A stretch of DNA of 64,000 nt from positions 1,426,001 to 1,490,000 of the forward strand of contig NC_089391.1 of NCBI RefSeq assembly GCF_003171515.1. Reading direction: 5' to 3'. Below are positions 1 through 64,000 of the stretch, in pieces (within the stretch, counting starts at the first letter, position 1; every line of letters begins with the position of its first letter). The position numbers were made by a program, and so were the translations under genes. The stretch is from Pyrenophora tritici-repentis. Lineage: Eukaryota; Ascomycota; Dothideomycetes; Pleosporales; Pleosporaceae. The notes beneath the pieces are model-generated. The model searched no databases, was not told the origin of the DNA, and saw nothing but the letters and a program-made list of their open reading frames with translations.

Positions 1-285
1 AATCCCTCGGTGTCGGAGCAATTCCTTGACTGCTTTCCGGAGCCGCACGTCGACCGCACTTATGATATCTTGAGTCCAATCCTCGAAGGACTTTTGGAAC
101 TCCTGGAGGATGAAGAGGTCGAACTGTCCATCGTCTTCAACTTGGACGACCCAATCGAGGACGACAGTGTTCAGTTTGTCGGTGTTTATGACTGTGTCGG
201 TCGGGTCGAGTTCCGCGTTGACATACTCACTCTTGTGCATCTCGGAGTACCACGATCGGTACTTGACGCTCTTGTATGGTGCCAT
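1..285 (-). CDS. Copia gag-like protein, N-terminus only
   Basis: Minus-strand reading frame of 95 codons starting at ATG 285 (context GCACCATGG), with no stop before the window edge. The peptide begins MAPYKSVKYRSWYSEMHKSE and is rich in acidic and aromatic residues. It lies about 280 bases inside the 5' LTR (563-768), where Gag of a Copia element starts. I recognise no domain in so short a piece. The Gag assignment rests on position, not on motif. The plus-strand frames over this stretch are antisense shadows. Confidence 0.5.
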   Translation of the reverse strand, partial: MAPYKSVKYRSWYSEMHKSEYVNAELDPTDTVINTDKLNTVVLDWVVQVEDDGQFDLFILQEFQKSFEDWTQDIISAVDVRLRKAVKELLRHRGI

Positions 286-562
286 GGTGCTGAAGTCAGT
301 CGATTGTTTGCTGTTAGTTGCAGGCGTTGTCAGTTGTTTTTGTGCGTGGTTGACGCAGATCTTTTCGTTCAAGATCTCCTTCAGGACTGTCGGCGAAAGC
401 GCTACCTTGATAGGTAGTCTCTGCGGGCGGTGCTGTACTTCGCACTCCTTGCTACTGTGAGGTAGGAGGAGTCGCTTCTTGGCCAAGACTACACAGCAAA
501 AGAGCTGATGGGTCTCCTTGTCAGATATCTAGCCGATCTGTGGTGTAGCAACCACTGATCAG

Positions 563-768
563 TGTTGATACGGCTAAGGTATCGGAATCACCTTCGTTGC
601 AACGAGTTGAAATGATTGTGATTGTTCTTGTTGTTCTATGGAGGTGGAGGGAGGTCGGCAGTAAGGCAGCAGCTAGAGCTCGGACCACACGGCTTAGTCA
701 GCCGTGTAATCCAAGCTCGTGCATGCAGCAACCAGCTGCCTTATCTACCGCAGGTTCGATTCCCAACA
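563..768 (-). repeat. LTR of the truncated Copia element (206 bp)
   Basis: The minus-strand sequence begins TGTTGGGAATCGAACCTGCG and ends TATCAACA, so it has the TG...CA ends of an LTR. The plus strand at its outer end carries GGTTCGATTCC, a perfect match to the RNA polymerase III box B, preceded by a loosely box A-like stretch. The partner LTR lies outside the window. Confidence 0.65.
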
Positions 769-947
769 GTTGTCTTTCTCATCTTGGTTGACGCGACGCT
801 TATTTGGATTTTGCTTCAGGTAGCAGATAAATGCATCTTTAGTGATTTGGGTGAAGGTAGTAGTATAATTGTTCATGTTCCAAACTAAGTTTGCGTTGTC
901 TAATACGTTGATGATAGACATCGAAACAAAACTAGTTTCAGAATTCG

Positions 948-977
948 CTCGACTGGAGGCGTACGCCTCCAGTCGAG
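948..977. repeat. Perfect 30-bp palindrome upstream of a STAND-type gene
   Basis: Two 15-base arms, CTCGACTGGAGGCGT and its exact reverse complement, meet with no spacer. The dyad lies about 90 bases before the start codon at 1067. It could be an operator-like site, a hairpin in the 5' leader, or a mobile-element footprint; the sequence alone does not decide. Nothing else is visible between 769 and 1066. Confidence 0.85.
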
Positions 978-1969
978 ACAAACGAAGACCAAAGATGTGC
1001 TGCATGTTATGTTACCAACTTAGCATCATAGCGCCCATACCTTCGCCAAAAATAGTTTTGGTCGCTATGGCCGAGTTTGCAAGTGCAATTATAGGACTAG
1101 CTGCCGTGGGGATTCAGACAAGCAAGAGTCTGCATAGCTTGATCGAAACGTACAAGGATGCGCCAACTGAGATTTTAGCCCTGTCAGACGAAGTCACCGC
1201 CTTCCGAACGATGCTTTCGCAATTGAAAGAAGTGGATGAATTGGAAGAGTGGACATCGCAAGAGCGTGCCGACGCTAGGAATTGTTTGGACGCAATGTCA
1301 AAGAACGGAAAGCACGTTGCTCAAGAGATTGAGAAGTTAATCAGTAGCGTGCAGAAAGAGGGCCTGGAAATAGGCGGAAAGTCTCAAACAAACAAACTTC
1401 GGTGGTTACGTATAGCCAGAAAGGCAAAAAAACTGCAAGAATCACTAAGGGCTCAAAAAATCATTCTATGTAACTTAATTACAGTCAGAACGCTGTATGA
1501 CCCTCAATATCTAGAAGAAGATTCCCTCACTGACCATGCATAGGAAATGCAGCGCGAGGCATGGTCTTCAAGTAACCAGACTCAAGATACAGATAGATAC
1601 GATGATCAAAAATCAGCTGGCCTTAATGGAAAATCAGAACGAGTTGATGCAAAGACCTACCAACGCGGAGGGACTTCACGACAGCGTATCGATTCTCTTA
1701 TACGACACGGACCAGCAAACCGTCTCAAGCAAGTGGCCCACTACCGCGTCTCACAAAATCGCGTCCCCACTCTCACTTTCCTTGAAAACATCGCTTTCGT
1801 GTCATCGTCCACAACCAGATAATGAAAAAAATGCTCTACCTTTCCCTTTTTCAGAAGTACAACCGACAGCATCGTTGAGCTGTCTCAAAGACTGCAAATG
1901 CCAATGCCACTTTCGGTCTATCGTACGCTCTCCAAAGCTCCTTTCGAATTGCTTAGGAAACATGGTCCT

Positions 1970-2161
1970 TGTTGGAAGGTCTATAGCACTAGTGCTGAAA
2001 GGAAATAACGATAACTAGGAATGCATTCTGTTCGGTGATGGTGATTGATTTTCTACGAACATAGCTGCTACGAAGGTATACCTAAGCTCTGCGCAAGGTG
2101 GGCCGAAGTCGGGCCGAAGTGTCCAGCAGCCGACGTCTCTACCGATACTCACGATCCGACA
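1970..2161 (-). repeat. 3' LTR of the non-autonomous Copia element
   Basis: 192 bp with TG...CA ends. It matches 5135-5326 base for base and is preceded by target copy GTCCT at 1965-1969. On the element's strand a purine-rich stretch (plus-strand CTTTTCTTTCT near 2170) lies just before it, as expected for a polypurine tract. Confidence 0.93.
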
Positions 2162-2245
2162 CTGGAAGTCTTTTCTTTCTGGGTAGCTAGTAACTCTGCT
2201 TGTATCGGTAGTGACAGTATGTGTTGATGGTAACTGTGTGTAGCA

Positions 2246-2818
2246 TCAACCATCAAAGCTTGTCGGCCTCTGCACCCATCCCTCTACTCGGACTGTCAGC
2301 TTATTGCCGTCAATAAAGCGTTCAAGAGCGCGGTTTGGCGATGCCTTGGTGAAGGCGTCTGCAGGATTGTCTTCACCATTGATCCAGCGGATCTCCGTGA
2401 TCTCGCGACGCTCATATGATTGGCGCAGCGCCATGATGTCGATCATGAGACGCTTTTCCTTCGTCGTCCCAAGCTTTACTAGGCACTCGTACAAGGAGTA
2501 CGAGTCTGTACAGATAACCAAGGGAATTGCAGGTAGTCTAAGTCGTTCTGTAACTATCCTCAGCGTGGTTGCAACTGCAATGCCTATGTCAAAGCCGTTG
2601 ACCATGCCGTAGATCTCTGAGGCCAGTACGCTCCGTGTGATGCGCTTGCATTTTGTAGAGCTGTAGTGGATCACGTTGCCCTGTATTGTGAAGGTGTTGA
2701 CGTCAATAGACTCGTTGACGAGCATAAGGACAAAGCCTAGCTGTGAGCTGATGGCGCGTCTTGGCGGTATACGTCGTCGCCAGAGATGTGGTGCAAGAAC
2801 GCCTGATCTGCAAGGCAT
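2246..2818 (-). pseudogene. Copia Pol remnant: RNase H C-terminus
   Basis: The minus frame carries a typical Copia RNase H tail: a SQLGFVLML strand, SSTKCKRITRSVLASEIYG with the conserved Ser/Glu region, VICTDSYSLYECL with the catalytic Asp, and RWINGEDNPADAFTK near the end. It overlaps the end of the gag frame in another frame, and there is no start codon of its own that makes sense. The junction at about 2780 therefore looks like the scar of a large internal deletion fusing gag sequence to the end of pol. Confidence 0.8.
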
Positions 2819-4805
2819 TGCTCCGTGAAAAACTGCTGTTCAAGGTATGCTTCCGCGACGTCGTCATCGTCGTCATCCTCGCAGTCTTCCTCCTCTCTCC
2901 AGCCTCTCTGATTGTACTGGCTAGTGTGCTCGATCCCTTCGTATTCTGCAAGATGTACGGAGAAGTCCTTGGGGGGCTGTGTACCTGTAAAGTATAGCGT
3001 AGAGAAGAACTGTGTACGGGCAGCCTTGCGCTCTTCGTCTGTGTGGTTGGTAGGCCAGCATCCTTCCTTCTGGCAAACAAAGCATTTCTTCCTCCAGCGA
3101 GGCTTAAATCCTCGTCCGTTGTCGTCGCGCTGCTCGCCTCCTCGATATGCTCCTCTAGATCCGCCTCTGAATCCTCCTCCACCTCGAGATCTACCTCGGA
3201 TTCTTCCATTGCCGTTGTATCGGCGATCTAAGTAGTATTGGTCCTCTGTGACCATCTGGGTAGTGTGTTGCCGTGCAAGGTGTGTCTCAACTGCAGAACG
3301 TAGGTCTGAGAAGAGTCCTTCACAGATTGTGGCTGGTTTGAACAGTGCCATCTCAAGCTCTGGTACTCCTCGGCAGGCATTGATGACAGTGGTACGTAGG
3401 GCATCCTCGCCCTCAAAGTTCTTGCCAAGGGCACGCTGGCATAGCTGCAGCTTGTCAAGCAGGATCTGCAGAACCTCGTGTAGTCCCTTGTCGGGGTTCT
3501 CTGTGCGGGTGCGAGCGAAGGTTGTAGTCGTCCAGTCTGTGTAGTAGTGCTGGTGATGGACGTCATGGTCGAAGTGGTTTTTGATTGCCATGTACGCATC
3601 AGCAAAGCTGTCATCTCTCTCTACAACCTGTATGTAGAATGTCTCTGCACGTCCGGTAAGGATACGGGGAAACACTGCGTGAAACTGCTCTTCTTGGATA
3701 TCTACCTGCCAGCAGATGCTGAAGAAGATCTTGATCTTATCGTCTAGGAGATCGTACGCATTCCCTGTATACTTGTTGCTATTGTCCCATAGCTTAGAGA
3801 ACTGCGTGATCGTATTAGCGTCGAGTCGATCGTTGCGGGACCATCGCGGCGGTAGCGTCTTGTACGGGTCGTATGGTAGTTCGGGTGGTCTGTTAGGGAC
3901 GCGGTTCGTTGGCTGTTGCGGAAATGGCGTGACTTCGCGATATGCAGTCGCTGGCGGCCGTGTCTGTAGTTGCGCACGCCCTTGTTGCGGCTGCGCGGCC
4001 TGCTCCCACAGTTGTCGATGCTGAGGCCCTTCCAGCGTACCGCTCATGTGTAGCGGCTGTTGTGGCTCTATTGTTTGGGAACGGCTCTGGACGCCTTGTC
4101 TCACTCTATACTGCTCTTGTTGCTCGCCCTGCGACGGTCGTTGTAATTGCGACGGCTGTGGTACTTGCGGTGGCTGTTGTAATTGCGGCGGTTGTTGTAA
4201 TTGCGGCGGTTGTTGTACTTGCGGTGGTTGTTGTACAGCTGGATAGACTGTGTGCTGAGTGTCCTGTTGGCGTTTATTGCTCTGCTGGCGCTGGTACGCT
4301 TCGGACTGTTGGTCGAATTTCATGGCTCGAAACTCTGCTGGTTCCCATTCAAGAGTATTCTCTATACCTAGAATGTTGTAGAGAGAGTCCGCCACCCTGG
4401 CGTGATTGTTGCCAGTGTATACTCCCGGTGTCGTAGCACACTCTTAAGAGACCTTAGTGTACCACGCTCAACCTTGCTAAATAGCTCCTTCGTCCATCCT
4501 TCAAAGTCCCATTTGTAGTCAATGAAGAGGTCATCGTCCCAGGCCATTGACACATTGTAGTCGTGGATAGCTTTAGCGACCCACGTTGTTGCGTGTGTCT
4601 CATTTGCGTCCGCCGGTGCGGGTACACCCCAGAGAGCTGTATTGATGACCTTGAGTGCAACTGTGTATGGACAGTTTTCCATAAGTTGTTCCGCGGTAAA
4701 TTTGGCCCATGGTGAGTCTGAGAGGTGTTCTGATTGCTCATTCTGTAGTTGATTCTGAGCTTCAGCAGAGTCTGCAGAGCTTATTTCGCTTTGGTTATCC
4801 GCCAT
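2737..4805 (-). pseudogene. Copia Gag with zinc-knuckle motif, frame broken once
   Basis: Two overlapping minus-strand frames make one Gag. The first starts at ATG 4805 (MADNQSEISSADSAEAQNQL) and ends at 4368. The second is open from 4395 to 2737. The shift lies at a G run (plus-strand CCC near 4397), where one missing base explains it. The second part has a Gln/Pro-rich linker with imperfect PPQLQQ repeats, the Gag core, an Arg/Gly-rich stretch, and a C-x2-C-x4-C-x4-H motif (CFVCQKEGCWPTNH). The end is acidic and runs into the deletion junction with RNase H. Confidence 0.75.
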
Positions 4806-5134
4806 CTTGCTAGCGGGTGTTGACGCGTTGTCGGTGTTGTTGTCTCGCTGGTTGGTCGTGCCAGCGCTTGTTGTTGTACGTGATCGGATCGTCCGGAGAC
4901 GCTCGTACGGTTGAGTTGTATTGCGTTGCTGACGCGCTCTGTGTTCGCGGATTAAGCTAAACCAGCAGCTGTAGAGGGAGGTTAAGAGTGCTTCGTGTTA
5001 TCTCTGCCTCGCTCTGTTCTTAGCACAGAATCTTCTCCCGGGAGTATAACGTCGTGCGTCAGGGAGTTCGTCGAAGATGCGGTCTGTCTCTTCTACCTTG
5101 CTGTCTGTGATCGCCTTAAGCAATCACTGATCAG

Positions 5135-5326
5135 TGTTGGAAGGTCTATAGCACTAGTGCTGAAAGGAAATAACGATAACTAGGAATGCATTCTGTTCGG
5201 TGATGGTGATTGATTTTCTACGAACATAGCTGCTACGAAGGTATACCTAAGCTCTGCGCAAGGTGGGCCGAAGTCGGGCCGAAGTGTCCAGCAGCCGACG
5301 TCTCTACCGATACTCACGATCCGACA
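5135..5326 (-). repeat. 5' LTR of the non-autonomous Copia element
   Basis: 192 bp, identical to 1970-2161 and followed by target copy GTCCT at 5327-5331. The inner edge carries the palindromic CACTGATCAGTG (5125-5136), the presumed primer-binding region, shared with the other Copia element at 553-564. Confidence 0.93.
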
Positions 5327-7032
5327 GTCCTTGGATTTTCTAATTTCCCATGGGCCATTTCACCGTTGTCACAATGCGACGAGCAGACGTGCCGACGCAT
5401 GCGATCGCCCAAAACTGAAATCAAATACTTCCTACCATCTTGGTTCAGCCATGCTGTAGCGAACTTTCAACTCGACCTCGCCGTTCGGTGTCTTCCGGTG
5501 AATATATCCATACGGACTCTCAATACTATTTCGTACGATTCTCCGATATTAGTTTGCACTCAAGAAGGAGATCTTGAAGGCATTATGAAGCTTTTGCAGT
5601 CAGGCTCTGCATCTCTCTACGATATGGACCCATATGGGCTTGGACTGTTATATGTAAGCATATGTTCCATTCGCTTCATATGTAACTTACATCCATTAGT
5701 ACGCATCTTACTATTGCTGGAGAAGTTCAGGGAAAGAAGTCGCAATGAGAACATGCCAATTTCTGCTCGATATAGGCGCCGACATGGATTTGCAAGATGA
5801 GAAAGGATGGTACGTGATTTATAAATCATCAAGTAGCTCCACCTGACTTCATACTCAGCACTCCATTGGATACTCTGATAGGCGACACATTGATCTCTTT
5901 GTCTATGAGAGAACATGGACCACGTATGCCAAATTCATCTGACTTCGAGCACATAACCAAACTGTTCGGGAGGTCCAGTTTCGATATTGTTGCGGATTAC
6001 ATAAAAGTTTCAAACTTTGCAACCATCCACAAAGTCCTTCTAGGCATTCAAGAAGATTACGAAACCTTGCTCGACTACCTCGAACACCCCAAGTCATCCT
6101 CGCCTTCGATAAGTACCATCGATATCCAAGATTCAACAGGCAGATCGGCTCTTGCATGGGCCGTCGAGTATGGATGGGTCGTTGCAACAAAAGCCTTGCT
6201 ACAACACGGAGCAAATCCTAATCAATTGGTGCAAAGCTCCAACACTGCGTCCCCTCTGTTGCACTTGGCCATAGCAATGCCTGTGTCGTCAAACACAGAC
6301 AATGGAAGCTTAGGCGTTGTCAAAGAGTTGCTTAAAGCTGGTGCCGATATCAACGCTGTGGACCACGAGAATTGGACACCTCTTCACGTCGCAGCATCAT
6401 GGAACAACTATGACATCATACAAGAACTAGTCACCTTTGGAGGTGAGATATTAGAATGGGATTTGGTAACAAACGACAACCAGTCCGCCATGGATCTCTC
6501 GCTCAACTCAGGGATAAACCACCAGGTTCAAAGCATCCTGAAGAATCGTAATCGCGTTAGTGAACATATCTATGGTAGAGGCCACAGAGATAAGGATGAA
6601 GATTTTGAAAGTAAAGAGGAGCAATTTTTTGATTCAGAAGAGACTTGGTGCTGTGTCTAGGGCTAGTCATTCCAGTTCGCCCTTCCTGTATCATACCAAC
6701 GTACCCAAACGTCCGAATGCCAGACTTGTCAACAATCAAGCGGCTTGCAAGCGCTTGATTGATAGCTTGATAACTAACAATCCCATCAAGTCAAGCTCGC
6801 TTATAATTAATCTTTAAGCAATCCAAGCTAAGGAGGGTCAGCTTAATTGTTCAGCTTGATGGGCTTAATTAAGGTGGCGCGTGAGGCTGCTCGTTTTGCA
6901 GCAGGAGCGATTTCACGATAGGGTTTTGGTGTTGTAGTCGTCGTAGTGCTAGTACGTAATTAGCCTAACTTCTACAACCTACTATCGCGTCACTTTTTTT
7001 GCTTCCGTCGCCCTTATCATATTTCCACCGCC

Positions 7033-9538
7033 ATGCCTCCTACGAAACGCGCCTTTGATGACCTTACTCGCCCGAAAAAACGCGTTAAATCGTTCACCGC
7101 CCGCGGCACTGTCAGCCAGCCTATAGCCGTTGATAGTCAGCTATCGCCATCGCCGTCGCGTCTGTCGTCTCGCAGAGCTCTCGTAGAGGCGTCCCAGGCT
7201 TCAACTTTTAAGTCGCAACTATGCGAGTCGCGGCCTGAAGACGCTATCGTCGCGCCTACCGAGGGCAGCGAGAGGGTAACAGCAGCCTCGTCAGTAGCAG
7301 CCCTAGACAATGAGACCTTGCAAGAGGCTCTGGACGCAAGCCTTATAGGCGACTTTAAGGGAATTAATTAGGGGCGTTTACGCATGTATATAAAGCCGTT
7401 CTCATTACAGAAGTCGCGCAAGAGCTAGATCTATTGCTATGGCTACCGCGTTGCGCTGCTAAAGGACCTAAGTAAGCTATACTTCGTGTGCCGTTACTGC
7501 TACGAGCATAAGTACACAGATACTAGCGTCGGGATATATAAGACGAAGCTCTTAACGTCGTTAGCGCAGCGACACTTAGAGCTGCCTAAGCGCGGCTATA
7601 GCTACAGCAAGTCGGCTGTCGCTGCAAAACCTACCTAGCTATAACGTCTGCTTAAGGACGGCAACAACAGCGTATCGCAGAAGGTCGCTAACGAGCTCGC
7701 TAGCTTTAATACCTAGCGCTTCTAGCTAGCAGCTGTTAGCTAGCTTATTAAGAATAATCACCCTCTCTCTAAGTTTGAAACACCAGCTTTTTAACGCCTC
7801 CTTAAAGCTGCTAACCTACTAGCAGAACGAGCGCTCTAGACGTCTTATATAAGCGTCTCCCAGTACGTTGCGCGCTTGTATAAGCACCTAAAGCCGCGCG
7901 TTATCTTGCAACTGTCGCAGGCGCTCAGCAAAGTACACCTTAGCTTTAATAGATAGACGACAAAGGGCGGTAAGCGTAGCTTTCTAGGCGTCGTTGCGCA
8001 CTTTGTCGACAGCAGAGGCGACCTACAGGACTTGCCTATAGCGCTGCCCCAGCGGACAGGCGCTCACAGTAGTAAGAGGATAGCTAAGGTTATTATAAAA
8101 ACGCTGCAGGACTTTAAGATCACGTCGCAGTTAATTAGCTACTTCGTGCTTAATAACGCTACTAACAACGACATTACTATTACAATATTAGCTTAAGAGT
8201 ACAGTTTTAATACTACCTACCGGCGCCTCCGCTGCGGACCTCACACGCTTAACCTCATCGGCTAGACGATCGTAAGATCCTCGAGCCCGTTAAACCCGTC
8301 GTCACGCGGTAGAACTCGTACTACTTATGCTTTGAGCGTGCCGTAAAGCTACAGTTAGCAGTCAACGCCTACGCTACTCACTATATACAGCGGGTGCAAA
8401 GGGAGGACATATTTGCGCAAAGTCGCGGCAATAAGCTGCTAGTTGCGCAGCCGTGGATGCGATCAGACTGTCTTACAGGTACTAATTAGGCAGTAATTAC
8501 AGAGTATATGGATATCTTGAAACCGCTCAAGACTGCTACAAAGCGCCTTAAAGGGCGTGGCAAAAGCGGCAGCTTTAGGGCTATTGCTGAGATAATTCCA
8601 ATATTCGAATACCTCCTTACCTACTACGAGCAGCGCGTCAACGCGTACGAGGCGGTTAACTACAACGAGCACGATAAGTCGCCTAAGGATTACATTGCAA
8701 TTAACTTGCGCGCAGCTTAGTAGAAGGCCGATGACTACTACTCTAAGCTAGACAACTCGCCCGCGTACTACGCTGCTACAATACTCTATCCGATGTACAA
8801 GTACTACTGCGATAAGGCGTGGGCTAGGAAGTTCGACTGGCTCGAGGCTAGCAACGCTAGCTTTTAGGCGCTCTGGGCGCAGTACAACACCTTACCGCAC
8901 GCGGTAAGGCTGTTAGCAGTGATCCTAAGCGATATAGACGACGCAATCGATAGTATACTTAATCCTAGTACTGCCAGCAGCCTTACCGCTGACGAGGATA
9001 AGTTTAAGAGGTAGAAGCGCAGCGAGCCGGTAGCTAAGAGTAGACTCCGCAACAATCAATTCAATCCGGTCACTCTCCTAGACCCACTTACCTATCTAGG
9101 TAGGGCTTAAACTCCTATAGGTAACTACTAGGCTTAAAGCGGTAATCAATCAATCCAATCTGAACCTTCTAGGACCCACTTAATTGATTGTTGCGGACTG
9201 TGGCTAAGAGAGGTACAGAACACGCAGATAACCCTATTAAGTACTAGGTGAGCATGCGCGATTGCTACCCTAGCCTTGGTAAGCTTGCGCTTGACGTACT
9301 CTCTATCCCAGCGTCAAGCTGTGAGTGTGAGCGCCTGTTTAGTGAGCTGGGCGACCTCTTAGAGCCGCGACGACGACCTCTAGGACCTCAACTTCTAGCG
9401 GCAATACAGTGCGTACGACGGTGGCAAAGAGCTGGCCTCGGAGGCGACGACGAGGTAGTAGAGGAGGAGGCAGCAGACGACGACAATATGGAGCTTTTGT
9501 GCGGGCTGGCGACTTGGGACGACGAAACTCAACACTAA
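7033..9538 (+). pseudogene. hAT transposase relic with RIP-like stop codons
   Basis: The start at 7033 (MPPTKRAFDDLTRPKKRVKS) opens a basic N-terminus that stops at 7371. Beyond it a recognisable transposase continues with many in-frame TAG/TAA codons. Examples are LTSLAQRHLELPKRG near 7550, TTKGGKRSFLGVVAHFVDS near 7950, and a C-terminal dimerisation domain at 9248-9538 (YPSLGKLALDVLSIPASSCE, then CERLFSELGD). Where the family has Trp or Gln (before TTKGG, for instance), the sequence reads TAG. That is what TGG-to-TAG and CAG-to-TAG changes of repeat-induced point mutation produce. The MITE at 9041 interrupts the frame again. It cannot encode an active transposase. Confidence 0.85.
9041..9202 (+). 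mobile_element. hAT-type MITE, copy 1
   Basis: 162-bp element without coding capacity. Target duplication GCTAAGAG (8 bp) at 9033-9040 and 9203-9210. Terminal inverted repeats share CCGCAACAATCAATT and differ at a few outermost bases (TAGACT versus CACAGT). It is inserted in the hAT transposase relic. Base by base it is the exact reverse complement of 32152-32313. Confidence 0.93.
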
Positions 9539-9776
9539 GGCTAGCGCTAGTACAGGTTATCAAGCCGATCAATCAAGCCTCAATCAAGCCTCAATCAAGC
9601 TCACAATCTCAGCTTGTTAGCCCTAACAATCCAAGCTGACGCTCTCAAAAAATGAGCAATCCAATCTGACGCCTCAGCTTCGATTGGCTTGATTGTTGAC
9701 AACTATGCCGAATGCGCACTAGATACCAGAATCTAATAGAATATTCATCGGTTACAGTGCGCCAACATAGTTCCAG

Positions 9777-10620
9777 TTATGTTGGAGCCAAAGCCAACAG
9801 ACTGAAATTCGTATTCTGTCCCTGCTCCCTCTCAATGAACTCCTTGATTACTTTCCGTCCACCATCTGAAAGCACATCTTCGTCTGGCTCCAAGGGACCC
9901 CTATCTTTTGGACCTTTTCGATCACCGTCAAGCTCATAGAGATGTCCATTTTCATTGGACTTGACGAAGCAAACATAGTGGAAATCGACTTCGTCTTCGG
10001 CATTTGCAGGCACTTGTGAAGACCCTTGTGTAGCAACTTCCCTGTAAGCTGATTCGAGTTCCGTATCATTTTCAAGAACATTTGCTCGATCGAAAGGTCC
10101 CAGAGGTTCGCACTTCTCGAGGAGATGGTGCAGGTGTGAGCCTTGAACTAAAGTAGCAGCCTATTTGTCAGTACTTGTTATGTTTTGCAAAGTGATAACA
10201 AGGTACGAAATACCAGATTCGCCATATTAAATCTCATAAATCATCTCTTTGCAGTGGTTGTATTTGCTTACCGGCAAAGTCTCTCGCATCTCCATTGCTC
10301 ACTGCATGCAAAATGCCGTAAAGCCCACAGGCATTGTTTATAGTCTGCTTGTACCAGATGACCTCCTCTTGCAACCCGCTCTTCGCATAATCTTCCATCG
10401 TTTCTTCCTCATCCTTCTTGTGTTTCTCGTATGTAGTGGTTGTTGGGAAAACGAGCACTAGAGCAAGAGCCGGTCGAGGGATGAAAGCAAGAAGTTCCGG
10501 ATCGTCGATCGATAAGACATCGTGAAAACTGAAGGCTTTCGAGAATCCGAGCCGATGTAAGAGCTCGGTAAAAAGCTCAGGATTGGATTCAAGTGGTAGG
10601 AAGTGTTTCTTGTAGAACAT
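9777..10620 (-). CDS. Ubiquitin carboxyl-terminal hydrolase, UCH family (peptidase C12)
   Basis: Two exons, 10620-10272 and 10147-9777, joined over a 124-nt intron (GTAAGC ... TACTGAC ... TTTAG), give 239 aa, the usual size of UCH-L3/Yuh1 proteins. The catalytic set is complete: oxyanion Gln92, nucleophile Cys98 (NNACGLYGILHA), His173 (DEVDFHYVCFV) and Asp190 (HLYELDGD). The crossover loop over the active site is around residues 145-165. The enzyme releases small adducts from ubiquitin or NEDD8 C-termini in cytosol and nucleus. ATG 10620 was chosen because the frame further upstream offers only TTG. The gene survives between a hAT element and a Gypsy element with no lesion. Confidence 0.9.
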
Positions 10621-11353
10621 GTTGGATGTCAAGCTGGAGTCGGATATGTTTTACAAGAACGCAACAAGAAGTTGATTAGGCAGCGAGACACCTCAGCGCC
10701 AAGACTACCGGTATCGCAGCCGTGCCCTAGGACGAATGCCAATCAAGACGTGGCAAGCGAGCGGCGCACCCCACCAACTTTATGCACCTCTGCAGCCATA
10801 TATCTCAACAACGCGATAATTTAATAACGTACCACACGGGCGAGTGAATCTATCTCTACTACTTGCTTACATGTGCGCGCATTGTGCCTAGTCTCGTTGT
10901 AGCGTCAACAGCGCTAACTCTAGAGCTAAAGGCAGTCACACAACTCACTAGGTGGCAGGTAGAACGCAGCATCCACGTTGCCGTTGATGATGCCAGCCTG
11001 GAAGCCGGTGTTCGCATCGCCAAACGAGACGGTAGAGGCCACGAGAATAAATAGTAGTGTAGTGCGTTGGTTGGCGCTAGTCTCTGTGGTGAACCCATAG
11101 ATTTTGATTCCTGAATTATTCAAATCAAAAGCCCGGAATCAGAGTCAAATCAGAGTCAGGTGATTTTGGTATTTTTGTATAGTTATACAAAAATAGTGTT
11201 CTTACAGCCTCACTATCGCTCCCATAATTACTGTTAATATAGTTATTTGGCAGTCTAAGCGACACCACGGTGTGACTAGTTCTTTAACAACTCCGAGCAT
11301 CTAATTATATTAGCACTTAACTAAGATCTCTCCTACAAAGTTGTCTTTCTCGC
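10621..11353. other. Intergenic stretch with relics before the Gypsy element
   Basis: Apart from the orphan sigma-like exon (10926-11123), I see no gene. A 26-bp dyad (12-base arms TATTTTTGTATA with a 2-base spacer) lies at 11170-11195, just after repeated TCAGAGTCA motifs. The rest is AT-rich with no recognisable signal. Confidence 0.5.
10926..11123 (-). pseudogene. Orphan exon with a sigma-like prion-forming motif
   Basis: A minus-strand frame without an ATG reads TVSFGDANTGFQAGIINGNV and then DAAFYLPP (about 11033-10950). This resembles the N-terminal sigma-type amyloid segments (NACHT_sigma family) that precede NACHT or lipase-like effectors in fungal signalosome proteins. A splice-donor-like GTGAGT follows directly after the LPP codons, which is where such first exons end. 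No partner domain follows before the UCH gene. It is most likely the remnant of a lost STAND-type gene. The family resemblance is from memory and not tested. Confidence 0.35.
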
Positions 11354-11520
11354 TGTTACGGATCCATAGACTCGCTCGGCCCATGGCCCCCATATCGATA
11401 AGATCCTTATCTTATCGGACTAGCGCCTTGGCGCCCACAGCATAAGTTCGGGCTCACAACGTAGATAGCTCGATAGCTTGTATCTTGTCAAATCCAATCT
11501 TTCTTGATCGATCCCTCACA
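11354..11520 (+). repeat. 5' LTR of G1
   Basis: 167 bp, TGTTACGGATCC ... CCCTCACA, identical to 18295-18461. AGCTTGTAT at 11475-11483 is the likely start of the transcript if self-priming applies, because the primer site after the LTR is its complement. Confidence 0.95.
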
Positions 11521-11824
11521 TTATACAAGCTCCCTTTCAAGACGGGCCCTGGAAGCTCGTTCGCGAATTGTATTTTCTTGTCGCTGCGAGCGACACGCCA
11601 ACGACAGAAACACTTACGCGACGAGGATCGCATTGACTATACGTACCGCCGCAGAAGAGCCGCCGTAGTAAAGACACCTGATTGCCCAGCTGCATAGCTG
11701 TACCCACCTGCCAGAAAAGACCCGCCGCCGCAGAGTGCCGCCGCGGAAGACACTGGATTGCCCAGCTGCATAGCTGTACCCACCTGCCAGAAAAGATCCG
11801 CCGCCGCTTCTAGCGCTGCCGCCG

Positions 11825-13663
11825 ATGATGGCCCGACTAAACGAGACGAGCAAGGATGCCCACGACCAGGGTGCTCAGAACGACACACAAACCATTCCAG
11901 CAGAGTCGCACCTTGAGTACGGCGACTTTGAGAATGACGACGACCTCACCGAAGCGGAGAAGGCGACTATTAGACAGAAGCTCGCCACCCGCAACAGACA
12001 GGTCACTTTTGGCCGTGGAGACGGCCAAGGCAACAGCGAGGACGAGGGCAATGACGTCAACGCCGCTGAACGCCGACGACAGTCTTGTAGACAGTCTCTT
12101 AAGAAAGCCGTTAAGCCAGCGGATAAGACTTCTATAGAACTAGGCTACGACGACGACACGGATGACATGTATCTACGTTTTTATGGCATCCACGACAACG
12201 ATGAGCGCGAGATCCTCGCGGACATGAGGAACGTTGACGACTTCACCGCTTGCATCGCTGAACATGCTGAGAGTGTCTTTGGACACCTAGCAGATTTGCT
12301 TAGTCAGATAGCTGAACAAGCCGAACAGCTAGACCAAGCACATAATGAAGCCCGTGTACAACAAGAAGCAGCTGACGCCCGCGTGGAGCGCGCCCAGACG
12401 CAAGCTCGCGCTGCCGCCGCAGACGAGCTTGCCCAAGTCACCCAGAAATGCAACCGCATGATCACTACTAAGAACAGCTACGCTTCACGGCTAGCAGTGC
12501 TCGAAGACGAGCTTGCAGCCTCGCGCGAGTCAAACGTGAAGCTCTACTCCCAGATTAGCGACCTCTACAACGAGAGGAGTGTCCTGCAACAGCACGCGGG
12601 CGTCCCGACGAATGGAAATTTATATGACACGCGCCCAGCTCAGTTCCAGTCGTCCCCTCCTCCAATGACTGCGAACCCGTTCATTGGCACTGGCACTCAC
12701 GACTTGATGCTGCCTCCCCCTATGGCACATCATCAGAAAAACCGACCCCTAGCTCGGTCTGCTGTATCGGACAACCTCACTGCAACGGGTGCAAAGCTGA
12801 AGGATATTGACATCTTTCGCGGAGACAGCACCGACAAAGAGGACTACAAGTATTGGCGCCGCAGCGCCAGGAACTTCTTAAACAAAACTACTATCCACAC
12901 AACTGTTCAAGATCAGCTCGACTACCTGATTGACCACTTGCGAGGACCAGCCGCTGCACAGGTGGAATATAGAGCAGCACCCGGAGCTCGTAACGCCTAC
13001 GTGACAGCGGAAGAAGTCCTCACGGAACTTGATCGCATCTTTGACACGGTCGACAAGGTCACCGAAGCCAGCGCAGCGCTACACGACAGCGGCTCTGGAG
13101 GATTAAAGCAACGCGACAATGAATCGTTTAACACCTGGGTAGCCCGCTTTACCTCTACAGTCGCACCATTGAACCTGGGCGACAACGAAATGATCCAGCA
13201 CGCGATCCGACTCATGAAGTTTGGTCGTAACGCAGGTTTACAATTCCGCCATGGTGATACTTGGGAAGCGTTTGCCCAGAATTGCCGCACTCAGCAACAG
13301 CTCTCACGTCTCACCCAGAGCAGCGGAAATAATGGTACCCGAACCGGCCGCAACACGTCTAACGCTGGTGGTGGAGGTAATGGCAACGGCAACAGCAATA
13401 GCAGCGGCTCCACAACGCGTAACAACTACGGTCGCACGCGCGCGCAACTCAACGCGTTGAGTAAGCAAGGCGAGTGCTTTAAATGCGGAGGCACGGCAAA
13501 TGTCAGCGGCAAGAAACATCGTCCGACCGACGCAGACGTCCCAGCAGCCTGCAAGTCTGGCTCTATCGTGCCAGCTAGCCGCGTCCCTGCCCTCAAAGCT
13601 ACATTCACCAACGCCGCCCTCCAGGCCACAGTCGTCGATGCCACCGACGAGTCGGAAAACTAG
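11825..13663 (+). CDS. gag: Gag of Gypsy element G1
   Basis: 612 aa. An acidic N-terminal third is followed by a long coiled coil (about 145-260) and a Pro-rich linker. The retrotransposon Gag core (about 325-480, with YWRRSARNFLN and FNTWVARFTSTV) comes next, then a Gly/Asn-rich spacer and a variant zinc knuckle ECFKCGG...H...C near 560-590. It should form the particle shell and bind RNA. The frame ends at TAG 13661-13663, directly after the sequence TCGGAAAAC and before a GC-rich hairpin. Pol follows in the -1 frame. ATG 11825 is the first in frame; a second Met follows directly. Confidence 0.9.
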   Translation: MMARLNETSKDAHDQGAQNDTQTIPAESHLEYGDFENDDDLTEAEKATIRQKLATRNRQVTFGRGDGQGNSEDEGNDVNAAERRRQSCRQSLKKAVKPADKTSIELGYDDDTDDMYLRFYGIHDNDEREILADMRNVDDFTACIAEHAESVFGHLADLLSQIAEQAEQLDQAHNEARVQQEAADARVERAQTQARAAAADELAQVTQKCNRMITTKNSYASRLAVLEDELAASRESNVKLYSQISDLYNERSVLQQHAGVPTNGNLYDTRPAQFQSSPPPMTANPFIGTGTHDLMLPPPMAHHQKNRPLARSAVSDNLTATGAKLKDIDIFRGDSTDKEDYKYWRRSARNFLNKTTIHTTVQDQLDYLIDHLRGPAAAQVEYRAAPGARNAYVTAEEVLTELDRIFDTVDKVTEASAALHDSGSGGLKQRDNESFNTWVARFTSTVAPLNLGDNEMIQHAIRLMKFGRNAGLQFRHGDTWEAFAQNCRTQQQLSRLTQSSGNNGTRTGRNTSNAGGGGNGNGNSNSSGSTTRNNYGRTRAQLNALSKQGECFKCGGTANVSGKKHRPTDADVPAACKSGSIVPASRVPALKATFTNAALQATVVDATDESEN

Positions 13664-13693
13664 CCGTCCCCGGCGAAAGACGCCCCCGGGGAC
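13654..13693 (+). promoter_or_regulatory. Candidate -1 frameshift signal between gag and pol (G1)
   Basis: GGAAAAC (13654-13660, read G GAA AAC in the gag frame) is followed by a 5-base spacer containing the gag stop. A hairpin then forms with stem GTCCCCGG/CCGGGGAC (13666-13673 and 13686-13693) and a 12-base loop. Pol is open in the -1 frame through the whole signal. Element G2 has the same heptamer, the same spacer length and the same loop size at 22769-22808, with a compensatory base pair change in the stem. Confidence 0.7.
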
Positions 13694-13758
13694 CGCACCA
13701 AAATGGTCCACAGATACAGTTACAGTCACAGTCAAAGCCACAACTACCAGTCCAACCC

Positions 13759-16437
13759 TTGTTAGCGATACCCCCTATTGTTTCACCGACCCTTGATACC
13801 CAAACTACCCCGCTCACCGGAGCTACACCTAGCACTTTACGCGTTTGTTTACAAGAATTGGAGGACTGGACGCCTCCCCAGGCTATAGAGGACAGACACG
13901 TTGTCTTGAGCGCGAACACTATGGTCAAAGGCAAGCAGCTTGTCCAAGGCCAGCAGTTCGTTTTCAAGTGCAAGGTCGCCACTTCGAATAGCTATATTGA
14001 TACGGAAGCTTTGACTGACTCTGGTGCTACTGGAAACTGTATCTCCACACTATTTGCGCAACGACATAACCTGCCGACGTTTCGGCTTAAACAACCTTTG
14101 CAACTACGACTTGGCGACGGCAATTTCGCCATGGCGCCTATCACACACGGCGTCCTAGCCCCCATCTCCCACGCTGAACACGTTAGCGAGGAACTCTTCT
14201 ACAGTGTACCTATGACGACTTACGACTTTATTTTCGGCACTTCATGGCTAGAAGAGCATAATCCACACATCGACTGGAGGGAAAAAACTATGCGTTTCAA
14301 CAGCGAGCATTGCTACGCCAACTGCCTACACAAAGGCGAGCAAGTCACTGTTCGCAGCAGTCGACACCGACGGGCCGCAGCAAAAGCCAAAGAACGGAAC
14401 CCGACCTACGCGAACATGGACATACACCATGTGTCAGGTGAGGCCGCTGCCGCACTGGCATCACGACCAGAGAACGGTACTATCTGGCTGTACCCACATG
14501 ATTTTGAACAACTCGACAAAGATGACAGCGATGACGCCGACGAGAGAGCCCAGGCTAGCCGCGTCTTCGCCTCACTATTTGCCATGGACATGAACGCCCT
14601 ATCTCAGGAAGACATTGATAAGTTCCACCAGAAGCTGAACTCGCCCGCTAAAACTCGCGACGAGGTCCTAGACAAGTTGCCCGAATGGCTCCACGATCTC
14701 GCCCACCGATTTAATCCTGATCCCGCCACGACAGACTTGCCCGCTCGACGAGGCGCGGTCGACCACAGCATTGACATTATCCCCGGATCAAAACACCCAA
14801 ACGCTAAGATGTACGGCATAAGTAAGGACGAAGGCCTTGCCGTTAAAGCTTATGTTGAGGACATGAGAGGACGCGGTGAGATCCGTGAAAGCAAGTCAGA
14901 CTTCGCTTCGCCTGTGCTCGTCGTCCGCAAATCTGGAGGTGGACTCCGCATTTGCGTGGACTATAGAGCGCTCAATGCCGTCACTATCAAGAACAGGAAC
15001 GCTCCTCCGATGATTAAAGAAACGCTCGCGCGGCTAGCTAACGTCGCCTACTTCACCGTGGTCGACGTCATCGCCGCCTTTAACAAAATCCGCATCAAGG
15101 AAGGCGACGAACATAAGACTGCCTTCCTAACACGGTATGGCCTATTCGAATACTTAGTGATGCCTTTCGGACTCTGCAACGTACCAGGTACCTTTCAGGC
15201 CTACATTAACGAGGTTTTACGCGATTACCTTGACGAGTTCTGCTCTGCATACCTCGACGACGTCCTAATCTACAGCGCGTCTTTGGCAGAGCATAAGGTT
15301 CATGTCCGCAAGGTTATCGAGAGTCTAGGTGAGGCCGGACTTCATCTAGACATTGACAAGTCCGAGTTTGCCGTCCAAGAGGTGAGATACCTGGGCCTCA
15401 TTCTTACAACTGAAGGCATCAAAATGGACCCCGCCAAGGTTAAGTCAGTGCTCGACTGGGGCACCCCAACAACATTGAAAGAGTTGCAAGCATTCCTAGG
15501 TTTCGCAAATTTCTACCGAAGGTTTATTGTTGCCTTCTCTTATATCGCGCGGCCGCTCACGGATCTTACCCGCGGGACAAACGGCGACGTCAAGCTGAAC
15601 TTTCCTATCGCCCAAGGATCTGCTGCCCACGACGCATTCGAAAAGCTTAAGAAAGCATTTACCATCGCCCCGGTCCTCGCGCACTTCAACCCCGCGCTTG
15701 AGACCTGGGTCGAAACAGACTCCTCCGACACCGTCACAGCAGCCGTGCTGTCCCAAGTCCAGACTGACGGAGTGCTAAAACCAGTCGCTTTTATCTCCAC
15801 AAAGATGTCACCAGCTGAGTGCAACTATGCCATCTACGACAAGGAGCTTATGGCCATCGTCCGCGCCTTTGAGGAATGGAGACCAGAGCTGGCCGGCACC
15901 TCGGACCCGGTGAAGGTCATCTCAGACCATGCCACCTTACAGACCTTTATGGTCAACAAAGCACTCAACAGGCGTCAAGCAAGATGGGCTGAGTTTCTGA
16001 GCGAATTCAACTTTAAGATCACTTACCGACCAGGCAGACTAGGCAGCAAACCCGACGCCTTGACGAGACGCCCCGGCGACACACCCACGAACCCAAACGA
16101 TCCACGGATCATACATCAGACCCAGACGATCCTCGGCCCCGACCGCGTCGACGACGTCATCAAACGAGACACGCACACACACAACGACGCCCGACAAGCA
16201 ATTCAACTCGCGGCGCTGTTATTCGAATACGCGGAGGAGGTACAAACGCTAGCAGGCATGCTATATCTAATGAGCGAGGAGGCGTATGGCGTCGATGATT
16301 TGGTGGATGACGACTCAACCCCAGACGTAGCCTTGGACAGCCAGCCTAAGGGGGAGACAATTGAGATCCCTCACGCTGCTGCGCCAGCTTCCCTGGCACG
16401 GGTGCCGGGGAGAACGCGCCTGACGATGGACTTATGA
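13759..16437 (+). CDS. pol: Pol of G1: protease, reverse transcriptase, RNase H
   Basis: The first internal start-like codon is 13759, but the frame is open back through the gag stop, so expression by -1 frameshift is likely. Domains in order: aspartic protease with DSG (LTDS-GATGNCIS), RT with FASPVLVVRKSGGGLRICVD and the catalytic YLDDVLIYS, a connection region, and RNase H (VETDSSDTVTAAVLSQ, then YDKELMAIV). It ends at TGA 16435-16437, which overlaps the ATG of the integrase frame (ATGA). In element G2 the same region is continuous. A single base lost from the GGGG run at 16407-16410 would explain the break. Confidence 0.9.
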   Translation: MLAIPPIVSPTLDTQTTPLTGATPSTLRVCLQELEDWTPPQAIEDRHVVLSANTMVKGKQLVQGQQFVFKCKVATSNSYIDTEALTDSGATGNCISTLFAQRHNLPTFRLKQPLQLRLGDGNFAMAPITHGVLAPISHAEHVSEELFYSVPMTTYDFIFGTSWLEEHNPHIDWREKTMRFNSEHCYANCLHKGEQVTVRSSRHRRAAAKAKERNPTYANMDIHHVSGEAAAALASRPENGTIWLYPHDFEQLDKDDSDDADERAQASRVFASLFAMDMNALSQEDIDKFHQKLNSPAKTRDEVLDKLPEWLHDLAHRFNPDPATTDLPARRGAVDHSIDIIPGSKHPNAKMYGISKDEGLAVKAYVEDMRGRGEIRESKSDFASPVLVVRKSGGGLRICVDYRALNAVTIKNRNAPPMIKETLARLANVAYFTVVDVIAAFNKIRIKEGDEHKTAFLTRYGLFEYLVMPFGLCNVPGTFQAYINEVLRDYLDEFCSAYLDDVLIYSASLAEHKVHVRKVIESLGEAGLHLDIDKSEFAVQEVRYLGLILTTEGIKMDPAKVKSVLDWGTPTTLKELQAFLGFANFYRRFIVAFSYIARPLTDLTRGTNGDVKLNFPIAQGSAAHDAFEKLKKAFTIAPVLAHFNPALETWVETDSSDTVTAAVLSQVQTDGVLKPVAFISTKMSPAECNYAIYDKELMAIVRAFEEWRPELAGTSDPVKVISDHATLQTFMVNKALNRRQARWAEFLSEFNFKITYRPGRLGSKPDALTRRPGDTPTNPNDPRIIHQTQTILGPDRVDDVIKRDTHTHNDARQAIQLAALLFEYAEEVQTLAGMLYLMSEEAYGVDDLVDDDSTPDVALDSQPKGETIEIPHAAAPASLARVPGRTRLTMDL

Positions 16438-18200
16438 CAGCGATCGTAAATGCCTACCGCGTCGATCCCACACTACAAGAAATAATACGAGCAAAGGCAG
16501 ACGGCGCCCGTCACCTTCCCCACACTGTCGCCATACAAATGAAGCTGAAGCTAGAGCTACAGGACTGCGAAATCCGCAACAGTCTGGTTTACTTCCGCGG
16601 CAGACTCTTCATCCCTTACGACGACGATCTTCGCAAAGACATCGTCCGTCGGTTCCACGACACCGCCACGGCGGGCCACGGCGGCAAGCGCTCTACCTAC
16701 TACCTAGTTAGCCAACAGTACTACTGGCCGCTCATGACAGACACAGTCGCTCAGTATACCCGGAGTTGTGTAGTTTGCCGACGCGCAAAGCCATACAGAG
16801 ACCGCAAGCAGGGACTGCTGCACCCGCTCCCCGTACCGAAACGATTCTGGACTGACATTTCAGTCGACTTCATCACACCCCTGCCAGACTGTACTAGATT
16901 CGGACGCACCTACTCTCATGTCATGGTCGTGATTGACCGGCTAAGCAAGTCGCAACGGTTTATCGCCCTAGACAGCCTTGAAGTTGATGCTGTTGTCCGA
17001 GCATTTGTCGATTACGTCTGGAGAGAGGAAGGTTTCCCTACTACAATTGTGTCTGACCGAGGGTCACAGTTCGTCTCTCATTTCTGGAAGGAGCTGTGTC
17101 ATCGACTGGGTGTTACACCAAAGCTCTCTACAGCTTACCACCCAGAAACAGACGGCCAGACTGAAGTCGCCAACGCCGGACTAAAGTGTTACCTGCGTGC
17201 TTACACGAACTATATGCAAAACGACTGGGTAGACTGGCTGCCACTAGCCCAGCTCGCCATCAATAACAGAGAAAACGTGTCCTCTGGCGTCGCACCCGCG
17301 CTTGCCACCAAGGGCTACCTACCTCGCATGGGATCGGAACTAGTCACCGAAGACTCGCCCATTACCGACGCCCGTTCACGCGCAGAACAGTTGCTCCGCG
17401 AAGACGCCCGAGGCACGGTGAAAAGGATGACCGACGTTATCCGTTTCATGCAAGAAAATCTTCGCTGGTCCCAAAACAAGATGGAACACTACGCCAACCA
17501 GCACAGACAGCCCGCTCCAGACTACCGCGTCGGTGACAAAGTCTATATTGATGCCCGCAATATCCCTACGATGCGCCCGAGCCGCGGTCTCAGCGCAAAG
17601 AACCTTGGCCCATACAAAGTGCGAGCTTTGCCCAACCGATATGCAGTCGAGCTCGCACTACCAGACTGCTACAAACAAGTCCATCCAGTGTTCCACCCAT
17701 GGTTACTACACCTGGACGCCGATCAAACAGCTCGCCCAAGTGAGGGCGTCATCGCTGAGAAACACCCTGACGGAGAGCACGACTACTACGTAGACATGGT
17801 CGTCGACTGTCGCATAGATAAACGACGCAAGGACACCCTCACAAACAAGAAAGGCATGCTCCAGTATAAGGTTAAGTACACCAACTCCCCAGACTGGAAT
17901 GCCTCGCCCGCATGGCAAGACTATACAGACCTGTGGGGCGCAGAGGAAGCGGTTGAAGACTTTCACCGTCTCTATCCCGACAAGCCCCCACCTCACGAAC
18001 TGTATCGAGACCTAGCGTTGTATCTCAACCTAGTCGCCGCATATTCACTTGGTCGCGATGATGTTGAAGTTGTTAGCGTACTAGACAGTTGTGAGCTTGC
18101 CCTATCACCTTCGCATTCACTGATGGCACAGCTTGGACCTGGGAAGGTGGCACAACTCAGGACGTCTGTCTCCAAGCAGAAGCAAGGACCCGAAGGATGA
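16434..18200 (+). CDS. Integrase with chromodomain-like end (G1)
   Basis: 588 aa. H2C2 zinc-binding domain (GHGGKRSTYYLVSQQYYWP, CVVCRRAKP), then the integrase core with the D,D-35-E triad: Asp in WTDISVDFITPLP, Asp in TTIVSDRGSQFVS, and Glu in the region after AYHPETDGQTE. The C-terminal GPY/F-like segment (LGPYKVRAL) is followed by a chromodomain-like fold (MLQYKVKYTNSPDW...W, then YTDLWGAEEAVEDFH). Chromodomains of this type steer insertion towards particular chromatin. The frame is open upstream to 16365, so the ATG overlap at 16434 may be real re-initiation or the scar of a one-base deletion in pol. Confidence 0.9.
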   Translation: MTAIVNAYRVDPTLQEIIRAKADGARHLPHTVAIQMKLKLELQDCEIRNSLVYFRGRLFIPYDDDLRKDIVRRFHDTATAGHGGKRSTYYLVSQQYYWPLMTDTVAQYTRSCVVCRRAKPYRDRKQGLLHPLPVPKRFWTDISVDFITPLPDCTRFGRTYSHVMVVIDRLSKSQRFIALDSLEVDAVVRAFVDYVWREEGFPTTIVSDRGSQFVSHFWKELCHRLGVTPKLSTAYHPETDGQTEVANAGLKCYLRAYTNYMQNDWVDWLPLAQLAINNRENVSSGVAPALATKGYLPRMGSELVTEDSPITDARSRAEQLLREDARGTVKRMTDVIRFMQENLRWSQNKMEHYANQHRQPAPDYRVGDKVYIDARNIPTMRPSRGLSAKNLGPYKVRALPNRYAVELALPDCYKQVHPVFHPWLLHLDADQTARPSEGVIAEKHPDGEHDYYVDMVVDCRIDKRRKDTLTNKKGMLQYKVKYTNSPDWNASPAWQDYTDLWGAEEAVEDFHRLYPDKPPPHELYRDLALYLNLVAAYSLGRDDVEVVSVLDSCELALSPSHSLMAQLGPGKVAQLRTSVSKQKQGPEG

Positions 18201-18294
18201 GACACAACATAACTGCTCGGCATCAAGCACAGCGTCATAAAATAAAAGACATTCACGGCTTGCAGGTGCAACCGTCTTCTGAAAGGGGGGGTAA

Positions 18295-18461
18295 TGTTAC
18301 GGATCCATAGACTCGCTCGGCCCATGGCCCCCATATCGATAAGATCCTTATCTTATCGGACTAGCGCCTTGGCGCCCACAGCATAAGTTCGGGCTCACAA
18401 CGTAGATAGCTCGATAGCTTGTATCTTGTCAAATCCAATCTTTCTTGATCGATCCCTCACA
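18295..18461 (+). repeat. 3' LTR of G1
   Basis: 167 bp, identical to 11354-11520 and followed by target copy CTCGC. The polypurine tract GAAAGGGGGGGTAA ends at its first base. Confidence 0.95.
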
Positions 18462-18897
18462 CTCGCCTTACTAAATGTTCGCTCTAACTCAGCGCTTATT
18501 GCGAAGGTAGAGAGCACGTTAATAGCAAGTTTGTTGAGAAAGAATGACTCTCTCAGTCATGGCATGTAAGTGTGTCAATTGCTAACTATACAAAGCTCGG
18601 CTAATATAGAGCGGTGTGGGTCATGTGACTTAGCGTCCTCGTGACAGGTGACCGGAATATTCTCAACACTCCCCCATAAGCCGATCAGCTGTACCCACTA
18701 CTTTGTATAGGTCTTGCAGTCGAAGCTTCTTCTCCCTTTATATGCTTCCACTGAACGCCTTGCATGCACTTTCCAACACTCCCCAGAAGTGCCTTGTCAA
18801 CAAGAATGAAACCTCCCTGTCACCCTATAGTGGCCGTTACGTTGCGAGTCCCTCAAGTAAAGTGAGGTATCGGCCGAGTGAAGAGTTGAGGAAAGAA

Positions 18898-18988
18898 GGT
18901 CGAGAAAGAAGGTCGAGAGAGAAGGTCGAGAAAGAAGGTCGAGAAAGAAGGTCGAGAAAGAAGGTCGAGAAAGAAGGTCGAGAGAATT
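18898..18988. repeat. 13-bp tandem repeat (GGTCGAGAAAGAA, about 7 copies)
   Basis: Perfect or near-perfect 13-base units inside the TRIM/LARD. It is a purine-rich, strand-asymmetric minisatellite. Confidence 0.9.
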
Positions 18989-19060
18989 TTCGCGTTTGAA
19001 AATCAAGGTAGAATCGATATCACCAACATACCGACTCTCCCTCGACTCCTACGTGAGAGT

Positions 19061-19234
19061 CAGCGCTCCCTCAGCTTGGTACTCCCAGTACTCTAGCTGT
19101 GTACGCTCTCCTCTGTCCCAGCGCTCCCCCAGCTTGGTACTCCCAGTACTCTAGCTGTGTACGCTCTCCTCTATCCTAGCGCTCCCCTAGCTTAGTACTC
19201 CCAGTACTCTAGCTATGTACGCTCTCCTCTCTTG
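19061..19234. repeat. 58-bp tandem repeat, three copies
   Basis: Units begin CAGCGCTCCC at 19061 and 19119 and TAGCGCTCCC at 19177. The third unit differs mainly by C-to-T and G-to-A changes. Confidence 0.9.
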
Positions 19235-20270
19235 TTGTCCCCGCTCCGTTCCTCCGCTCCTGCCTCCTTGTCTGTGTCCTATTCAGGGCTCCAGACCCTA
19301 ACACCCTTATTCTCCCCATCGTTATATAAGCCTTTGCTTCTTTGCGTTTATTTAACGAAATCCTTTGGAAAGAAGATAAAAATCGATCGAGAAATCGGGT
19401 GGGGTAGGTGGGTAGCGTTCGAGAGAGTAAAAAAACTTCGAGCACCGTCAAACGGTAGGTTTTCGAGTTTAAGGAATTGAAAGTAGCTGTCGAACTGTAG
19501 CTACTAGTTTAAAAAGAAGGTCTCGAAAGGTTACTATCGATAGGCAGGCAATTCGAGTTGTTTTCGGAAGAATCGATGGTTACCGTCGGTAGGTAGGTAT
19601 TCGAATCGTTGTCAAAAGGTTGGTTGAAAAGGGATAGAGCAACCATTGCTCTCTTCGACTCGCGCGTCGGAATTGGGTATAACTCGCCCAAGGTATCTTC
19701 GAGACGCTCCCAGCTTCTCCGGACGATAGTCCATTTTTCTTCGGACTTAATACCCTTCGCGGTAGCCAGGGCGACGGCCCAGTGTCTTCAGGACTTAATA
19801 CCCTTCGCGGCAGCCAGGGCGACGACCCAGTGTCTTAGAATATAGAAGGCGACGACCTCCTGGGTTGTTCTGGCGTAGACACGCATATACCAGCTTGCTG
19901 CCCATATCGAAGAAACGACACTCCGGACACTCACAATGCACACGCAAGCGCGTAAGCCGGGCTCATAACCTTTTGAGAAAGAATGACTCTCTCAGTCATG
20001 GCATGTAAGTGTGTCAATTGCTAACTATACAAAGCTCGGCTAATATAGAGCGGTGTGGGTCATGTGACTTAGCGTCCTCGTGACAGGTGACCGGAATATT
20101 CTCAACAATTTGTACTAATTCTGATACTAGCCTTTGTGCTGCTTTGCGATACTGGCCTTGCGCTGCTTTACGATACTAGTCTTGTGCTGGTGGTAGAAAA
20201 AGCCGTGTGTTCTTAGCTTAATATTATAATAAATCAACCGAGTTTAATTCGTACCAGTTTCTATCGCATA

Positions 20271-20446
20271 TGTCATGGTTTGGAACCTTGGTGTTCTGAG
20301 CACGGACCACGCCGGCGCCTCGGGTGCCGAGGCCCCGCTGCCCCACACATGTATTTAATTCTACCGAAGTTTCTTAGAAACTCGGTACTGCAAAAACTTT
20401 GTAATTCAACACAGTTTTAAATATCTGATCCTGTGAGACCCTAACA
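20271..20446 (+). repeat. 5' LTR of G2
   Basis: 176 bp, TGTCATGGTTTGG ... CCCTAACA, identical to 27111-27286. It holds the putative transcript start ACTGCAAAAAC. Confidence 0.95.
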
Positions 20447-20624
20447 CGTTTTTGCAGTCCATTAAACGCCTCTGACAGCAACCTGGCGTCCTTGGCCAGT
20501 TGCTCCTAACCTGACAGCGCCTTAACTGCGCTCTGACAGCGCTCTAACAGCGCTCTAATAGCAACCCAGCGCGTGCGGCTAGTTGCAGATCCCCACAGTT
20601 CCCGCGACACGGTAGACCAACGCC

Positions 20625-22781
20625 ATGTCCACCCAGTTCCCAGACGGCAATGCCGCCGACGCGCCCCATGTGGGAGACGCCTCGGGCAGCGACGCCAACC
20701 CTACCGCCGGTGCAACGATCAGCCCCGGTAAGAGCGCGAGGTCTTTCGCTAGACCTACCGTGGCTTCCACCGCCCGCAGCAGCGCCTTGCCACGCGCTAC
20801 CGGGTCCGCCAACTTACGCCAAATCAGCAACCCAGCTGTACCTGGCGCCTTCGGAAACGAGCAGCTAGAGCAGCAGGGCTATGACGCCGACTCAGATAAC
20901 GACGAGGCCGACATTACCCAAATCCACCATCTAGTACCATCGCGCCCGTTATCACCTGTCGTAGACGCTCAAGACTCTAGCGACTCCTTTCAACCGTCCC
21001 CGCCTAACGTCACTACAACCCGCGGCCGCGCAGGCTTTCAGTACCCCGCTCTCCGACAGCGGTCGGACGCCCAGCGCACTGATAACCCCTTTACGTACCA
21101 AACAGAAGACGGCAACCATACTAGCTACGCCCTCTCTCCGCCTACATGGGACCCGCTACCCTCGCCTACGCCACGCACAGAGGGGACTACCTCAAAGCCC
21201 GTCCGCAAAGTCATTGGCTACGTAATCCCCAAAACTGACTTGCCTCAAGGCAGTCAGCCAACTCTAGCCGCCTATGAGTACGACGCCAACGGCGAGCCCA
21301 GGCTAGTAGGAGAACTTGACGAAGCTTTTGTTAAAGGCTCAACCACGGAAGCTGGAGAGAAACTCTACCAGTTCTGCTTTGACACCGTCCACACCCTACA
21401 TAACGACCTCGCCAATCTTCAAGAGCGCCTGACGGACGCTCAGGAAGACCTCATCGACGAGCGCGTCGCCAAACTCAACTCCGAAAAGCAGGTAAAGTTC
21501 CTTACAAACCAGCTTCAAGAGGTGAGAGGCAGCCTCCACGTAGCCAACCAAGACCTCCAGTCGAAACTCGACACCGCTGAGCGACGAGCCGAACGCTACC
21601 TCCAGCGCAAGGAGGAGTACAAGACCGCCCTTAACCAAGAGTCTACCGCGCACGGCGAAACCAAAGAAAAGCTTAAAGCCTATGCTAGCACCGCGCGCCC
21701 ATCTCTACGCGGCAAACCGCATGACTCCATCTCTGACGAATCAGATGGACCCGTTAGCGTACGCCGCCACCGCTCAGCTACCAAACTTAGCCCTGACGCT
21801 CCGCTGCCCGCCACAACGCAGCGACGATCTAAACAACCTGAACCCGCGGTCTTTGAGGGCCCTACAGGCACAAAGGCCTCTACCTACCAGAAATGGAAAC
21901 TCGACATGCAGAGCTGGTTCCGTGCCCATCCGTACCCTTTCGCCAACAACGAGGAGGAGCAACTAGACTACATCCGCATGAAAACCACCGGCGTAGCCTG
22001 GGATAATATCTCGAGCGGATGGTTTGTCGAAGGAGACGAGTTCCATACTGCACAAGAAGCGTGGGATATCCTCGACGCCTGCTACGGCCGTTTGAATACC
22101 CGCCTAGATGCCCACAACTTCTACGAAAAGGAAGGCTTCATGAAGCCTGGTGAGACTATCACCTCCTACCTGGCCCGCTTCAAAGCCGGCGTCGCTCCCT
22201 TGAAATGGGACGACGAGGAAAAGACTCTGCAAGCCTACAAGAAGTTGCCAGACCAGTGGCGCAGCCGAGCGGAGCACCTCATGAGCGACGACACCTTCAC
22301 CAAGGACTTTGCCAAGTTCAGCCACAAGCTCCGACACCTCGAACAACTTCACTCCGCCCTCCAGCCCTCTCACAACCCTAGCAAGGGTAATAGTGGAGGT
22401 AGCGGTCGTGGCGGCGGCGGCAATAACCGCAACCGCAATCGCAACGCCGACAACGCGCAGCCCAAAGGCAGCGGAGCCAACCAATTTATTATCAACAAAC
22501 CCTACAGGGAGCGCACTGTCATGGAGACCCAGGTCCTAGCTGAATTGGAACGCTGCTTCAAGTGCACCCGTGCAGGCCACAAGTCTAACTCCGACGACGC
22601 GCCCTGCAAGGACATGGACAAGCTCACTTCAATGGGCCGCTACCCCGAAGTCCTCACCGCCTTGAACGAAGCCCGCAAGGCCGCCGGCGTCCCTATCCCT
22701 AAGGCCGCCGTACGCATTAACGCCGTCCGAGCCCCTACTCCTCCAGCGGCCGCCTCTGACGCCCGCTCGGAAAACGAGTAG
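20625..22781 (+). CDS. gag: Gag of Gypsy element G2
   Basis: 718 aa from ATG 20625. A low-complexity Ser/Thr/Pro-rich N-terminal half is followed by a coiled coil (about 245-350) and the Gag core (about 420-590, with WKLDMQSWFRAHPYPFANNE and ITSYLARFKAGVAPLKW). A Gly/Asn/Arg-rich spacer then leads to a zinc knuckle C-x2-C-x4-H-x8-C (CFKCTRAGHKSNSDDAPC). It is related to the G1 Gag but clearly a different family. It ends at TAG 22779-22781, immediately after the same TCGGAAAAC motif seen in G1. Confidence 0.9.
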   Translation: MSTQFPDGNAADAPHVGDASGSDANPTAGATISPGKSARSFARPTVASTARSSALPRATGSANLRQISNPAVPGAFGNEQLEQQGYDADSDNDEADITQIHHLVPSRPLSPVVDAQDSSDSFQPSPPNVTTTRGRAGFQYPALRQRSDAQRTDNPFTYQTEDGNHTSYALSPPTWDPLPSPTPRTEGTTSKPVRKVIGYVIPKTDLPQGSQPTLAAYEYDANGEPRLVGELDEAFVKGSTTEAGEKLYQFCFDTVHTLHNDLANLQERLTDAQEDLIDERVAKLNSEKQVKFLTNQLQEVRGSLHVANQDLQSKLDTAERRAERYLQRKEEYKTALNQESTAHGETKEKLKAYASTARPSLRGKPHDSISDESDGPVSVRRHRSATKLSPDAPLPATTQRRSKQPEPAVFEGPTGTKASTYQKWKLDMQSWFRAHPYPFANNEEEQLDYIRMKTTGVAWDNISSGWFVEGDEFHTAQEAWDILDACYGRLNTRLDAHNFYEKEGFMKPGETITSYLARFKAGVAPLKWDDEEKTLQAYKKLPDQWRSRAEHLMSDDTFTKDFAKFSHKLRHLEQLHSALQPSHNPSKGNSGGSGRGGGGNNRNRNRNADNAQPKGSGANQFIINKPYRERTVMETQVLAELERCFKCTRAGHKSNSDDAPCKDMDKLTSMGRYPEVLTALNEARKAAGVPIPKAAVRINAVRAPTPPAAASDARSENE

Positions 22782-22808
22782 TCCCTGGCGAAAGTCGCCC
22801 CCAGGGAC
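22769..22808 (+). promoter_or_regulatory. Candidate -1 frameshift signal between gag and pol (G2)
   Basis: GGAAAAC (22769-22775), a 5-base spacer, then stem GTCCCTGG/CCAGGGAC with a 12-base loop. Relative to G1, one C-G pair has become T-A on both strands, so pairing is kept. The -1 frame over the hairpin encodes nearly the same peptide as in G1, but it meets a stop at 22841. Pol itself is open one further frame away, so one base appears to be missing between about 22798 and 22840. Confidence 0.65.
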
Positions 22809-22839
22809 CCAAGAGCCTGAGAAACTCAATAAAGAACCC

Positions 22840-25800
22840 TTGAATACACCTGAACCTACAACGCCCCCTTCTCCTACTGCCGAAGACTGCGACGACAACG
22901 ACACTGAACCTGACCCCACACTGCAAGCAATCCTGGACCGGATCAAGAACCTGGAACGCCCTGCTGCCCCACGGGTTCGCGTCTCCGCCATCGCAGCCGC
23001 CGCTATTCGTGGCAATACTTATCTCCCTATGGTAGGTCAGCAATTAGTATTCAAAGGGATGATATCTCCCTCTCAACAACCATCCTCACACGTAGAACTC
23101 ATGGGTGACTCTGGTTGTGCTTCTCTCTTCATTGATGAATCTCATGCTCGCGCACACAAATACGAATTAATTCCGCTCCAAGACCCAGCTGTCCTGGAGC
23201 TCGCAGACGGCACCCAAGTTGCCAACGTTACCCATATGACACGGGTACACGTAACTTTCGACACCCACCATGAACAAGTCCTTGCCTATGTGACCAAAGT
23301 TAGCGGAGTGCAAATGATCCTTGGCACTCCCTGGTTTCAAATCCACAACCCCCAGGTAAACTGGGACACTATGTCAATAGTATTCAACTCAGACCATTGC
23401 ATTCGCAACTGCCTAGAAAACCACAAGCCATGCATGGCTGCTAGTAGCCGACACCGCAAACACCCAGCGCCCCCAGCCTATGAGCTTAAAAAAGCTCGCC
23501 ATCCTAAGGCTCCTCAACATCCCCCGCCTATCGACATCGCTTTTATCTCAAGCCGGGTGGCCGCCATTTCAGTGACAAGAGGAGAACAGGTCTGCCTAAC
23601 CTCTATGGAAGAGGTTGAAAGACTTTGCAATATGACCGACCAAGAATGGACGGATACCCAACTGCTGCGTGCGGCAGGAGCCAAAGTCCTCCCTGAAGAC
23701 TTTGAAAAGTTTCGCGATCGAATGGAGCGCCCCCACATGAGTAAAGAGGAAATCCTGGCTAAGCTGCCAGAGGTCCTCCATCCCCTCTACCATGGCTTCG
23801 ACCCACGAGAGGCCGATGAGATCCCTCCGCAGCGAGACAAGCTGGACCACGCTATTGAAATCCAGTTAGACCCCGAAACCGGAAAACCGCCTCGCCCTTC
23901 ATCACAGCGGCTAAGGCCGCTATCCCGCGACGAAGCCCGAGCTGTGAAGCTCTACATTGACGATATGATCCGGAAAGGCCACATTGAACGTAGCACCTCT
24001 GAATGGGCTGCCCCCCTCCTAGTAGTCAAGAAACCTGGAGGAGGTATCCGAATTTGCGTGGACTATCGAGGACTTAATGCCCATACCATCAAGAACCGTA
24101 ACACCCCTCCGTTGATACGCGACATGCTCACCAAGCTATCCAAGGCCAAATTCTTCTCTAAGGTAGACGTTATCGCCGCCTTCAATAAAATCCGGATTAA
24201 AGAAGAGCATAAACACCTCTCAGCGTTCATTACGCCATACGGCCTGTACCAGTACACCGTAATGCCCTTTGGAATGTGCAACAGCCCTGGAACATTTCAA
24301 GCCTACATCAACGACGTCCTCCATGAGTACCTGGACGAATTTTGCATGGCCTACCTAGACGACGTCATCATATTCAGCGAAACAAGGGAAGAGCATGATG
24401 ACCATCTACTCCGAGTGGTCACACGCCTGTCCAACGCTGGGCTCCCCATGGACATCCTGAAATCTGAATTCTTCCAAGAAGAAGTCAAGTTTCTTGGGCT
24501 TATTATCACACCGAACGGTATAAAGATGGACCCAGAAAAGGTCAGTGCTATACAGGACTGGCTTCTACCCAAGTCCCTCAAGGATGTCCAAGCCTTCCTT
24601 GGCTTTGCCAATTTCTATCGCCGTTTTATATATGGCTTCTCTGATATCGCCAAACCTCTCACCCATCTCACCCGCGGAGATCCAAAGCTGTTTCAAATGA
24701 CCCCCGAAGCTTCGCGAGCCTTTGACCTGCTCAAGCAGGCATTCTGTAGCGAGGTGGTCCTCGCCCATTTTAACCCAGACCTCAAATGCATCCTGGAAAC
24801 CGACGCCTCTGACTACGTCTACGCTGCAGTGCTCTCCCAAATTCAAAGCGACGACACTATACGCCCTGTCGCGTACCTCTCCAAAAAGATGACTCCTACG
24901 GAGTGCAACTATGAGATCTACGACAAGGAACTGCTGGCAATAGTCCGCGCCTTCGAGGAATGGCGCCCGGAGCTCGCAGGCGCCGCCGACACAGTAGAAG
25001 TACTTACTGACCATCGAGGCCTCGAATACTTCCGCTCTAAACGCCACCTTAACCGCCGACAAGCCCGCTGGGCCGAGTTCTTAGAGGAATTCGACTTTAA
25101 AGTCAAGTATCGGCCTGGAAAACAAGGCACGAAGCCAGACAGCCTCACCAGAAGGACAGGTGACCTGCCTGAGAGTGTCACCGACGACCGCGTCCAGCAC
25201 CAGTGTCAGACCATCCTTGGCGACCACCGGTGGGATGGAGGCAGCCATGAAGCTATCCGCCTTGCTGGCCTCTGCTTAGGAGAAGCCGAGTGCGACCTGC
25301 CCTCTATCTTATCCCTCATGCATGAATCCGGAGAAGGCATGTCACGCGTGGGCACCGCCATGGTTAGGCTAGCCCGCCTCACTCTCCAAGGACAACATGA
25401 CCCTTACGACGACCTTGTAGCAGCCGATGAAATGACTACCCAAGAAATTGTCGATGCCCTCTACCCTACAGACGCCCGCCTTACCGCTATCCGCGACGCA
25501 CTCAACAACGGCCATCGACGTATCCCTCACCACCTTATTGCTGAAGGTGTGCGGTTGGAACTGGGCGATCTTGAAACCAACGCTGAGAGAAAGCTTTTTA
25601 TGCGCTATAACCGCCTTCTTGTCCCATTCAGCGAGAAACTGAGGACCCGCATTATAAAAGATATCCATGACTCCCTGCCAGGAGGGCACGGGGGTCGCAC
25701 CACAACATACCAGCAGGTGAGCCAATGGTACTATTGGCAAGGCATGACCGACACTATCGCAAGGTTCACTAACAACTGCACCACCTGCCGGCGCTCCAAA

Positions 25801-26586
25801 GTCAACCGCCACGCTAAGCATGGCCTCCTGCACCCATTGCCTGTGCCAGAGAAATACTGGACGGACATCTCTATCGATTTCATTACGCCGCTGCCACCCT
25901 CAAAGTGGTGCGGCCACTCATACCGACACATCATGGTGGTCGTGGATAGGCTGTCGAAGAAGAAGAAGTTTATCGCCATTGAGAACATGGAGGTACTAAC
26001 TATCGTCGACAAGTTTCTCGAATACATCTGGAGAGAAGAGGGCTACCCAAAGACCCTAGTTTCAGACCGAGGCCGCCAATTCACATCCCACTTTTGGCGC
26101 CGCCTTTGCGACCGCGTCGGCACAGCACCAAAGCTCTCAACTGCCTATCATCCTGAGACAGATGGCCAAACAGAAAACGCCAACGCGGACTTGAAGCAGT
26201 ACCTGCGCTCGTACGTGAACTACCTGCAGGATGACTGGGCCCAGCTCCTACCTTTAGCTGAATTCGAAGCCAACTCCGCTATAAGCTCCGCTACTGGAGT
26301 TTCCCCATTTCAAGCAACAAAGGGCTACCAACCTCGCTCCGGCCTAGAACCAGCCCACGCCATCACTAACGCCACCCCAGCTGCAGCACAGCGGCGCGCT
26401 GCTGACTCCCTCACAAACCGCATTGACGCAACCCGTCGGTACCTCCGCGATGAGATCGCCTGGACCCAGGAACGCATGAAAGACTTCGCTGATGTCCACC
26501 GCCATCCAGCCCCCGCTTCGCTGTTGGCGACTGGGTGCTCCTCAACGCTAACCATATTAAGACCGAAAGGCCAGTCAAGTCGCTAG
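22840..26586 (+). CDS. pol: Pol of G2: protease, RT, RNase H, integrase core
   Basis: 1248 aa, with the frame open upstream to the gag end. Protease-like GDSGCASLFI; RT with WAAPLLVVKKPGGGIRICVD and YLDDVIIFS; RNase H (ILETDASDYVYAAVLSQ); integrase zinc finger (GHGGRTTTYQQVSQWYYWQ, CTTCRRSK) and core (WTDISIDFITPLP, TLVSDRGRQFTS, AYHPETDGQTENAN). The frame ends about 20 codons after leaving the expected GPY/F region. The correct continuation lies in another frame from 26535. The break sits at the CCCCC run 26508-26512. All catalytic residues upstream are present. Confidence 0.85.
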   Translation: MNTPEPTTPPSPTAEDCDDNDTEPDPTLQAILDRIKNLERPAAPRVRVSAIAAAAIRGNTYLPMVGQQLVFKGMISPSQQPSSHVELMGDSGCASLFIDESHARAHKYELIPLQDPAVLELADGTQVANVTHMTRVHVTFDTHHEQVLAYVTKVSGVQMILGTPWFQIHNPQVNWDTMSIVFNSDHCIRNCLENHKPCMAASSRHRKHPAPPAYELKKARHPKAPQHPPPIDIAFISSRVAAISVTRGEQVCLTSMEEVERLCNMTDQEWTDTQLLRAAGAKVLPEDFEKFRDRMERPHMSKEEILAKLPEVLHPLYHGFDPREADEIPPQRDKLDHAIEIQLDPETGKPPRPSSQRLRPLSRDEARAVKLYIDDMIRKGHIERSTSEWAAPLLVVKKPGGGIRICVDYRGLNAHTIKNRNTPPLIRDMLTKLSKAKFFSKVDVIAAFNKIRIKEEHKHLSAFITPYGLYQYTVMPFGMCNSPGTFQAYINDVLHEYLDEFCMAYLDDVIIFSETREEHDDHLLRVVTRLSNAGLPMDILKSEFFQEEVKFLGLIITPNGIKMDPEKVSAIQDWLLPKSLKDVQAFLGFANFYRRFIYGFSDIAKPLTHLTRGDPKLFQMTPEASRAFDLLKQAFCSEVVLAHFNPDLKCILETDASDYVYAAVLSQIQSDDTIRPVAYLSKKMTPTECNYEIYDKELLAIVRAFEEWRPELAGAADTVEVLTDHRGLEYFRSKRHLNRRQARWAEFLEEFDFKVKYRPGKQGTKPDSLTRRTGDLPESVTDDRVQHQCQTILGDHRWDGGSHEAIRLAGLCLGEAECDLPSILSLMHESGEGMSRVGTAMVRLARLTLQGQHDPYDDLVAADEMTTQEIVDALYPTDARLTAIRDALNNGHRRIPHHLIAEGVRLELGDLETNAERKLFMRYNRLLVPFSEKLRTRIIKDIHDSLPGGHGGRTTTYQQVSQWYYWQGMTDTIARFTNNCTTCRRSKVNRHAKHGLLHPLPVPEKYWTDISIDFITPLPPSKWCGHSYRHIMVVVDRLSKKKKFIAIENMEVLTIVDKFLEYIWREEGYPKTLVSDRGRQFTSHFWRRLCDRVGTAPKLSTAYHPETDGQTENANADLKQYLRSYVNYLQDDWAQLLPLAEFEANSAISSATGVSPFQATKGYQPRSGLEPAHAITNATPAAAQRRAADSLTNRIDATRRYLRDEIAWTQERMKDFADVHRHPAPASLLATGCSSTLTILRPKGQSSR

Positions 26587-27091
26587 ACCACAAGAATATG
26601 GGTCCCTACCAGATTACCCGTGTTATTGACAACATGGCCTATGAGCTAGACCTGCCAGATAGCCTTAAGAACATTTTTCCCGCTTTTCATCCGTGGCTGC
26701 TCCAACCATATGAGGATGACGCTCTACCTGGACAGCCCAGAGCTAACGACAACGCTCCCCCGAAGTCCATTTGAACGATGAGGGCGACACAGAGTATGTT
26801 ATCGCTCAAGTCTTAGACTCCCGCATACGAAATACAATGAACGACCCCTATACTGGCCGCCGTGGTTGCCTCCAGTACAAAGTTGAATGGGTCGGCAACG
26901 ACCAGTCTGAAGGCTGGCAACCCTACTTCAACCTGCGCGGCAGCAAGGAGTCAGTCCAGGACTTTCACGACCGCAACCCTGGGCGCCCTGGGCCTCACGC
27001 CACCTTTCATGATTATGACGACAACGGGCAGCTTGCCGTTGCCCTGCTTTGTGTTTTCAATGGAAGTTTGAACGCTCAGTCGGGACTTTGA
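26535..27091 (+). pseudogene. Integrase C-terminus and chromodomain of G2, frame-shifted
   Basis: Two short frames complete Pol. 26535-26774 carries the GPY/F-like segment (NMGPYQITRVIDNMAYELDL) and HPWLLQPYEDD. 26771-27091 carries the chromodomain (YVIAQVLDSRI, LQYKVEWVGNDQ, GWQPYFNLRGSKESVQDFH). Each lies one base off its predecessor, and both shifts sit at CCCCC runs (26508-26512 and 26757-26761). Either the element has two one-base deletions or the runs are under-called in the assembly. Confidence 0.75.
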
Positions 27092-27110
27092 GCATTTTGG
27101 AGGGGGGACG

Positions 27111-27286
27111 TGTCATGGTTTGGAACCTTGGTGTTCTGAGCACGGACCACGCCGGCGCCTCGGGTGCCGAGGCCCCGCTGCCCCACACATGTATTTAATT
27201 CTACCGAAGTTTCTTAGAAACTCGGTACTGCAAAAACTTTGTAATTCAACACAGTTTTAAATATCTGATCCTGTGAGACCCTAACA
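27111..27286 (+). repeat. 3' LTR of G2
   Basis: 176 bp, identical to 20271-20446 and followed by target copy CATA at 27287-27290. Confidence 0.95.
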
Positions 27287-27290
27287 CATA

Positions 27291-27880
27291 TGCTGTGACA
27301 TTCAATGTTCTACAAACGATTTAGAAGATGTAAAAATTCGCTCAATCTATTATACAAGAGAAAAACTTCACTATTTTCTATTTATCTGATTAATATGTCA
27401 CGAACCACCGCGCCTAGGTTCCCTTAGATCCCCCTAGGTTGGCCCAGGTTGCCCGAATCTCGCCAAGGCGCGCTAAGGAACAGAGATTTCTACGTAAATA
27501 CGTTCCTCTGCGCTGTAATAGCTCGATAGAGGATTGCTCTTGTTCTACCCTGTGTTAACCTATCCTATTTTTACATAATAAGCCTAGAGGTAGAACACAG
27601 GAAAGAAGGAGAGAGGAGAGAAAGGGAAGAAGGGAAGAGGAGAAGAGGAGAGAAGAAGGGAGAGGAAAGAGGGAGAATAAGAATTTTTAGGTTACGTACT
27701 AACAACCCTACTCTTAACATACCAAAACTACGGGGCATTCCTCTACTATAGAACAATTCCCTGTCACGCATCTATTCTATTATCCCCACATCCTCTAAGA
27801 AAATAAGCGAGGCCAAAACATTTCCGGGCAAAAAGAGACTTTTACAACTTTTGAGTCGGCAAAAAAGGCAAAAAAGAAGT
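27291..27880. other. Gene-free stretch with purine tract and possible old LTR
   Basis: No gene is visible. A segment starting TGTCACGAACCACC at 27396 and ending CCCCACA at 27790 looks like a solo LTR, but the flanks (TAATA versus TCCTC) do not match. It contains an almost pure GA tract at 27600-27675. T-runs on the minus strand (plus A6-A7 at 27861-27875) serve as terminator for the tRNA gene next to it. Confidence 0.4.
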
Positions 27881-28032
27881 TTCCGACACCGGGAATCGAA
27901 CCCGGGCCTTGCCGGCACTTGTTACAGTGAGCTGACTCTGCTTGAGAGCGGCAAATCCTAGCCACTAGACCCTGTTGAATTGTTAGAACGGCTGCTGGAG
28001 CTGGTGGTGGTGGGTGAAACGTACATATCGGA
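27881..28032 (-). tRNA. tRNA-Glu (CTC) with an extra mRNA-type intron at position 8/9
   Basis: Transcribed right to left. Segment 28032-28025 (TCCGATAT) gives positions 1-8. A 53-nt insert follows at 28024-27972 with GTACGT donor, TTCTAAC branch and ACAG acceptor. The rest of the tRNA continues with GGTCTAGTGGCTAGG. After conceptual removal the acceptor arm TCCGATA pairs with TGTCGGA (one T-G pair). The anticodon is CTC in the loop CTCTCA, and an ordinary 27-nt tRNA intron lies at 37/38 (27942-27916). The T arm is CCGGG/CCCGG with TTCGATT. T6 terminators follow at about 27875. Without the insert the acceptor stem has an A-C mismatch and position 8 is not T. Maturation by the spliceosome is inference. 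Confidence 0.85.
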
Positions 28033-28832
28033 TGTTGTTGATTGATGGAAGAATTACGAAAATCATGGAATATATTCGTAAGTATAGATTTTGAATTTTG
28101 AAACTGGGGCAGATGTAGAGTCAAAAGGGTGGGATAGGATGCCGGGGTGAGAGAAAGACTACCTTGTTGCAAGCCAGAGTGGGTAAAGGTGCTGTTTGTG
28201 GGTCTATGGGGTATATGCAGTTGTGAGTGTGGATTCGGCTGGAATTGTCTAGTTCTTTTTGGACTTCAGCTTTCAAGCATTACTAAACTAGACTACACTA
28301 GACCGTGCTTCATGTCCGCCTTTACTTCTTGTATATATTGGACGGGCTAGGGGTTCTCTTCGTTCGCAAGTTTGTATGGAGAGCCTGAGGCAAGATAACC
28401 TGAGTGGATGATTTTAGGTCAACGACAACCTAGAACTGGGTATGTTTGCAACCTAAGGTCAAGATTATATGCGCTTAACCGCGCTATGTGTGTCGCATGC
28501 GCGGTTTATACGGAAGTTAGTAATGATCTTTAGACAGTCTATTTCACGAATGTCCAGTGTGCATCGTGCGATGTAGCATGGAACGCCAACTACATGAAAA
28601 TCTGCAGCAACAGACAGCACCACTCATCGCAATTATTCTTCGAAACGAAGTCCCAGAATACTATCTGACTACCTAGGTATCGTTTAGTTTAGCGCTCGGG
28701 ATAAGCCATCGTATTGAATGACTCCTGGTAACTATCGCCGCGGTCATGCCCCGCGAAACAAAAAGTTCCCCGCGAACACCAACTTCGACGTGACGCATTT
28801 CCCAACCCTGTCCCCACCATCTACCCGTACAA
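28033..28832. other. Intergenic region upstream of the HIS5-like gene
   Basis: No gene is visible in 800 bases. A 6-of-7 match to the Gcn4/CpcA element (TGACTCC at 28719-28725) lies about 110 bases before the start of the histidine gene. It fits general amino-acid control but is weak as a single site. Confidence 0.4.
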
Positions 28833-30248
28833 ATGGCGCCCAAAAATACGGCTTTCGATTTGCAGAAATGTGCGCGATCTAATATTCTCGCATTGGAACC
28901 GTATCGATGCGCGCGCGAGTAGGTGAAGCGCAATGACTCGTATCAAGGTACCAAGCTGACGGCATGTAGTGACTACAAAGACGACGGCACCAACATCCTC
29001 CTCGACGCAAACGAGAACGCATACGGCCCGGGACTGGCATTGAGCGGCGAGGGAAAGCTACCTGGCGCGAATGTCAATGGCACCTCCGACTCATCCTCGG
29101 CGATTGATGTCGATTTACTTGGCTTGAACCGATACCCAGATCCGTATGCACACCGGGCACTCCATGTCGATTGATTCTAACATTCTTCCAGTCACCAAGA
29201 AGAACTCAAGCAACTCCTTTGCAATCTGCGAAACACCCATACTCACACGTCGAAGAACATCACACCCGCCAACCTCTTTGTTGGCGTCGGCTCCGATGAA
29301 GCAATCGATGCCCTCATCCGCGCCTTTTGCATCCCCGGCAAAGAGAAGATCCTTACATGTCCACCCACATACGGCATGTACAGCGTCTCGGCGCAAGTCA
29401 ACGACGTCGCCCTGGCTAAGGTTCCACTACAAACACCGAGTTTCGACCTTGACGTACCCGCAATATTGAAGGCGATGGACGAGGACAAGAGCATAACGTT
29501 GGCATATCTGTGTTCGCCGGGAAACCCAACGGGAAAGCTACTCAAGAAGGAGGATGTGCAATGCATACTGGAGCATCAGTGGAATGGAGTTGTAGTCGTG
29601 GATGAGGCATATATTGACTTTTCTCCCGATGGAACAAGTCTGGCAGAGTGGGTGGCTGAATGGCCAAATTTGGTGGTCATACAGACACTATCGAAAGCCT
29701 TTGGTCTCGCAGGTATACGGTTGGGGGCTGCATTTGCAGACCCTGCGATTGCGCAAATTTTAAACAACATGAAGGCGCCATACAATATCCCGAACCCAAC
29801 GAGTCAGCTAGCACGTGCAGCTCTGAGCCCGAAACATCTTGCAGTCATGCAGAGAAATAAGAACTTGATCGTCAAGCAGCGGGAAAGACTAATAGAAGAA
29901 TTGCCCAAGATCCCTGGCATCGGCAATCTCCACGGCGGTGTCGAGTCCAACTTCCTGCTCTACCAGATACTCGATGCGCCGGCCGATCAAGGCGGAAAGC
30001 CGTCGAATGAAACAGCGCTTGCAGTGTATGAAGGCTTGGCGGAGGAGAAGGGCGTGGTAGTGAGGTTCAGAGGGAAGGAGCACGGATGTTTGGGTTGCTT
30101 GCGGATAACTGTGGGTACAGAGAAGGAGGTGGATCGATTCTTGCAGGAGCTTAAGCAGGTGATAGAAAGTGTGCATCACAGTACAGGCAAGTTGGGAAAG
30201 AGCGAGGAGCTCCGGAGAGAGAAGGAAGCCAATGCTGTCATTTGCTGA
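28833..30248 (+). CDS. HIS5: Histidinol-phosphate aminotransferase
   Basis: Exons 28833-28918, 28970-29143 and 29192-30248 give 438 aa. Introns are GTAGGT...CTGAC...GTAG and GTATGC...CTAAC...CCAG. The start MAPKNTAFDLQKCARSNILA is the usual fungal one. PLP enzyme of fold type I: Asn198 in CSPGNPTG, Asp224 and Tyr227 in VVVDEAYIDF, Schiff-base Lys255 in TLSKAFGLAGIRLG, and the phosphate-binding Arg in CLGCLRITVGT near the end. It converts imidazole-acetol phosphate and glutamate to histidinol phosphate, step seven of histidine synthesis in the cytosol. No lesions. Confidence 0.95.
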
Positions 30249-30498
30249 AGTAGTGGCTGTTAGATAGTTCTGTGGCTTTTCTAGAATCGTCTACGAAGCC
30301 CAATCGATAGGAGGTGAAGGTGAGTCTCTACTAGCGTCTCTACCTGATCGTGCCTACCAACCCCAACAAGTACCCCTCCCTCTCTATTCCAGTCCACAAC
30401 TTCACCTGCCTGATTCTGCACCCAACACTACATCTATTCGTTCTAGAGGAGCTGCGACGCCTGTTGGTTGTTGCCCTATTGCGATAACTCTGCCAATC

Positions 30499-32008
30499 AT
30501 GGCTAAAGGCAGCCTGGCCAAGGAGCTGGCGCAAGGCTTCGAAGCTCTTCGGCGCGAGACCAAAGAGCTAAACAAAGTTCTTGTTGTAAGTACCATTGCG
30601 TGCACATGGATTTGAGAGAATTCCTGAATCCCGTAGACTGCGCAGAGAACACCACAAACTGCAATGATATCTTCAAGAAGCATGCTAACATCACCAAGAA
30701 CTCAATTGCCAAGTCTGTCGAGGAAGAACGAAAGAGGCCATTTGTACTTGTTATTATCGATCCAGCAAGGCACCAGGTACGTCATCATTTTACTGCACTT
30801 TTGAAAATACTGACAGGCTATCAAAGTTTCGCAAGGAGCTAGTTAATGGAAATTTGACGGGTGGATTGAATGCAGCAAGTCTTCTATTCAAAGCTGTCAG
30901 CGACGAGCTCGAAGCCAATCACCACGAGATTTCAAACACTCACTACGACCTAGTGGTACGGCTATTTGTTTGTCTAGCAGATATCGTTGGCGATGCTTCT
31001 ACTCCAGAGCATAGAAGTGCCCAGTCTATATTCATCAAAGGCTTTACCAAAGCGAGTGTGTTTCATGATTGGGTGATTACCGGAGCTGCAATTTCAGTAC
31101 CTGGAAAGGTCTGTGGTAAGTATATCACGAGCTTCGTGTTCTTTCGCCACTAACTTGGATACCTTAGAGAACCTCCACCTGTACATGGGCAATGATGAGT
31201 GCAAACATGTCTTCTTTGCCGCGTCCGGAGCGCCTAAATATGCTGAGGCCCTGTCACGTTATCGAAAGGCAACTCATAAGTTGACAATCGTGAATGGTCT
31301 TAATACTAGTGCTGTTGTTCAGAAGCAGGGAGTGCGCATCGTGTCGTTTCCCCAAGTGTTCGCATCACGACCAGACGCACCCGCTCCAATGTACAGCAAG
31401 CCGCAGAGTATCAAAACCGTAAACTCTACCCAGGTTAACACTGCAAATGTAAGTTACTTGTACTACTGCTCAGCGATTTGCTTACCAAGTTATAGGCGCC
31501 GGTCATTCACAAGACTGCAGTAGCAGTAACTAATGATTCTGTTGCCATTCACGACTCACGACACAATAATCCGGCCGTACCTTCCTTCCTTCATCTTCCC
31601 AAGTATCCCATCGAGGGCCGAGTACCCATAAACCTTGCCAAGCATCGCCTCGACGTCCTGTTCCAGCTCCCGACCCCAGAAGATCTCCAATCTTACAAGG
31701 AATGCATGCGGATTCAGGAGCCCTGCATCGAATTTCACCTGCAAGGAAAGTGTAATATTACAGAGTGCAAGCTGTCCCACGGCGTCATTACGTCGGGTAC
31801 ATATTCTATCTTGGCTTGCAAGGCTCTTGGAAAGCCATGCAGCAAGGGAGGTCAGTGCCGTGCCGGGAACTGTTTCAACGCCCATTTCTGTCAGCAGGAA
31901 CATTGCGCTGAAGCTGGTGGGAGAGTGAGGGGCTGCGGTCTTCCGGACGCTATGCATAACATTGATCCGCGTGTTGCTCAATGGGTACCGATGGATGTGT
32001 CAGAGTAA
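30499..32008 (+). CDS. CCCH zinc finger protein, DUF7923-like
   Basis: Five exons (30499-30585, 30648-30776, 30827-31115, 31168-31448, 31496-32008) give 432 aa. A short helical N-terminus leads to a Rossmann-like domain (about 57-225) starting PFVLVIIDPARHQF and including ANHHEISNTHYDLVVRLF, FIKGFTKASVFHDWV and CKHVFFAASG. This pattern is known from a large fungal family with C-terminal CCCH fingers. The finger C339-x8-C348-x4-C353-x3-H357 is complete, and a second Cys/His cluster follows (CSKGGQCRAGNCFNAHFC). RNA binding is likely; targets are unknown. The acceptors of introns 1 and 2 are chosen by frame and are less certain than the others. Confidence 0.8.
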
Positions 32009-32151
32009 AGTTCCGATTTGACTGAGACTCTTACACCAGGTGATATAAGTGCTGTCTGCTTCTATTGAGACTCCTCCAACAGACGAATAATAACACACTA
32101 ACAGGATATACCGCACATCTGGAGGAACAAAGTTGGTCACTGAATAAAGTG

Positions 32152-32313
32152 CACAGTCCGCAACAATCAATTAAGTGGGTCCTAGAAGGTTCAGATTGGA
32201 TTGATTGATTACCGCTTTAAGCCTAGTAGTTACCTATAGGAGTTTAAGCCCTACCTAGATAGGTAAGTGGGTCTAGGAGAGTGACCGGATTGAATTGATT
32301 GTTGCGGAGTCTA
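32152..32313 (-). mobile_element. hAT-type MITE, copy 2
   Basis: 162 bp flanked by the 8-bp duplication ATAAAGTG (32144-32151 and 32314-32321). It is the exact reverse complement of 9041-9202, with no differences by eye. It lies between the CCCH gene and the small secreted protein gene. The rest of 32009-32725 shows nothing recognisable. Confidence 0.93.
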
Positions 32314-32725
32314 ATAAAGTGTCACTAAGATAACAGATGCTGGCCTTGGGGATTGGACTTATGAAATTGGTTCTATATTGTCTGCATCAAATGGTTGACA
32401 TTGGAACTGAGTTGCAGTAGGACTTGTACAGCATAGTCAGAGAGCTATATAACTCTTCACGATGGTAGACTATCACGAGGAAGATAATTGTATGAATCTG
32501 ATGATTGCTCCACATCTAGCCGATATGTTTACTATCATTATTGAGTTGCACTACTGGCGATGACATGTTTAATGGCTCTTTGTAGCCATAAGATTGAACT
32601 GAATTTGCCTCGTGCCTAGAGTGGCTCTCGAACATAACCTTCAGGTACTGCATTCCTTCCAACGCCTCAGTCTGAATGTTTCTTGTGACAGCAAGGGACC
32701 TACACAACCATCAATGCCAATTTCC

Positions 32726-33087
32726 CTAGAGTAAAGTACTGCATACATGGTAGTCGGTTTCATGGACGCCAGAACCCACATCGTAGCAGTCGCCGAGAAA
32801 GCTTTTGTCGGTTCTGATGTAAGCTTCGTCCCCATGAGACTTGATGCACAATCTTCTGGCTCCATCGATAAAGCCGATTGCATATTGGCTAGGCTCGTAT
32901 TTTCCCTACGTAATGTCAGCAATTTACCCATGTTGGAACAGGATTATGATCTCACTATTTCGGTAGGGTCACACGCAATTTGTACTACAACATTTTCACA
33001 TAGTGTAGGATTGTTCCAGGGGTTGAAATTTAATGATGCACTGTTTGCTAGCCCTGCAAGTAGCAAGAGGGAAGCTAGAAAGGACAT
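32726..33087 (-). CDS. Small secreted cysteine-containing protein
   Basis: Two exons, 33087-32956 and 32905-32726, with a 50-nt intron (GTGAGA ... GCTGACATTACGTAG) give 103 aa. The N-terminus MSFLASLLLLAGLANSAS is a clear signal peptide, cleaved around residue 16-18. The mature part of about 86 residues holds five cysteines (30, 39, 64, 84, 99). No domain is recognised. Size, signal peptide and Cys content match what is usually called an effector candidate in plant-associated fungi, but the function is unknown. An odd Cys number leaves one unpaired or suggests a dimer. The plus-strand frame over 32747-33094 is an antisense shadow. Confidence 0.7.
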
Positions 33088-34435
33088 TGTATAATTGAAG
33101 GGTGTGGAGAAGGTGGGGGACACGTAGTGTGTAGGTTGGAAGGATGACAGAGCGTGGTCTAGAAGATCTACAAGGAATATTCCGCAGCCTTTTAGAGGTA
33201 GATGTTCCGTATCTGTAGACCAACATAAGCGGGCGACGGAGAATTGCATTGGCAATATCCGGCACCAACCAGCATTTATGCCAAATTTCGACGTGCAGCA
33301 TTCTTATCAACGAGCCGTGCGATAGGCACAGCGCCAAATCAGGGGATATTAAACATGCAGGTACTTCTGCCGTCTTCTGGAGCTAGAAACTGCGAACCAT
33401 TGGAAGACAGTGGAGGCAGTATGCACGGATGCTCGCGTTACTTTACCTTCGGCCATGTTCTTCCTTCCATACACTTAAGCGATCGATCATGAACATGAGA
33501 ACTGTGCGCAAAGGTGCACCGCGACTAAACTGGCCAACGCGTCGCATCTTGTTAATACTTACTTAGGTATCTGCTCAGGTAAACATCGGAACAGGCTATC
33601 TCGTGTAAGGATATGCCGTCCTGGTCTTGGGGAGGGAGACGCCGATGCCTATCACTCAGATAAGCTAATACAAGAGTGATGGTCATGAAGAGTTTTGGGC
33701 GATCAGCCGTCGTATTTCCTAACAACGTGAGTGCAATCTTGGAGCTTTGTGGCAGGTTCAGCGATAGCCAACATTTACTAGAAACACAACTTGCCCTCTC
33801 TCGGTAACTTAACCCCCCGGTCTAGTGCTTACGTTGCCTTGACCTCTGGTGGAGACGACCTGTGAACGAGCGCAATGACCATGGCCTGATCATGTATTTA
33901 CTTAGAGATGCTTTTTGCCTTTTGCCGTCATATTCTACATCTATGAGACGTTTTTTTGATATGCGCACTAGCTAGTAGTCGCGATGTAGATCGACTTGGT
34001 CGACCCGAAAGTATTCGATGCCGGTTTGAATTGCTGTTGGCTTGCTGAATATCAGACGTCCTTGTTCTTGGTCACTTTGGATGCACCCGTGGAATGCCAA
34101 GCATACTGGAAAGCTGAAAACCGTGATAGATGATGAAAAGAAATACGGAGAGATGTGTGGAAAATATTGGCGCGCGTACCATTGAGTTGCACAAATCTGG
34201 AACGACAAGTCGACTGGATTCACATGGAGTGACGCTGTGTGATACGGGAAATAAAATTGAGCAAGCCTAGGTAGCGTTCTCTAGATTGATTGATTCCTTT
34301 AGTAGTCAAGACCTCTTTTAGCCATATATTGCGAGGTTGGTCTTGTCAACAGATGACACTGCCAAGCATTTGAGCCAAGGCGCCCCCTTGCGCAGCTGCG
34401 AACCGCGACCCAAACGACCCTCACCTTCCCATTAC
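33088..34435. other. Intergenic region, 1.3 kb
   Basis: Only short frames without family resemblance, in both strands. I see no RNA gene, repeat or mobile element. Confidence 0.5.
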
Positions 34436-36385
34436 TCAACTTCCCGAGTCTTTATACCAACGCCCAGCACGAATAACCTCCCGAGCCTCCGTATGCGTAA
34501 ATATATGGTCAGCGACGTCTACATGCTCCTGCAGTACCCGGGACTGGCCTGAGGTGGTAAGCAAGATCTTGAAGCTGCCACAACACGACCTTTGGTGCTC
34601 AAACAGCATCAGTAGAAAGTCGCTGCACCATTTTTCCCCACCGGAGAACGCTAGATCGTTGAGACCATCGATCACGCATATACAGAGATGAGGTGTTGCT
34701 TTCAGGAGCGCCGACAGCATATCCAGAGCTTGAGACCAGCTTTCGTCTGATCCGTTGAGAGCTTCTACTTGCGGCTGGGGTATTTCAAACTCGTCGTTAT
34801 CGAAATTGAATTGCAAGAGTTGGGTAATTAGGTTGTATACTAGTCCAATGAGGCCAACCTTTTCGACATCCTGGCCTTCTGAGAGAGTTGCATACCGTGC
34901 CCGTTCGCAAAAGTGTGAGGTAATCGGTAACTCCGCCGTCCACGCCGCAACAAGCGCATTCAAGGCAGCCGCGCGTGACCCAGAAAGCTCGACCTGAGAT
35001 ACTTCTGGGCTCGAGATCCATAGGGTTGGAGAGTTCGGCTCGTTCCCGATCCACTCTTGCAATCTCCATACTATGTCAACTTCTGGGAGCCAAAAACTCC
35101 CTTCGTTCAAGAGTGAATGGCCCTCACTTCCTATGACCCACTTCTTTAACCTTGCGGCAAACTTTCCTGCGACTGCGCGATTGATCAAGTTAGAGACTAC
35201 GTCCCTTTGAGGTGGAACAGAAACATCACGATGCTCCTCATATTGTACGCGACTGTGGTTCGAGGCTTCGTTGGAAGCACTATCGCACAAGCTTAAAAGT
35301 AGCCGTCGTGCGTGCATTCCTGACCAGACTAAGCTAGAAGAATCACGGTTTTGCTGTCGTGAGTGGAGAATTTCATCAAGACGCTGTTGCTCAGGAAGGT
35401 TTATCCTAAGATAAGCGAATTGAGCGGTGTTCTGCAGTCCGTGCATCTCATAGATAATGGCGTTAATCTTTTCAGCAGCGCTTTGGTAACGACCTTTCAA
35501 GTTCTCGTTGAAACTGCTGAAGAATCGAGAGGTTTTACTCTTCATATACCACTCGATGGCATCACGATAAAAGAGGAAGACTTGCGCGTACAGCTCGGAA
35601 TACAGTTCACGTGCCGGTTTTGAGCGGACATTGAGCAGTATATAGCTAGCGCGGCCTGCTTTCTCGGTGATCGTGGTCACAGTCTCAGAGATAGTGTCGG
35701 AGATCTCGTCGTGATTGACGGCAGCAGTGACGATTAATTTGAGACCACCGCATAACGCGGAAGCATATTCGTTCTGCGATGGGAAGATTTCGAATGCACT
35801 CTTGTGAGCGTTTAGTCCGCCGCATATGCTTCGAAATCTTTGAGCAGCCTAGCAAAAGTGAGTATGACACATATACTGAGAGCGCGTTCAATAGGTCATC
35901 TTACCCTTCCTTGTTTGGACCTCCACTCGGTTTCCAGGTTGCCGATGTACTCGCTCAAATGGACGAACCCGTCTGCGACTCTGCTTTGCAAAGCTGTATT
36001 CGCTGTCGATCTAGCTGGCTTTCGGTTGAACCCAATCTTCGACAACGTTGAGGGCTGCTCTTGCGTCTCGAAAGTTTTGCATGTCTTCACCAGTGCAAGT
36101 CTGGCTGACTCGGCAGCATGAAAAGACGCGCCACTAGAGTCTTCAATCAGTCTCGAAGATACGAAATGCGAGGGTTCGCACTGACCTTCCATCGGGATCT
36201 TTGTACAATGCTCGCATACGCGCTTCCATCTGTTCCTCTATAAGAGCATCCTGCTCTTGTTGCGCGCTGATGGTGGCGCGTTCTAGAGTCGTTTGCCCTT
36301 TCAACTCATCTGTGAACCTCCTCACAAGGGCGGCTCCTTCGAATTTCTCGATGTCCACCCGTGAGGTAGCATTTGCGACAATCAT
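34436..36385 (-). CDS. DUF7708-type STAND-like protein with degenerate P-loop
   Basis: Exons 36385-36186, 36133-35905 and 35848-34436 give 613 aa. The first part (to about residue 300) matches the helical DUF7708 module found at the N-terminus of many fungal STAND proteins, with FRSICGGLNAHKSAFEIFPS, ALCGGLKLIVTAAVNHDEIS and SKPARELYSELYAQVFLFYR. It is followed by a NACHT-like region. At the expected Walker A position it reads LWISSPEVSQVELSGSRAAA, so the GxxxxGK[ST] core is absent. A Walker B-like strand (LCICVIDGLNDL) and a following strand (FKILLTTSG) remain. No ankyrin, WD or TPR repeats follow. It may be an adaptor or decoy rather than an NTPase. The start is uncertain: the frame is open upstream of ATG 36385 to about 36550. 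Confidence 0.7.
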
Positions 36386-37027
36386 ACTGCACGAGACTTT
36401 GGGAGGTTTGCGCGTCTGACGACAGGGTGAGGGTTCAAAAGCAACAGTGAGGCTATCCGGCCCCCACGCTAGTCGTTGCGCTGCTGCAGCCTCTCTTTCC
36501 GCCCCCAAAGCTGACCACCCTATGCAGTCAGCAAATCCTTTCAGCTGCAATCAAAGACTCTACCCATACACCATTTCACACGATTACCAAGCAGAGATTG
36601 TGCGCTAAAACACTTTTTAAGATACTTAGCGCTGTGGACGGTAGAGCGAGTGTTGCATACATGAGCCCACTTGGTATCTAAAAAGTGGAAAATCTGGCCA
36701 GAATCATATGAGAGATTGAGAGCATGTATACGAACACGGGTGCCAAATCTGAGGCCATGATCTAGCCTTGGTTTTCGATCCTTATCGCCGATTAGTTATT
36801 TCCGGTGTATCAAAACGGGCATGCTGCCGATAATTATGCAAGTCTTAGTGGCTATATTGGCCTGAATACCGATAACTTGTTTTTACTTACTAAGGGATCC
36901 ACACTAAGCTCCGAGGCACTGTCAGTGACGCACTCTCATATATGGAGGGACTCCATAGGCGGAGCTGTTTAGCCCCAGAGCATTTTCTCTTCAATCGCAC
37001 GGCTGCCGTCTACTACTCGATAATATC
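36386..37027. other. Intergenic or 5' region without visible gene
   Basis: 36386-36550 may be extra coding sequence of the DUF7708 gene if it starts further upstream. From 36551 to 37027 I see nothing beyond ordinary AT-rich promoter-like DNA between divergent genes. Confidence 0.4.
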
Positions 37028-40000
37028 ATGGCTATTGCGCAGGAGACGGTCTCTCTAACATCCATGTTGGAAACAGAGACGGAAAAAACCACCCATATTT
37101 CTCTCGAAGTCGTCACTTCCGCAGTGAATATCACAGCACTGGAAAATGACGTACAAAAAGCCAATGGTACGGATGCTATTGACACAGGCGCGAAGGAGCC
37201 AGATGACAATGACAATGAGCAAGCTGGCTCTGGAGGTAATGCAATGAAAAAAAGCTGGAGGAGTTACCAAGAATGTTCTAATAAGTGCAGAAGATGAGTC
37301 CAAAGAGGTTGAACAACTACCGAAGGTGTCAGAAAGGAAGCAGCTGATGGACCGTCTCGGGGTAGCAATAGAGAAAGCTACTGCAGCTGGAATGTCAGCT
37401 GGAAACCCAAGCGAACTCACAGCCACAAGCATGACTGTGAACAAGGATTGTGTCGATGACCCTAAACGATGGTACATCATTGCGACTTTCGGTTCCAAAG
37501 GCGACTACACCATACCATGGGCGGCTTGTTATAATTGGAATGTATGAAGCTTTCCATGGCTTCCACATGTACTGCATGCCCACGCTAATTGATACAGGCA
37601 ACGGAAGCCCTACTGAAAGAATGGTTTCGTGGCGACGAAGACGCTGTTAGAGACATATCCAATGGGGATATATTAATCGAAAATTACAGACAGGGCCAGA
37701 TTCACCCGCAGACATGGAATCAGGTTATAACACACAAAATGGAAATTGTTTTCACACCAAACACGAATCAAGATGAGAACAAGGAACCGGACAAGGAACT
37801 GGAACTGGACAAGCGATCGGGTTCGTATCAATATTCTGATTCGAGCGTGGATTCCGATGAAGAATTTGATGCAAAATGTGAGAGTCGAATTCAGTACGTG
37901 GTGAACTACTACAAACGAACCATGAATGAGGTTCACACCAGATACGTAGGGGCAAGCAAACGCGACAAGCCTGTCGAATTTGAACTCACTTATGAGGAGA
38001 AACGTCCTGCATTGGAAGAGACAAAAGACGTCGAAACAGTTCAAGACATCACCAAAGAGCAAATCAAGGCAGAAGATGGAACAAAAGCCAAACTCGGTCC
38101 CCTTGATCGCGTCGTGAGCACCAAGCTGCAGATTTACTCTCCCTTCATACGAAGTATCCTCAAAGCTGTCATCGAATACACAGCTACATCATCAGACGAC
38201 ACCTCATTCGGACTCGTTTCTGGATTGTCTCCTCCGTATAAACTCTTATACTATTACATGGCTGATCTGGCCAACTACAAATCTGAAGATTCGGAGCTTC
38301 GTAGGAAACATTCCGACAGGTTTAACGAGCGGTGCGACAAGCATATTGATGTGATCCTGGAGTACCTATCTGCGCAAGAGAGCGTTCCGCTGAATGAGTT
38401 CAATGCACGAATAGCCCAAAAAACCCCTGTGGTCACATTCGCGATGTACTGGCTGATTCTCAAGCCTGGCGCAGACGTATATGTACGTGAAGAGGACGGA
38501 TCGCTAAATGCCTACGTACTTCACTCTGTAACTGGAGGTGTCTCTGAGAAGTACGGCCAAAACCGAAGCAGTCACTACAATCTATCCGTCTGGAACTTGG
38601 CATTCGATGGGACAGATATCACGCCCGGACTTCGACATGTTGAAGTGAGCATTTTCGACAATGCGCGCGAGATTACCAGCCTGCCCGTTTTCCCTGTCAG
38701 ATTCATCGACAATCTCGACAACGGCGCTTTCAAAGCAAAACTCATCAACAGAGGCAAAAAGTATTTTGAGTTTTCTAAGCGACCGTCTTTTCTCCAGTAT
38801 ACGGGACAGGGGTTGAAGAAAGGGGCAAAAAAGGTAATGATCTGCTCTAGTAAGGTTACCATCAACTCACACGTCCTAGTATAAACGCTCGCGTGTTGTC
38901 GTGACCCACGCTATGGCCCCTTGGGACAACGAGTTGGCAGGGAATTTCATTGGCACTCATCATACACCCGAGGACGACGCAGACACAATTAGTGAGTCTG
39001 TACGTGTGCCAAGATGTGAATGCTACGAGTGTACCGCGAACGAGTCACAAGAAGTATACGCGAAGGGAAAATTCAGCGACTACTACAGGATATCGCCGAG
39101 CAATACTGGCGAGCTCTCGGCTCATCAGTATATGATTATGGCATCGCACATGTATGCTTTTTCGTTGAAGGAACGCTCTTATGGTAAGTCTGCAGATCAA
39201 CCTGTCCGCTCTCTCTTACTAATAAACAGACCTGTTGGCTGTCGACGGGCTTGAAGCACCAGTGATGATCAAAACCGCCATGGACAAACTCGTCATGGAC
39301 GAGAACAACAAAGAACTTATCAAAGCGATTGCTCGGATCTATACCGACGGCGATCAAACCGATCGGTTCAGCGCGGATTTCATACAAGGCAAAGGAGAAG
39401 GCCAGATTTTTCTTCTACATGGTCCTCCTGGGACAGGAAAGACTCTTACAGCCGGTAAGTTCCAAGTGAGCTTTCTGTGACAAGTACTAAGCGCTTTCAG
39501 AATCGATAGCAGAGTATACGAAAAGGCCTTTGTTAAGCATCACCGCATCAGACCTTGGCCATGAACCTGACGAACTGGAGCGTAGCCTGCTTCGATACTT
39601 CAAAATGGCCAGTGACTGGGATGCGATAGTGTTGTTGGATGAGGCAGACGTATATCTCCGGAAGCGAACAGTCGAAGACCTAAGACACAACAGCATTGTA
39701 TCTGGTAAGACAAACCTTACTGGTGCATGAACGTCGCTAACCTTGACCGTAGTCTTCCTGCGAGCCCTTGACTATTTCCAAGGCATACTGTTCCTCACCA
39801 CCAATCGCGTGGGTCAGATTGACGAAGCATTCCTCTCGCGCATTCACTTATCACTCGGATACGAGCCTCTCTCCAATGCAGCGCGCGTCAAGATATGGGA
39901 CAACCTTTTCGGGAAGCTGGACGAAGACCACAAACGAGGCGGGCGCAGAATCAACTACCATTACCACGCGAAGAGCTATGTCCAAAGTCAGGACGTACAG

Positions 40001-40316
40001 GCATTGAAGTGGAATGGTCGCGAAATCCGAAATGGTAAGCCACTCATACCTGTCCGGTTGAAAATTGGGCTAACATTTGTATGTGATAGCTTTCCAAACA
40101 GCCGTCGCGCTTGCGCTCTTCGAAGTAAAGAAAAACGAGAGCGAAGACCCACCGGAAGTCACGGAAAACCATCTCAAGCAAGTCGTGTCCATGTCGTCGG
40201 CCTTCAAAAAGTACATGGCTGCGGTGAATAGCGGAATGGACGACGCGACGTTGGCTCAAAAGCACGGTAACAGAGACGACAGGTATCCAAGCACGCCTGC
40301 CAAACAGGTGTCATGA
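37028..40316 (+). CDS. AAA-type ATPase with DUF7025-like region
   Basis: Eight exons (37028-37235, 37291-37541, 37598-38833, 38880-39183, 39230-39454, 39501-39704, 39753-40034, 40090-40316) give 978 aa; all phases agree. A low-complexity acidic N-terminus leads to the large central region seen in many fungal AAA proteins (RYVGASKRDKPVEF to VVVTHAMAPWDN). The single AAA domain has Walker A GPPGTGKT (731-738), Walker B IVLLDEAD (about 784-791), and sensor/arginine-finger segments (ILFLTTNRVGQIDEAFLSRI). A mixed-charge tail follows. Such proteins are abundant in filamentous fungi; substrates are unknown. A long A run at 37246-37252 first looks like a frameshift, but a GT-AG intron (37236-37290) covers it. 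Confidence 0.88.
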
Positions 40317-41227
40317 TACCAGGACGTGTTTTGAGGGCCACGGAAACCATATAAGCTCCTTCCAATTTCAATCAATTTCAAAGTGTACTCCGCTTCTCCG
40401 TATATACGAGGCGTCTTCAAGTAACAATACACGTCTAAAATGTTACGGAGCTGAGCTCTGCAATACTCTTTCTCATCTACTTGATCCAGCACGATTGAGG
40501 CTCTCGTGAAGATCATTGATGACGCTCAAACCAAGCCTAGACCTATGTAGACGCATAGGCATGCTTGTAAACAAGCAAATCTTGATCCACACTAAGTTCA
40601 GACAGTCAAACATGTGTTCGGCATCACTAAATGTCCCAGAATAACGACCACCATAGCATACGAAAAAGACACGTGCAAAGTTTATGACAATATCAGACCT
40701 GACCCTGAAACTCGGTAAATTCGTAGTAAGTGTACGTTGGAAAAAGACGTGTAGGATGCTGGGCTGTAGAAGTTTGCCGTTGGAGATGTTGTAGTTTCAA
40801 GCGCTAACTATGCTACAACAGGCATAGATCGCCCACCCAACCTAATTTCCAACCAACAACACAATAGGAAGCACATGGCCAAGGATCGTTGCGGTTAGGG
40901 GTCCTCCGCGATCGCAACTTTGCTGCGTCCTTGTACTATTCTAAGTGTTTCACGAATCGTTGAGACAAATTAAACATGCATGCACATTGTCGCGTCAACA
41001 CTAAGTGCCATCCTAGTAGTCGCATCAATGTCATTGTCGTAACTACGGCCCTATCTTCATGAAAAGCTACCCAGAACGCCTTCATACCAATTTACATTCC
41101 CATTCCGCTTAGCCTGCAGAACTGCCTCTTGCACTGGTCACCATGACCCGAGGAAGCCATGATATGATGCCTGTATTCTCCTAATTCCACCCATGAACGC
41201 CGTGAATAAATTGGAATATTGCCCACA
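40317..41227. other. Intergenic region between convergent genes
   Basis: 3' sides of the AAA ATPase and FHA genes. No RNA gene, repeat or credible reading frame is visible. Confidence 0.5.
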
Positions 41228-42985
41228 CTAGACGAAGAAATTATCCGGAAGGGTTGAGAGAAGTGCAAATGAGACAACCGCGCCAGTAGCGCCAAGAAGA
41301 GGGTAGGCAGCCTTGTTGAGTACTCGGCTAAGAACAGATCGTGGAGTCTTCTTGGGACGTTGGGCGATTGCAGTAGCTGTTTGCGTGGCAGCAGCATCAC
41401 CAACAAGGACGGTTACTGTGGCATCAGCAGGAGCATGCTCAGGAGCAACTGCAACTTCTTCGGATACTTCTCCACTGGTCGCTACCGGCTCTTCCTCTTC
41501 TTCAAGCACATCGGCCTTGCGCTTCAACGAGTTGACTGACTCAGGCGTAGGTGGCTGTTCTTCTACAATTTCCTCGATGGAGACTTTGGTGCGTCGTCCA
41601 GGCTGTAGTGGAGGCGTAGTTTCAACGTCTGAAGTAGGCATACGTGGAGGGGATGGAAGTCGGTCAGCTTGAAACATCTGTCCGGGGTAGGCACAGAAGT
41701 TTTGCATAGTAGTACGAGACTGCATGAAGTCGGATGGCGGAGGCGCATGGGCAAACAGCGGAGGTCGTTCACCGAATCCGCCCATGTAGCCATCAAAATT
41801 ATAACCTGTGTAGACATCCTGTTGTCCGAAATTTGGGAACGATTCATTCCACGGCCTGGATGAGGGGCGTGGTGGCAAAGGTGGAGCTACATCGTCGGAA
41901 GGCGTGTGGCTGAGTGTGTTCATGCTGGGCGTAGGGTGGAATTCGAAGAGATCGACACGTGGCAGACACTCTTGCGGTTGAGTTGCAGTATCGCTATTGT
42001 AGTTGTCAGTACAGGGAGGTGCTCTTCTGATTCAGCTCATACGTACCGATATGGAGCGATAGGGCGTGCCGTGGAAGACCCAGGGCCGCCCGGGGACATC
42101 GGAGCGATGAATATGGGGGAGGGGAGGTCTGTCTCTTCCTCATCTTCAGAATCCTGGATCTCTGCCTCTGAGTCGGACTCTGGGTCCGGGTAATCAATGC
42201 TACAAGCCTCACTGTCGAAGTCAGAGTCAAGGCCGCTATCAGCTTTGGCTTCACTCGAGGCGTAAGGTACGACAGCGGGAGTCTTTACAGGATCCTCTTG
42301 CTTCAAGACCTGATTAATGATCATGGTGACTTCTGCCTGTTCGTCTTCAGATGGGCCTGAGGGTGACGAGTCGATGACGAATGGGTCGGTGATGCTACCA
42401 CGACGCTCTTCAGAAATGTCTTCTTGGTCGCTTTCGGGATCGGGATCGGGGACGGTGAAACCGGGACAGAATGGACGTGAAAGTTGAGATTCAAAGACGT
42501 AAGTGCGGGCTACGAAGAATTCTGTAGTAGTCAGTAGGGATATATATTGATTGTTGGCTAATACGTACCCTCGTTACGGTTCACATCGGTACCAAACTGC
42601 AGCTCGTCACCATAAGAAAGCCTTGTAGGCGTGTGCGGTGATAGCCTCCTGCCGTTCAACATGGTGCCATGCATGGAGCCTTGGTCGCTTACGTAGACCT
42701 CGGGAACGCCGCTGTCCGAGTTTGCTGAAAGGATGGCGTGCTGGCGAGAGATGACGGGGCTATCGATGTAGGCATTGTGCGGTGCCGCCATCAGCTCTTT
42801 CTTGGAAACATTACTAGACGCCCGGCCAATGGGAAAGTTGGTGCTGAGGGGTAGATCAAACTCGCGGGTCGCGTACGTGTCGTACCGCTTTGGGTCCCGG
42901 AGGACGATGTGGAAGACTGGCAACATTGTCAGTAAGCCATATACAGACCATGGTGTAGGTGGAGTAGAGGCTCACTTGGCGCCAT
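41228..42985 (-). CDS. FHA domain protein with C-terminal membrane anchor
   Basis: Four exons (42985-42976, 42916-42569, 42521-42047, 41993-41228) give 532 aa. The first exon is only 10 nt. The FHA domain occupies about 5-120, with the phospho-threonine binding signatures FPIGRASS, SPVISRQHAILS and SDQGSMHGTMLNGRRL. A long acidic Ser/Pro-rich region follows (ESDSEAEIQDSEDEEETDLP), with a basic patch (RPKKTPRSVLSRVLNKA). The very end is a hydrophobic segment (YPLLGATGAVVSFALLSTL) that would act as a tail anchor facing the cytosol. FHA plus tail anchor recalls SLMAP/Far9-type STRIPAK subunits, but the long coiled coil of those is missing. The assignment stays open. Confidence 0.82.
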
Positions 42986-43539
42986 GAGAGGTAGATGAAA
43001 GAGCTGCGGTTGACTACAGCATACGAGAGAAGCGAAGCACGGTGAATGAGCAGGCGGGGCACAGCTGGACGGATACAGCGCCCGATGTATGGTATACGGG
43101 CAAGAGCAACCGGTATCCTAACTATGACTATGCCGCTGGAGCAAAGAACGTGTAGAGAGAGATGGAAGTGTGGATCTTGTTATAATGTTTCGTCGCCTTC
43201 ACCATAGGCGGGGCAGAGACGGAGATGTGAGGCAGTGATGCTCCAGGTCACGGCTGCCTTCTGGGGTACGGTACTATCAGCTTATCGGACTGCATCAAGT
43301 TAGGCTGCGACACTGCTGCAGTGCTAGTGGCCCCGCCCACTAGCTCTAGCTGCGGGAGCGTCCCCCACCCAAAATCTGCAGAAGCGCGACTGCGAAACCT
43401 TGGAAGGCAAACGGCACCACATAACTGTCTGCTTGAACATGAGTCACGCGGTCACGAGTATGCGAAGACGATACCACGACGACCGATAGCATTCATCTCG
43501 CACTGTAATCTAGCACTAACTATTCACTGCGCCGTCGCC
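42986..43539. promoter_or_regulatory. Bidirectional promoter region, FHA gene and RPC1
   Basis: 554 bases between two divergent start codons. They contain a GC-rich half near 43320-43370 and no open frame of note, so both genes must be driven from here. Confidence 0.55.
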
Positions 43540-46500
43540 ATGGAGACTCCGCGCACCACTGCAAAGCAGCAGGTCGTGGACCGCATCCCCGCGCGCATCA
43601 AGCATATTCAATTTGGCATCTAGTAGGCACCGCCGTAGTAACTGCGCTGAAGGACGCATAGTAACAATCTGCAGCTCCAACCAAGATATTGTGAACCAGG
43701 CCGTCCTGGAAGTATCCGATCGCAATGTCTACGACTTACAGCCCGGCGCGAATAATACCCGCACTCTCACGTCCAACGGGCCCATGGACATTCACATGGG
43801 CATATCGAGCAAGCAAGGAAATTGCGGTACCTGTGGAGAAGGTCTTGACAAGTGCAACGGCCACTTTGGTCACATCAAGCTTGCGCTGCCCGCATTTCAC
43901 GTTGGCTATCTGAAGCACATTATCGAGGTGCTGAACTGCATCTGCAAGGACTGCTCACGCGTGCTGCTGGACGAGGTGGAGCGGCGGAGATATCTGCGAA
44001 GTATGCGCCGACCGGACATGGACACGCTGCGCAAGGGTGCCGTCACCAAGAAGATCATCGAGGACTGTCGCAAGAAAAAGACATGCCCGTACTGCAACGC
44101 CCTCCAAGGCACCGTCCGCAAAGTGCCTGGTCACCCTCTCAAGATCATCCACAACCGATACGACGCCTTCAACCGATCGACCGCAAAGACCAAGAAGCCT
44201 CCGCCGGGCAAGCTCGAGTTCGACCAGTCCTTCGATACCGCCAAATCCGCCAATCCGGATGTGGACAAGCACGTGAAAAAGGCCGTCGACGACATGCATC
44301 CGCTGAGGGCGCTCAATCTCTTCAAGAAAATATCGCCCGAGGACTGCGAACTGCTCGCCATGGTACCAGAGGACGCGCGACCGGAGATGCTGATCTGGGA
44401 ATACATGCCCGTACCGCCTGTGGCTCTGCGGCCGTCAGTCATGCAAGAAGGAGGTGCGACAGAAGACGACGTGACCAACAAGATTGGAGACATCTGCCAC
44501 ATCAGCAGCATCATACGCGCCGGACTCGCCCGCGGCTTTCCTCTCCAGATTCTGATGGAGCAGTGGGACTTTCTGCAGTTGCAGATTGCCATGTACATCA
44601 ACAGTGATGCCCCAGGTCTCAAACAGCAAGGACTACAAAAGACCATGCGTGGATTTTCACAGCGTCTCAAGGGAAAGGGCGGTCGGTTTCGACAGAACCT
44701 TTCCGGAAAGCGTGTTGACTTCTCTGGCCGTACTGTCATCGGTCCAGATCCAAATCTGAGTATCGACGAGGTCGCGGTACCGCAACGGATAGCCAAGAAC
44801 CTTACGTATCCTGAAAAGGTCACACGGTACAACATAGAGAAGCTGAGGAGGCTTGTGAGGAACGGTGCACAAAAGTACCCTGGTGCCAACTACATTCTCA
44901 CCGGCCAAGGTCCGAACAAGGACCCGATCAAGATATCACTCATCGCTCTTTCGCGTAACAAAGGCGAACGGCTCGATTTCACTGCGAAGCGACTCAAGAT
45001 TGGTGACATTGTCGAACGCCACATTGAGGATGGCGACATTGTCCTCTTCAATCGACAGCCGTCCCTGCACAAACTGAGTATTCTAAGTCATCGAGCAAAG
45101 ATACGCCCATGGCGGACATTCCGACTGAACGAGTGTGTCTGTAATCCATACAACGCTGATTTCGATGGCGATGAGATGAACCTGCACGTTCCACAAACCG
45201 AAGAGGCGCGAACCGAAGCTACCGAACTCATGGGTGTGAAATACAACCTCGCTACACCCAAGAACGGGACACCCATCATTGCCGCCATTCAAGATTTCAT
45301 CACTGCCGCCTATCTACTCAGCAACAAGAACAATTTCTTCGACCGAAAGACCTTCTGTCAAATCGTAAACTACATGTTCAACGGAGAGGGCGCGTTTGAC
45401 CCAGATACAGGCAAGAAGCACCCCATTGACATACCGCCTCCTGTAATATGGAAGCCCCAGGCACTATGGACTGGAAAGCAGGTCTTCAACCTCCTGATGA
45501 GGCCGAACAAGGGGTGTAGGGTATTGATCAACCTCGAGGCTGCGTGCAAGCAATTCAAAGGTACCCCTGGGCAGGCTCCTGATCTCAATGAAAACGATGC
45601 CTATCTAGTCATCCGCAACTCCGAAGTCATGTGTGGCGTGATGGACAAAGCTACAGTCGGTGACGGCAAAAAGGATTCCGTCTTCTACGTTATGATGCGA
45701 GATTTCGGTCCCGATCACGCTGTCCAGGGAATGAACAGGCTGTCCAAACTGTCCGCGCGATGGCTCACCAACAATGGCTTCTCCCTTGGCATCAGCGATG
45801 TCACACCCGGAGACAAGCTGAACATGAAGAAGCAATTGCTCGTGCAAGAAGCGTACGCCCAGTGCGATAAGCTGATTAGTGATTTCAGTAACGGCAAATT
45901 ACAACCAGATGCCGGTTGCGACGCAGAACAGACAATGGAGAACAGAATCGGTGGTATCTTGTCTGGTGTTCGTCAAGCGGCTGGTGAAATCTGTTTTGAG
46001 GAGCTCAGCAGATGGAACTCTCCCTTGCTCATGGCCAAGTGTGGTTCAAAGGGTTCGAACATCAATGTCTCCCAGATGGTTGCTTCCGTCGGCCAACAAA
46101 TGATTGGCGGTGCCCGTGTCGCAGATGGATTCCAACACCGGACCCTGCCTCACTTTCCCAAGGCCGCCCGCCAGCCTGCATCCAAAGGATTCGTCAGTAA
46201 TAGTTTCTTTTCTGGTCTGACACCATCCGAGTTCATTTTCCACGCCATGAGTGGTCGTGAAGGTTTGGTCGATACAGCTGTCAAGACCGCCGAGACTGGC
46301 TACATGAGTAGAAGGTTGATGAAATCGCTGGAAGATCTCTCCGCGCACTACGACGACACCGTTCGAAACTCATCCGGTACTGTGGTGCAGTTCCAGTACG
46401 GAGACGATAATCTTGACCCCGTGGACATGGAGGGCAAAGCAAAGCCTGTGCACTTTGACAGGACATTTTCGCATGCCGTCACATCGACCTGGGACAATGC

Positions 46501-48007
46501 CGAGTCCAGTCTGACACCGCAAGAGGTACGCGACATCACTGAGTCCAAGTTGAACACCGAGCGAAACAAGTATACGCGTTATAAGCTGGACGGTGTGACA
46601 CAGCTAGACTATCGTGACCCGAGCGACGATGGCATTGACCAGCATGAGTCCCTGCGTGATTTCCTCGATACAGTGCAAGACTACATTTTCAAAAAAGCCA
46701 AGAAGCTCGAGGATACGCTTACCTGGCTCGGAGTGGTCCAGACCAGTGTTGAAGACGGCAAGCAGTCACCAGCGGATGCGGAAAAGTACAGCCTTGCCGA
46801 CGGTATCGCAAAGATCTCGCGTAGTGCGCTTGATACTTTCATTGCGCTCTGCTGGTCCAAGTACCACCGTTCTCGTGTACAACCCGGCCATGCCGTCGGA
46901 GCTATCGGTGCCCAATCTATCGGCGAGCCTGGAACGCAAATGACACTTAAAACTTTCCATTTTGCTGGTGTCGCTGGTATGTCCATTACCCAGGGTGTGC
47001 CTCGTATCAAGGAAATCATCAACGCCTCCTCCACCATCTCCACGCCTGTTATCGATTGCGAGCTTGAGAACAAGGTCTCTGAGCGGGTCGCACGAGAGGT
47101 CAAAGCGCGTATCGAGAAGACATATCTCCGTGACGTGATTAGATACGTCGAAGATGTATGGTACCCTGAAGGCGCATACGTCGCCATGCGCATTGACTGG
47201 GATACCATCCAAAAGCTCTTTATTGACGTAAAGCCTCACGAAATCAAGGCAGCAATCAGCGCACACAAGCCGCTCAAATGGGGCAAAGCCGGTGCTGCAG
47301 TTCACGTCGGCCAGAAATACATCCGCGTCGAAGTACCCGACCCTGACGCCACCAAAAAGCGCCCTGCAAAGACGTCACGCAACCATAAGAGTTTTTTCGA
47401 GCGCGTCCAGCAAGTCAAAGCCCTCATTCCCGACGTCGTCATCAAAGGCTACCCCGACTGCACCCGCGCTGTTATCAAGAAGGAAACCTCGCCCAACGCA
47501 CAAGGCCAATACGAATGCAAGCTCCTCGTAGAAGGCTATGGCCTCCGTAACTGTATGACGACGCCGGGCATAGTGCCCTACAAGACCGTCTCCAACAACA
47601 TCATGGAAGTCAAAACCGTCCTCGGCATTGAAGCCGCCCGCGCTACCATTGTGCGTGAAATCGGATCAGTCATGGGTAACATGGACATTGATCCGCGTCA
47701 CATGCAGCTTCTTGCCGACGTCATGACGTTCAAGGGTGAAGTTTTTGGTATCACGCGCTTTGGACTGCAGAAGACAAGGGACTCGGTGCTGCAATTGGCC
47801 AGTTTCGAGAAGACGCCTGACCATCTGTTTGAGGCTGCTGCGAGGGGAAAGACAGATACCATCGATGGTGTCAGTGAATGCATCATTATGGGACAGAGTG
47901 TTAAGCTTGGTACAGGTAGTATGCAGGTTGTGAGGCCTCTGTATCTTGTCGAGGAGGATTTCAAACCTAAGAAGTCATTGTTTGAGGAGGGATGGGATGC
48001 GCTATAG
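43540..48007 (+). CDS. RPO31: RNA polymerase III largest subunit (RPC1/C160)
   Basis: Two exons, 43540-43622 and 43675-48007, give 1471 aa. The 52-nt intron (GTAGGC...CTGCAG) restores RIKHIQFGIYSNQDIVNQAV, the conserved N-terminus. Without it the protein would start late and wrongly at 43613. The Zn-binding clamp motif (GNCGTCGEGLDKCNGHFGHI) is present. The catalytic NADFDGDEMN has Mg-binding Asp523, Asp525 and Asp527. The bridge helix region (FFHAMSGREGL-like: FIFHAMSGREGLVDTAVKTA) and the trigger loop area (GEPGTQMTLKTFHFAGVAGM) follow. Length and motifs identify Pol III rather than Pol I or II; there is no CTD heptad tail. It makes tRNA, 5S and U6 RNA in the nucleus. Confidence 0.97.
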
Positions 48008-49407
48008 AGGAACGTTTGGTTCACTGCTTTTTGATGGAACTGGAGTCGGATACATGCATTATCTGGGCGTAATTCTTTTATAGTTCATGCACTAGCTATT
48101 GCTGCATAGCGAGGAGTTTGACGGCTTTTCTATAGCGACGTCCTCGTCAGGGAACGGAAAATAAGAGTGTTTACATCTGTGGCTGATACTGGCTTATTGT
48201 GTGCAAGATTCTGCCAGCTTGTTAGGCGGTGACATCATCCTCTCATGGTGCCCAGGTGCCCTCCTCTTTCACTAGCGTGGTGACACAACCTACGCTAGCG
48301 CGCGTCCAACAAAAGCTCACTTTTCGCTGCAGCCTCACAAAATCCTCACCACTCTCGCATTCTTTCGCACCAAGTCACGGGCTGAGCTTGCTATCCCTAC
48401 CTTCTTCGACCGTCAGCGACGAGCCACAGCTAGTTGAACTGCGAGTTCCAGTAAGTGCTCACACATGCCGCTCGAATGTTCTAGTCACTGACCTAGCCTC
48501 AGAGCAAGGGCAAAGCAAAGCCACCGAAGCAACAAGTCACCCAAGTTCATGCACATGACACTTGCGGTAGCAGGTAGGTACCCTGCAGCAAAGTACACTG
48601 ACACGAAACCAGCTTCGTGTCTCTGTCGAACAGATGACCAAACTACCGTAGACGACTCGCCCGCTACAATGCGCGCTGAGTCTGAGGTATCGCTTGACTT
48701 GAACTTCAGCCTGCAATATGGCCGCGTATAGCAAAGGTCACGGTTGTTGGTAGGTAGCCAGTCAGAGCGAAAGCCCGCTCGCAAGCCCAACCATCGATCC
48801 TCTGTCCTCCCAGAAGCAAGCAAGTTAGGAGGGTGAGCAGCCTGTAACACGGCAGCCTACCCCAAGGTTATCGTAATTGGAAGGGAGCCAGTCAGAGCGA
48901 AAGCCCGCTCGTAAACCCAGCCTACTACCCAACGGCCAAGTCCCCCCGTCCGTTGACGGCGGCGGGCATGGAAAGAAGAAGGCATATGCTTTATTCAATT
49001 CATATTTGCGGCGATGGGACTCACGTCTGATTCAATCCGAAGTTACTGTGCTTAGGCCAGAGCGGCCTGAGAAGCAAGACGTTCAAAAGTTTTGTGGAGG
49101 CTCCCCTGGGACGAGTTCGCATCTTACCGCGATCCGGGGGTCCGGACGGAGACATACTCCGTTCGCCAAAACCAACTCAATTATGATAGATCTCCTGTAG
49201 CTTGATAGTTAGGAATGTATCCTTGCATTTCACAGAATTTGATGTCATTCATGATCAGTGTTTCAAGAACGCAGTGTGAGTTGAGTGATTTGTACACATC
49301 CGAGAATATAAATGAGTCCGTATATAGCTACCTAAACTCCCCATCCGCGCCTATTCAAGTGTTGAGACCCCCCAAAAAAGATACATAAAACATGAGGTGA
49401 CAGGTAA
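48008..49407. other. Intergenic region, 1.4 kb, with an imperfect direct repeat
   Basis: Between convergent RPC1 and bleomycin hydrolase genes. A segment with GCCAGTCAGAGCGAAAGCCC occurs twice (48757-48796 and 48888-48922), about 130 bases apart, with small differences afterwards. I see no gene or known RNA; the longest plus frame (48877-49200) has no family resemblance. Confidence 0.5.
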
Positions 49408-51039
49408 CTAAGCCAACGCACCCATGGGGTCCCATAGCTCCAACATGCGTGGCTTCTGCTCCAGCACCTTTCTAACCGCCGCGCTAACAACGCTAGGATC
49501 AACAACAGCCTGGTAGACAAACTCGTCCATCCAGGCATCACTCATGACAAAGTAGCCCTTGTCACCAGCACGCTCACTCCAAGAGTTCTCCACCCTCCAG
49601 CGCACAGGCTTACCCTCAACCACGTGGACAGCGGTCAACACCATAGCATGCGTCATCTGACTCTCGCCCGTCTGCAGACGCTCCGCCTTTGACATGCCAA
49701 GCTTGATGTTGAAACCCAGCTCGTACTCGTAAAGATCCGTGTCCATGATACCCTTTGTAGAGTCCGAGTACTTGCCCACATCTGAGCCAAAGAAGACGGG
49801 CATGCCGCGCTTGAGCATAGCAATGCAGGCGTCCTTGATGGTCTTCATATCGACGTTTACATAGGTTACTGGACGGCCGTTCCAGACGTTACCCAGGCGC
49901 TTCACGCTGAGCAGACGGTTGTACGGGTTTCGCGGGTCGTTGACGAGCGAAAAGAGGGAGTGTACGTCTGTACCGGAGAGAGCTCGCATGGTCTTGTTAT
50001 CAGAGAGTTCCTTGGCAAAGGCCGTGGGGCGGGTGCGGACGGTGCAGAAGTTTCCGTCTTTGTCGTAGTATTCCCAGGTAAAGGGCTTGGTGGAGCATGG
50101 TGGGGGGCCGAGCATGAGGGTTAGGATGAGGTGAATCTCACGAAGCATGCGCTCCTTCTCGCTGGCAATGGCTGATTTGATTACCTCGGGTTGGGCGTTG
50201 CTGGATGCGAGGTGGCGTAGGCGGACTGCGTCTTCACGCAGCTTGGTGGTGATTAGACGGTCCATGGTGGAGGAGTTGGCTGCGTTGAAGGAGTCTGGGT
50301 ATAGCGATTGAGGCACGAGTCCGTACTTCATCACCAGGTTGGCTACCATGTCCCATTGACCACCGTCACCGACGGGACTGGCCATGAGTGCTTGTACTAT
50401 CCGGCTGTCTATATCCTCGCTCTTGGTATCAAGTATGCTCTCGAGGAAGTAGTTTGCCTTCTCGATCTTATCCCAGTAGAAGAGGTACGATTGCGACAGC
50501 TGGAACTCGGAGAGCTTGTACTTCTTCATAATGGCGACACGGAATACATTGGTCGAGGCAAAGAGCCAGCAACGTCCGGAAGCGGCCTGGTTGGTGACTG
50601 GCGAGCCCTCGATGGGGATCTTGATGTTGAACTTTTGGGTATCGGAGATGACGGCTGATCGCGAGGATAGAACGGCGTTGGCGGGGTTCGAGCTGAGAGC
50701 TGCAAGAGCGAGGCGGTTCTATCATGCGTGAGTTATGCACATGTTGATGGTAGTATTGTTGTACCTTGGGGTCCTCCATGAGCTCCTTCTCCCACTCCGA
50801 TACTGACGCGGCAGAGACATCTCGTTGATACTTTACACCGGGGGTGTATTTGGGAGCTTCATACATTAGAGCTGAGCATCATTCCTTATCGATATACACA
50901 TACGAGCTTCTCCACCCACGACGACAAAGCCGTCCTTCTCGTTCATGGGACGATCATCTTTCATGTTGAGCGCCTGGAGCCGCTCCATCAGTTTCTCATT
51001 GACGCTGGCTTCAGACGGCCTTGACTGGTTGGCACCCAT
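49408..51039 (-). CDS. LAP3: Bleomycin hydrolase, cysteine aminopeptidase (peptidase C1B)
   Basis: Exons 51039-50904, 50856-50765 and 50718-49408 give 512 aa. Papain-like active site: Gln120 and Cys126 in TNQAASGRCWLFAS, His433 in QMTHAMVLTAV, Asn454 in VENSWSE. The C-terminal arm (...LELWDPMGALA) reaches into the active site in this family; the yeast protein trims its last residue to change from endo- to aminopeptidase. The N-terminus MGANQSRPSEAS has the MGxxxS form of a myristoylation site, so membrane attachment is possible. The enzyme forms a hexameric barrel that degrades peptides, homocysteine thiolactone and bleomycin. Confidence 0.95.
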
Positions 51040-51881
51040 GATGAATGTAGCGGTAAATAGTTCTAGATCGATTGTACAGCACCTCAAGCGAAGCTATCGT
51101 GGTATGGAGTCAGACCAGCTGTCCATCACGGTGTAAGATGTTATCGGCCTTATCGGGGCTACGCGTGCAGGGGGTCTCGTGGACGGTCGTGGCAGCCCCA
51201 CATAGATCAGATGGCTGTGGAAGGCGCTGCCCGCCTTCCATCTTGAGCGTATCTGTACCGAGCATGACACTTGCACGCATACGATTAGTGTCATCTTGCA
51301 ACTTTGACAGCTCGGTGCTACCAGCAGAAGAGAACTATTTTTGAGCCACAGTAGTCCTATTTGAACGTCGAATGTCGGAAAACTCTAGCCGTCGCGTTGC
51401 TCTGCGGCCAATGCTTCGTCTCAGCCACGGGACCCCGCCGATTGCGCCTGCCTCCGCTACCCAGATGTCATGGGCATGAGACCCAGCTTCCCGTGACAGA
51501 AGTCAATCCAGGGCGATGACGATCTCTTCACAACTTGCACGACTGCCACAACGCATATACATCTTTCAGCCTGCGCATCGATGAAGTGGACGCGTTGTTG
51601 GCTTCCATTACGCGCGTTCCCTAACGAGGAAATGAAGATGTACAGGGACCGAACGCTCGTTTCACAAGGCACCCAGGCGCTCCCCTGAATTCAGGCCTTA
51701 TAGCTCGGCCGCAGTTGCGGCGCATTGTGGGACTTTTGCGTTTACAGACATCGCAGCTATCCTCTGCACAGCCTTGTCAATTCTGCTATATTTTCTACTC
51801 CCATTACTCATTGTTTCGCAACTTCTACGACATACCTGGTACTTTTACTGAGCAGGCATCTCCATTGTACCCACACACATC
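51040..51881. other. Intergenic region between divergent genes
   Basis: 842 bases between the start codons of bleomycin hydrolase and the four-TM protein. No RNA gene or repeat is visible; short frames only. Confidence 0.5.
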
Positions 51882-52628
51882 ATGGCAGCCCCACAACCGA
51901 TAATATGGAAGAAGCGCATCCTCGTACCCTTCTGGATTCTGCGAATATGCATAATGATCCTGATCATTGCGGCATATGCGTACACGCTGCGAACCCTGAG
52001 TGACATCGAGGACGTCGTTCAGCCGGCTGTAGGGTAAGCTAGCAACGATGAAAGCGCATGTGCATAGACTAACGGTTGTCAGATCTGTCATCGTATTCAT
52101 GCTCTTCATCGTGATCGTACTATTGATCGATGTACTCGCCATACTTCTTTTCCTTCGAGATGCGCTGAAACCGGGAACCTTCCTTACCATGAACTGCTTC
52201 CAAACGGGCTTCTGGGGTGGTGTCCTGATTATGGATTTCGTCTCCATCGGTAGCGGCTCAAGCTCAGTAGGCATCGGATTCAGCATCTTTGTCTTGTAAG
52301 CTTAGAGTCTTTGCGAATGTATGCAGCACTAACATGTTATAGTATGACGTTTCTTGGTCTCCTCATCTACTCCATCGTCGGGTTCCGTCGTGCGAAAGCG
52401 GCTGCTCGGCGAGGCACGTATGCGCCAGCGCTCAACCCTGCAGCCCCAGCACAGAACCCCTATAATTCTCCATACAACAGCGCGCCCGAATATGAGCAAA
52501 ACACAGCCTACCATTCACAAACACAGCCTCATGTCGACATGCACGATCAATACCTTCCCCCATATCAGGCTGGTGGATCAAGCGACTATTTCCATCAGGA
52601 ACCTATGAAGCCTGCCCACATCGTGTAA
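51882..52628 (+). CDS. Four-TM membrane protein of unknown function
   Basis: Exons 51882-52033, 52083-52295 and 52343-52628, with introns holding CTAAC branch sites, give 216 aa. Hydrophobic segments lie at about 14-38 (LVPFWILRICIMILIIAAYA), 52-75 (SVIVFMLFIVIVLLIDVLAI), 88-105 (weak) and 114-136 (FSIFVLFMTFLGLLIYSIVG). A Pro/Tyr/Asn-rich cytosolic tail of about 75 residues follows (NPYNSPYNSAPEYEQ). The layout is MARVEL-like. PPY-like pieces (QYLPPYQ) could recruit WW-domain ubiquitin ligases. No firm family assignment. Confidence 0.75.
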
Positions 52629-53520
52629 AAAGAAATATAAAAGAATATAGACAAACGGCGTTCCAGGAAATCGGGTACAGCGATAGCATGGTGTTACGGC
52701 GTTGGTACCAAACTTACTGCTGGTTCGTTCGATCATAGACCTTATAGGCTAATCAATAAATTATTCGATTTCTCGGGCTTCTCTTCCAATATGTTAAGGA
52801 GAAGCGAATCCTGGAGACTGCGCAGATGATACCGAATGAGTGGTAGACATTCTTGAAAACGGTTCCAAAGCGGCGTACAAGCGGCGTACAAGCGGCGTAC
52901 AAGCGGCGTACAAGCGGCGGGAAACTAATCGCATGTGGCAGGTGTCAAATTCGGTGCTTGAAGCGATGTTTGAACACATGCATGCAATCCTTTCTCAATA
53001 ACAAAATTATCGGATTTGAAACAACCCATGAATGATGCCGCACGATGTCTACACGTGTGAACGGACACTTAAGCGCACCATGCCGTTTCGGATGGCACAA
53101 ACCGAGGAACTAGCATCGATTGGGGGACGGCTCCTTCACGAGGCTTGGAACGTTTCTCCATCCCGGAGGTCAACGTCCACTCACAGCGTAAAGTCCGACT
53201 TTGCGGCCTGTCGCGGCCTTGCTCGTTTAATGCATGGAGCAATAAGATCGCTGCTATCCGCACGTTGCAGCTAGGCTGCGCCTTTGCCATGGCTGTGCTA
53301 TTGAGTTCAACTCGACTCCACCGCATATTATGCGTCCTTCGAAATCGCATGATCCCTGACTGGGAATGAGTTCTAGGGCAAGGGGAGGTAGGATGGTAGG
53401 TGTATAAACATCGAGCGTCTGCTGCTTTCAAACAGGCACGCTCAGGTGTCTATCACAATCTCTTCATTGTTAATCCCGGTGATCTTCTGTCCCACCACGT
53501 CCTTCATTCTTTCAATCAAG
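52629..53520. other. Intergenic region, 0.9 kb
   Basis: Contains the 11-bp tandem repeat at 52868-52920 and otherwise nothing I can name. The sequence just before 53521 is the promoter of the SurE-like gene. Confidence 0.45.
52868..52920. repeat. 11-bp tandem repeat (AAGCGGCGTAC, about 5 copies)
   Basis: Four perfect copies and a partial fifth. GC-rich, intergenic, no coding role seen. Confidence 0.92.
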
Positions 53521-54471
53521 ATGCGTTCATTCATTCTCATCGCTGCTGCGGCCTCCCTCGCCCAAGCAGTACGCATCGTTCAGTCCAACGACGATGGCTG
53601 GTCAGATGCCAACATCCGGACTTTCTTCAACGCCTTGGACGCGGCGGGTCATCAAGTGGTCCTCTCGGGACCTGCTGAGAACCAGTCTGGCAAAGGTTAG
53701 TCCTATCAAGCTCAAATCACATAGATTCTAACAGTAATAGGCTCATCTGATGCACCACCTACTGTTGTCGATGCAGATGGTTGTGTTCACTCATCGTGTG
53801 CACCCGGAAGCCCTGCAATAGGTGCTGATCCAAAGGACCCGCGTCTGAACTATGTCAACTCCTTCCCAGTCACTTCCATCAAACAAGGCATCGAAGTCAC
53901 TGCGCCTGCGCTATGGAATGGCTCAAAGCCTGAACTCGCTGTCACTGGACCGAACGTGGGAACCAACATCGCCGTCCAGACACCCTTCTCCGGAACCATT
54001 GGCGCTGCTACTTTTGCAGCAAAGACAGCGAAGATACCAGCTATCGCCTTTTCTGGTCGTAGTGGAGACCCAACTGGATTCGATCAGCCCACACCTTTCC
54101 ACAGCAAGATCTACGCTGATCTCGCCCTCAACGTCACCTCAACCATCATCAGCAGTGGAGCGCCCTACCTCCCCGAAAACACCTGGCTCAACGTCAACTT
54201 CCCCGCTACGTCTGAGACAGAATGCAGCGATCCCAGCAAGTTCAAGTACATCTTCACTCGCATCAACATTGGTCTGCTCAGTGCCAAGGACGCAGAATGG
54301 TGTGGTAGCACGCGTCTGCCATGGGAGGCGGATGTCATTCTGCTCAAGGGCGGTAACTGCTATGTTACCATTAGCCCCGGAGATGCGAACGACAAGACAA
54401 CTGTGAACGATGCGGCTGTTCAGATGCAGATCATCAACAAGCTCAAGCCGATTTTGTCGTGCTTGCCGTAG
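53521..54471 (+). CDS. Secreted SurE-like acid phosphatase/nucleotidase
   Basis: Exons 53521-53695 and 53741-54471 give 301 aa. Signal peptide MRSFILIAAAASLAQA, then the SurE signature RIVQSNDDGWSDANIRTF with the metal-binding Asp pair. The usual following motifs are GHQVVLSGPAENQSGKG, the Asn-containing NVGTNIAVQTPFSGTIGAA, and IPAIAFSGRSGD. SurE proteins remove phosphate from nucleoside monophosphates with a divalent metal. Fungal secreted members have N-glycosylation sites, as here (WNGSKPE, ALNVTST). Conserved cysteines suggest disulphides. Likely an extracellular or vacuolar phosphate-scavenging enzyme. Confidence 0.88.
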
Positions 54472-54826
54472 GAATCGTGAGAGTGTTCACCGGAACAGTA
54501 ACTTTTCAATGTTAATGATAAACAATACCATTTCTGCTTTTACTATTGGCACCATTAGTGATAGTAATCCCTTGGGTCCGACATGAATCACATGAAAGCA
54601 CGTGAGCTGATGAGTCATTCACAGCCCAAGGTAAGTCAAGATGAAGGGTTCCCCCATCAATATCAACTCACTTAACAATCCAAATTGTATGATCTGTCAA
54701 CTAATTCGACCACTCCCACGAAGATTACGCGGGGTTCAATCAGCACTCCAGCTCAGATTCGCGCTCAAGCCAACCCACTCAACAAACATTCCATCAACAC
54801 AACCCTCCCATCCATCACCACCCATC
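54472..54826. other. Short intergenic region with upstream in-frame ATGs
   Basis: Non-coding between the SurE-like gene and ATG 54827, except that in-frame ATGs at 54641 and 54689 would extend the next protein by a basic, Arg-rich leader without acidic residues. Confidence 0.45.
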
Positions 54827-55645
54827 ATGAATCCATCTCCCGCCCCTCAAGCACCCACCACCCAATCCCTCGCCTCCCGCATGAAATCCTACGAATCCAC
54901 CTTCGACCACACACTCCCCCTCACCAGCCCCATCATCCTCCGCCTCGACGGCCACGGTTTCTCGCGCTTCACCGCTCACTTCGCACGCCCCTTCGACCAA
55001 CGCATCCACCTAGCCATGACACGCACCAGCAGCGATCTCCTCAGCTACTTCCCGTCCGCCACACTCGCCTACACACAATCCGACGAAATCACGCTCGTCT
55101 TCCCCTCCGGCGTTCAAACCTTCAACTCGCGCGTTCAGAAACTGTCTTCCATTGCTGCAAGCTACTGTTCCGTACGCTTTAACAAGCACCTAAGTGCCGC
55201 TTTGCGCGAACTAACTGAGCCGCGTGTTAGTGGGGATGTGGAGGAGTGGTTGGGAACGGCGCATTTCGATGCGCGGTTTTTTCCGGTCCCGAATGTCGAG
55301 GAGGCGCTGAATAATTTGATTTGGAGGTGTCGGAATGATGCCGTGAGGAATGCGGTTAGTGGGTTTGCGAGAACCATGTATACGACGGCGGAGATGCATG
55401 GAAAAAAGACTAATGAGCTGATTGAGATGATGTTGCAGGATAAGGGAGTTAGGTTTGAGGAGGCGGTGCCTAAATGGGCGATTGAGGGATGCTTGATCAA
55501 GAGGGAGCAGTATGAGCATGAGGGCTTGAATATGAAGACTGGGGAGAAAGAGAAGACGTTTAGGACGAGGACGCGAGTGGAAGAGAGGGGCGTAAGAGAG
55601 TTTAATGATGAAGGGTTAAGGCTGATCACAGACAAATATTGGTAG
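54827..55645 (+). CDS. Thg1-like 3'-5' polymerase (tRNA-His guanylyltransferase family)
   Basis: 272 aa from ATG 54827, one exon. The palm-like fold motifs are IILRLDGHGFSRFT with metal Asp41, LAYTQSDEITLVF with Asp86/Glu87, and the downstream HFDARFFPVP...NNLIWRCRNDAVRNAV block. The opening SLASRMKSYES and the TQSDEI form resemble the Thg1-like proteins (TLPs) more than eukaryotic Thg1, which has an HIN(C)N signature I do not see. Thg1 adds G-1 to tRNA-His; TLPs repair 5'-truncated tRNAs in a template-dependent way. A longer form from ATG 54689 would start MICQLIRPLPRRLRGVQSAL, which looks like a mitochondrial presequence. A tRNA-Pro gene lies 207 bases downstream on the other strand. Confidence 0.85.
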   Translation: MNPSPAPQAPTTQSLASRMKSYESTFDHTLPLTSPIILRLDGHGFSRFTAHFARPFDQRIHLAMTRTSSDLLSYFPSATLAYTQSDEITLVFPSGVQTFNSRVQKLSSIAASYCSVRFNKHLSAALRELTEPRVSGDVEEWLGTAHFDARFFPVPNVEEALNNLIWRCRNDAVRNAVSGFARTMYTTAEMHGKKTNELIEMMLQDKGVRFEEAVPKWAIEGCLIKREQYEHEGLNMKTGEKEKTFRTRTRVEERGVREFNDEGLRLITDKYW

Positions 55646-55851
55646 TTAGATGCACGTTCTTCCCAACGTAGAACGTTGATGGCAGTCTATACGCATCAAA
55701 ACCGTGCCATTTGAAAATATAGAGAATTGAAGTTACAAAATCCTACACAAATAGCTAATATCATGTGAATATATTGGCAACAAAAAAAAGGCAGAGCAGC
55801 GAGTGGATCTGTCATGACCTAGCTTCTCTGCTAGAGCAAAAAAAGAAGATG

Positions 55852-56071
55852 GGGCCTGACCGGGATTCGACTGTACGCTTATTAGAATTCATGTACAAGA
55901 TATCGAATCTTAATGGGTGAACTTACACCCGGGGCCTCCTGCAGAATAGGCTTGTCTCAACTGGTGAAGGTCAAGAACTCCCCTAATAAACTGTTAGGAA
56001 TTGTTCGGTTGGCTAGTTGGATAGTGGTGATGTCTTACAAAGCAGGAATCATACCACTAGACCATCAGGCC
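55852..56071 (-). tRNA. tRNA-Pro (TGG) with two mRNA-type introns and one tRNA intron, copy 1
   Basis: Read right to left. Exon 56071-56039 ends CCTGCTTT (position 34). Insert A, 56038-55983 (56 nt), has GTAAGA, CCTAAC and TTAG. Then come GGG (35-37), an ordinary 36-nt tRNA intron (55979-55944), T38 and stem GCAGG. The T arm starts CCGGGT and is cut by insert B, 55926-55871 (56 nt: GTAAGT, TCTAAT, ACAG), then resumes TCGAATCCCGG. Conceptual removal gives acceptor GGCCTGA/TCAGGCC (7 of 7), discriminator C, box A GGTCTAGTGG, anticodon TGG and T loop TTCGAAT. These are standard fungal tRNA-Pro features. Oligo-T follows near 55842. Read without the inserts it would be miscalled as Thr (TGT) with a broken T arm. 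Confidence 0.85.
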
Positions 56072-56632
56072 ATAATGACTGGGTCATTGATTGATGGTAA
56101 TTTGTGTGTTTTGCTGGATTATTAAGGCGAGGAAAATGGCGTGGAGAATTGCTTGAAGCGAGGGCGGCGCCGTGGGCTCTTGGGTCGTTACGTATGAGGT
56201 TTGGATGAGGGGTAAGTGGGCGGGCGGTGTCTAAGCGAAGTATGTAGTCCGTATTCCCCCACCTGGCGCCCTTTGACGCGAGATCTTGGCGACGGAGAGC
56301 TCTCCGGGCGTTGTGGAAGTATATCATCTAAATTTGAGCCCTTATCCATCGTCTGAGTTGTACTGTATACGCATGCATGCCTACTCTTGCAGATTTCAAC
56401 AAGTAAATTAGGGGGATGATAATCCCACACCTACTCAATGACTTTTGTGCTAATCACTGCAAGTTTGAAACCCTTCTCAATCAACATCCTAGTATTAGAA
56501 GTCCTCGCACAAAGAGTTTGGAAATATTAATAAATTCATTAAACCTCCCAACTCCGCGCTTAATATCAATGACTGTGAAAAATCACACACGTTTCCATCA
56601 TCATTAACTCGAACAACAATCACCCAACCATG
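56072..56632. other. Intergenic region, 0.56 kb
   Basis: 5' flank of the tRNA-Pro gene and 3' flank of the GEN1-like gene. No other feature is visible. Confidence 0.5.
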
Positions 56633-59539
56633 CTAAGTCAGATCCAGCTCTTCAACAGCGCTTTCTCGCCATTTGCGTCTATCTTTGCCCTTCGGTACAA
56701 GTCCTACTGCGCCTTCACCTGTCTTCTCAGGGCTGTCTACATCCACGAAATCCCACGCACCAGGTACGCTCTTTCGCAAAATGATTGCGCGTTTCTTCCT
56801 CTCCCTTGCCTTCCATGCTGCTGGCGGCGAGGCTCGGGATGGCTGCTGGGGTGAAGTGGACTTCTGACTTCGTAATGACGGCGAGGAATGTGTCTGCGGT
56901 GGAGATATCAGCGCTGTGACTGACGGTTGCTGCTGGGGCTCTGATACACGCTCAAATACAGGCGATGATAGCTCTGTCAAGTCAATTGTATCAACTGTTG
57001 GAGATGTCTGTTTCGGTTTCGCTGGCGCCAAACGCGGAGATGTGAGATCCAGAGTAGCAAGTTCAGCAGGTGCAGATGTGATTTTGCTAAGACGAGGCGA
57101 GGTGCGGCGAGGTCCAAAGATATCTTTTACGCTCTTCTTCTTAGCCGAGCCGGAGGATCTTGATTGCGTGGACGTGTTCGAAGTATTTGGTGATAAGGAT
57201 GTTAATGGTGGGCGTGCCACAGATGATGCAACAATCCTTAGAACAGCGCTGTCATCCTGATGGATTCGCGCCGCACCCGAGTCTTCCGGCGAGAGGGTCA
57301 AATCTAGGGAGTCAACTTCTTCCGATACGGAGCGAAGTCGCGGTGGCGGAGGAGCCGGCTGTGAATCGAGAGCTGGGGTTGCGCGTCGTGGCTTGGTTGG
57401 CGTGACTGATGCTCGCCATGCATCTAATGTAGACTGCATCGACTTCACAGATGGTATATGTACGGATTTATCGCGAGATGCTCTTGTGGTCGCTGCATCT
57501 TTCGTTCGCCGTGTCTTCGCTTTCTTGGCGGGCAGCTGTGAAGGGGAGGGGCGGGCAGGCGAGTCAACAAGATCCAGTGTCTCTATCGAGGTAGGAAGAG
57601 GAGGCGTCGAGGGTCGATCAAGTATGGTACTGGTATCTGCAGGAAGTGTCTTTGAGCGCTGGATTGGGGCACGCCTTCTCCGCTTAGTTACACTTGGAGG
57701 CAGTTCGATCGGCACTGGAGACAGGGACTTCTGGCGTTGTGGTTGTGGTGGTGCCTGAGCCCGAGTTCTCACTGGGGATGGAGACGACAAATCTAACACG
57801 TCTTCTTGTGGTTGTGTCGTCGGCCGAGGCGGTGTTAGGGGAGGATCGGAAATCTTTTCTTGCGACTGCGCAAGAGCTCGCGCCAACCTCAACCCAGGTT
57901 TGGTAACCTTTGCAAACGTCTCAATACGAGCCTGGGGCTGGTTCTTGGTCGTCTTCGTTTTGGCCGCAGGCTTGGTCTTCGGTGCAGTATCAACAGATTC
58001 CTGGGGTGTTGCTGCACGCTTGGGTTTTAACTTCCTTTGTCGCTCTGCTTCCCAGTCTTGAACCTTTAGTGGAACGCCAATCTTCACGAATGTCTCCATC
58101 ACCCATATTCGTGCATCCTTCGTAGGATCAAATTTGGTGGGTCCACGTTTCTTTGGTCCATCGTCGTCCATGTCATCATCGAGATCTGCATCTCCTCCAG
58201 CTTGCTGTGAGCTGGGTGGCGGTATCTCGATATCATCATCCGGGTCTTCTTTACTCAAATCGATCTTAACGAGTTCAATGGGTGTGAAGCTAACTCGTAG
58301 CTCTGTACAGTTATCGGTAACAGGATGCTGACGTTTCCCATGAAGGCCTTTGACCACAAGTGACTCGTCTTCCTGTATTGCCTGGACATTTGTGGTAGGT
58401 AATCGCTCACGCTGTTCCGCGCACATTCGTAGCTGACGAACAACCATGGACGGCGCAAGACTGCGAATGAAGTGCTTCGCGCCCTCTAACTTGACCCAAT
58501 CGAATGCATCATGCGTAAACTCGCGTAGGCCTGAGAAGTCCAGCTCCTTGTCCCAATTGATGGACCGACGCAACTTGTCCAACCCAGCCTGGTTCGAGAT
58601 TGCCGGATGTGTGTAGTATCCAAGAATATCCAACCGTGGGAAGTCGTCTGGTATCTTGAGAGCTCCGTGTTTGCGTTTGAATATCTTGCTTTCGTTCGTC
58701 TTGAGCTCGTGCTGCAGCCTTGCCTTCCATTCAGACATGGCTCGGGCGTCGTTCTTGGGAATCTTGCACAGCTCGGCGCCAAATCCCGCCTTTGCAGCCT
58801 CGCATGCTGTCTTTGGTCCACAGCCTGGTATACCTTCTGGCACATAATCTCCACCGCTCATCATCGCGACCAAGATCATCCCCTCGCGGTCAAGCCCCGA
58901 TTGTCCGTTCTTTGTCTCAACCGCATCGTAGACGTTCACGTGGGTGGGCGTGTTTCCAGACTTCTCTGGAGACCAGTTGCGTATCGTGATACCACTTCCA
59001 AACATGAGGGTGTCAACATCCTCACTCAGCACTGCATCAACGATCCCTTCTCTTTGTAACAATGCGCATTCTGCCTCTGCCTCGCCCGGCGCAAGATGTA
59101 TAGGGTAGCCGAACTGTTTCAGAAGCTGCTTTGCGAGGAATTCGGGGATAGAGGCGACATTGGGCCCGGTACGTTTATTTCGCTTGAACGGGGGCTTGTT
59201 TGGTCCGTCGAAAACAAAAATGGGGTGAATAGCGAGGGCGATCAATCGAAGAAGACGGTAGTAGAAAGTTCGTAAGGCCGGGTTAGTTCCACCTGGCACT
59301 GTTAGCCCTACTACCATATATGCTCAAACGTAAGCGCCTACCTTTGCTGGCCTGTATCTGAAAGAGCCATATGGATGTATCAATAGCGATGCGCAGTGGT
59401 CGGCCAGTCTCTTCGAACTTTTCAACGGCGAGTTTGGACAGTGCTACGCGTCTGCCTGGGCCGATCTCTTTGTAAATACTGCGCAAATTAGTATAAGCTC
59501 CCCCAAGGTGCAATACGGGACCTACCCATGAATACCCAT
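56633..59539 (-). CDS. GEN1/Yen1-type Holliday junction resolvase (XPG/Rad2 family)
   Basis: Exons 59539-59526 (14 nt), 59478-59342 and 59292-56633 give 936 aa. The N-terminus MGIHGIYKEIGPGRRVALSK is diagnostic of the family. The XPG-N domain has RIAIDTSIWLFQ and FVFDGPNKPPFKRN. The XPG-I domain has GEAEAECALLQREGIVDAVLSED-type acidic residues (written here in two parts: PGEAEAECALLQREG, VDAVLSEDVDTLMFG). A helix-hairpin-helix follows (MSGGDYVPEGIPGCGPKTA). Then come a chromodomain-like region (about 340-480) and a long disordered basic/Ser-Pro tail with several SP/TP sites. The enzyme cuts four-way DNA junctions by paired nicks after replication. SP/TP sites in such tails are phosphorylated by Cdk in yeast Yen1. 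Confidence 0.9.
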
Positions 59540-59739
59540 CGCAAACCCGTACCCTGCGTTGGATCGCCTGCAGGCTTCCTTTGTTGGTGATGTTGCGCGC
59601 GGCTACTACCGATTAGATAGTTGCTAGGACGACGGCGCGCATCCCCGTCCCACACGTCACGGATGCACATCTGTTTCCCCACCATGATCATTACTATCGC
59701 ACTAACAACTTAGACATATCCTCAAACCAGTCCCAAACC
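59540..59739. promoter_or_regulatory. Compact bidirectional promoter, resolvase and AT-hook genes
   Basis: Only 200 bases separate the two divergent starts, so the genes probably share control elements. No single motif stands out. Confidence 0.5.
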
Positions 59740-62700
59740 ATGGCGTCCCGTGGTCGAAGCGCTGTCGCAGGTGAAGGCCCTCATAGCGATCGCAGCTACG
59801 ACTCAAGCCCTGATCCCTTGGCGCTCTCCTTCAATGACAACACACCGGCATCACGGCGCAAATCCGTCGCAAGGAACCCGATGACGGCCAGCTCGCCGAC
59901 GAAGCAGCATCGTAGATTGGAAGCGTCCGAAATGATGTTTTCGTCGCCATCCAAGTCGATGATTATGAGTACGCCTAGAGGGCCCGGCGCAAGTCCCTGG
60001 CGCATCAAGGTCACCGTCCAAGCCGAACCAGGAACAGACGAAGAGAACGCCGAGTCTCCATCCGTGAAGCGCGTGACGAGAACTAAAACAACAACGGTGC
60101 CTTTGAAGGACCACGACATGTCTTCGCCCGTCAAACGCCCTCGCGGCCGGCCGAGGAAGTCGGACATCGCCGCCTCCCCGAATCCCAAGCCCAAGCCTAA
60201 GCGAAAAGGTACACCAGTGAAGAGAACGGCACGATCAGGATCCCGAGACATCAACATGAGAGCTGGAGAGTCAAGCGCCGCCGATGTGGACACCGACGTA
60301 CCCCCTAAGAGGAGGAGAGGCCGTCCCAGGAAGAGCGTGCAGCCAGCGACTGAGAACGACGACATCATTGTAGATGGGCCAATCCGAGAGATAACCCCTG
60401 CTCCCTACTCAAGTTCAGTGACAGGAGGATCGAAGAAGAGTGCACGCTTTGCAGACTCCTCTGACCCCGCACAACGAACATCGTCGATTGACCCTCCAGA
60501 CACACCTGTTCGAACAGCATCAGGAAGGAATTTGCGAACTCGTAAAGGCACCCCACATGCAAACAAGGTCGTCCTAATTGAATCGGAAGAGGAGAAAGAT
60601 AGCGACGTGCTCACGCCAACTAGTGGAGAAGACGACGCCTTTAGAACCAGCCAAGATCGTTACGTCTCCGAGGACCGTGAGGGTAGCCTTCTCACGCCAA
60701 GCGAGACCTCTGCACACTCAAGTGACGGAGGTGGTAATGTAGATGGTGATTACGACGACGACCTTCCAGATGCCCAAGAATACGAAGATGAGCCCGGAGA
60801 ACAGGATGCCACTACCAAATACGCTTTCGACGAAGGCACAACGCGAAAGCTGGATGATACGACTGTTCTCGACAGCATGACCTTTAGCATGATATCGGTC
60901 GATTCATTGCGCAGCAATGGTCCACGGAGCAGCCCGTTGCAACCTGAAGAAGCACAAACTACCAGAGCTGCAGCCAGTGGATCAAAGCTCAGGAATGAAT
61001 TCTTGCGGCCATCTTCGTCTGAGCCTCCGAGTCGCGAAGAGCAGGCATTGCCACCATCACAGAGCCTCACTGTTGAAGCGGCTGCCAGCTCAGGACGCCC
61101 CAAAACATCACGTCATGTGACCCCAGCCATGGACGCCGAGATTCCATCAGCCCCACCCGATGCTCCTCGGTCCTCTGCCTCAAAGTCGCAGAGTCCAGGG
61201 CTCGGTCGTGCAGTGACTGCTGGTGTGGCTTTGCAAGGCCTGTTAGACCCTGACCGACTTACACCAGAGACTTCACAGAAAGCGCTTGATGAGAACCGCG
61301 ACCAATTAGACGATCTTTTCCGAGGTTTCAGCGACAGTACACGAAAGGAGCTTCAGGCAGGTCTGCGTCTTGGGGAGCAGCTTGCAGAGGGTCAGACGAA
61401 GGAGGCCAGTCCACCTCTTCCCTCGAGTCCGATTAGAGGACAACCCAAGACCGCCCCCAAACAAGGTGTGTTCCGAACGCGACGAAAGTACAGTCAATCG
61501 CGTCTTCTTACACCAGAAGATCAGGATCATGTCGTCACAGCGTCGGAGCCCGCAGCCGCAGCCGACGTCCAGTACCCAACCTTGAATGCCGATGAGATGG
61601 ACAGTGCACCCCTGAGTCCTGCGCGAAGCGAAAACGAGATGAGCTGGCGAGTCGACACTCCTTCGCGTGCAGCTATAAGCGCGGCACAAGCAAACACCAA
61701 CGAAGACGAGGCGATAGAACCAGAGTCTGCACGGCAAGATGACTTTGGTGATATCTGGCAAGAGGAGGCTAGCCGCTCGACGAATCTGGAAGGGGAGGCG
61801 CCAGCAGATGAGGGCTCTCCAACACGCGACCTCTTCATCGAGGACATTCCTGCCAGGCCAGTTCGTGGCAAGCTTTCTAGGACATGGCGCCGCAAGAATG
61901 CAAACGACATCCACAATGAAGCAGAGCCACCGAAAGAGTCTACCTCTACACACAAGGATCTCACAGTCTCAAATCAGATGGACGGCAATGAAGATGAAGC
62001 CATTCGTGATGAATCCCCATTATCCGATGGCCGAGAGATGCGCGATGGAGAGGAGAATGTTGGAGGTGAAGAAAGTGATGACACCGGCATGTTCTTCCAA
62101 TCAAACATGCCTAACGTCTTCAACCCAAAGCGTCCGTCTCGCTTTCAAAACCGAAGACAAAGAAAACAAGAGACTGAGAAGGTCAGCTTGTCTGCTCTAC
62201 TAGATCAGGGCGAAAGTTTTGCAGAGTCGTCCCCGCCCATGGCAACAAAGAAAGTATCAGGGATAACAAAGACAAACCCATTCATCGACACACCGCCTCG
62301 CTTCCAAGCTCTTATGAGCTCCCCAAAGAAGAGCAGTCCTTTGAGGCGGGAGCTTCATAGTGCCGACATTTCCACTAGCTCAGTGCAGCAGTTTGAGGAG
62401 TCCACGCTACCACTTGCGCAAAGTTCGCCGTTTCGCACCATTGTTGACGGAGACAGTAAGATTTCTGCAGCATCCGATCAGCAACAGTTTCGTCGGGAGA
62501 TGGAAGGTAACACTGCGTCTACTATCGTACGAGTGCGCGAAGAAGCAAACGAGTACCTTGACGCGTATGAACCACAAGAACGCAGCCTAAACGAAATTAC
62601 AGAGGTTACCGAACCGAGCCGGACGCACCAAGAGCGGAGTCTTCTACCTTCCAGTCCGCCAAAAATGCAGCGACGATTTGAGCAGAACTTGCTTTCTGCA

Positions 62701-63432
62701 CGCAAGCCATCGTCTCTTTCCAAAGTTACTCCCCAATCGGACAAGGCGTCGACCCCCAAAACACAACCATCCTCATCCCGTTCCAGCAGACCCCAGAAGG
62801 TCGATACCACCCCAGAGAGTTCATCGAGCGCATCGAGCGAGGACTCAATACCTCCTCAAGAGCAGTCTGGCCTCCTGTCGCGCCTCAAATCCGCCATCCT
62901 ACCCGCCCCACCAGCACCGCACCCAATCCTCTCCCGACTGACACCTCTTCCAAAGATCGAGCCCTGGACAAAAACCCACTACAAAGCGCTCGATAAGCTT
63001 TACAACACACACCTCAAACACCCAGCTCTCTTCTGCCCCTCCATCGTTCCCCCAACACCCCTCTCAAACACAAACGGCTACCTGCTTCGCAAGTTCGTCT
63101 CCGCCAATGGCAACATGCCTTTGGTCGGCGCCAAATTCCACGCTTGGGGGTACAGCATGGTCATGACCGAGGAACTCATCGTCCTGTGCAGTGTGTTCAT
63201 GCAGCTCATGAGCCTGAGGAATATCGACGAGTACGAAGAGGTAGCTGGGAAGAGGATCCAGATGGGTGATTGCGCGCCTGGTAGGACGGGTGATTTGATC
63301 ACCGGCGCTGAGGTGCTGAAGCGTCTTGCTACTGTTGTCATGGGCGAGGATGTGCGGAGAGATGAGAGCGAAGGGAAGGCGATTGATCGCACTCTTGGCT
63401 TGGAAGTTGAATGGCCAAGGCAGGGTCGATAA
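59740..63432 (+). CDS. Large AT-hook DNA-binding protein
   Basis: One exon, 1230 aa. Two AT-hook motifs are clear: KRPRGRPRK (132-140) and KRRRGRPRK (190-198). Each is followed by Ser. Between about 200 and 1040 the protein is disordered, Ser/Pro/Glu-rich, with many SP and SSP sites, such as SSPLQPEE and SPSKS-type clusters. The C-terminal 190 residues are the conserved part (EPWTKTHYKALDKLYNTHLK, GYLLRKFVSANGNMPLVGAK, WGYSMVMTEELIVLC). They look globular and may mediate protein binding. The likely role is chromatin or nuclear scaffold related; I cannot name an orthologue. The start at 59740 follows a CAAACCATGG context. Confidence 0.85.
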   Translation: MASRGRSAVAGEGPHSDRSYDSSPDPLALSFNDNTPASRRKSVARNPMTASSPTKQHRRLEASEMMFSSPSKSMIMSTPRGPGASPWRIKVTVQAEPGTDEENAESPSVKRVTRTKTTTVPLKDHDMSSPVKRPRGRPRKSDIAASPNPKPKPKRKGTPVKRTARSGSRDINMRAGESSAADVDTDVPPKRRRGRPRKSVQPATENDDIIVDGPIREITPAPYSSSVTGGSKKSARFADSSDPAQRTSSIDPPDTPVRTASGRNLRTRKGTPHANKVVLIESEEEKDSDVLTPTSGEDDAFRTSQDRYVSEDREGSLLTPSETSAHSSDGGGNVDGDYDDDLPDAQEYEDEPGEQDATTKYAFDEGTTRKLDDTTVLDSMTFSMISVDSLRSNGPRSSPLQPEEAQTTRAAASGSKLRNEFLRPSSSEPPSREEQALPPSQSLTVEAAASSGRPKTSRHVTPAMDAEIPSAPPDAPRSSASKSQSPGLGRAVTAGVALQGLLDPDRLTPETSQKALDENRDQLDDLFRGFSDSTRKELQAGLRLGEQLAEGQTKEASPPLPSSPIRGQPKTAPKQGVFRTRRKYSQSRLLTPEDQDHVVTASEPAAAADVQYPTLNADEMDSAPLSPARSENEMSWRVDTPSRAAISAAQANTNEDEAIEPESARQDDFGDIWQEEASRSTNLEGEAPADEGSPTRDLFIEDIPARPVRGKLSRTWRRKNANDIHNEAEPPKESTSTHKDLTVSNQMDGNEDEAIRDESPLSDGREMRDGEENVGGEESDDTGMFFQSNMPNVFNPKRPSRFQNRRQRKQETEKVSLSALLDQGESFAESSPPMATKKVSGITKTNPFIDTPPRFQALMSSPKKSSPLRRELHSADISTSSVQQFEESTLPLAQSSPFRTIVDGDSKISAASDQQQFRREMEGNTASTIVRVREEANEYLDAYEPQERSLNEITEVTEPSRTHQERSLLPSSPPKMQRRFEQNLLSARKPSSLSKVTPQSDKASTPKTQPSSSRSSRPQKVDTTPESSSSASSEDSIPPQEQSGLLSRLKSAILPAPPAPHPILSRLTPLPKIEPWTKTHYKALDKLYNTHLKHPALFCPSIVPPTPLSNTNGYLLRKFVSANGNMPLVGAKFHAWGYSMVMTEELIVLCSVFMQLMSLRNIDEYEEVAGKRIQMGDCAPGRTGDLITGAEVLKRLATVVMGEDVRRDESEGKAIDRTLGLEVEWPRQGR

Positions 63433-63722
63433 GTTTGAGTTGTTTTGGCTTGTATCTCAGGCGTTTAGGATTGTGTGTATAGTGTGGGTTGTAATTATTT
63501 TGTATAATCTCGGTCGGTCACAGGCTTGGAGTTTGTAGGATACCATGATACCTCAATGTCGTAATTTGTACTATACATCTTGACTTTACCTTTACTTTGC
63601 TATCCTGTCTATGCATCTATTATTCTACCCACGCTTCCTACATTCGCAAAAAAAAGGATAGCAGGACCTCTACATGTCCTTCCTCCATACCCGCAAAAAA
63701 GGCAAAAAAAGAAAGTAATAGC

Positions 63723-63921
63723 GGGCTCAACCGGGATTTGACTAACACATGTTAGAGGTTGATATACTGGAGATTCGAACGCTGGGACTTACACCCGGGA
63801 CCTCCTGCACTCGTGTTTTCTGAATAACCCCTAATAATTTGTTAGAATTGATTGCTGTCTTGGTATGGAACCAATGTTGCAAACTTACAAAGCAGGAATC
63901 ATACGACTAGACCATTGAGCC
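63723..63921 (-). tRNA. tRNA-Pro (TGG) with two mRNA-type introns and one tRNA intron, copy 2
   Basis: Read right to left. Exon 63921-63889 ends CCTGCTTT. Insert A, 63888-63831 (58 nt), has GTAAGT, TTCTAAC and TTAG. Then come GGG, an 18-nt tRNA intron (63827-63810), T and GCAGG. Insert B, 63792-63742 (51 nt: GTAAGT, CTCTAAC, TTAG), splits the T loop at 54/55. Conceptual removal gives acceptor GGCTCAA/TTGAGCC (7 of 7), discriminator C, anticodon TGG and T arm CCGGG-TTCAAAT-CCCGG. The acceptor stem differs from copy 1 by compensatory pairs, and insert sequences differ while insert positions are the same. The D loop has TCGTA where copy 1 has TGGTA. T7 terminators follow near 63705. Confidence 0.85.
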
Positions 63922-64000
63922 GGTTATATTGTTTGATGACTAATCTTCGGGTTAGAAATAATATGTAGATGGGGGCAAAGTGGGTAGAAGCACTTGTATC

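Follow-up and report, generated by a model that had tools for sequence, protein, structure and literature searches.

What kind of gene is a tRNA gene whose anticodon and T loop are each broken by a sequence resembling an mRNA intron? The question is raised by a locus on the minus strand of the 64,000-nucleotide stretch of Pyrenophora tritici-repentis DNA analyzed here (hereafter the window), in which the initial annotation had recognized a tRNA-Pro gene with two such inserts, named A and B, and a third, canonical tRNA intron. By letter-by-letter inspection, we verified the coordinates, length, donor, branch motif, and acceptor of insert A, which splits the TGG anticodon, and likewise those of insert B in the T loop, and the canonical intron was found at 37/38, where its placement agrees with the unsplit Pro-AGG genes (Table 1). 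Joining the four exons (33 + 3 + 17 + 19 nt) yields a complete product of 72 nt with full acceptor (7 bp), anticodon (5 bp), and T (5 bp) stems, an anticodon loop reading TTTGGGT, and a T loop reading TTCGAAT; the discriminator base is C, and both it and the acceptor stem fit tRNA-Pro as had been proposed. ARAGORN called no tRNA at this locus.

Table 1. Coordinates within the window of the two split tRNA-Pro(TGG) genes and associated elements
Feature	Position	Strand	Details
tRNA-Pro(TGG) gene, copy 1	55852..56071	minus	exons 56039-56071, 55980-55982, 55927-55943, 55852-55870
Copy 1 exon 1	56039-56071	minus	3' end CTGC TT T(34)
Copy 1 insert A, spliceosome-type intron, 56 nt	55983..56038	minus	34/35; GTAAGA...CCTAACAGTTTATTAG; donor GTAAGA, branch CCTAAC, acceptor TAG
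Copy 1 exon GGG (positions 35-37)	55980-55982	minus	
Copy 1 canonical tRNA intron, 36 nt	55944..55979	minus	37/38; from position and comparison with unsplit Pro-AGG genes
Copy 1 exon	55927-55943	minus	ends CCGGGT(54)
Copy 1 insert B, spliceosome-type intron, 56 nt	55871..55926	minus	T54/T55; GTAAGT...TCTAATAAGCGTACAG; donor GTAAGT, branch TCTAAT, acceptor CAG
Copy 1 last exon	55852-55870	minus	TCGAATCCCGGTCAGGCC-C
7-T run, pol III terminator-like	55838..55844	minus	downstream of copy 1
CATCAA leader motif	56091..56096	minus	common to other nuclear tRNA genes
tRNA-Pro(TGG) gene, copy 2	63723..63921	minus	exons 63889-63921, 63828-63830, 63793-63809, 63723-63741
Copy 2 insert A, 58 nt	63831..63888	minus	34/35; GTAAGT, TCTAAC, TAG
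Copy 2 canonical intron, 18 nt	63810..63827	minus	37/38
Copy 2 insert B, 51 nt	63742..63792	minus	54/55; GTAAGT, TCTAAC, TAG

We consider it very probable that this locus and others like it are working nuclear tRNA genes, and that their transcripts contain, besides the ordinary tRNA intron, spliceosomal introns of the U2 type (GT-AG). A second tRNA-Pro(TGG) gene in the same window has introns at the same three positions and the same mature length of 72 nt. The mature parts of the two copies are identical at 63 of 72 positions. Because the identity of their introns (68% for A and 63% for B) exceeds that of shuffled sequences (means of 51% and 50%, with 95th percentiles of 57% and 56%), the A introns of the two copies are related to each other but much diverged, and so are the B introns. 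All stems are complete in both copies, and acceptor pairs 4:69, 5:68, and 6:67 differ on both sides between them with pairing retained. Cloverleaf and splice signals are thus kept between diverged copies, and the three-intron layout has been maintained while the intron bodies drifted. Copy 2 carries a C in place of the usual G18 in its D loop and may for that reason be weak.

The split tRNA-Pro(TGG) gene is one of a class, which the initial annotation had not noticed. In the genome searched, an assembly of 40.9 Mb with 41 contigs in which C41 was treated as mitochondrial because of its many tRNAs, we found a total of eight split tRNA genes on five contigs, carrying 10 spliceosome-type inserts; the six outside the window are Pro-CGG, Ser-TGA, two Leu-AAG, Leu-TAG, and Gly-CCC. 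Genes split at 54/55 were recovered by a search for GTAAG..YAG preceding TCRANNCC, which gave 29 matches compared with 40 in a reversed control. Two of these matches are the window genes, and 4 of 15 examined proved to be tRNA genes, namely Leu-TAG (L068), Leu-AAG (L069 and L071), and Gly-CCC (L070); the other 11 had no tRNA exons on inspection. The remaining two genes were found without an intron pattern. Ser-TGA (L090), a 30-bit match to a tRNA covariance model, is cut at 13/14 in the D arm relative to unsplit Ser-AGA, and Pro-CGG (L098), which came to light because 30 nt of it are identical to the 3' part of joined Pro-TGG, is cut at 20/21 in the D loop.

Further pattern searches were performed. 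One returned 13 matches (control 3), of which five were known tRNA genes and four, when examined, were not tRNAs; three of those four carry introns whose removal opens a reading frame. Two others gave nine matches (control 8), including four known genes, and 10 matches (control 6), including the Pro-CGG gene. The exact exon and donor pattern of Pro-TGG occurred zero times in prokaryote contigs and zero times in viral contigs, a result that is uninformative on fungi. Note that the eight split genes, set against the 28 unsplit non-repeat nuclear tRNA genes found (8/36), do not constitute a census, as the search was enriched for split genes. Similarly, a genome-wide search with RF00005 scored 63 candidates and missed Leu-AAG (L032), Cys (L038), and all tRNA-Pro genes, so absences from its output are uninformative.

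When the joined sequences of the eight split genes were submitted to ARAGORN with the canonical intron left in, the expected amino acid was called for seven and the expected anticodon for five. Pro-TGG copy 1 was called Pro(ggg), copy 2 Ser(tga), and Gly-CCC Gly(tcc). Manual folding gives complete stems and loops, and we therefore read these miscalls as errors of intron placement; the ARAGORN calls nevertheless do not amount to a clean confirmation.

The surroundings of the split genes resemble those of RNA polymerase III transcription units. A run of six to eight Ts begins 4 to 41 nt downstream of every one of the eight genes. The motif CATCAA lies within 45 nt upstream of six of the eight (it is absent from Leu-TAG and Ser-TGA) and of 12 of the 23 unsplit genes tested, compared with 2% of 8528 background windows; the 23 are drawn from the 28 unsplit genes, with L021, L085, L086, L088, and a tRNA-Glu gene of the window left out. 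The tetranucleotide TTTT, a stop signal for this polymerase, occurs in none of the 10 introns, compared with 3.2 expected from shuffles (P = 0.009).

Exact intron-free homologues exist in the same genome. The unsplit Leu-AAG gene L032 and the joined sequence of the split gene L069, each with its canonical intron, are identical at all 98 nt. As far as the T run, their trailers show a single base difference, and little is shared outside the transcript. The remaining difference is a 53-nt GTAAG..CAG insert that is absent exactly from L032, which is the trace expected from intron loss or gain at splice sites. A more distant Leu-AAG copy, L071 (95/98), also has an intron at 54/55, and therefore loss in L032 would be the shorter account, although the two are not separable for these twins. 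Given loss, retention of the canonical intron in L032 would place removal of the spliceosomal intron from the RNA before that of the tRNA intron. Likewise, the 3' 30 nt of Pro-CGG equal joined Pro-TGG across 54/55, an uncut D arm matching that of Ser-TGA is seen in Ser-AGA, and, precisely at the joints, joined sequences are equal or similar to unsplit homologues. We also observed by eye that the 3' trailers of L032, L069, and L071 are conserved. A hairpin can form in each (TCTGGC-TTYA-GTCAGA in L032 and L069, TCCGGC-TGCA-GTTGGA in L071), with one pair changed in a compensated manner, and it is followed by the shared sequence CCCAGGTTCTTTTTTT.

For the proline codons, the count of intact genes had been proposed as a check on the locus, and the D-arm searches found no uninterrupted tRNA-Pro(TGG) gene, within a tRNA census that is incomplete. 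A D-arm pattern with up to two mismatches gave six matches (control 1), comprising three Pro-AGG genes with the canonical intron only, the two split TGG genes, and L045, a two-mismatch match that lacks an ARAGORN call and for which exact search found no acceptor complement within 500 nt; a split tRNA at L045 is possible. The same D arm with a TGG signature and up to three mismatches gave eight matches (control 4), namely the same five genes and three sequences that have no ARAGORN tRNA call and in which no tRNA was visible on inspection. These searches should reveal any tRNA-Pro gene whose D arm is contiguous and close to the consensus, and genome-wide they gave neither a Pro-TGG nor a Pro-CGG gene in uninterrupted form; a strongly diverged ordinary Pro gene could have escaped them. 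Under the standard rules of decoding, inosine at position 34 of a tRNA with the anticodon AGG reads CCU, CCC, and CCA, and CCG needs UGG or CGG. As every Pro-TGG and Pro-CGG gene recovered is split, decoding of CCG would be the most dependent on the spliceosome. For Leu-AAG, an unsplit gene exists, and its split counterparts may be dispensable.

These observations bear on whether the split genes are instead dead copies carrying inserted intron-like (introner-like) elements while ordinary genes serve the cell. Introner-like elements are known in Dothideomycetes, some of the families here do have unsplit members (for example, Leu-AAG L032), and the odd D loop of Pro-TGG copy 2 and the incomplete census both leave room for such a reading. 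Inactivated genes are nevertheless hard to reconcile with the intact stems of the two Pro-TGG copies and the compensation at three of their acceptor pairs, with retained leaders and T runs, or with splice signals that have been retained while the intron bodies diverged. Since the searches above found no ordinary Pro-TGG or Pro-CGG genes either, we regard dead copies as quite improbable, even though insertions in the D and T arms of eukaryotic tRNA genes have mostly been taken for pseudogenes (PMC4090602).

The reading that spliceosomal introns interrupt functional genes also draws on the inserts themselves. Their lengths are 51, 52, 53, 53, 56, 56, 56, 58, 65, and 68 nt, and each of the 10 conforms to GTA(A/C)G..CTAA(C/T)..YAG. 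The donor is GTAAGT in eight, GTAAGA in one, and GTACGT in one; all have a YAG acceptor and a CTAAC or CTAAT with the branch A 10 to 18 nt before the intron end. The inserts occupy four positions (13/14, 20/21, 34/35, and 54/55), and none is located at 37/38. In 200,000 shuffles of each insert of copy 1, donor, branch, and acceptor arose jointly once for A and never for B, and the products of their separate rates are 2.4e-6 and 7.0e-6, for a pattern that was fixed after the inserts had been inspected. Six of the 10 inserts lie in genes that were picked by a splice-like pattern or by the initial annotation. The four found without an intron pattern (in Pro-TGG copy 2, Pro-CGG, and Ser-TGA) obey the same signals, with a joint chance of roughly 1e-6 to 6e-6 each, again for a pattern chosen once the inserts were known. 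Intron-like motifs are as numerous in the window as in its reversed control (45 and 45).

The proposal that 56 nt lies in the size range of mRNA introns here was upheld, on a small sample of five mapped introns: two of 47 and 46 nt in a bleomycin hydrolase gene of the window, and three frame-opening introns of 45, 51, and 61 nt elsewhere in the genome. The bleomycin hydrolase reading frame is 93% identical to its counterpart in P. teres f. teres 0-1, 93% to that in Decorospora gaudefroyi, and 90% to that in P. seminiperda; with the identity of Thg1 given below, this assigns the window to Pyrenophora or a near relative. One of the introns of the bleomycin hydrolase gene ends in AAG and the other begins with GTACAA, and therefore the tRNA introns have the stronger consensus of the two sets. 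Self-splicing group I or group II introns were rejected, as 51 to 68 nt is far below either catalytic core and Rfam at gathering score matched nothing in the 64-kb window.

Could the tRNA splicing endonuclease remove the extra introns, as is thought to occur in archaea, nucleomorphs, and red algae, with the GT-AG ends being incidental? Canonical endonuclease introns do occur in these genes as well, and in the archaeon Pyrobaculum islandicum the tRNA-Pro(UGG) is interrupted at 25/26 and 56/57 in addition to the canonical site (PMC4090602). However, under one strict geometry (intron nucleotides 2 to 5 against exon nucleotides 2 to 5), all 10 inserts form only one or two of the four pairs of a bulge-helix-bulge, and an endonuclease would leave the signals common to all 10 unexplained. 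We therefore judge this route very improbable. Chance or an artefact of the one assembly examined is a negligible prospect, given an arrangement common to eight genes on five contigs, chance values of order 1e-6 per insert, and a matched unsplit twin.

If the inserts are spliceosomal introns, processing would proceed as follows. RNA polymerase III would produce a transcript spanning everything between the leader and the T run, both included, and the nuclear spliceosome would then remove the introns of 51 to 68 nt, restoring the anticodon, D arm, or T loop. The 37/38 intron would be excised by the tRNA splicing endonuclease and ligase, probably after the spliceosome has acted, and the product would be used in translation.

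The D arm (A box) is contiguous in both TGG copies. Their B box, like that of every gene split at 54/55, is broken by the intron, and in Ser-TGA it is the A box that is broken; weaker transcription is to be expected from such interruptions. TTCRA occurs inside four of the six introns at 54/55, compared with 0.84 expected (P = 0.004), and in none of the other four introns; in the window, it is found as TTCGA at 55903-55907 in insert B of copy 1 and at 63775-63779 in insert B of copy 2. This enrichment was recognized in retrospect and is no more than suggestive. Two U6 genes, L099 (C2:1204189) and L100 (C10:3490170), are without an intron and have the B-box-like motifs GAGTTCGAATC and GTGGTTCGAACACC downstream of the T run, with GAGTTCGAATC lying 3' of the T run of the best-scoring U6 gene. 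It follows from these downstream motifs that displacement of the B box can be tolerated by RNA polymerase III promoters in this genome. Separately, in Ser-TGA (L090/L105), the intron end TTTGCAG and the exon start AGTGG nearly recreate the interrupted A box.

The closest known parallel is the U6 gene of fission yeast, which is transcribed by RNA polymerase III and has an mRNA-type intron thought to derive from reverse splicing (PMC10484740). As in that gene, a spliceosomal-type intron would reside in an RNA polymerase III transcript. A title in the reference list of the same paper reports that Schizosaccharomyces U6 introns match the tRNA B box (PMC10484740), which the TTCRA motifs described above loosely parallel. 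Unlike U6, which is itself part of the spliceosome, the hosts here are tRNA genes for four amino acids, interrupted at four positions beside endonuclease introns.

Additional tRNA introns outside 37/38, up to three per gene, are known from archaea, nucleomorphs, and the red alga Cyanidioschyzon merolae (PMC4090602, PMC3978253). The initial annotation had taken three introns of two mechanistic kinds in one tRNA to be undescribed; three introns in one tRNA are recorded in archaea and a nucleomorph, but they are not described as spliceosomal in the available text of that source (PMC4090602). Those introns are associated with bulge-helix-bulge motifs and the tRNA endonuclease, whereas the inserts reported here lack the motif in the one geometry tested and have GT-AG ends and a branch site. 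Canonical eukaryotic introns at 37/38 are present as well, in both Pro-TGG copies and in the unsplit Pro-AGG genes, and the inserts are unlike these in both position and spliceosomal signals.

Spliceosomal introns also occur in the nuclear rRNA genes of lichen-forming ascomycetes. Those introns likewise reside in a structural RNA of Ascomycota, but in rRNA made by RNA polymerase I rather than in tRNA made by RNA polymerase III.

In the available portions of the literature, non-canonical introns are called rare in eukaryotic genomes and endonuclease routes are described, with the word "spliceosome" absent from the accessible text (PMC4090602); the tRNAscan-SE 2.0 paper treats non-canonical introns in archaea (PMC8450103), and a 2026 review describes tRNA splicing as spliceosome-independent (PMC13149111). 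Among the matches listed from open-licence PubMed Central, none reported that nuclear tRNA genes contain spliceosomal introns. Such introns in RNA polymerase III transcripts are known from U6, although tRNA genes appear to be new as their hosts.

A broader conjecture, to which we give roughly even chances, is that in this lineage spliceosomal introns have spread into a considerable fraction of tRNA genes, that some decoding, above all of CCG, has come to depend on the spliceosome, that B-box function has partly moved into the intron (compare fission yeast U6), and that the Leu-AAG twin is a fossil of spliceosome-first processing. If tRNAs do need both machineries, mRNA splicing would be tied to decoding, and the spliceosome would be able to act on a second kind of folded RNA polymerase III transcript besides U6. 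Such tRNAs would also account for tRNA genes overlooked by standard finders, and pairs of almost identical genes of which one has the intron and the other lacks it would offer a direct test bed for intron gain and loss.

Several other features were noted in the course of the analysis. A gene for tRNA-His guanylyltransferase (Thg1) occupies positions 54827-55642 (+) of the window, about 200 bases from the split tRNA-Pro gene, and its product is 88% identical to a Pyrenophora teres f. teres protein over 81% of the query; we claim no link between the two genes. When long introns were allowed, ARAGORN called a tRNA-Glu(CTC) with a 27-nt canonical intron at 27881-27979, which the default scan had missed. 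Two Ty3/gypsy-like elements (11354-18461 and 20271-27287) have short terminal repeats (167 and 177 nt); within each element the repeats match at 100%, and the elements are therefore probably young; two tRNA-Ser(cga) calls by ARAGORN in or at the repeats of the second element look false. Elsewhere in the genome, 84-nt tRNA-like copies with the same score of 46.1 bits (family G000) are present at 19 places, for example L013, L028, L034, and L091; the four copies examined were called tRNA-Arg(TCT) by ARAGORN, and the family is perhaps a tRNA-derived repeat.
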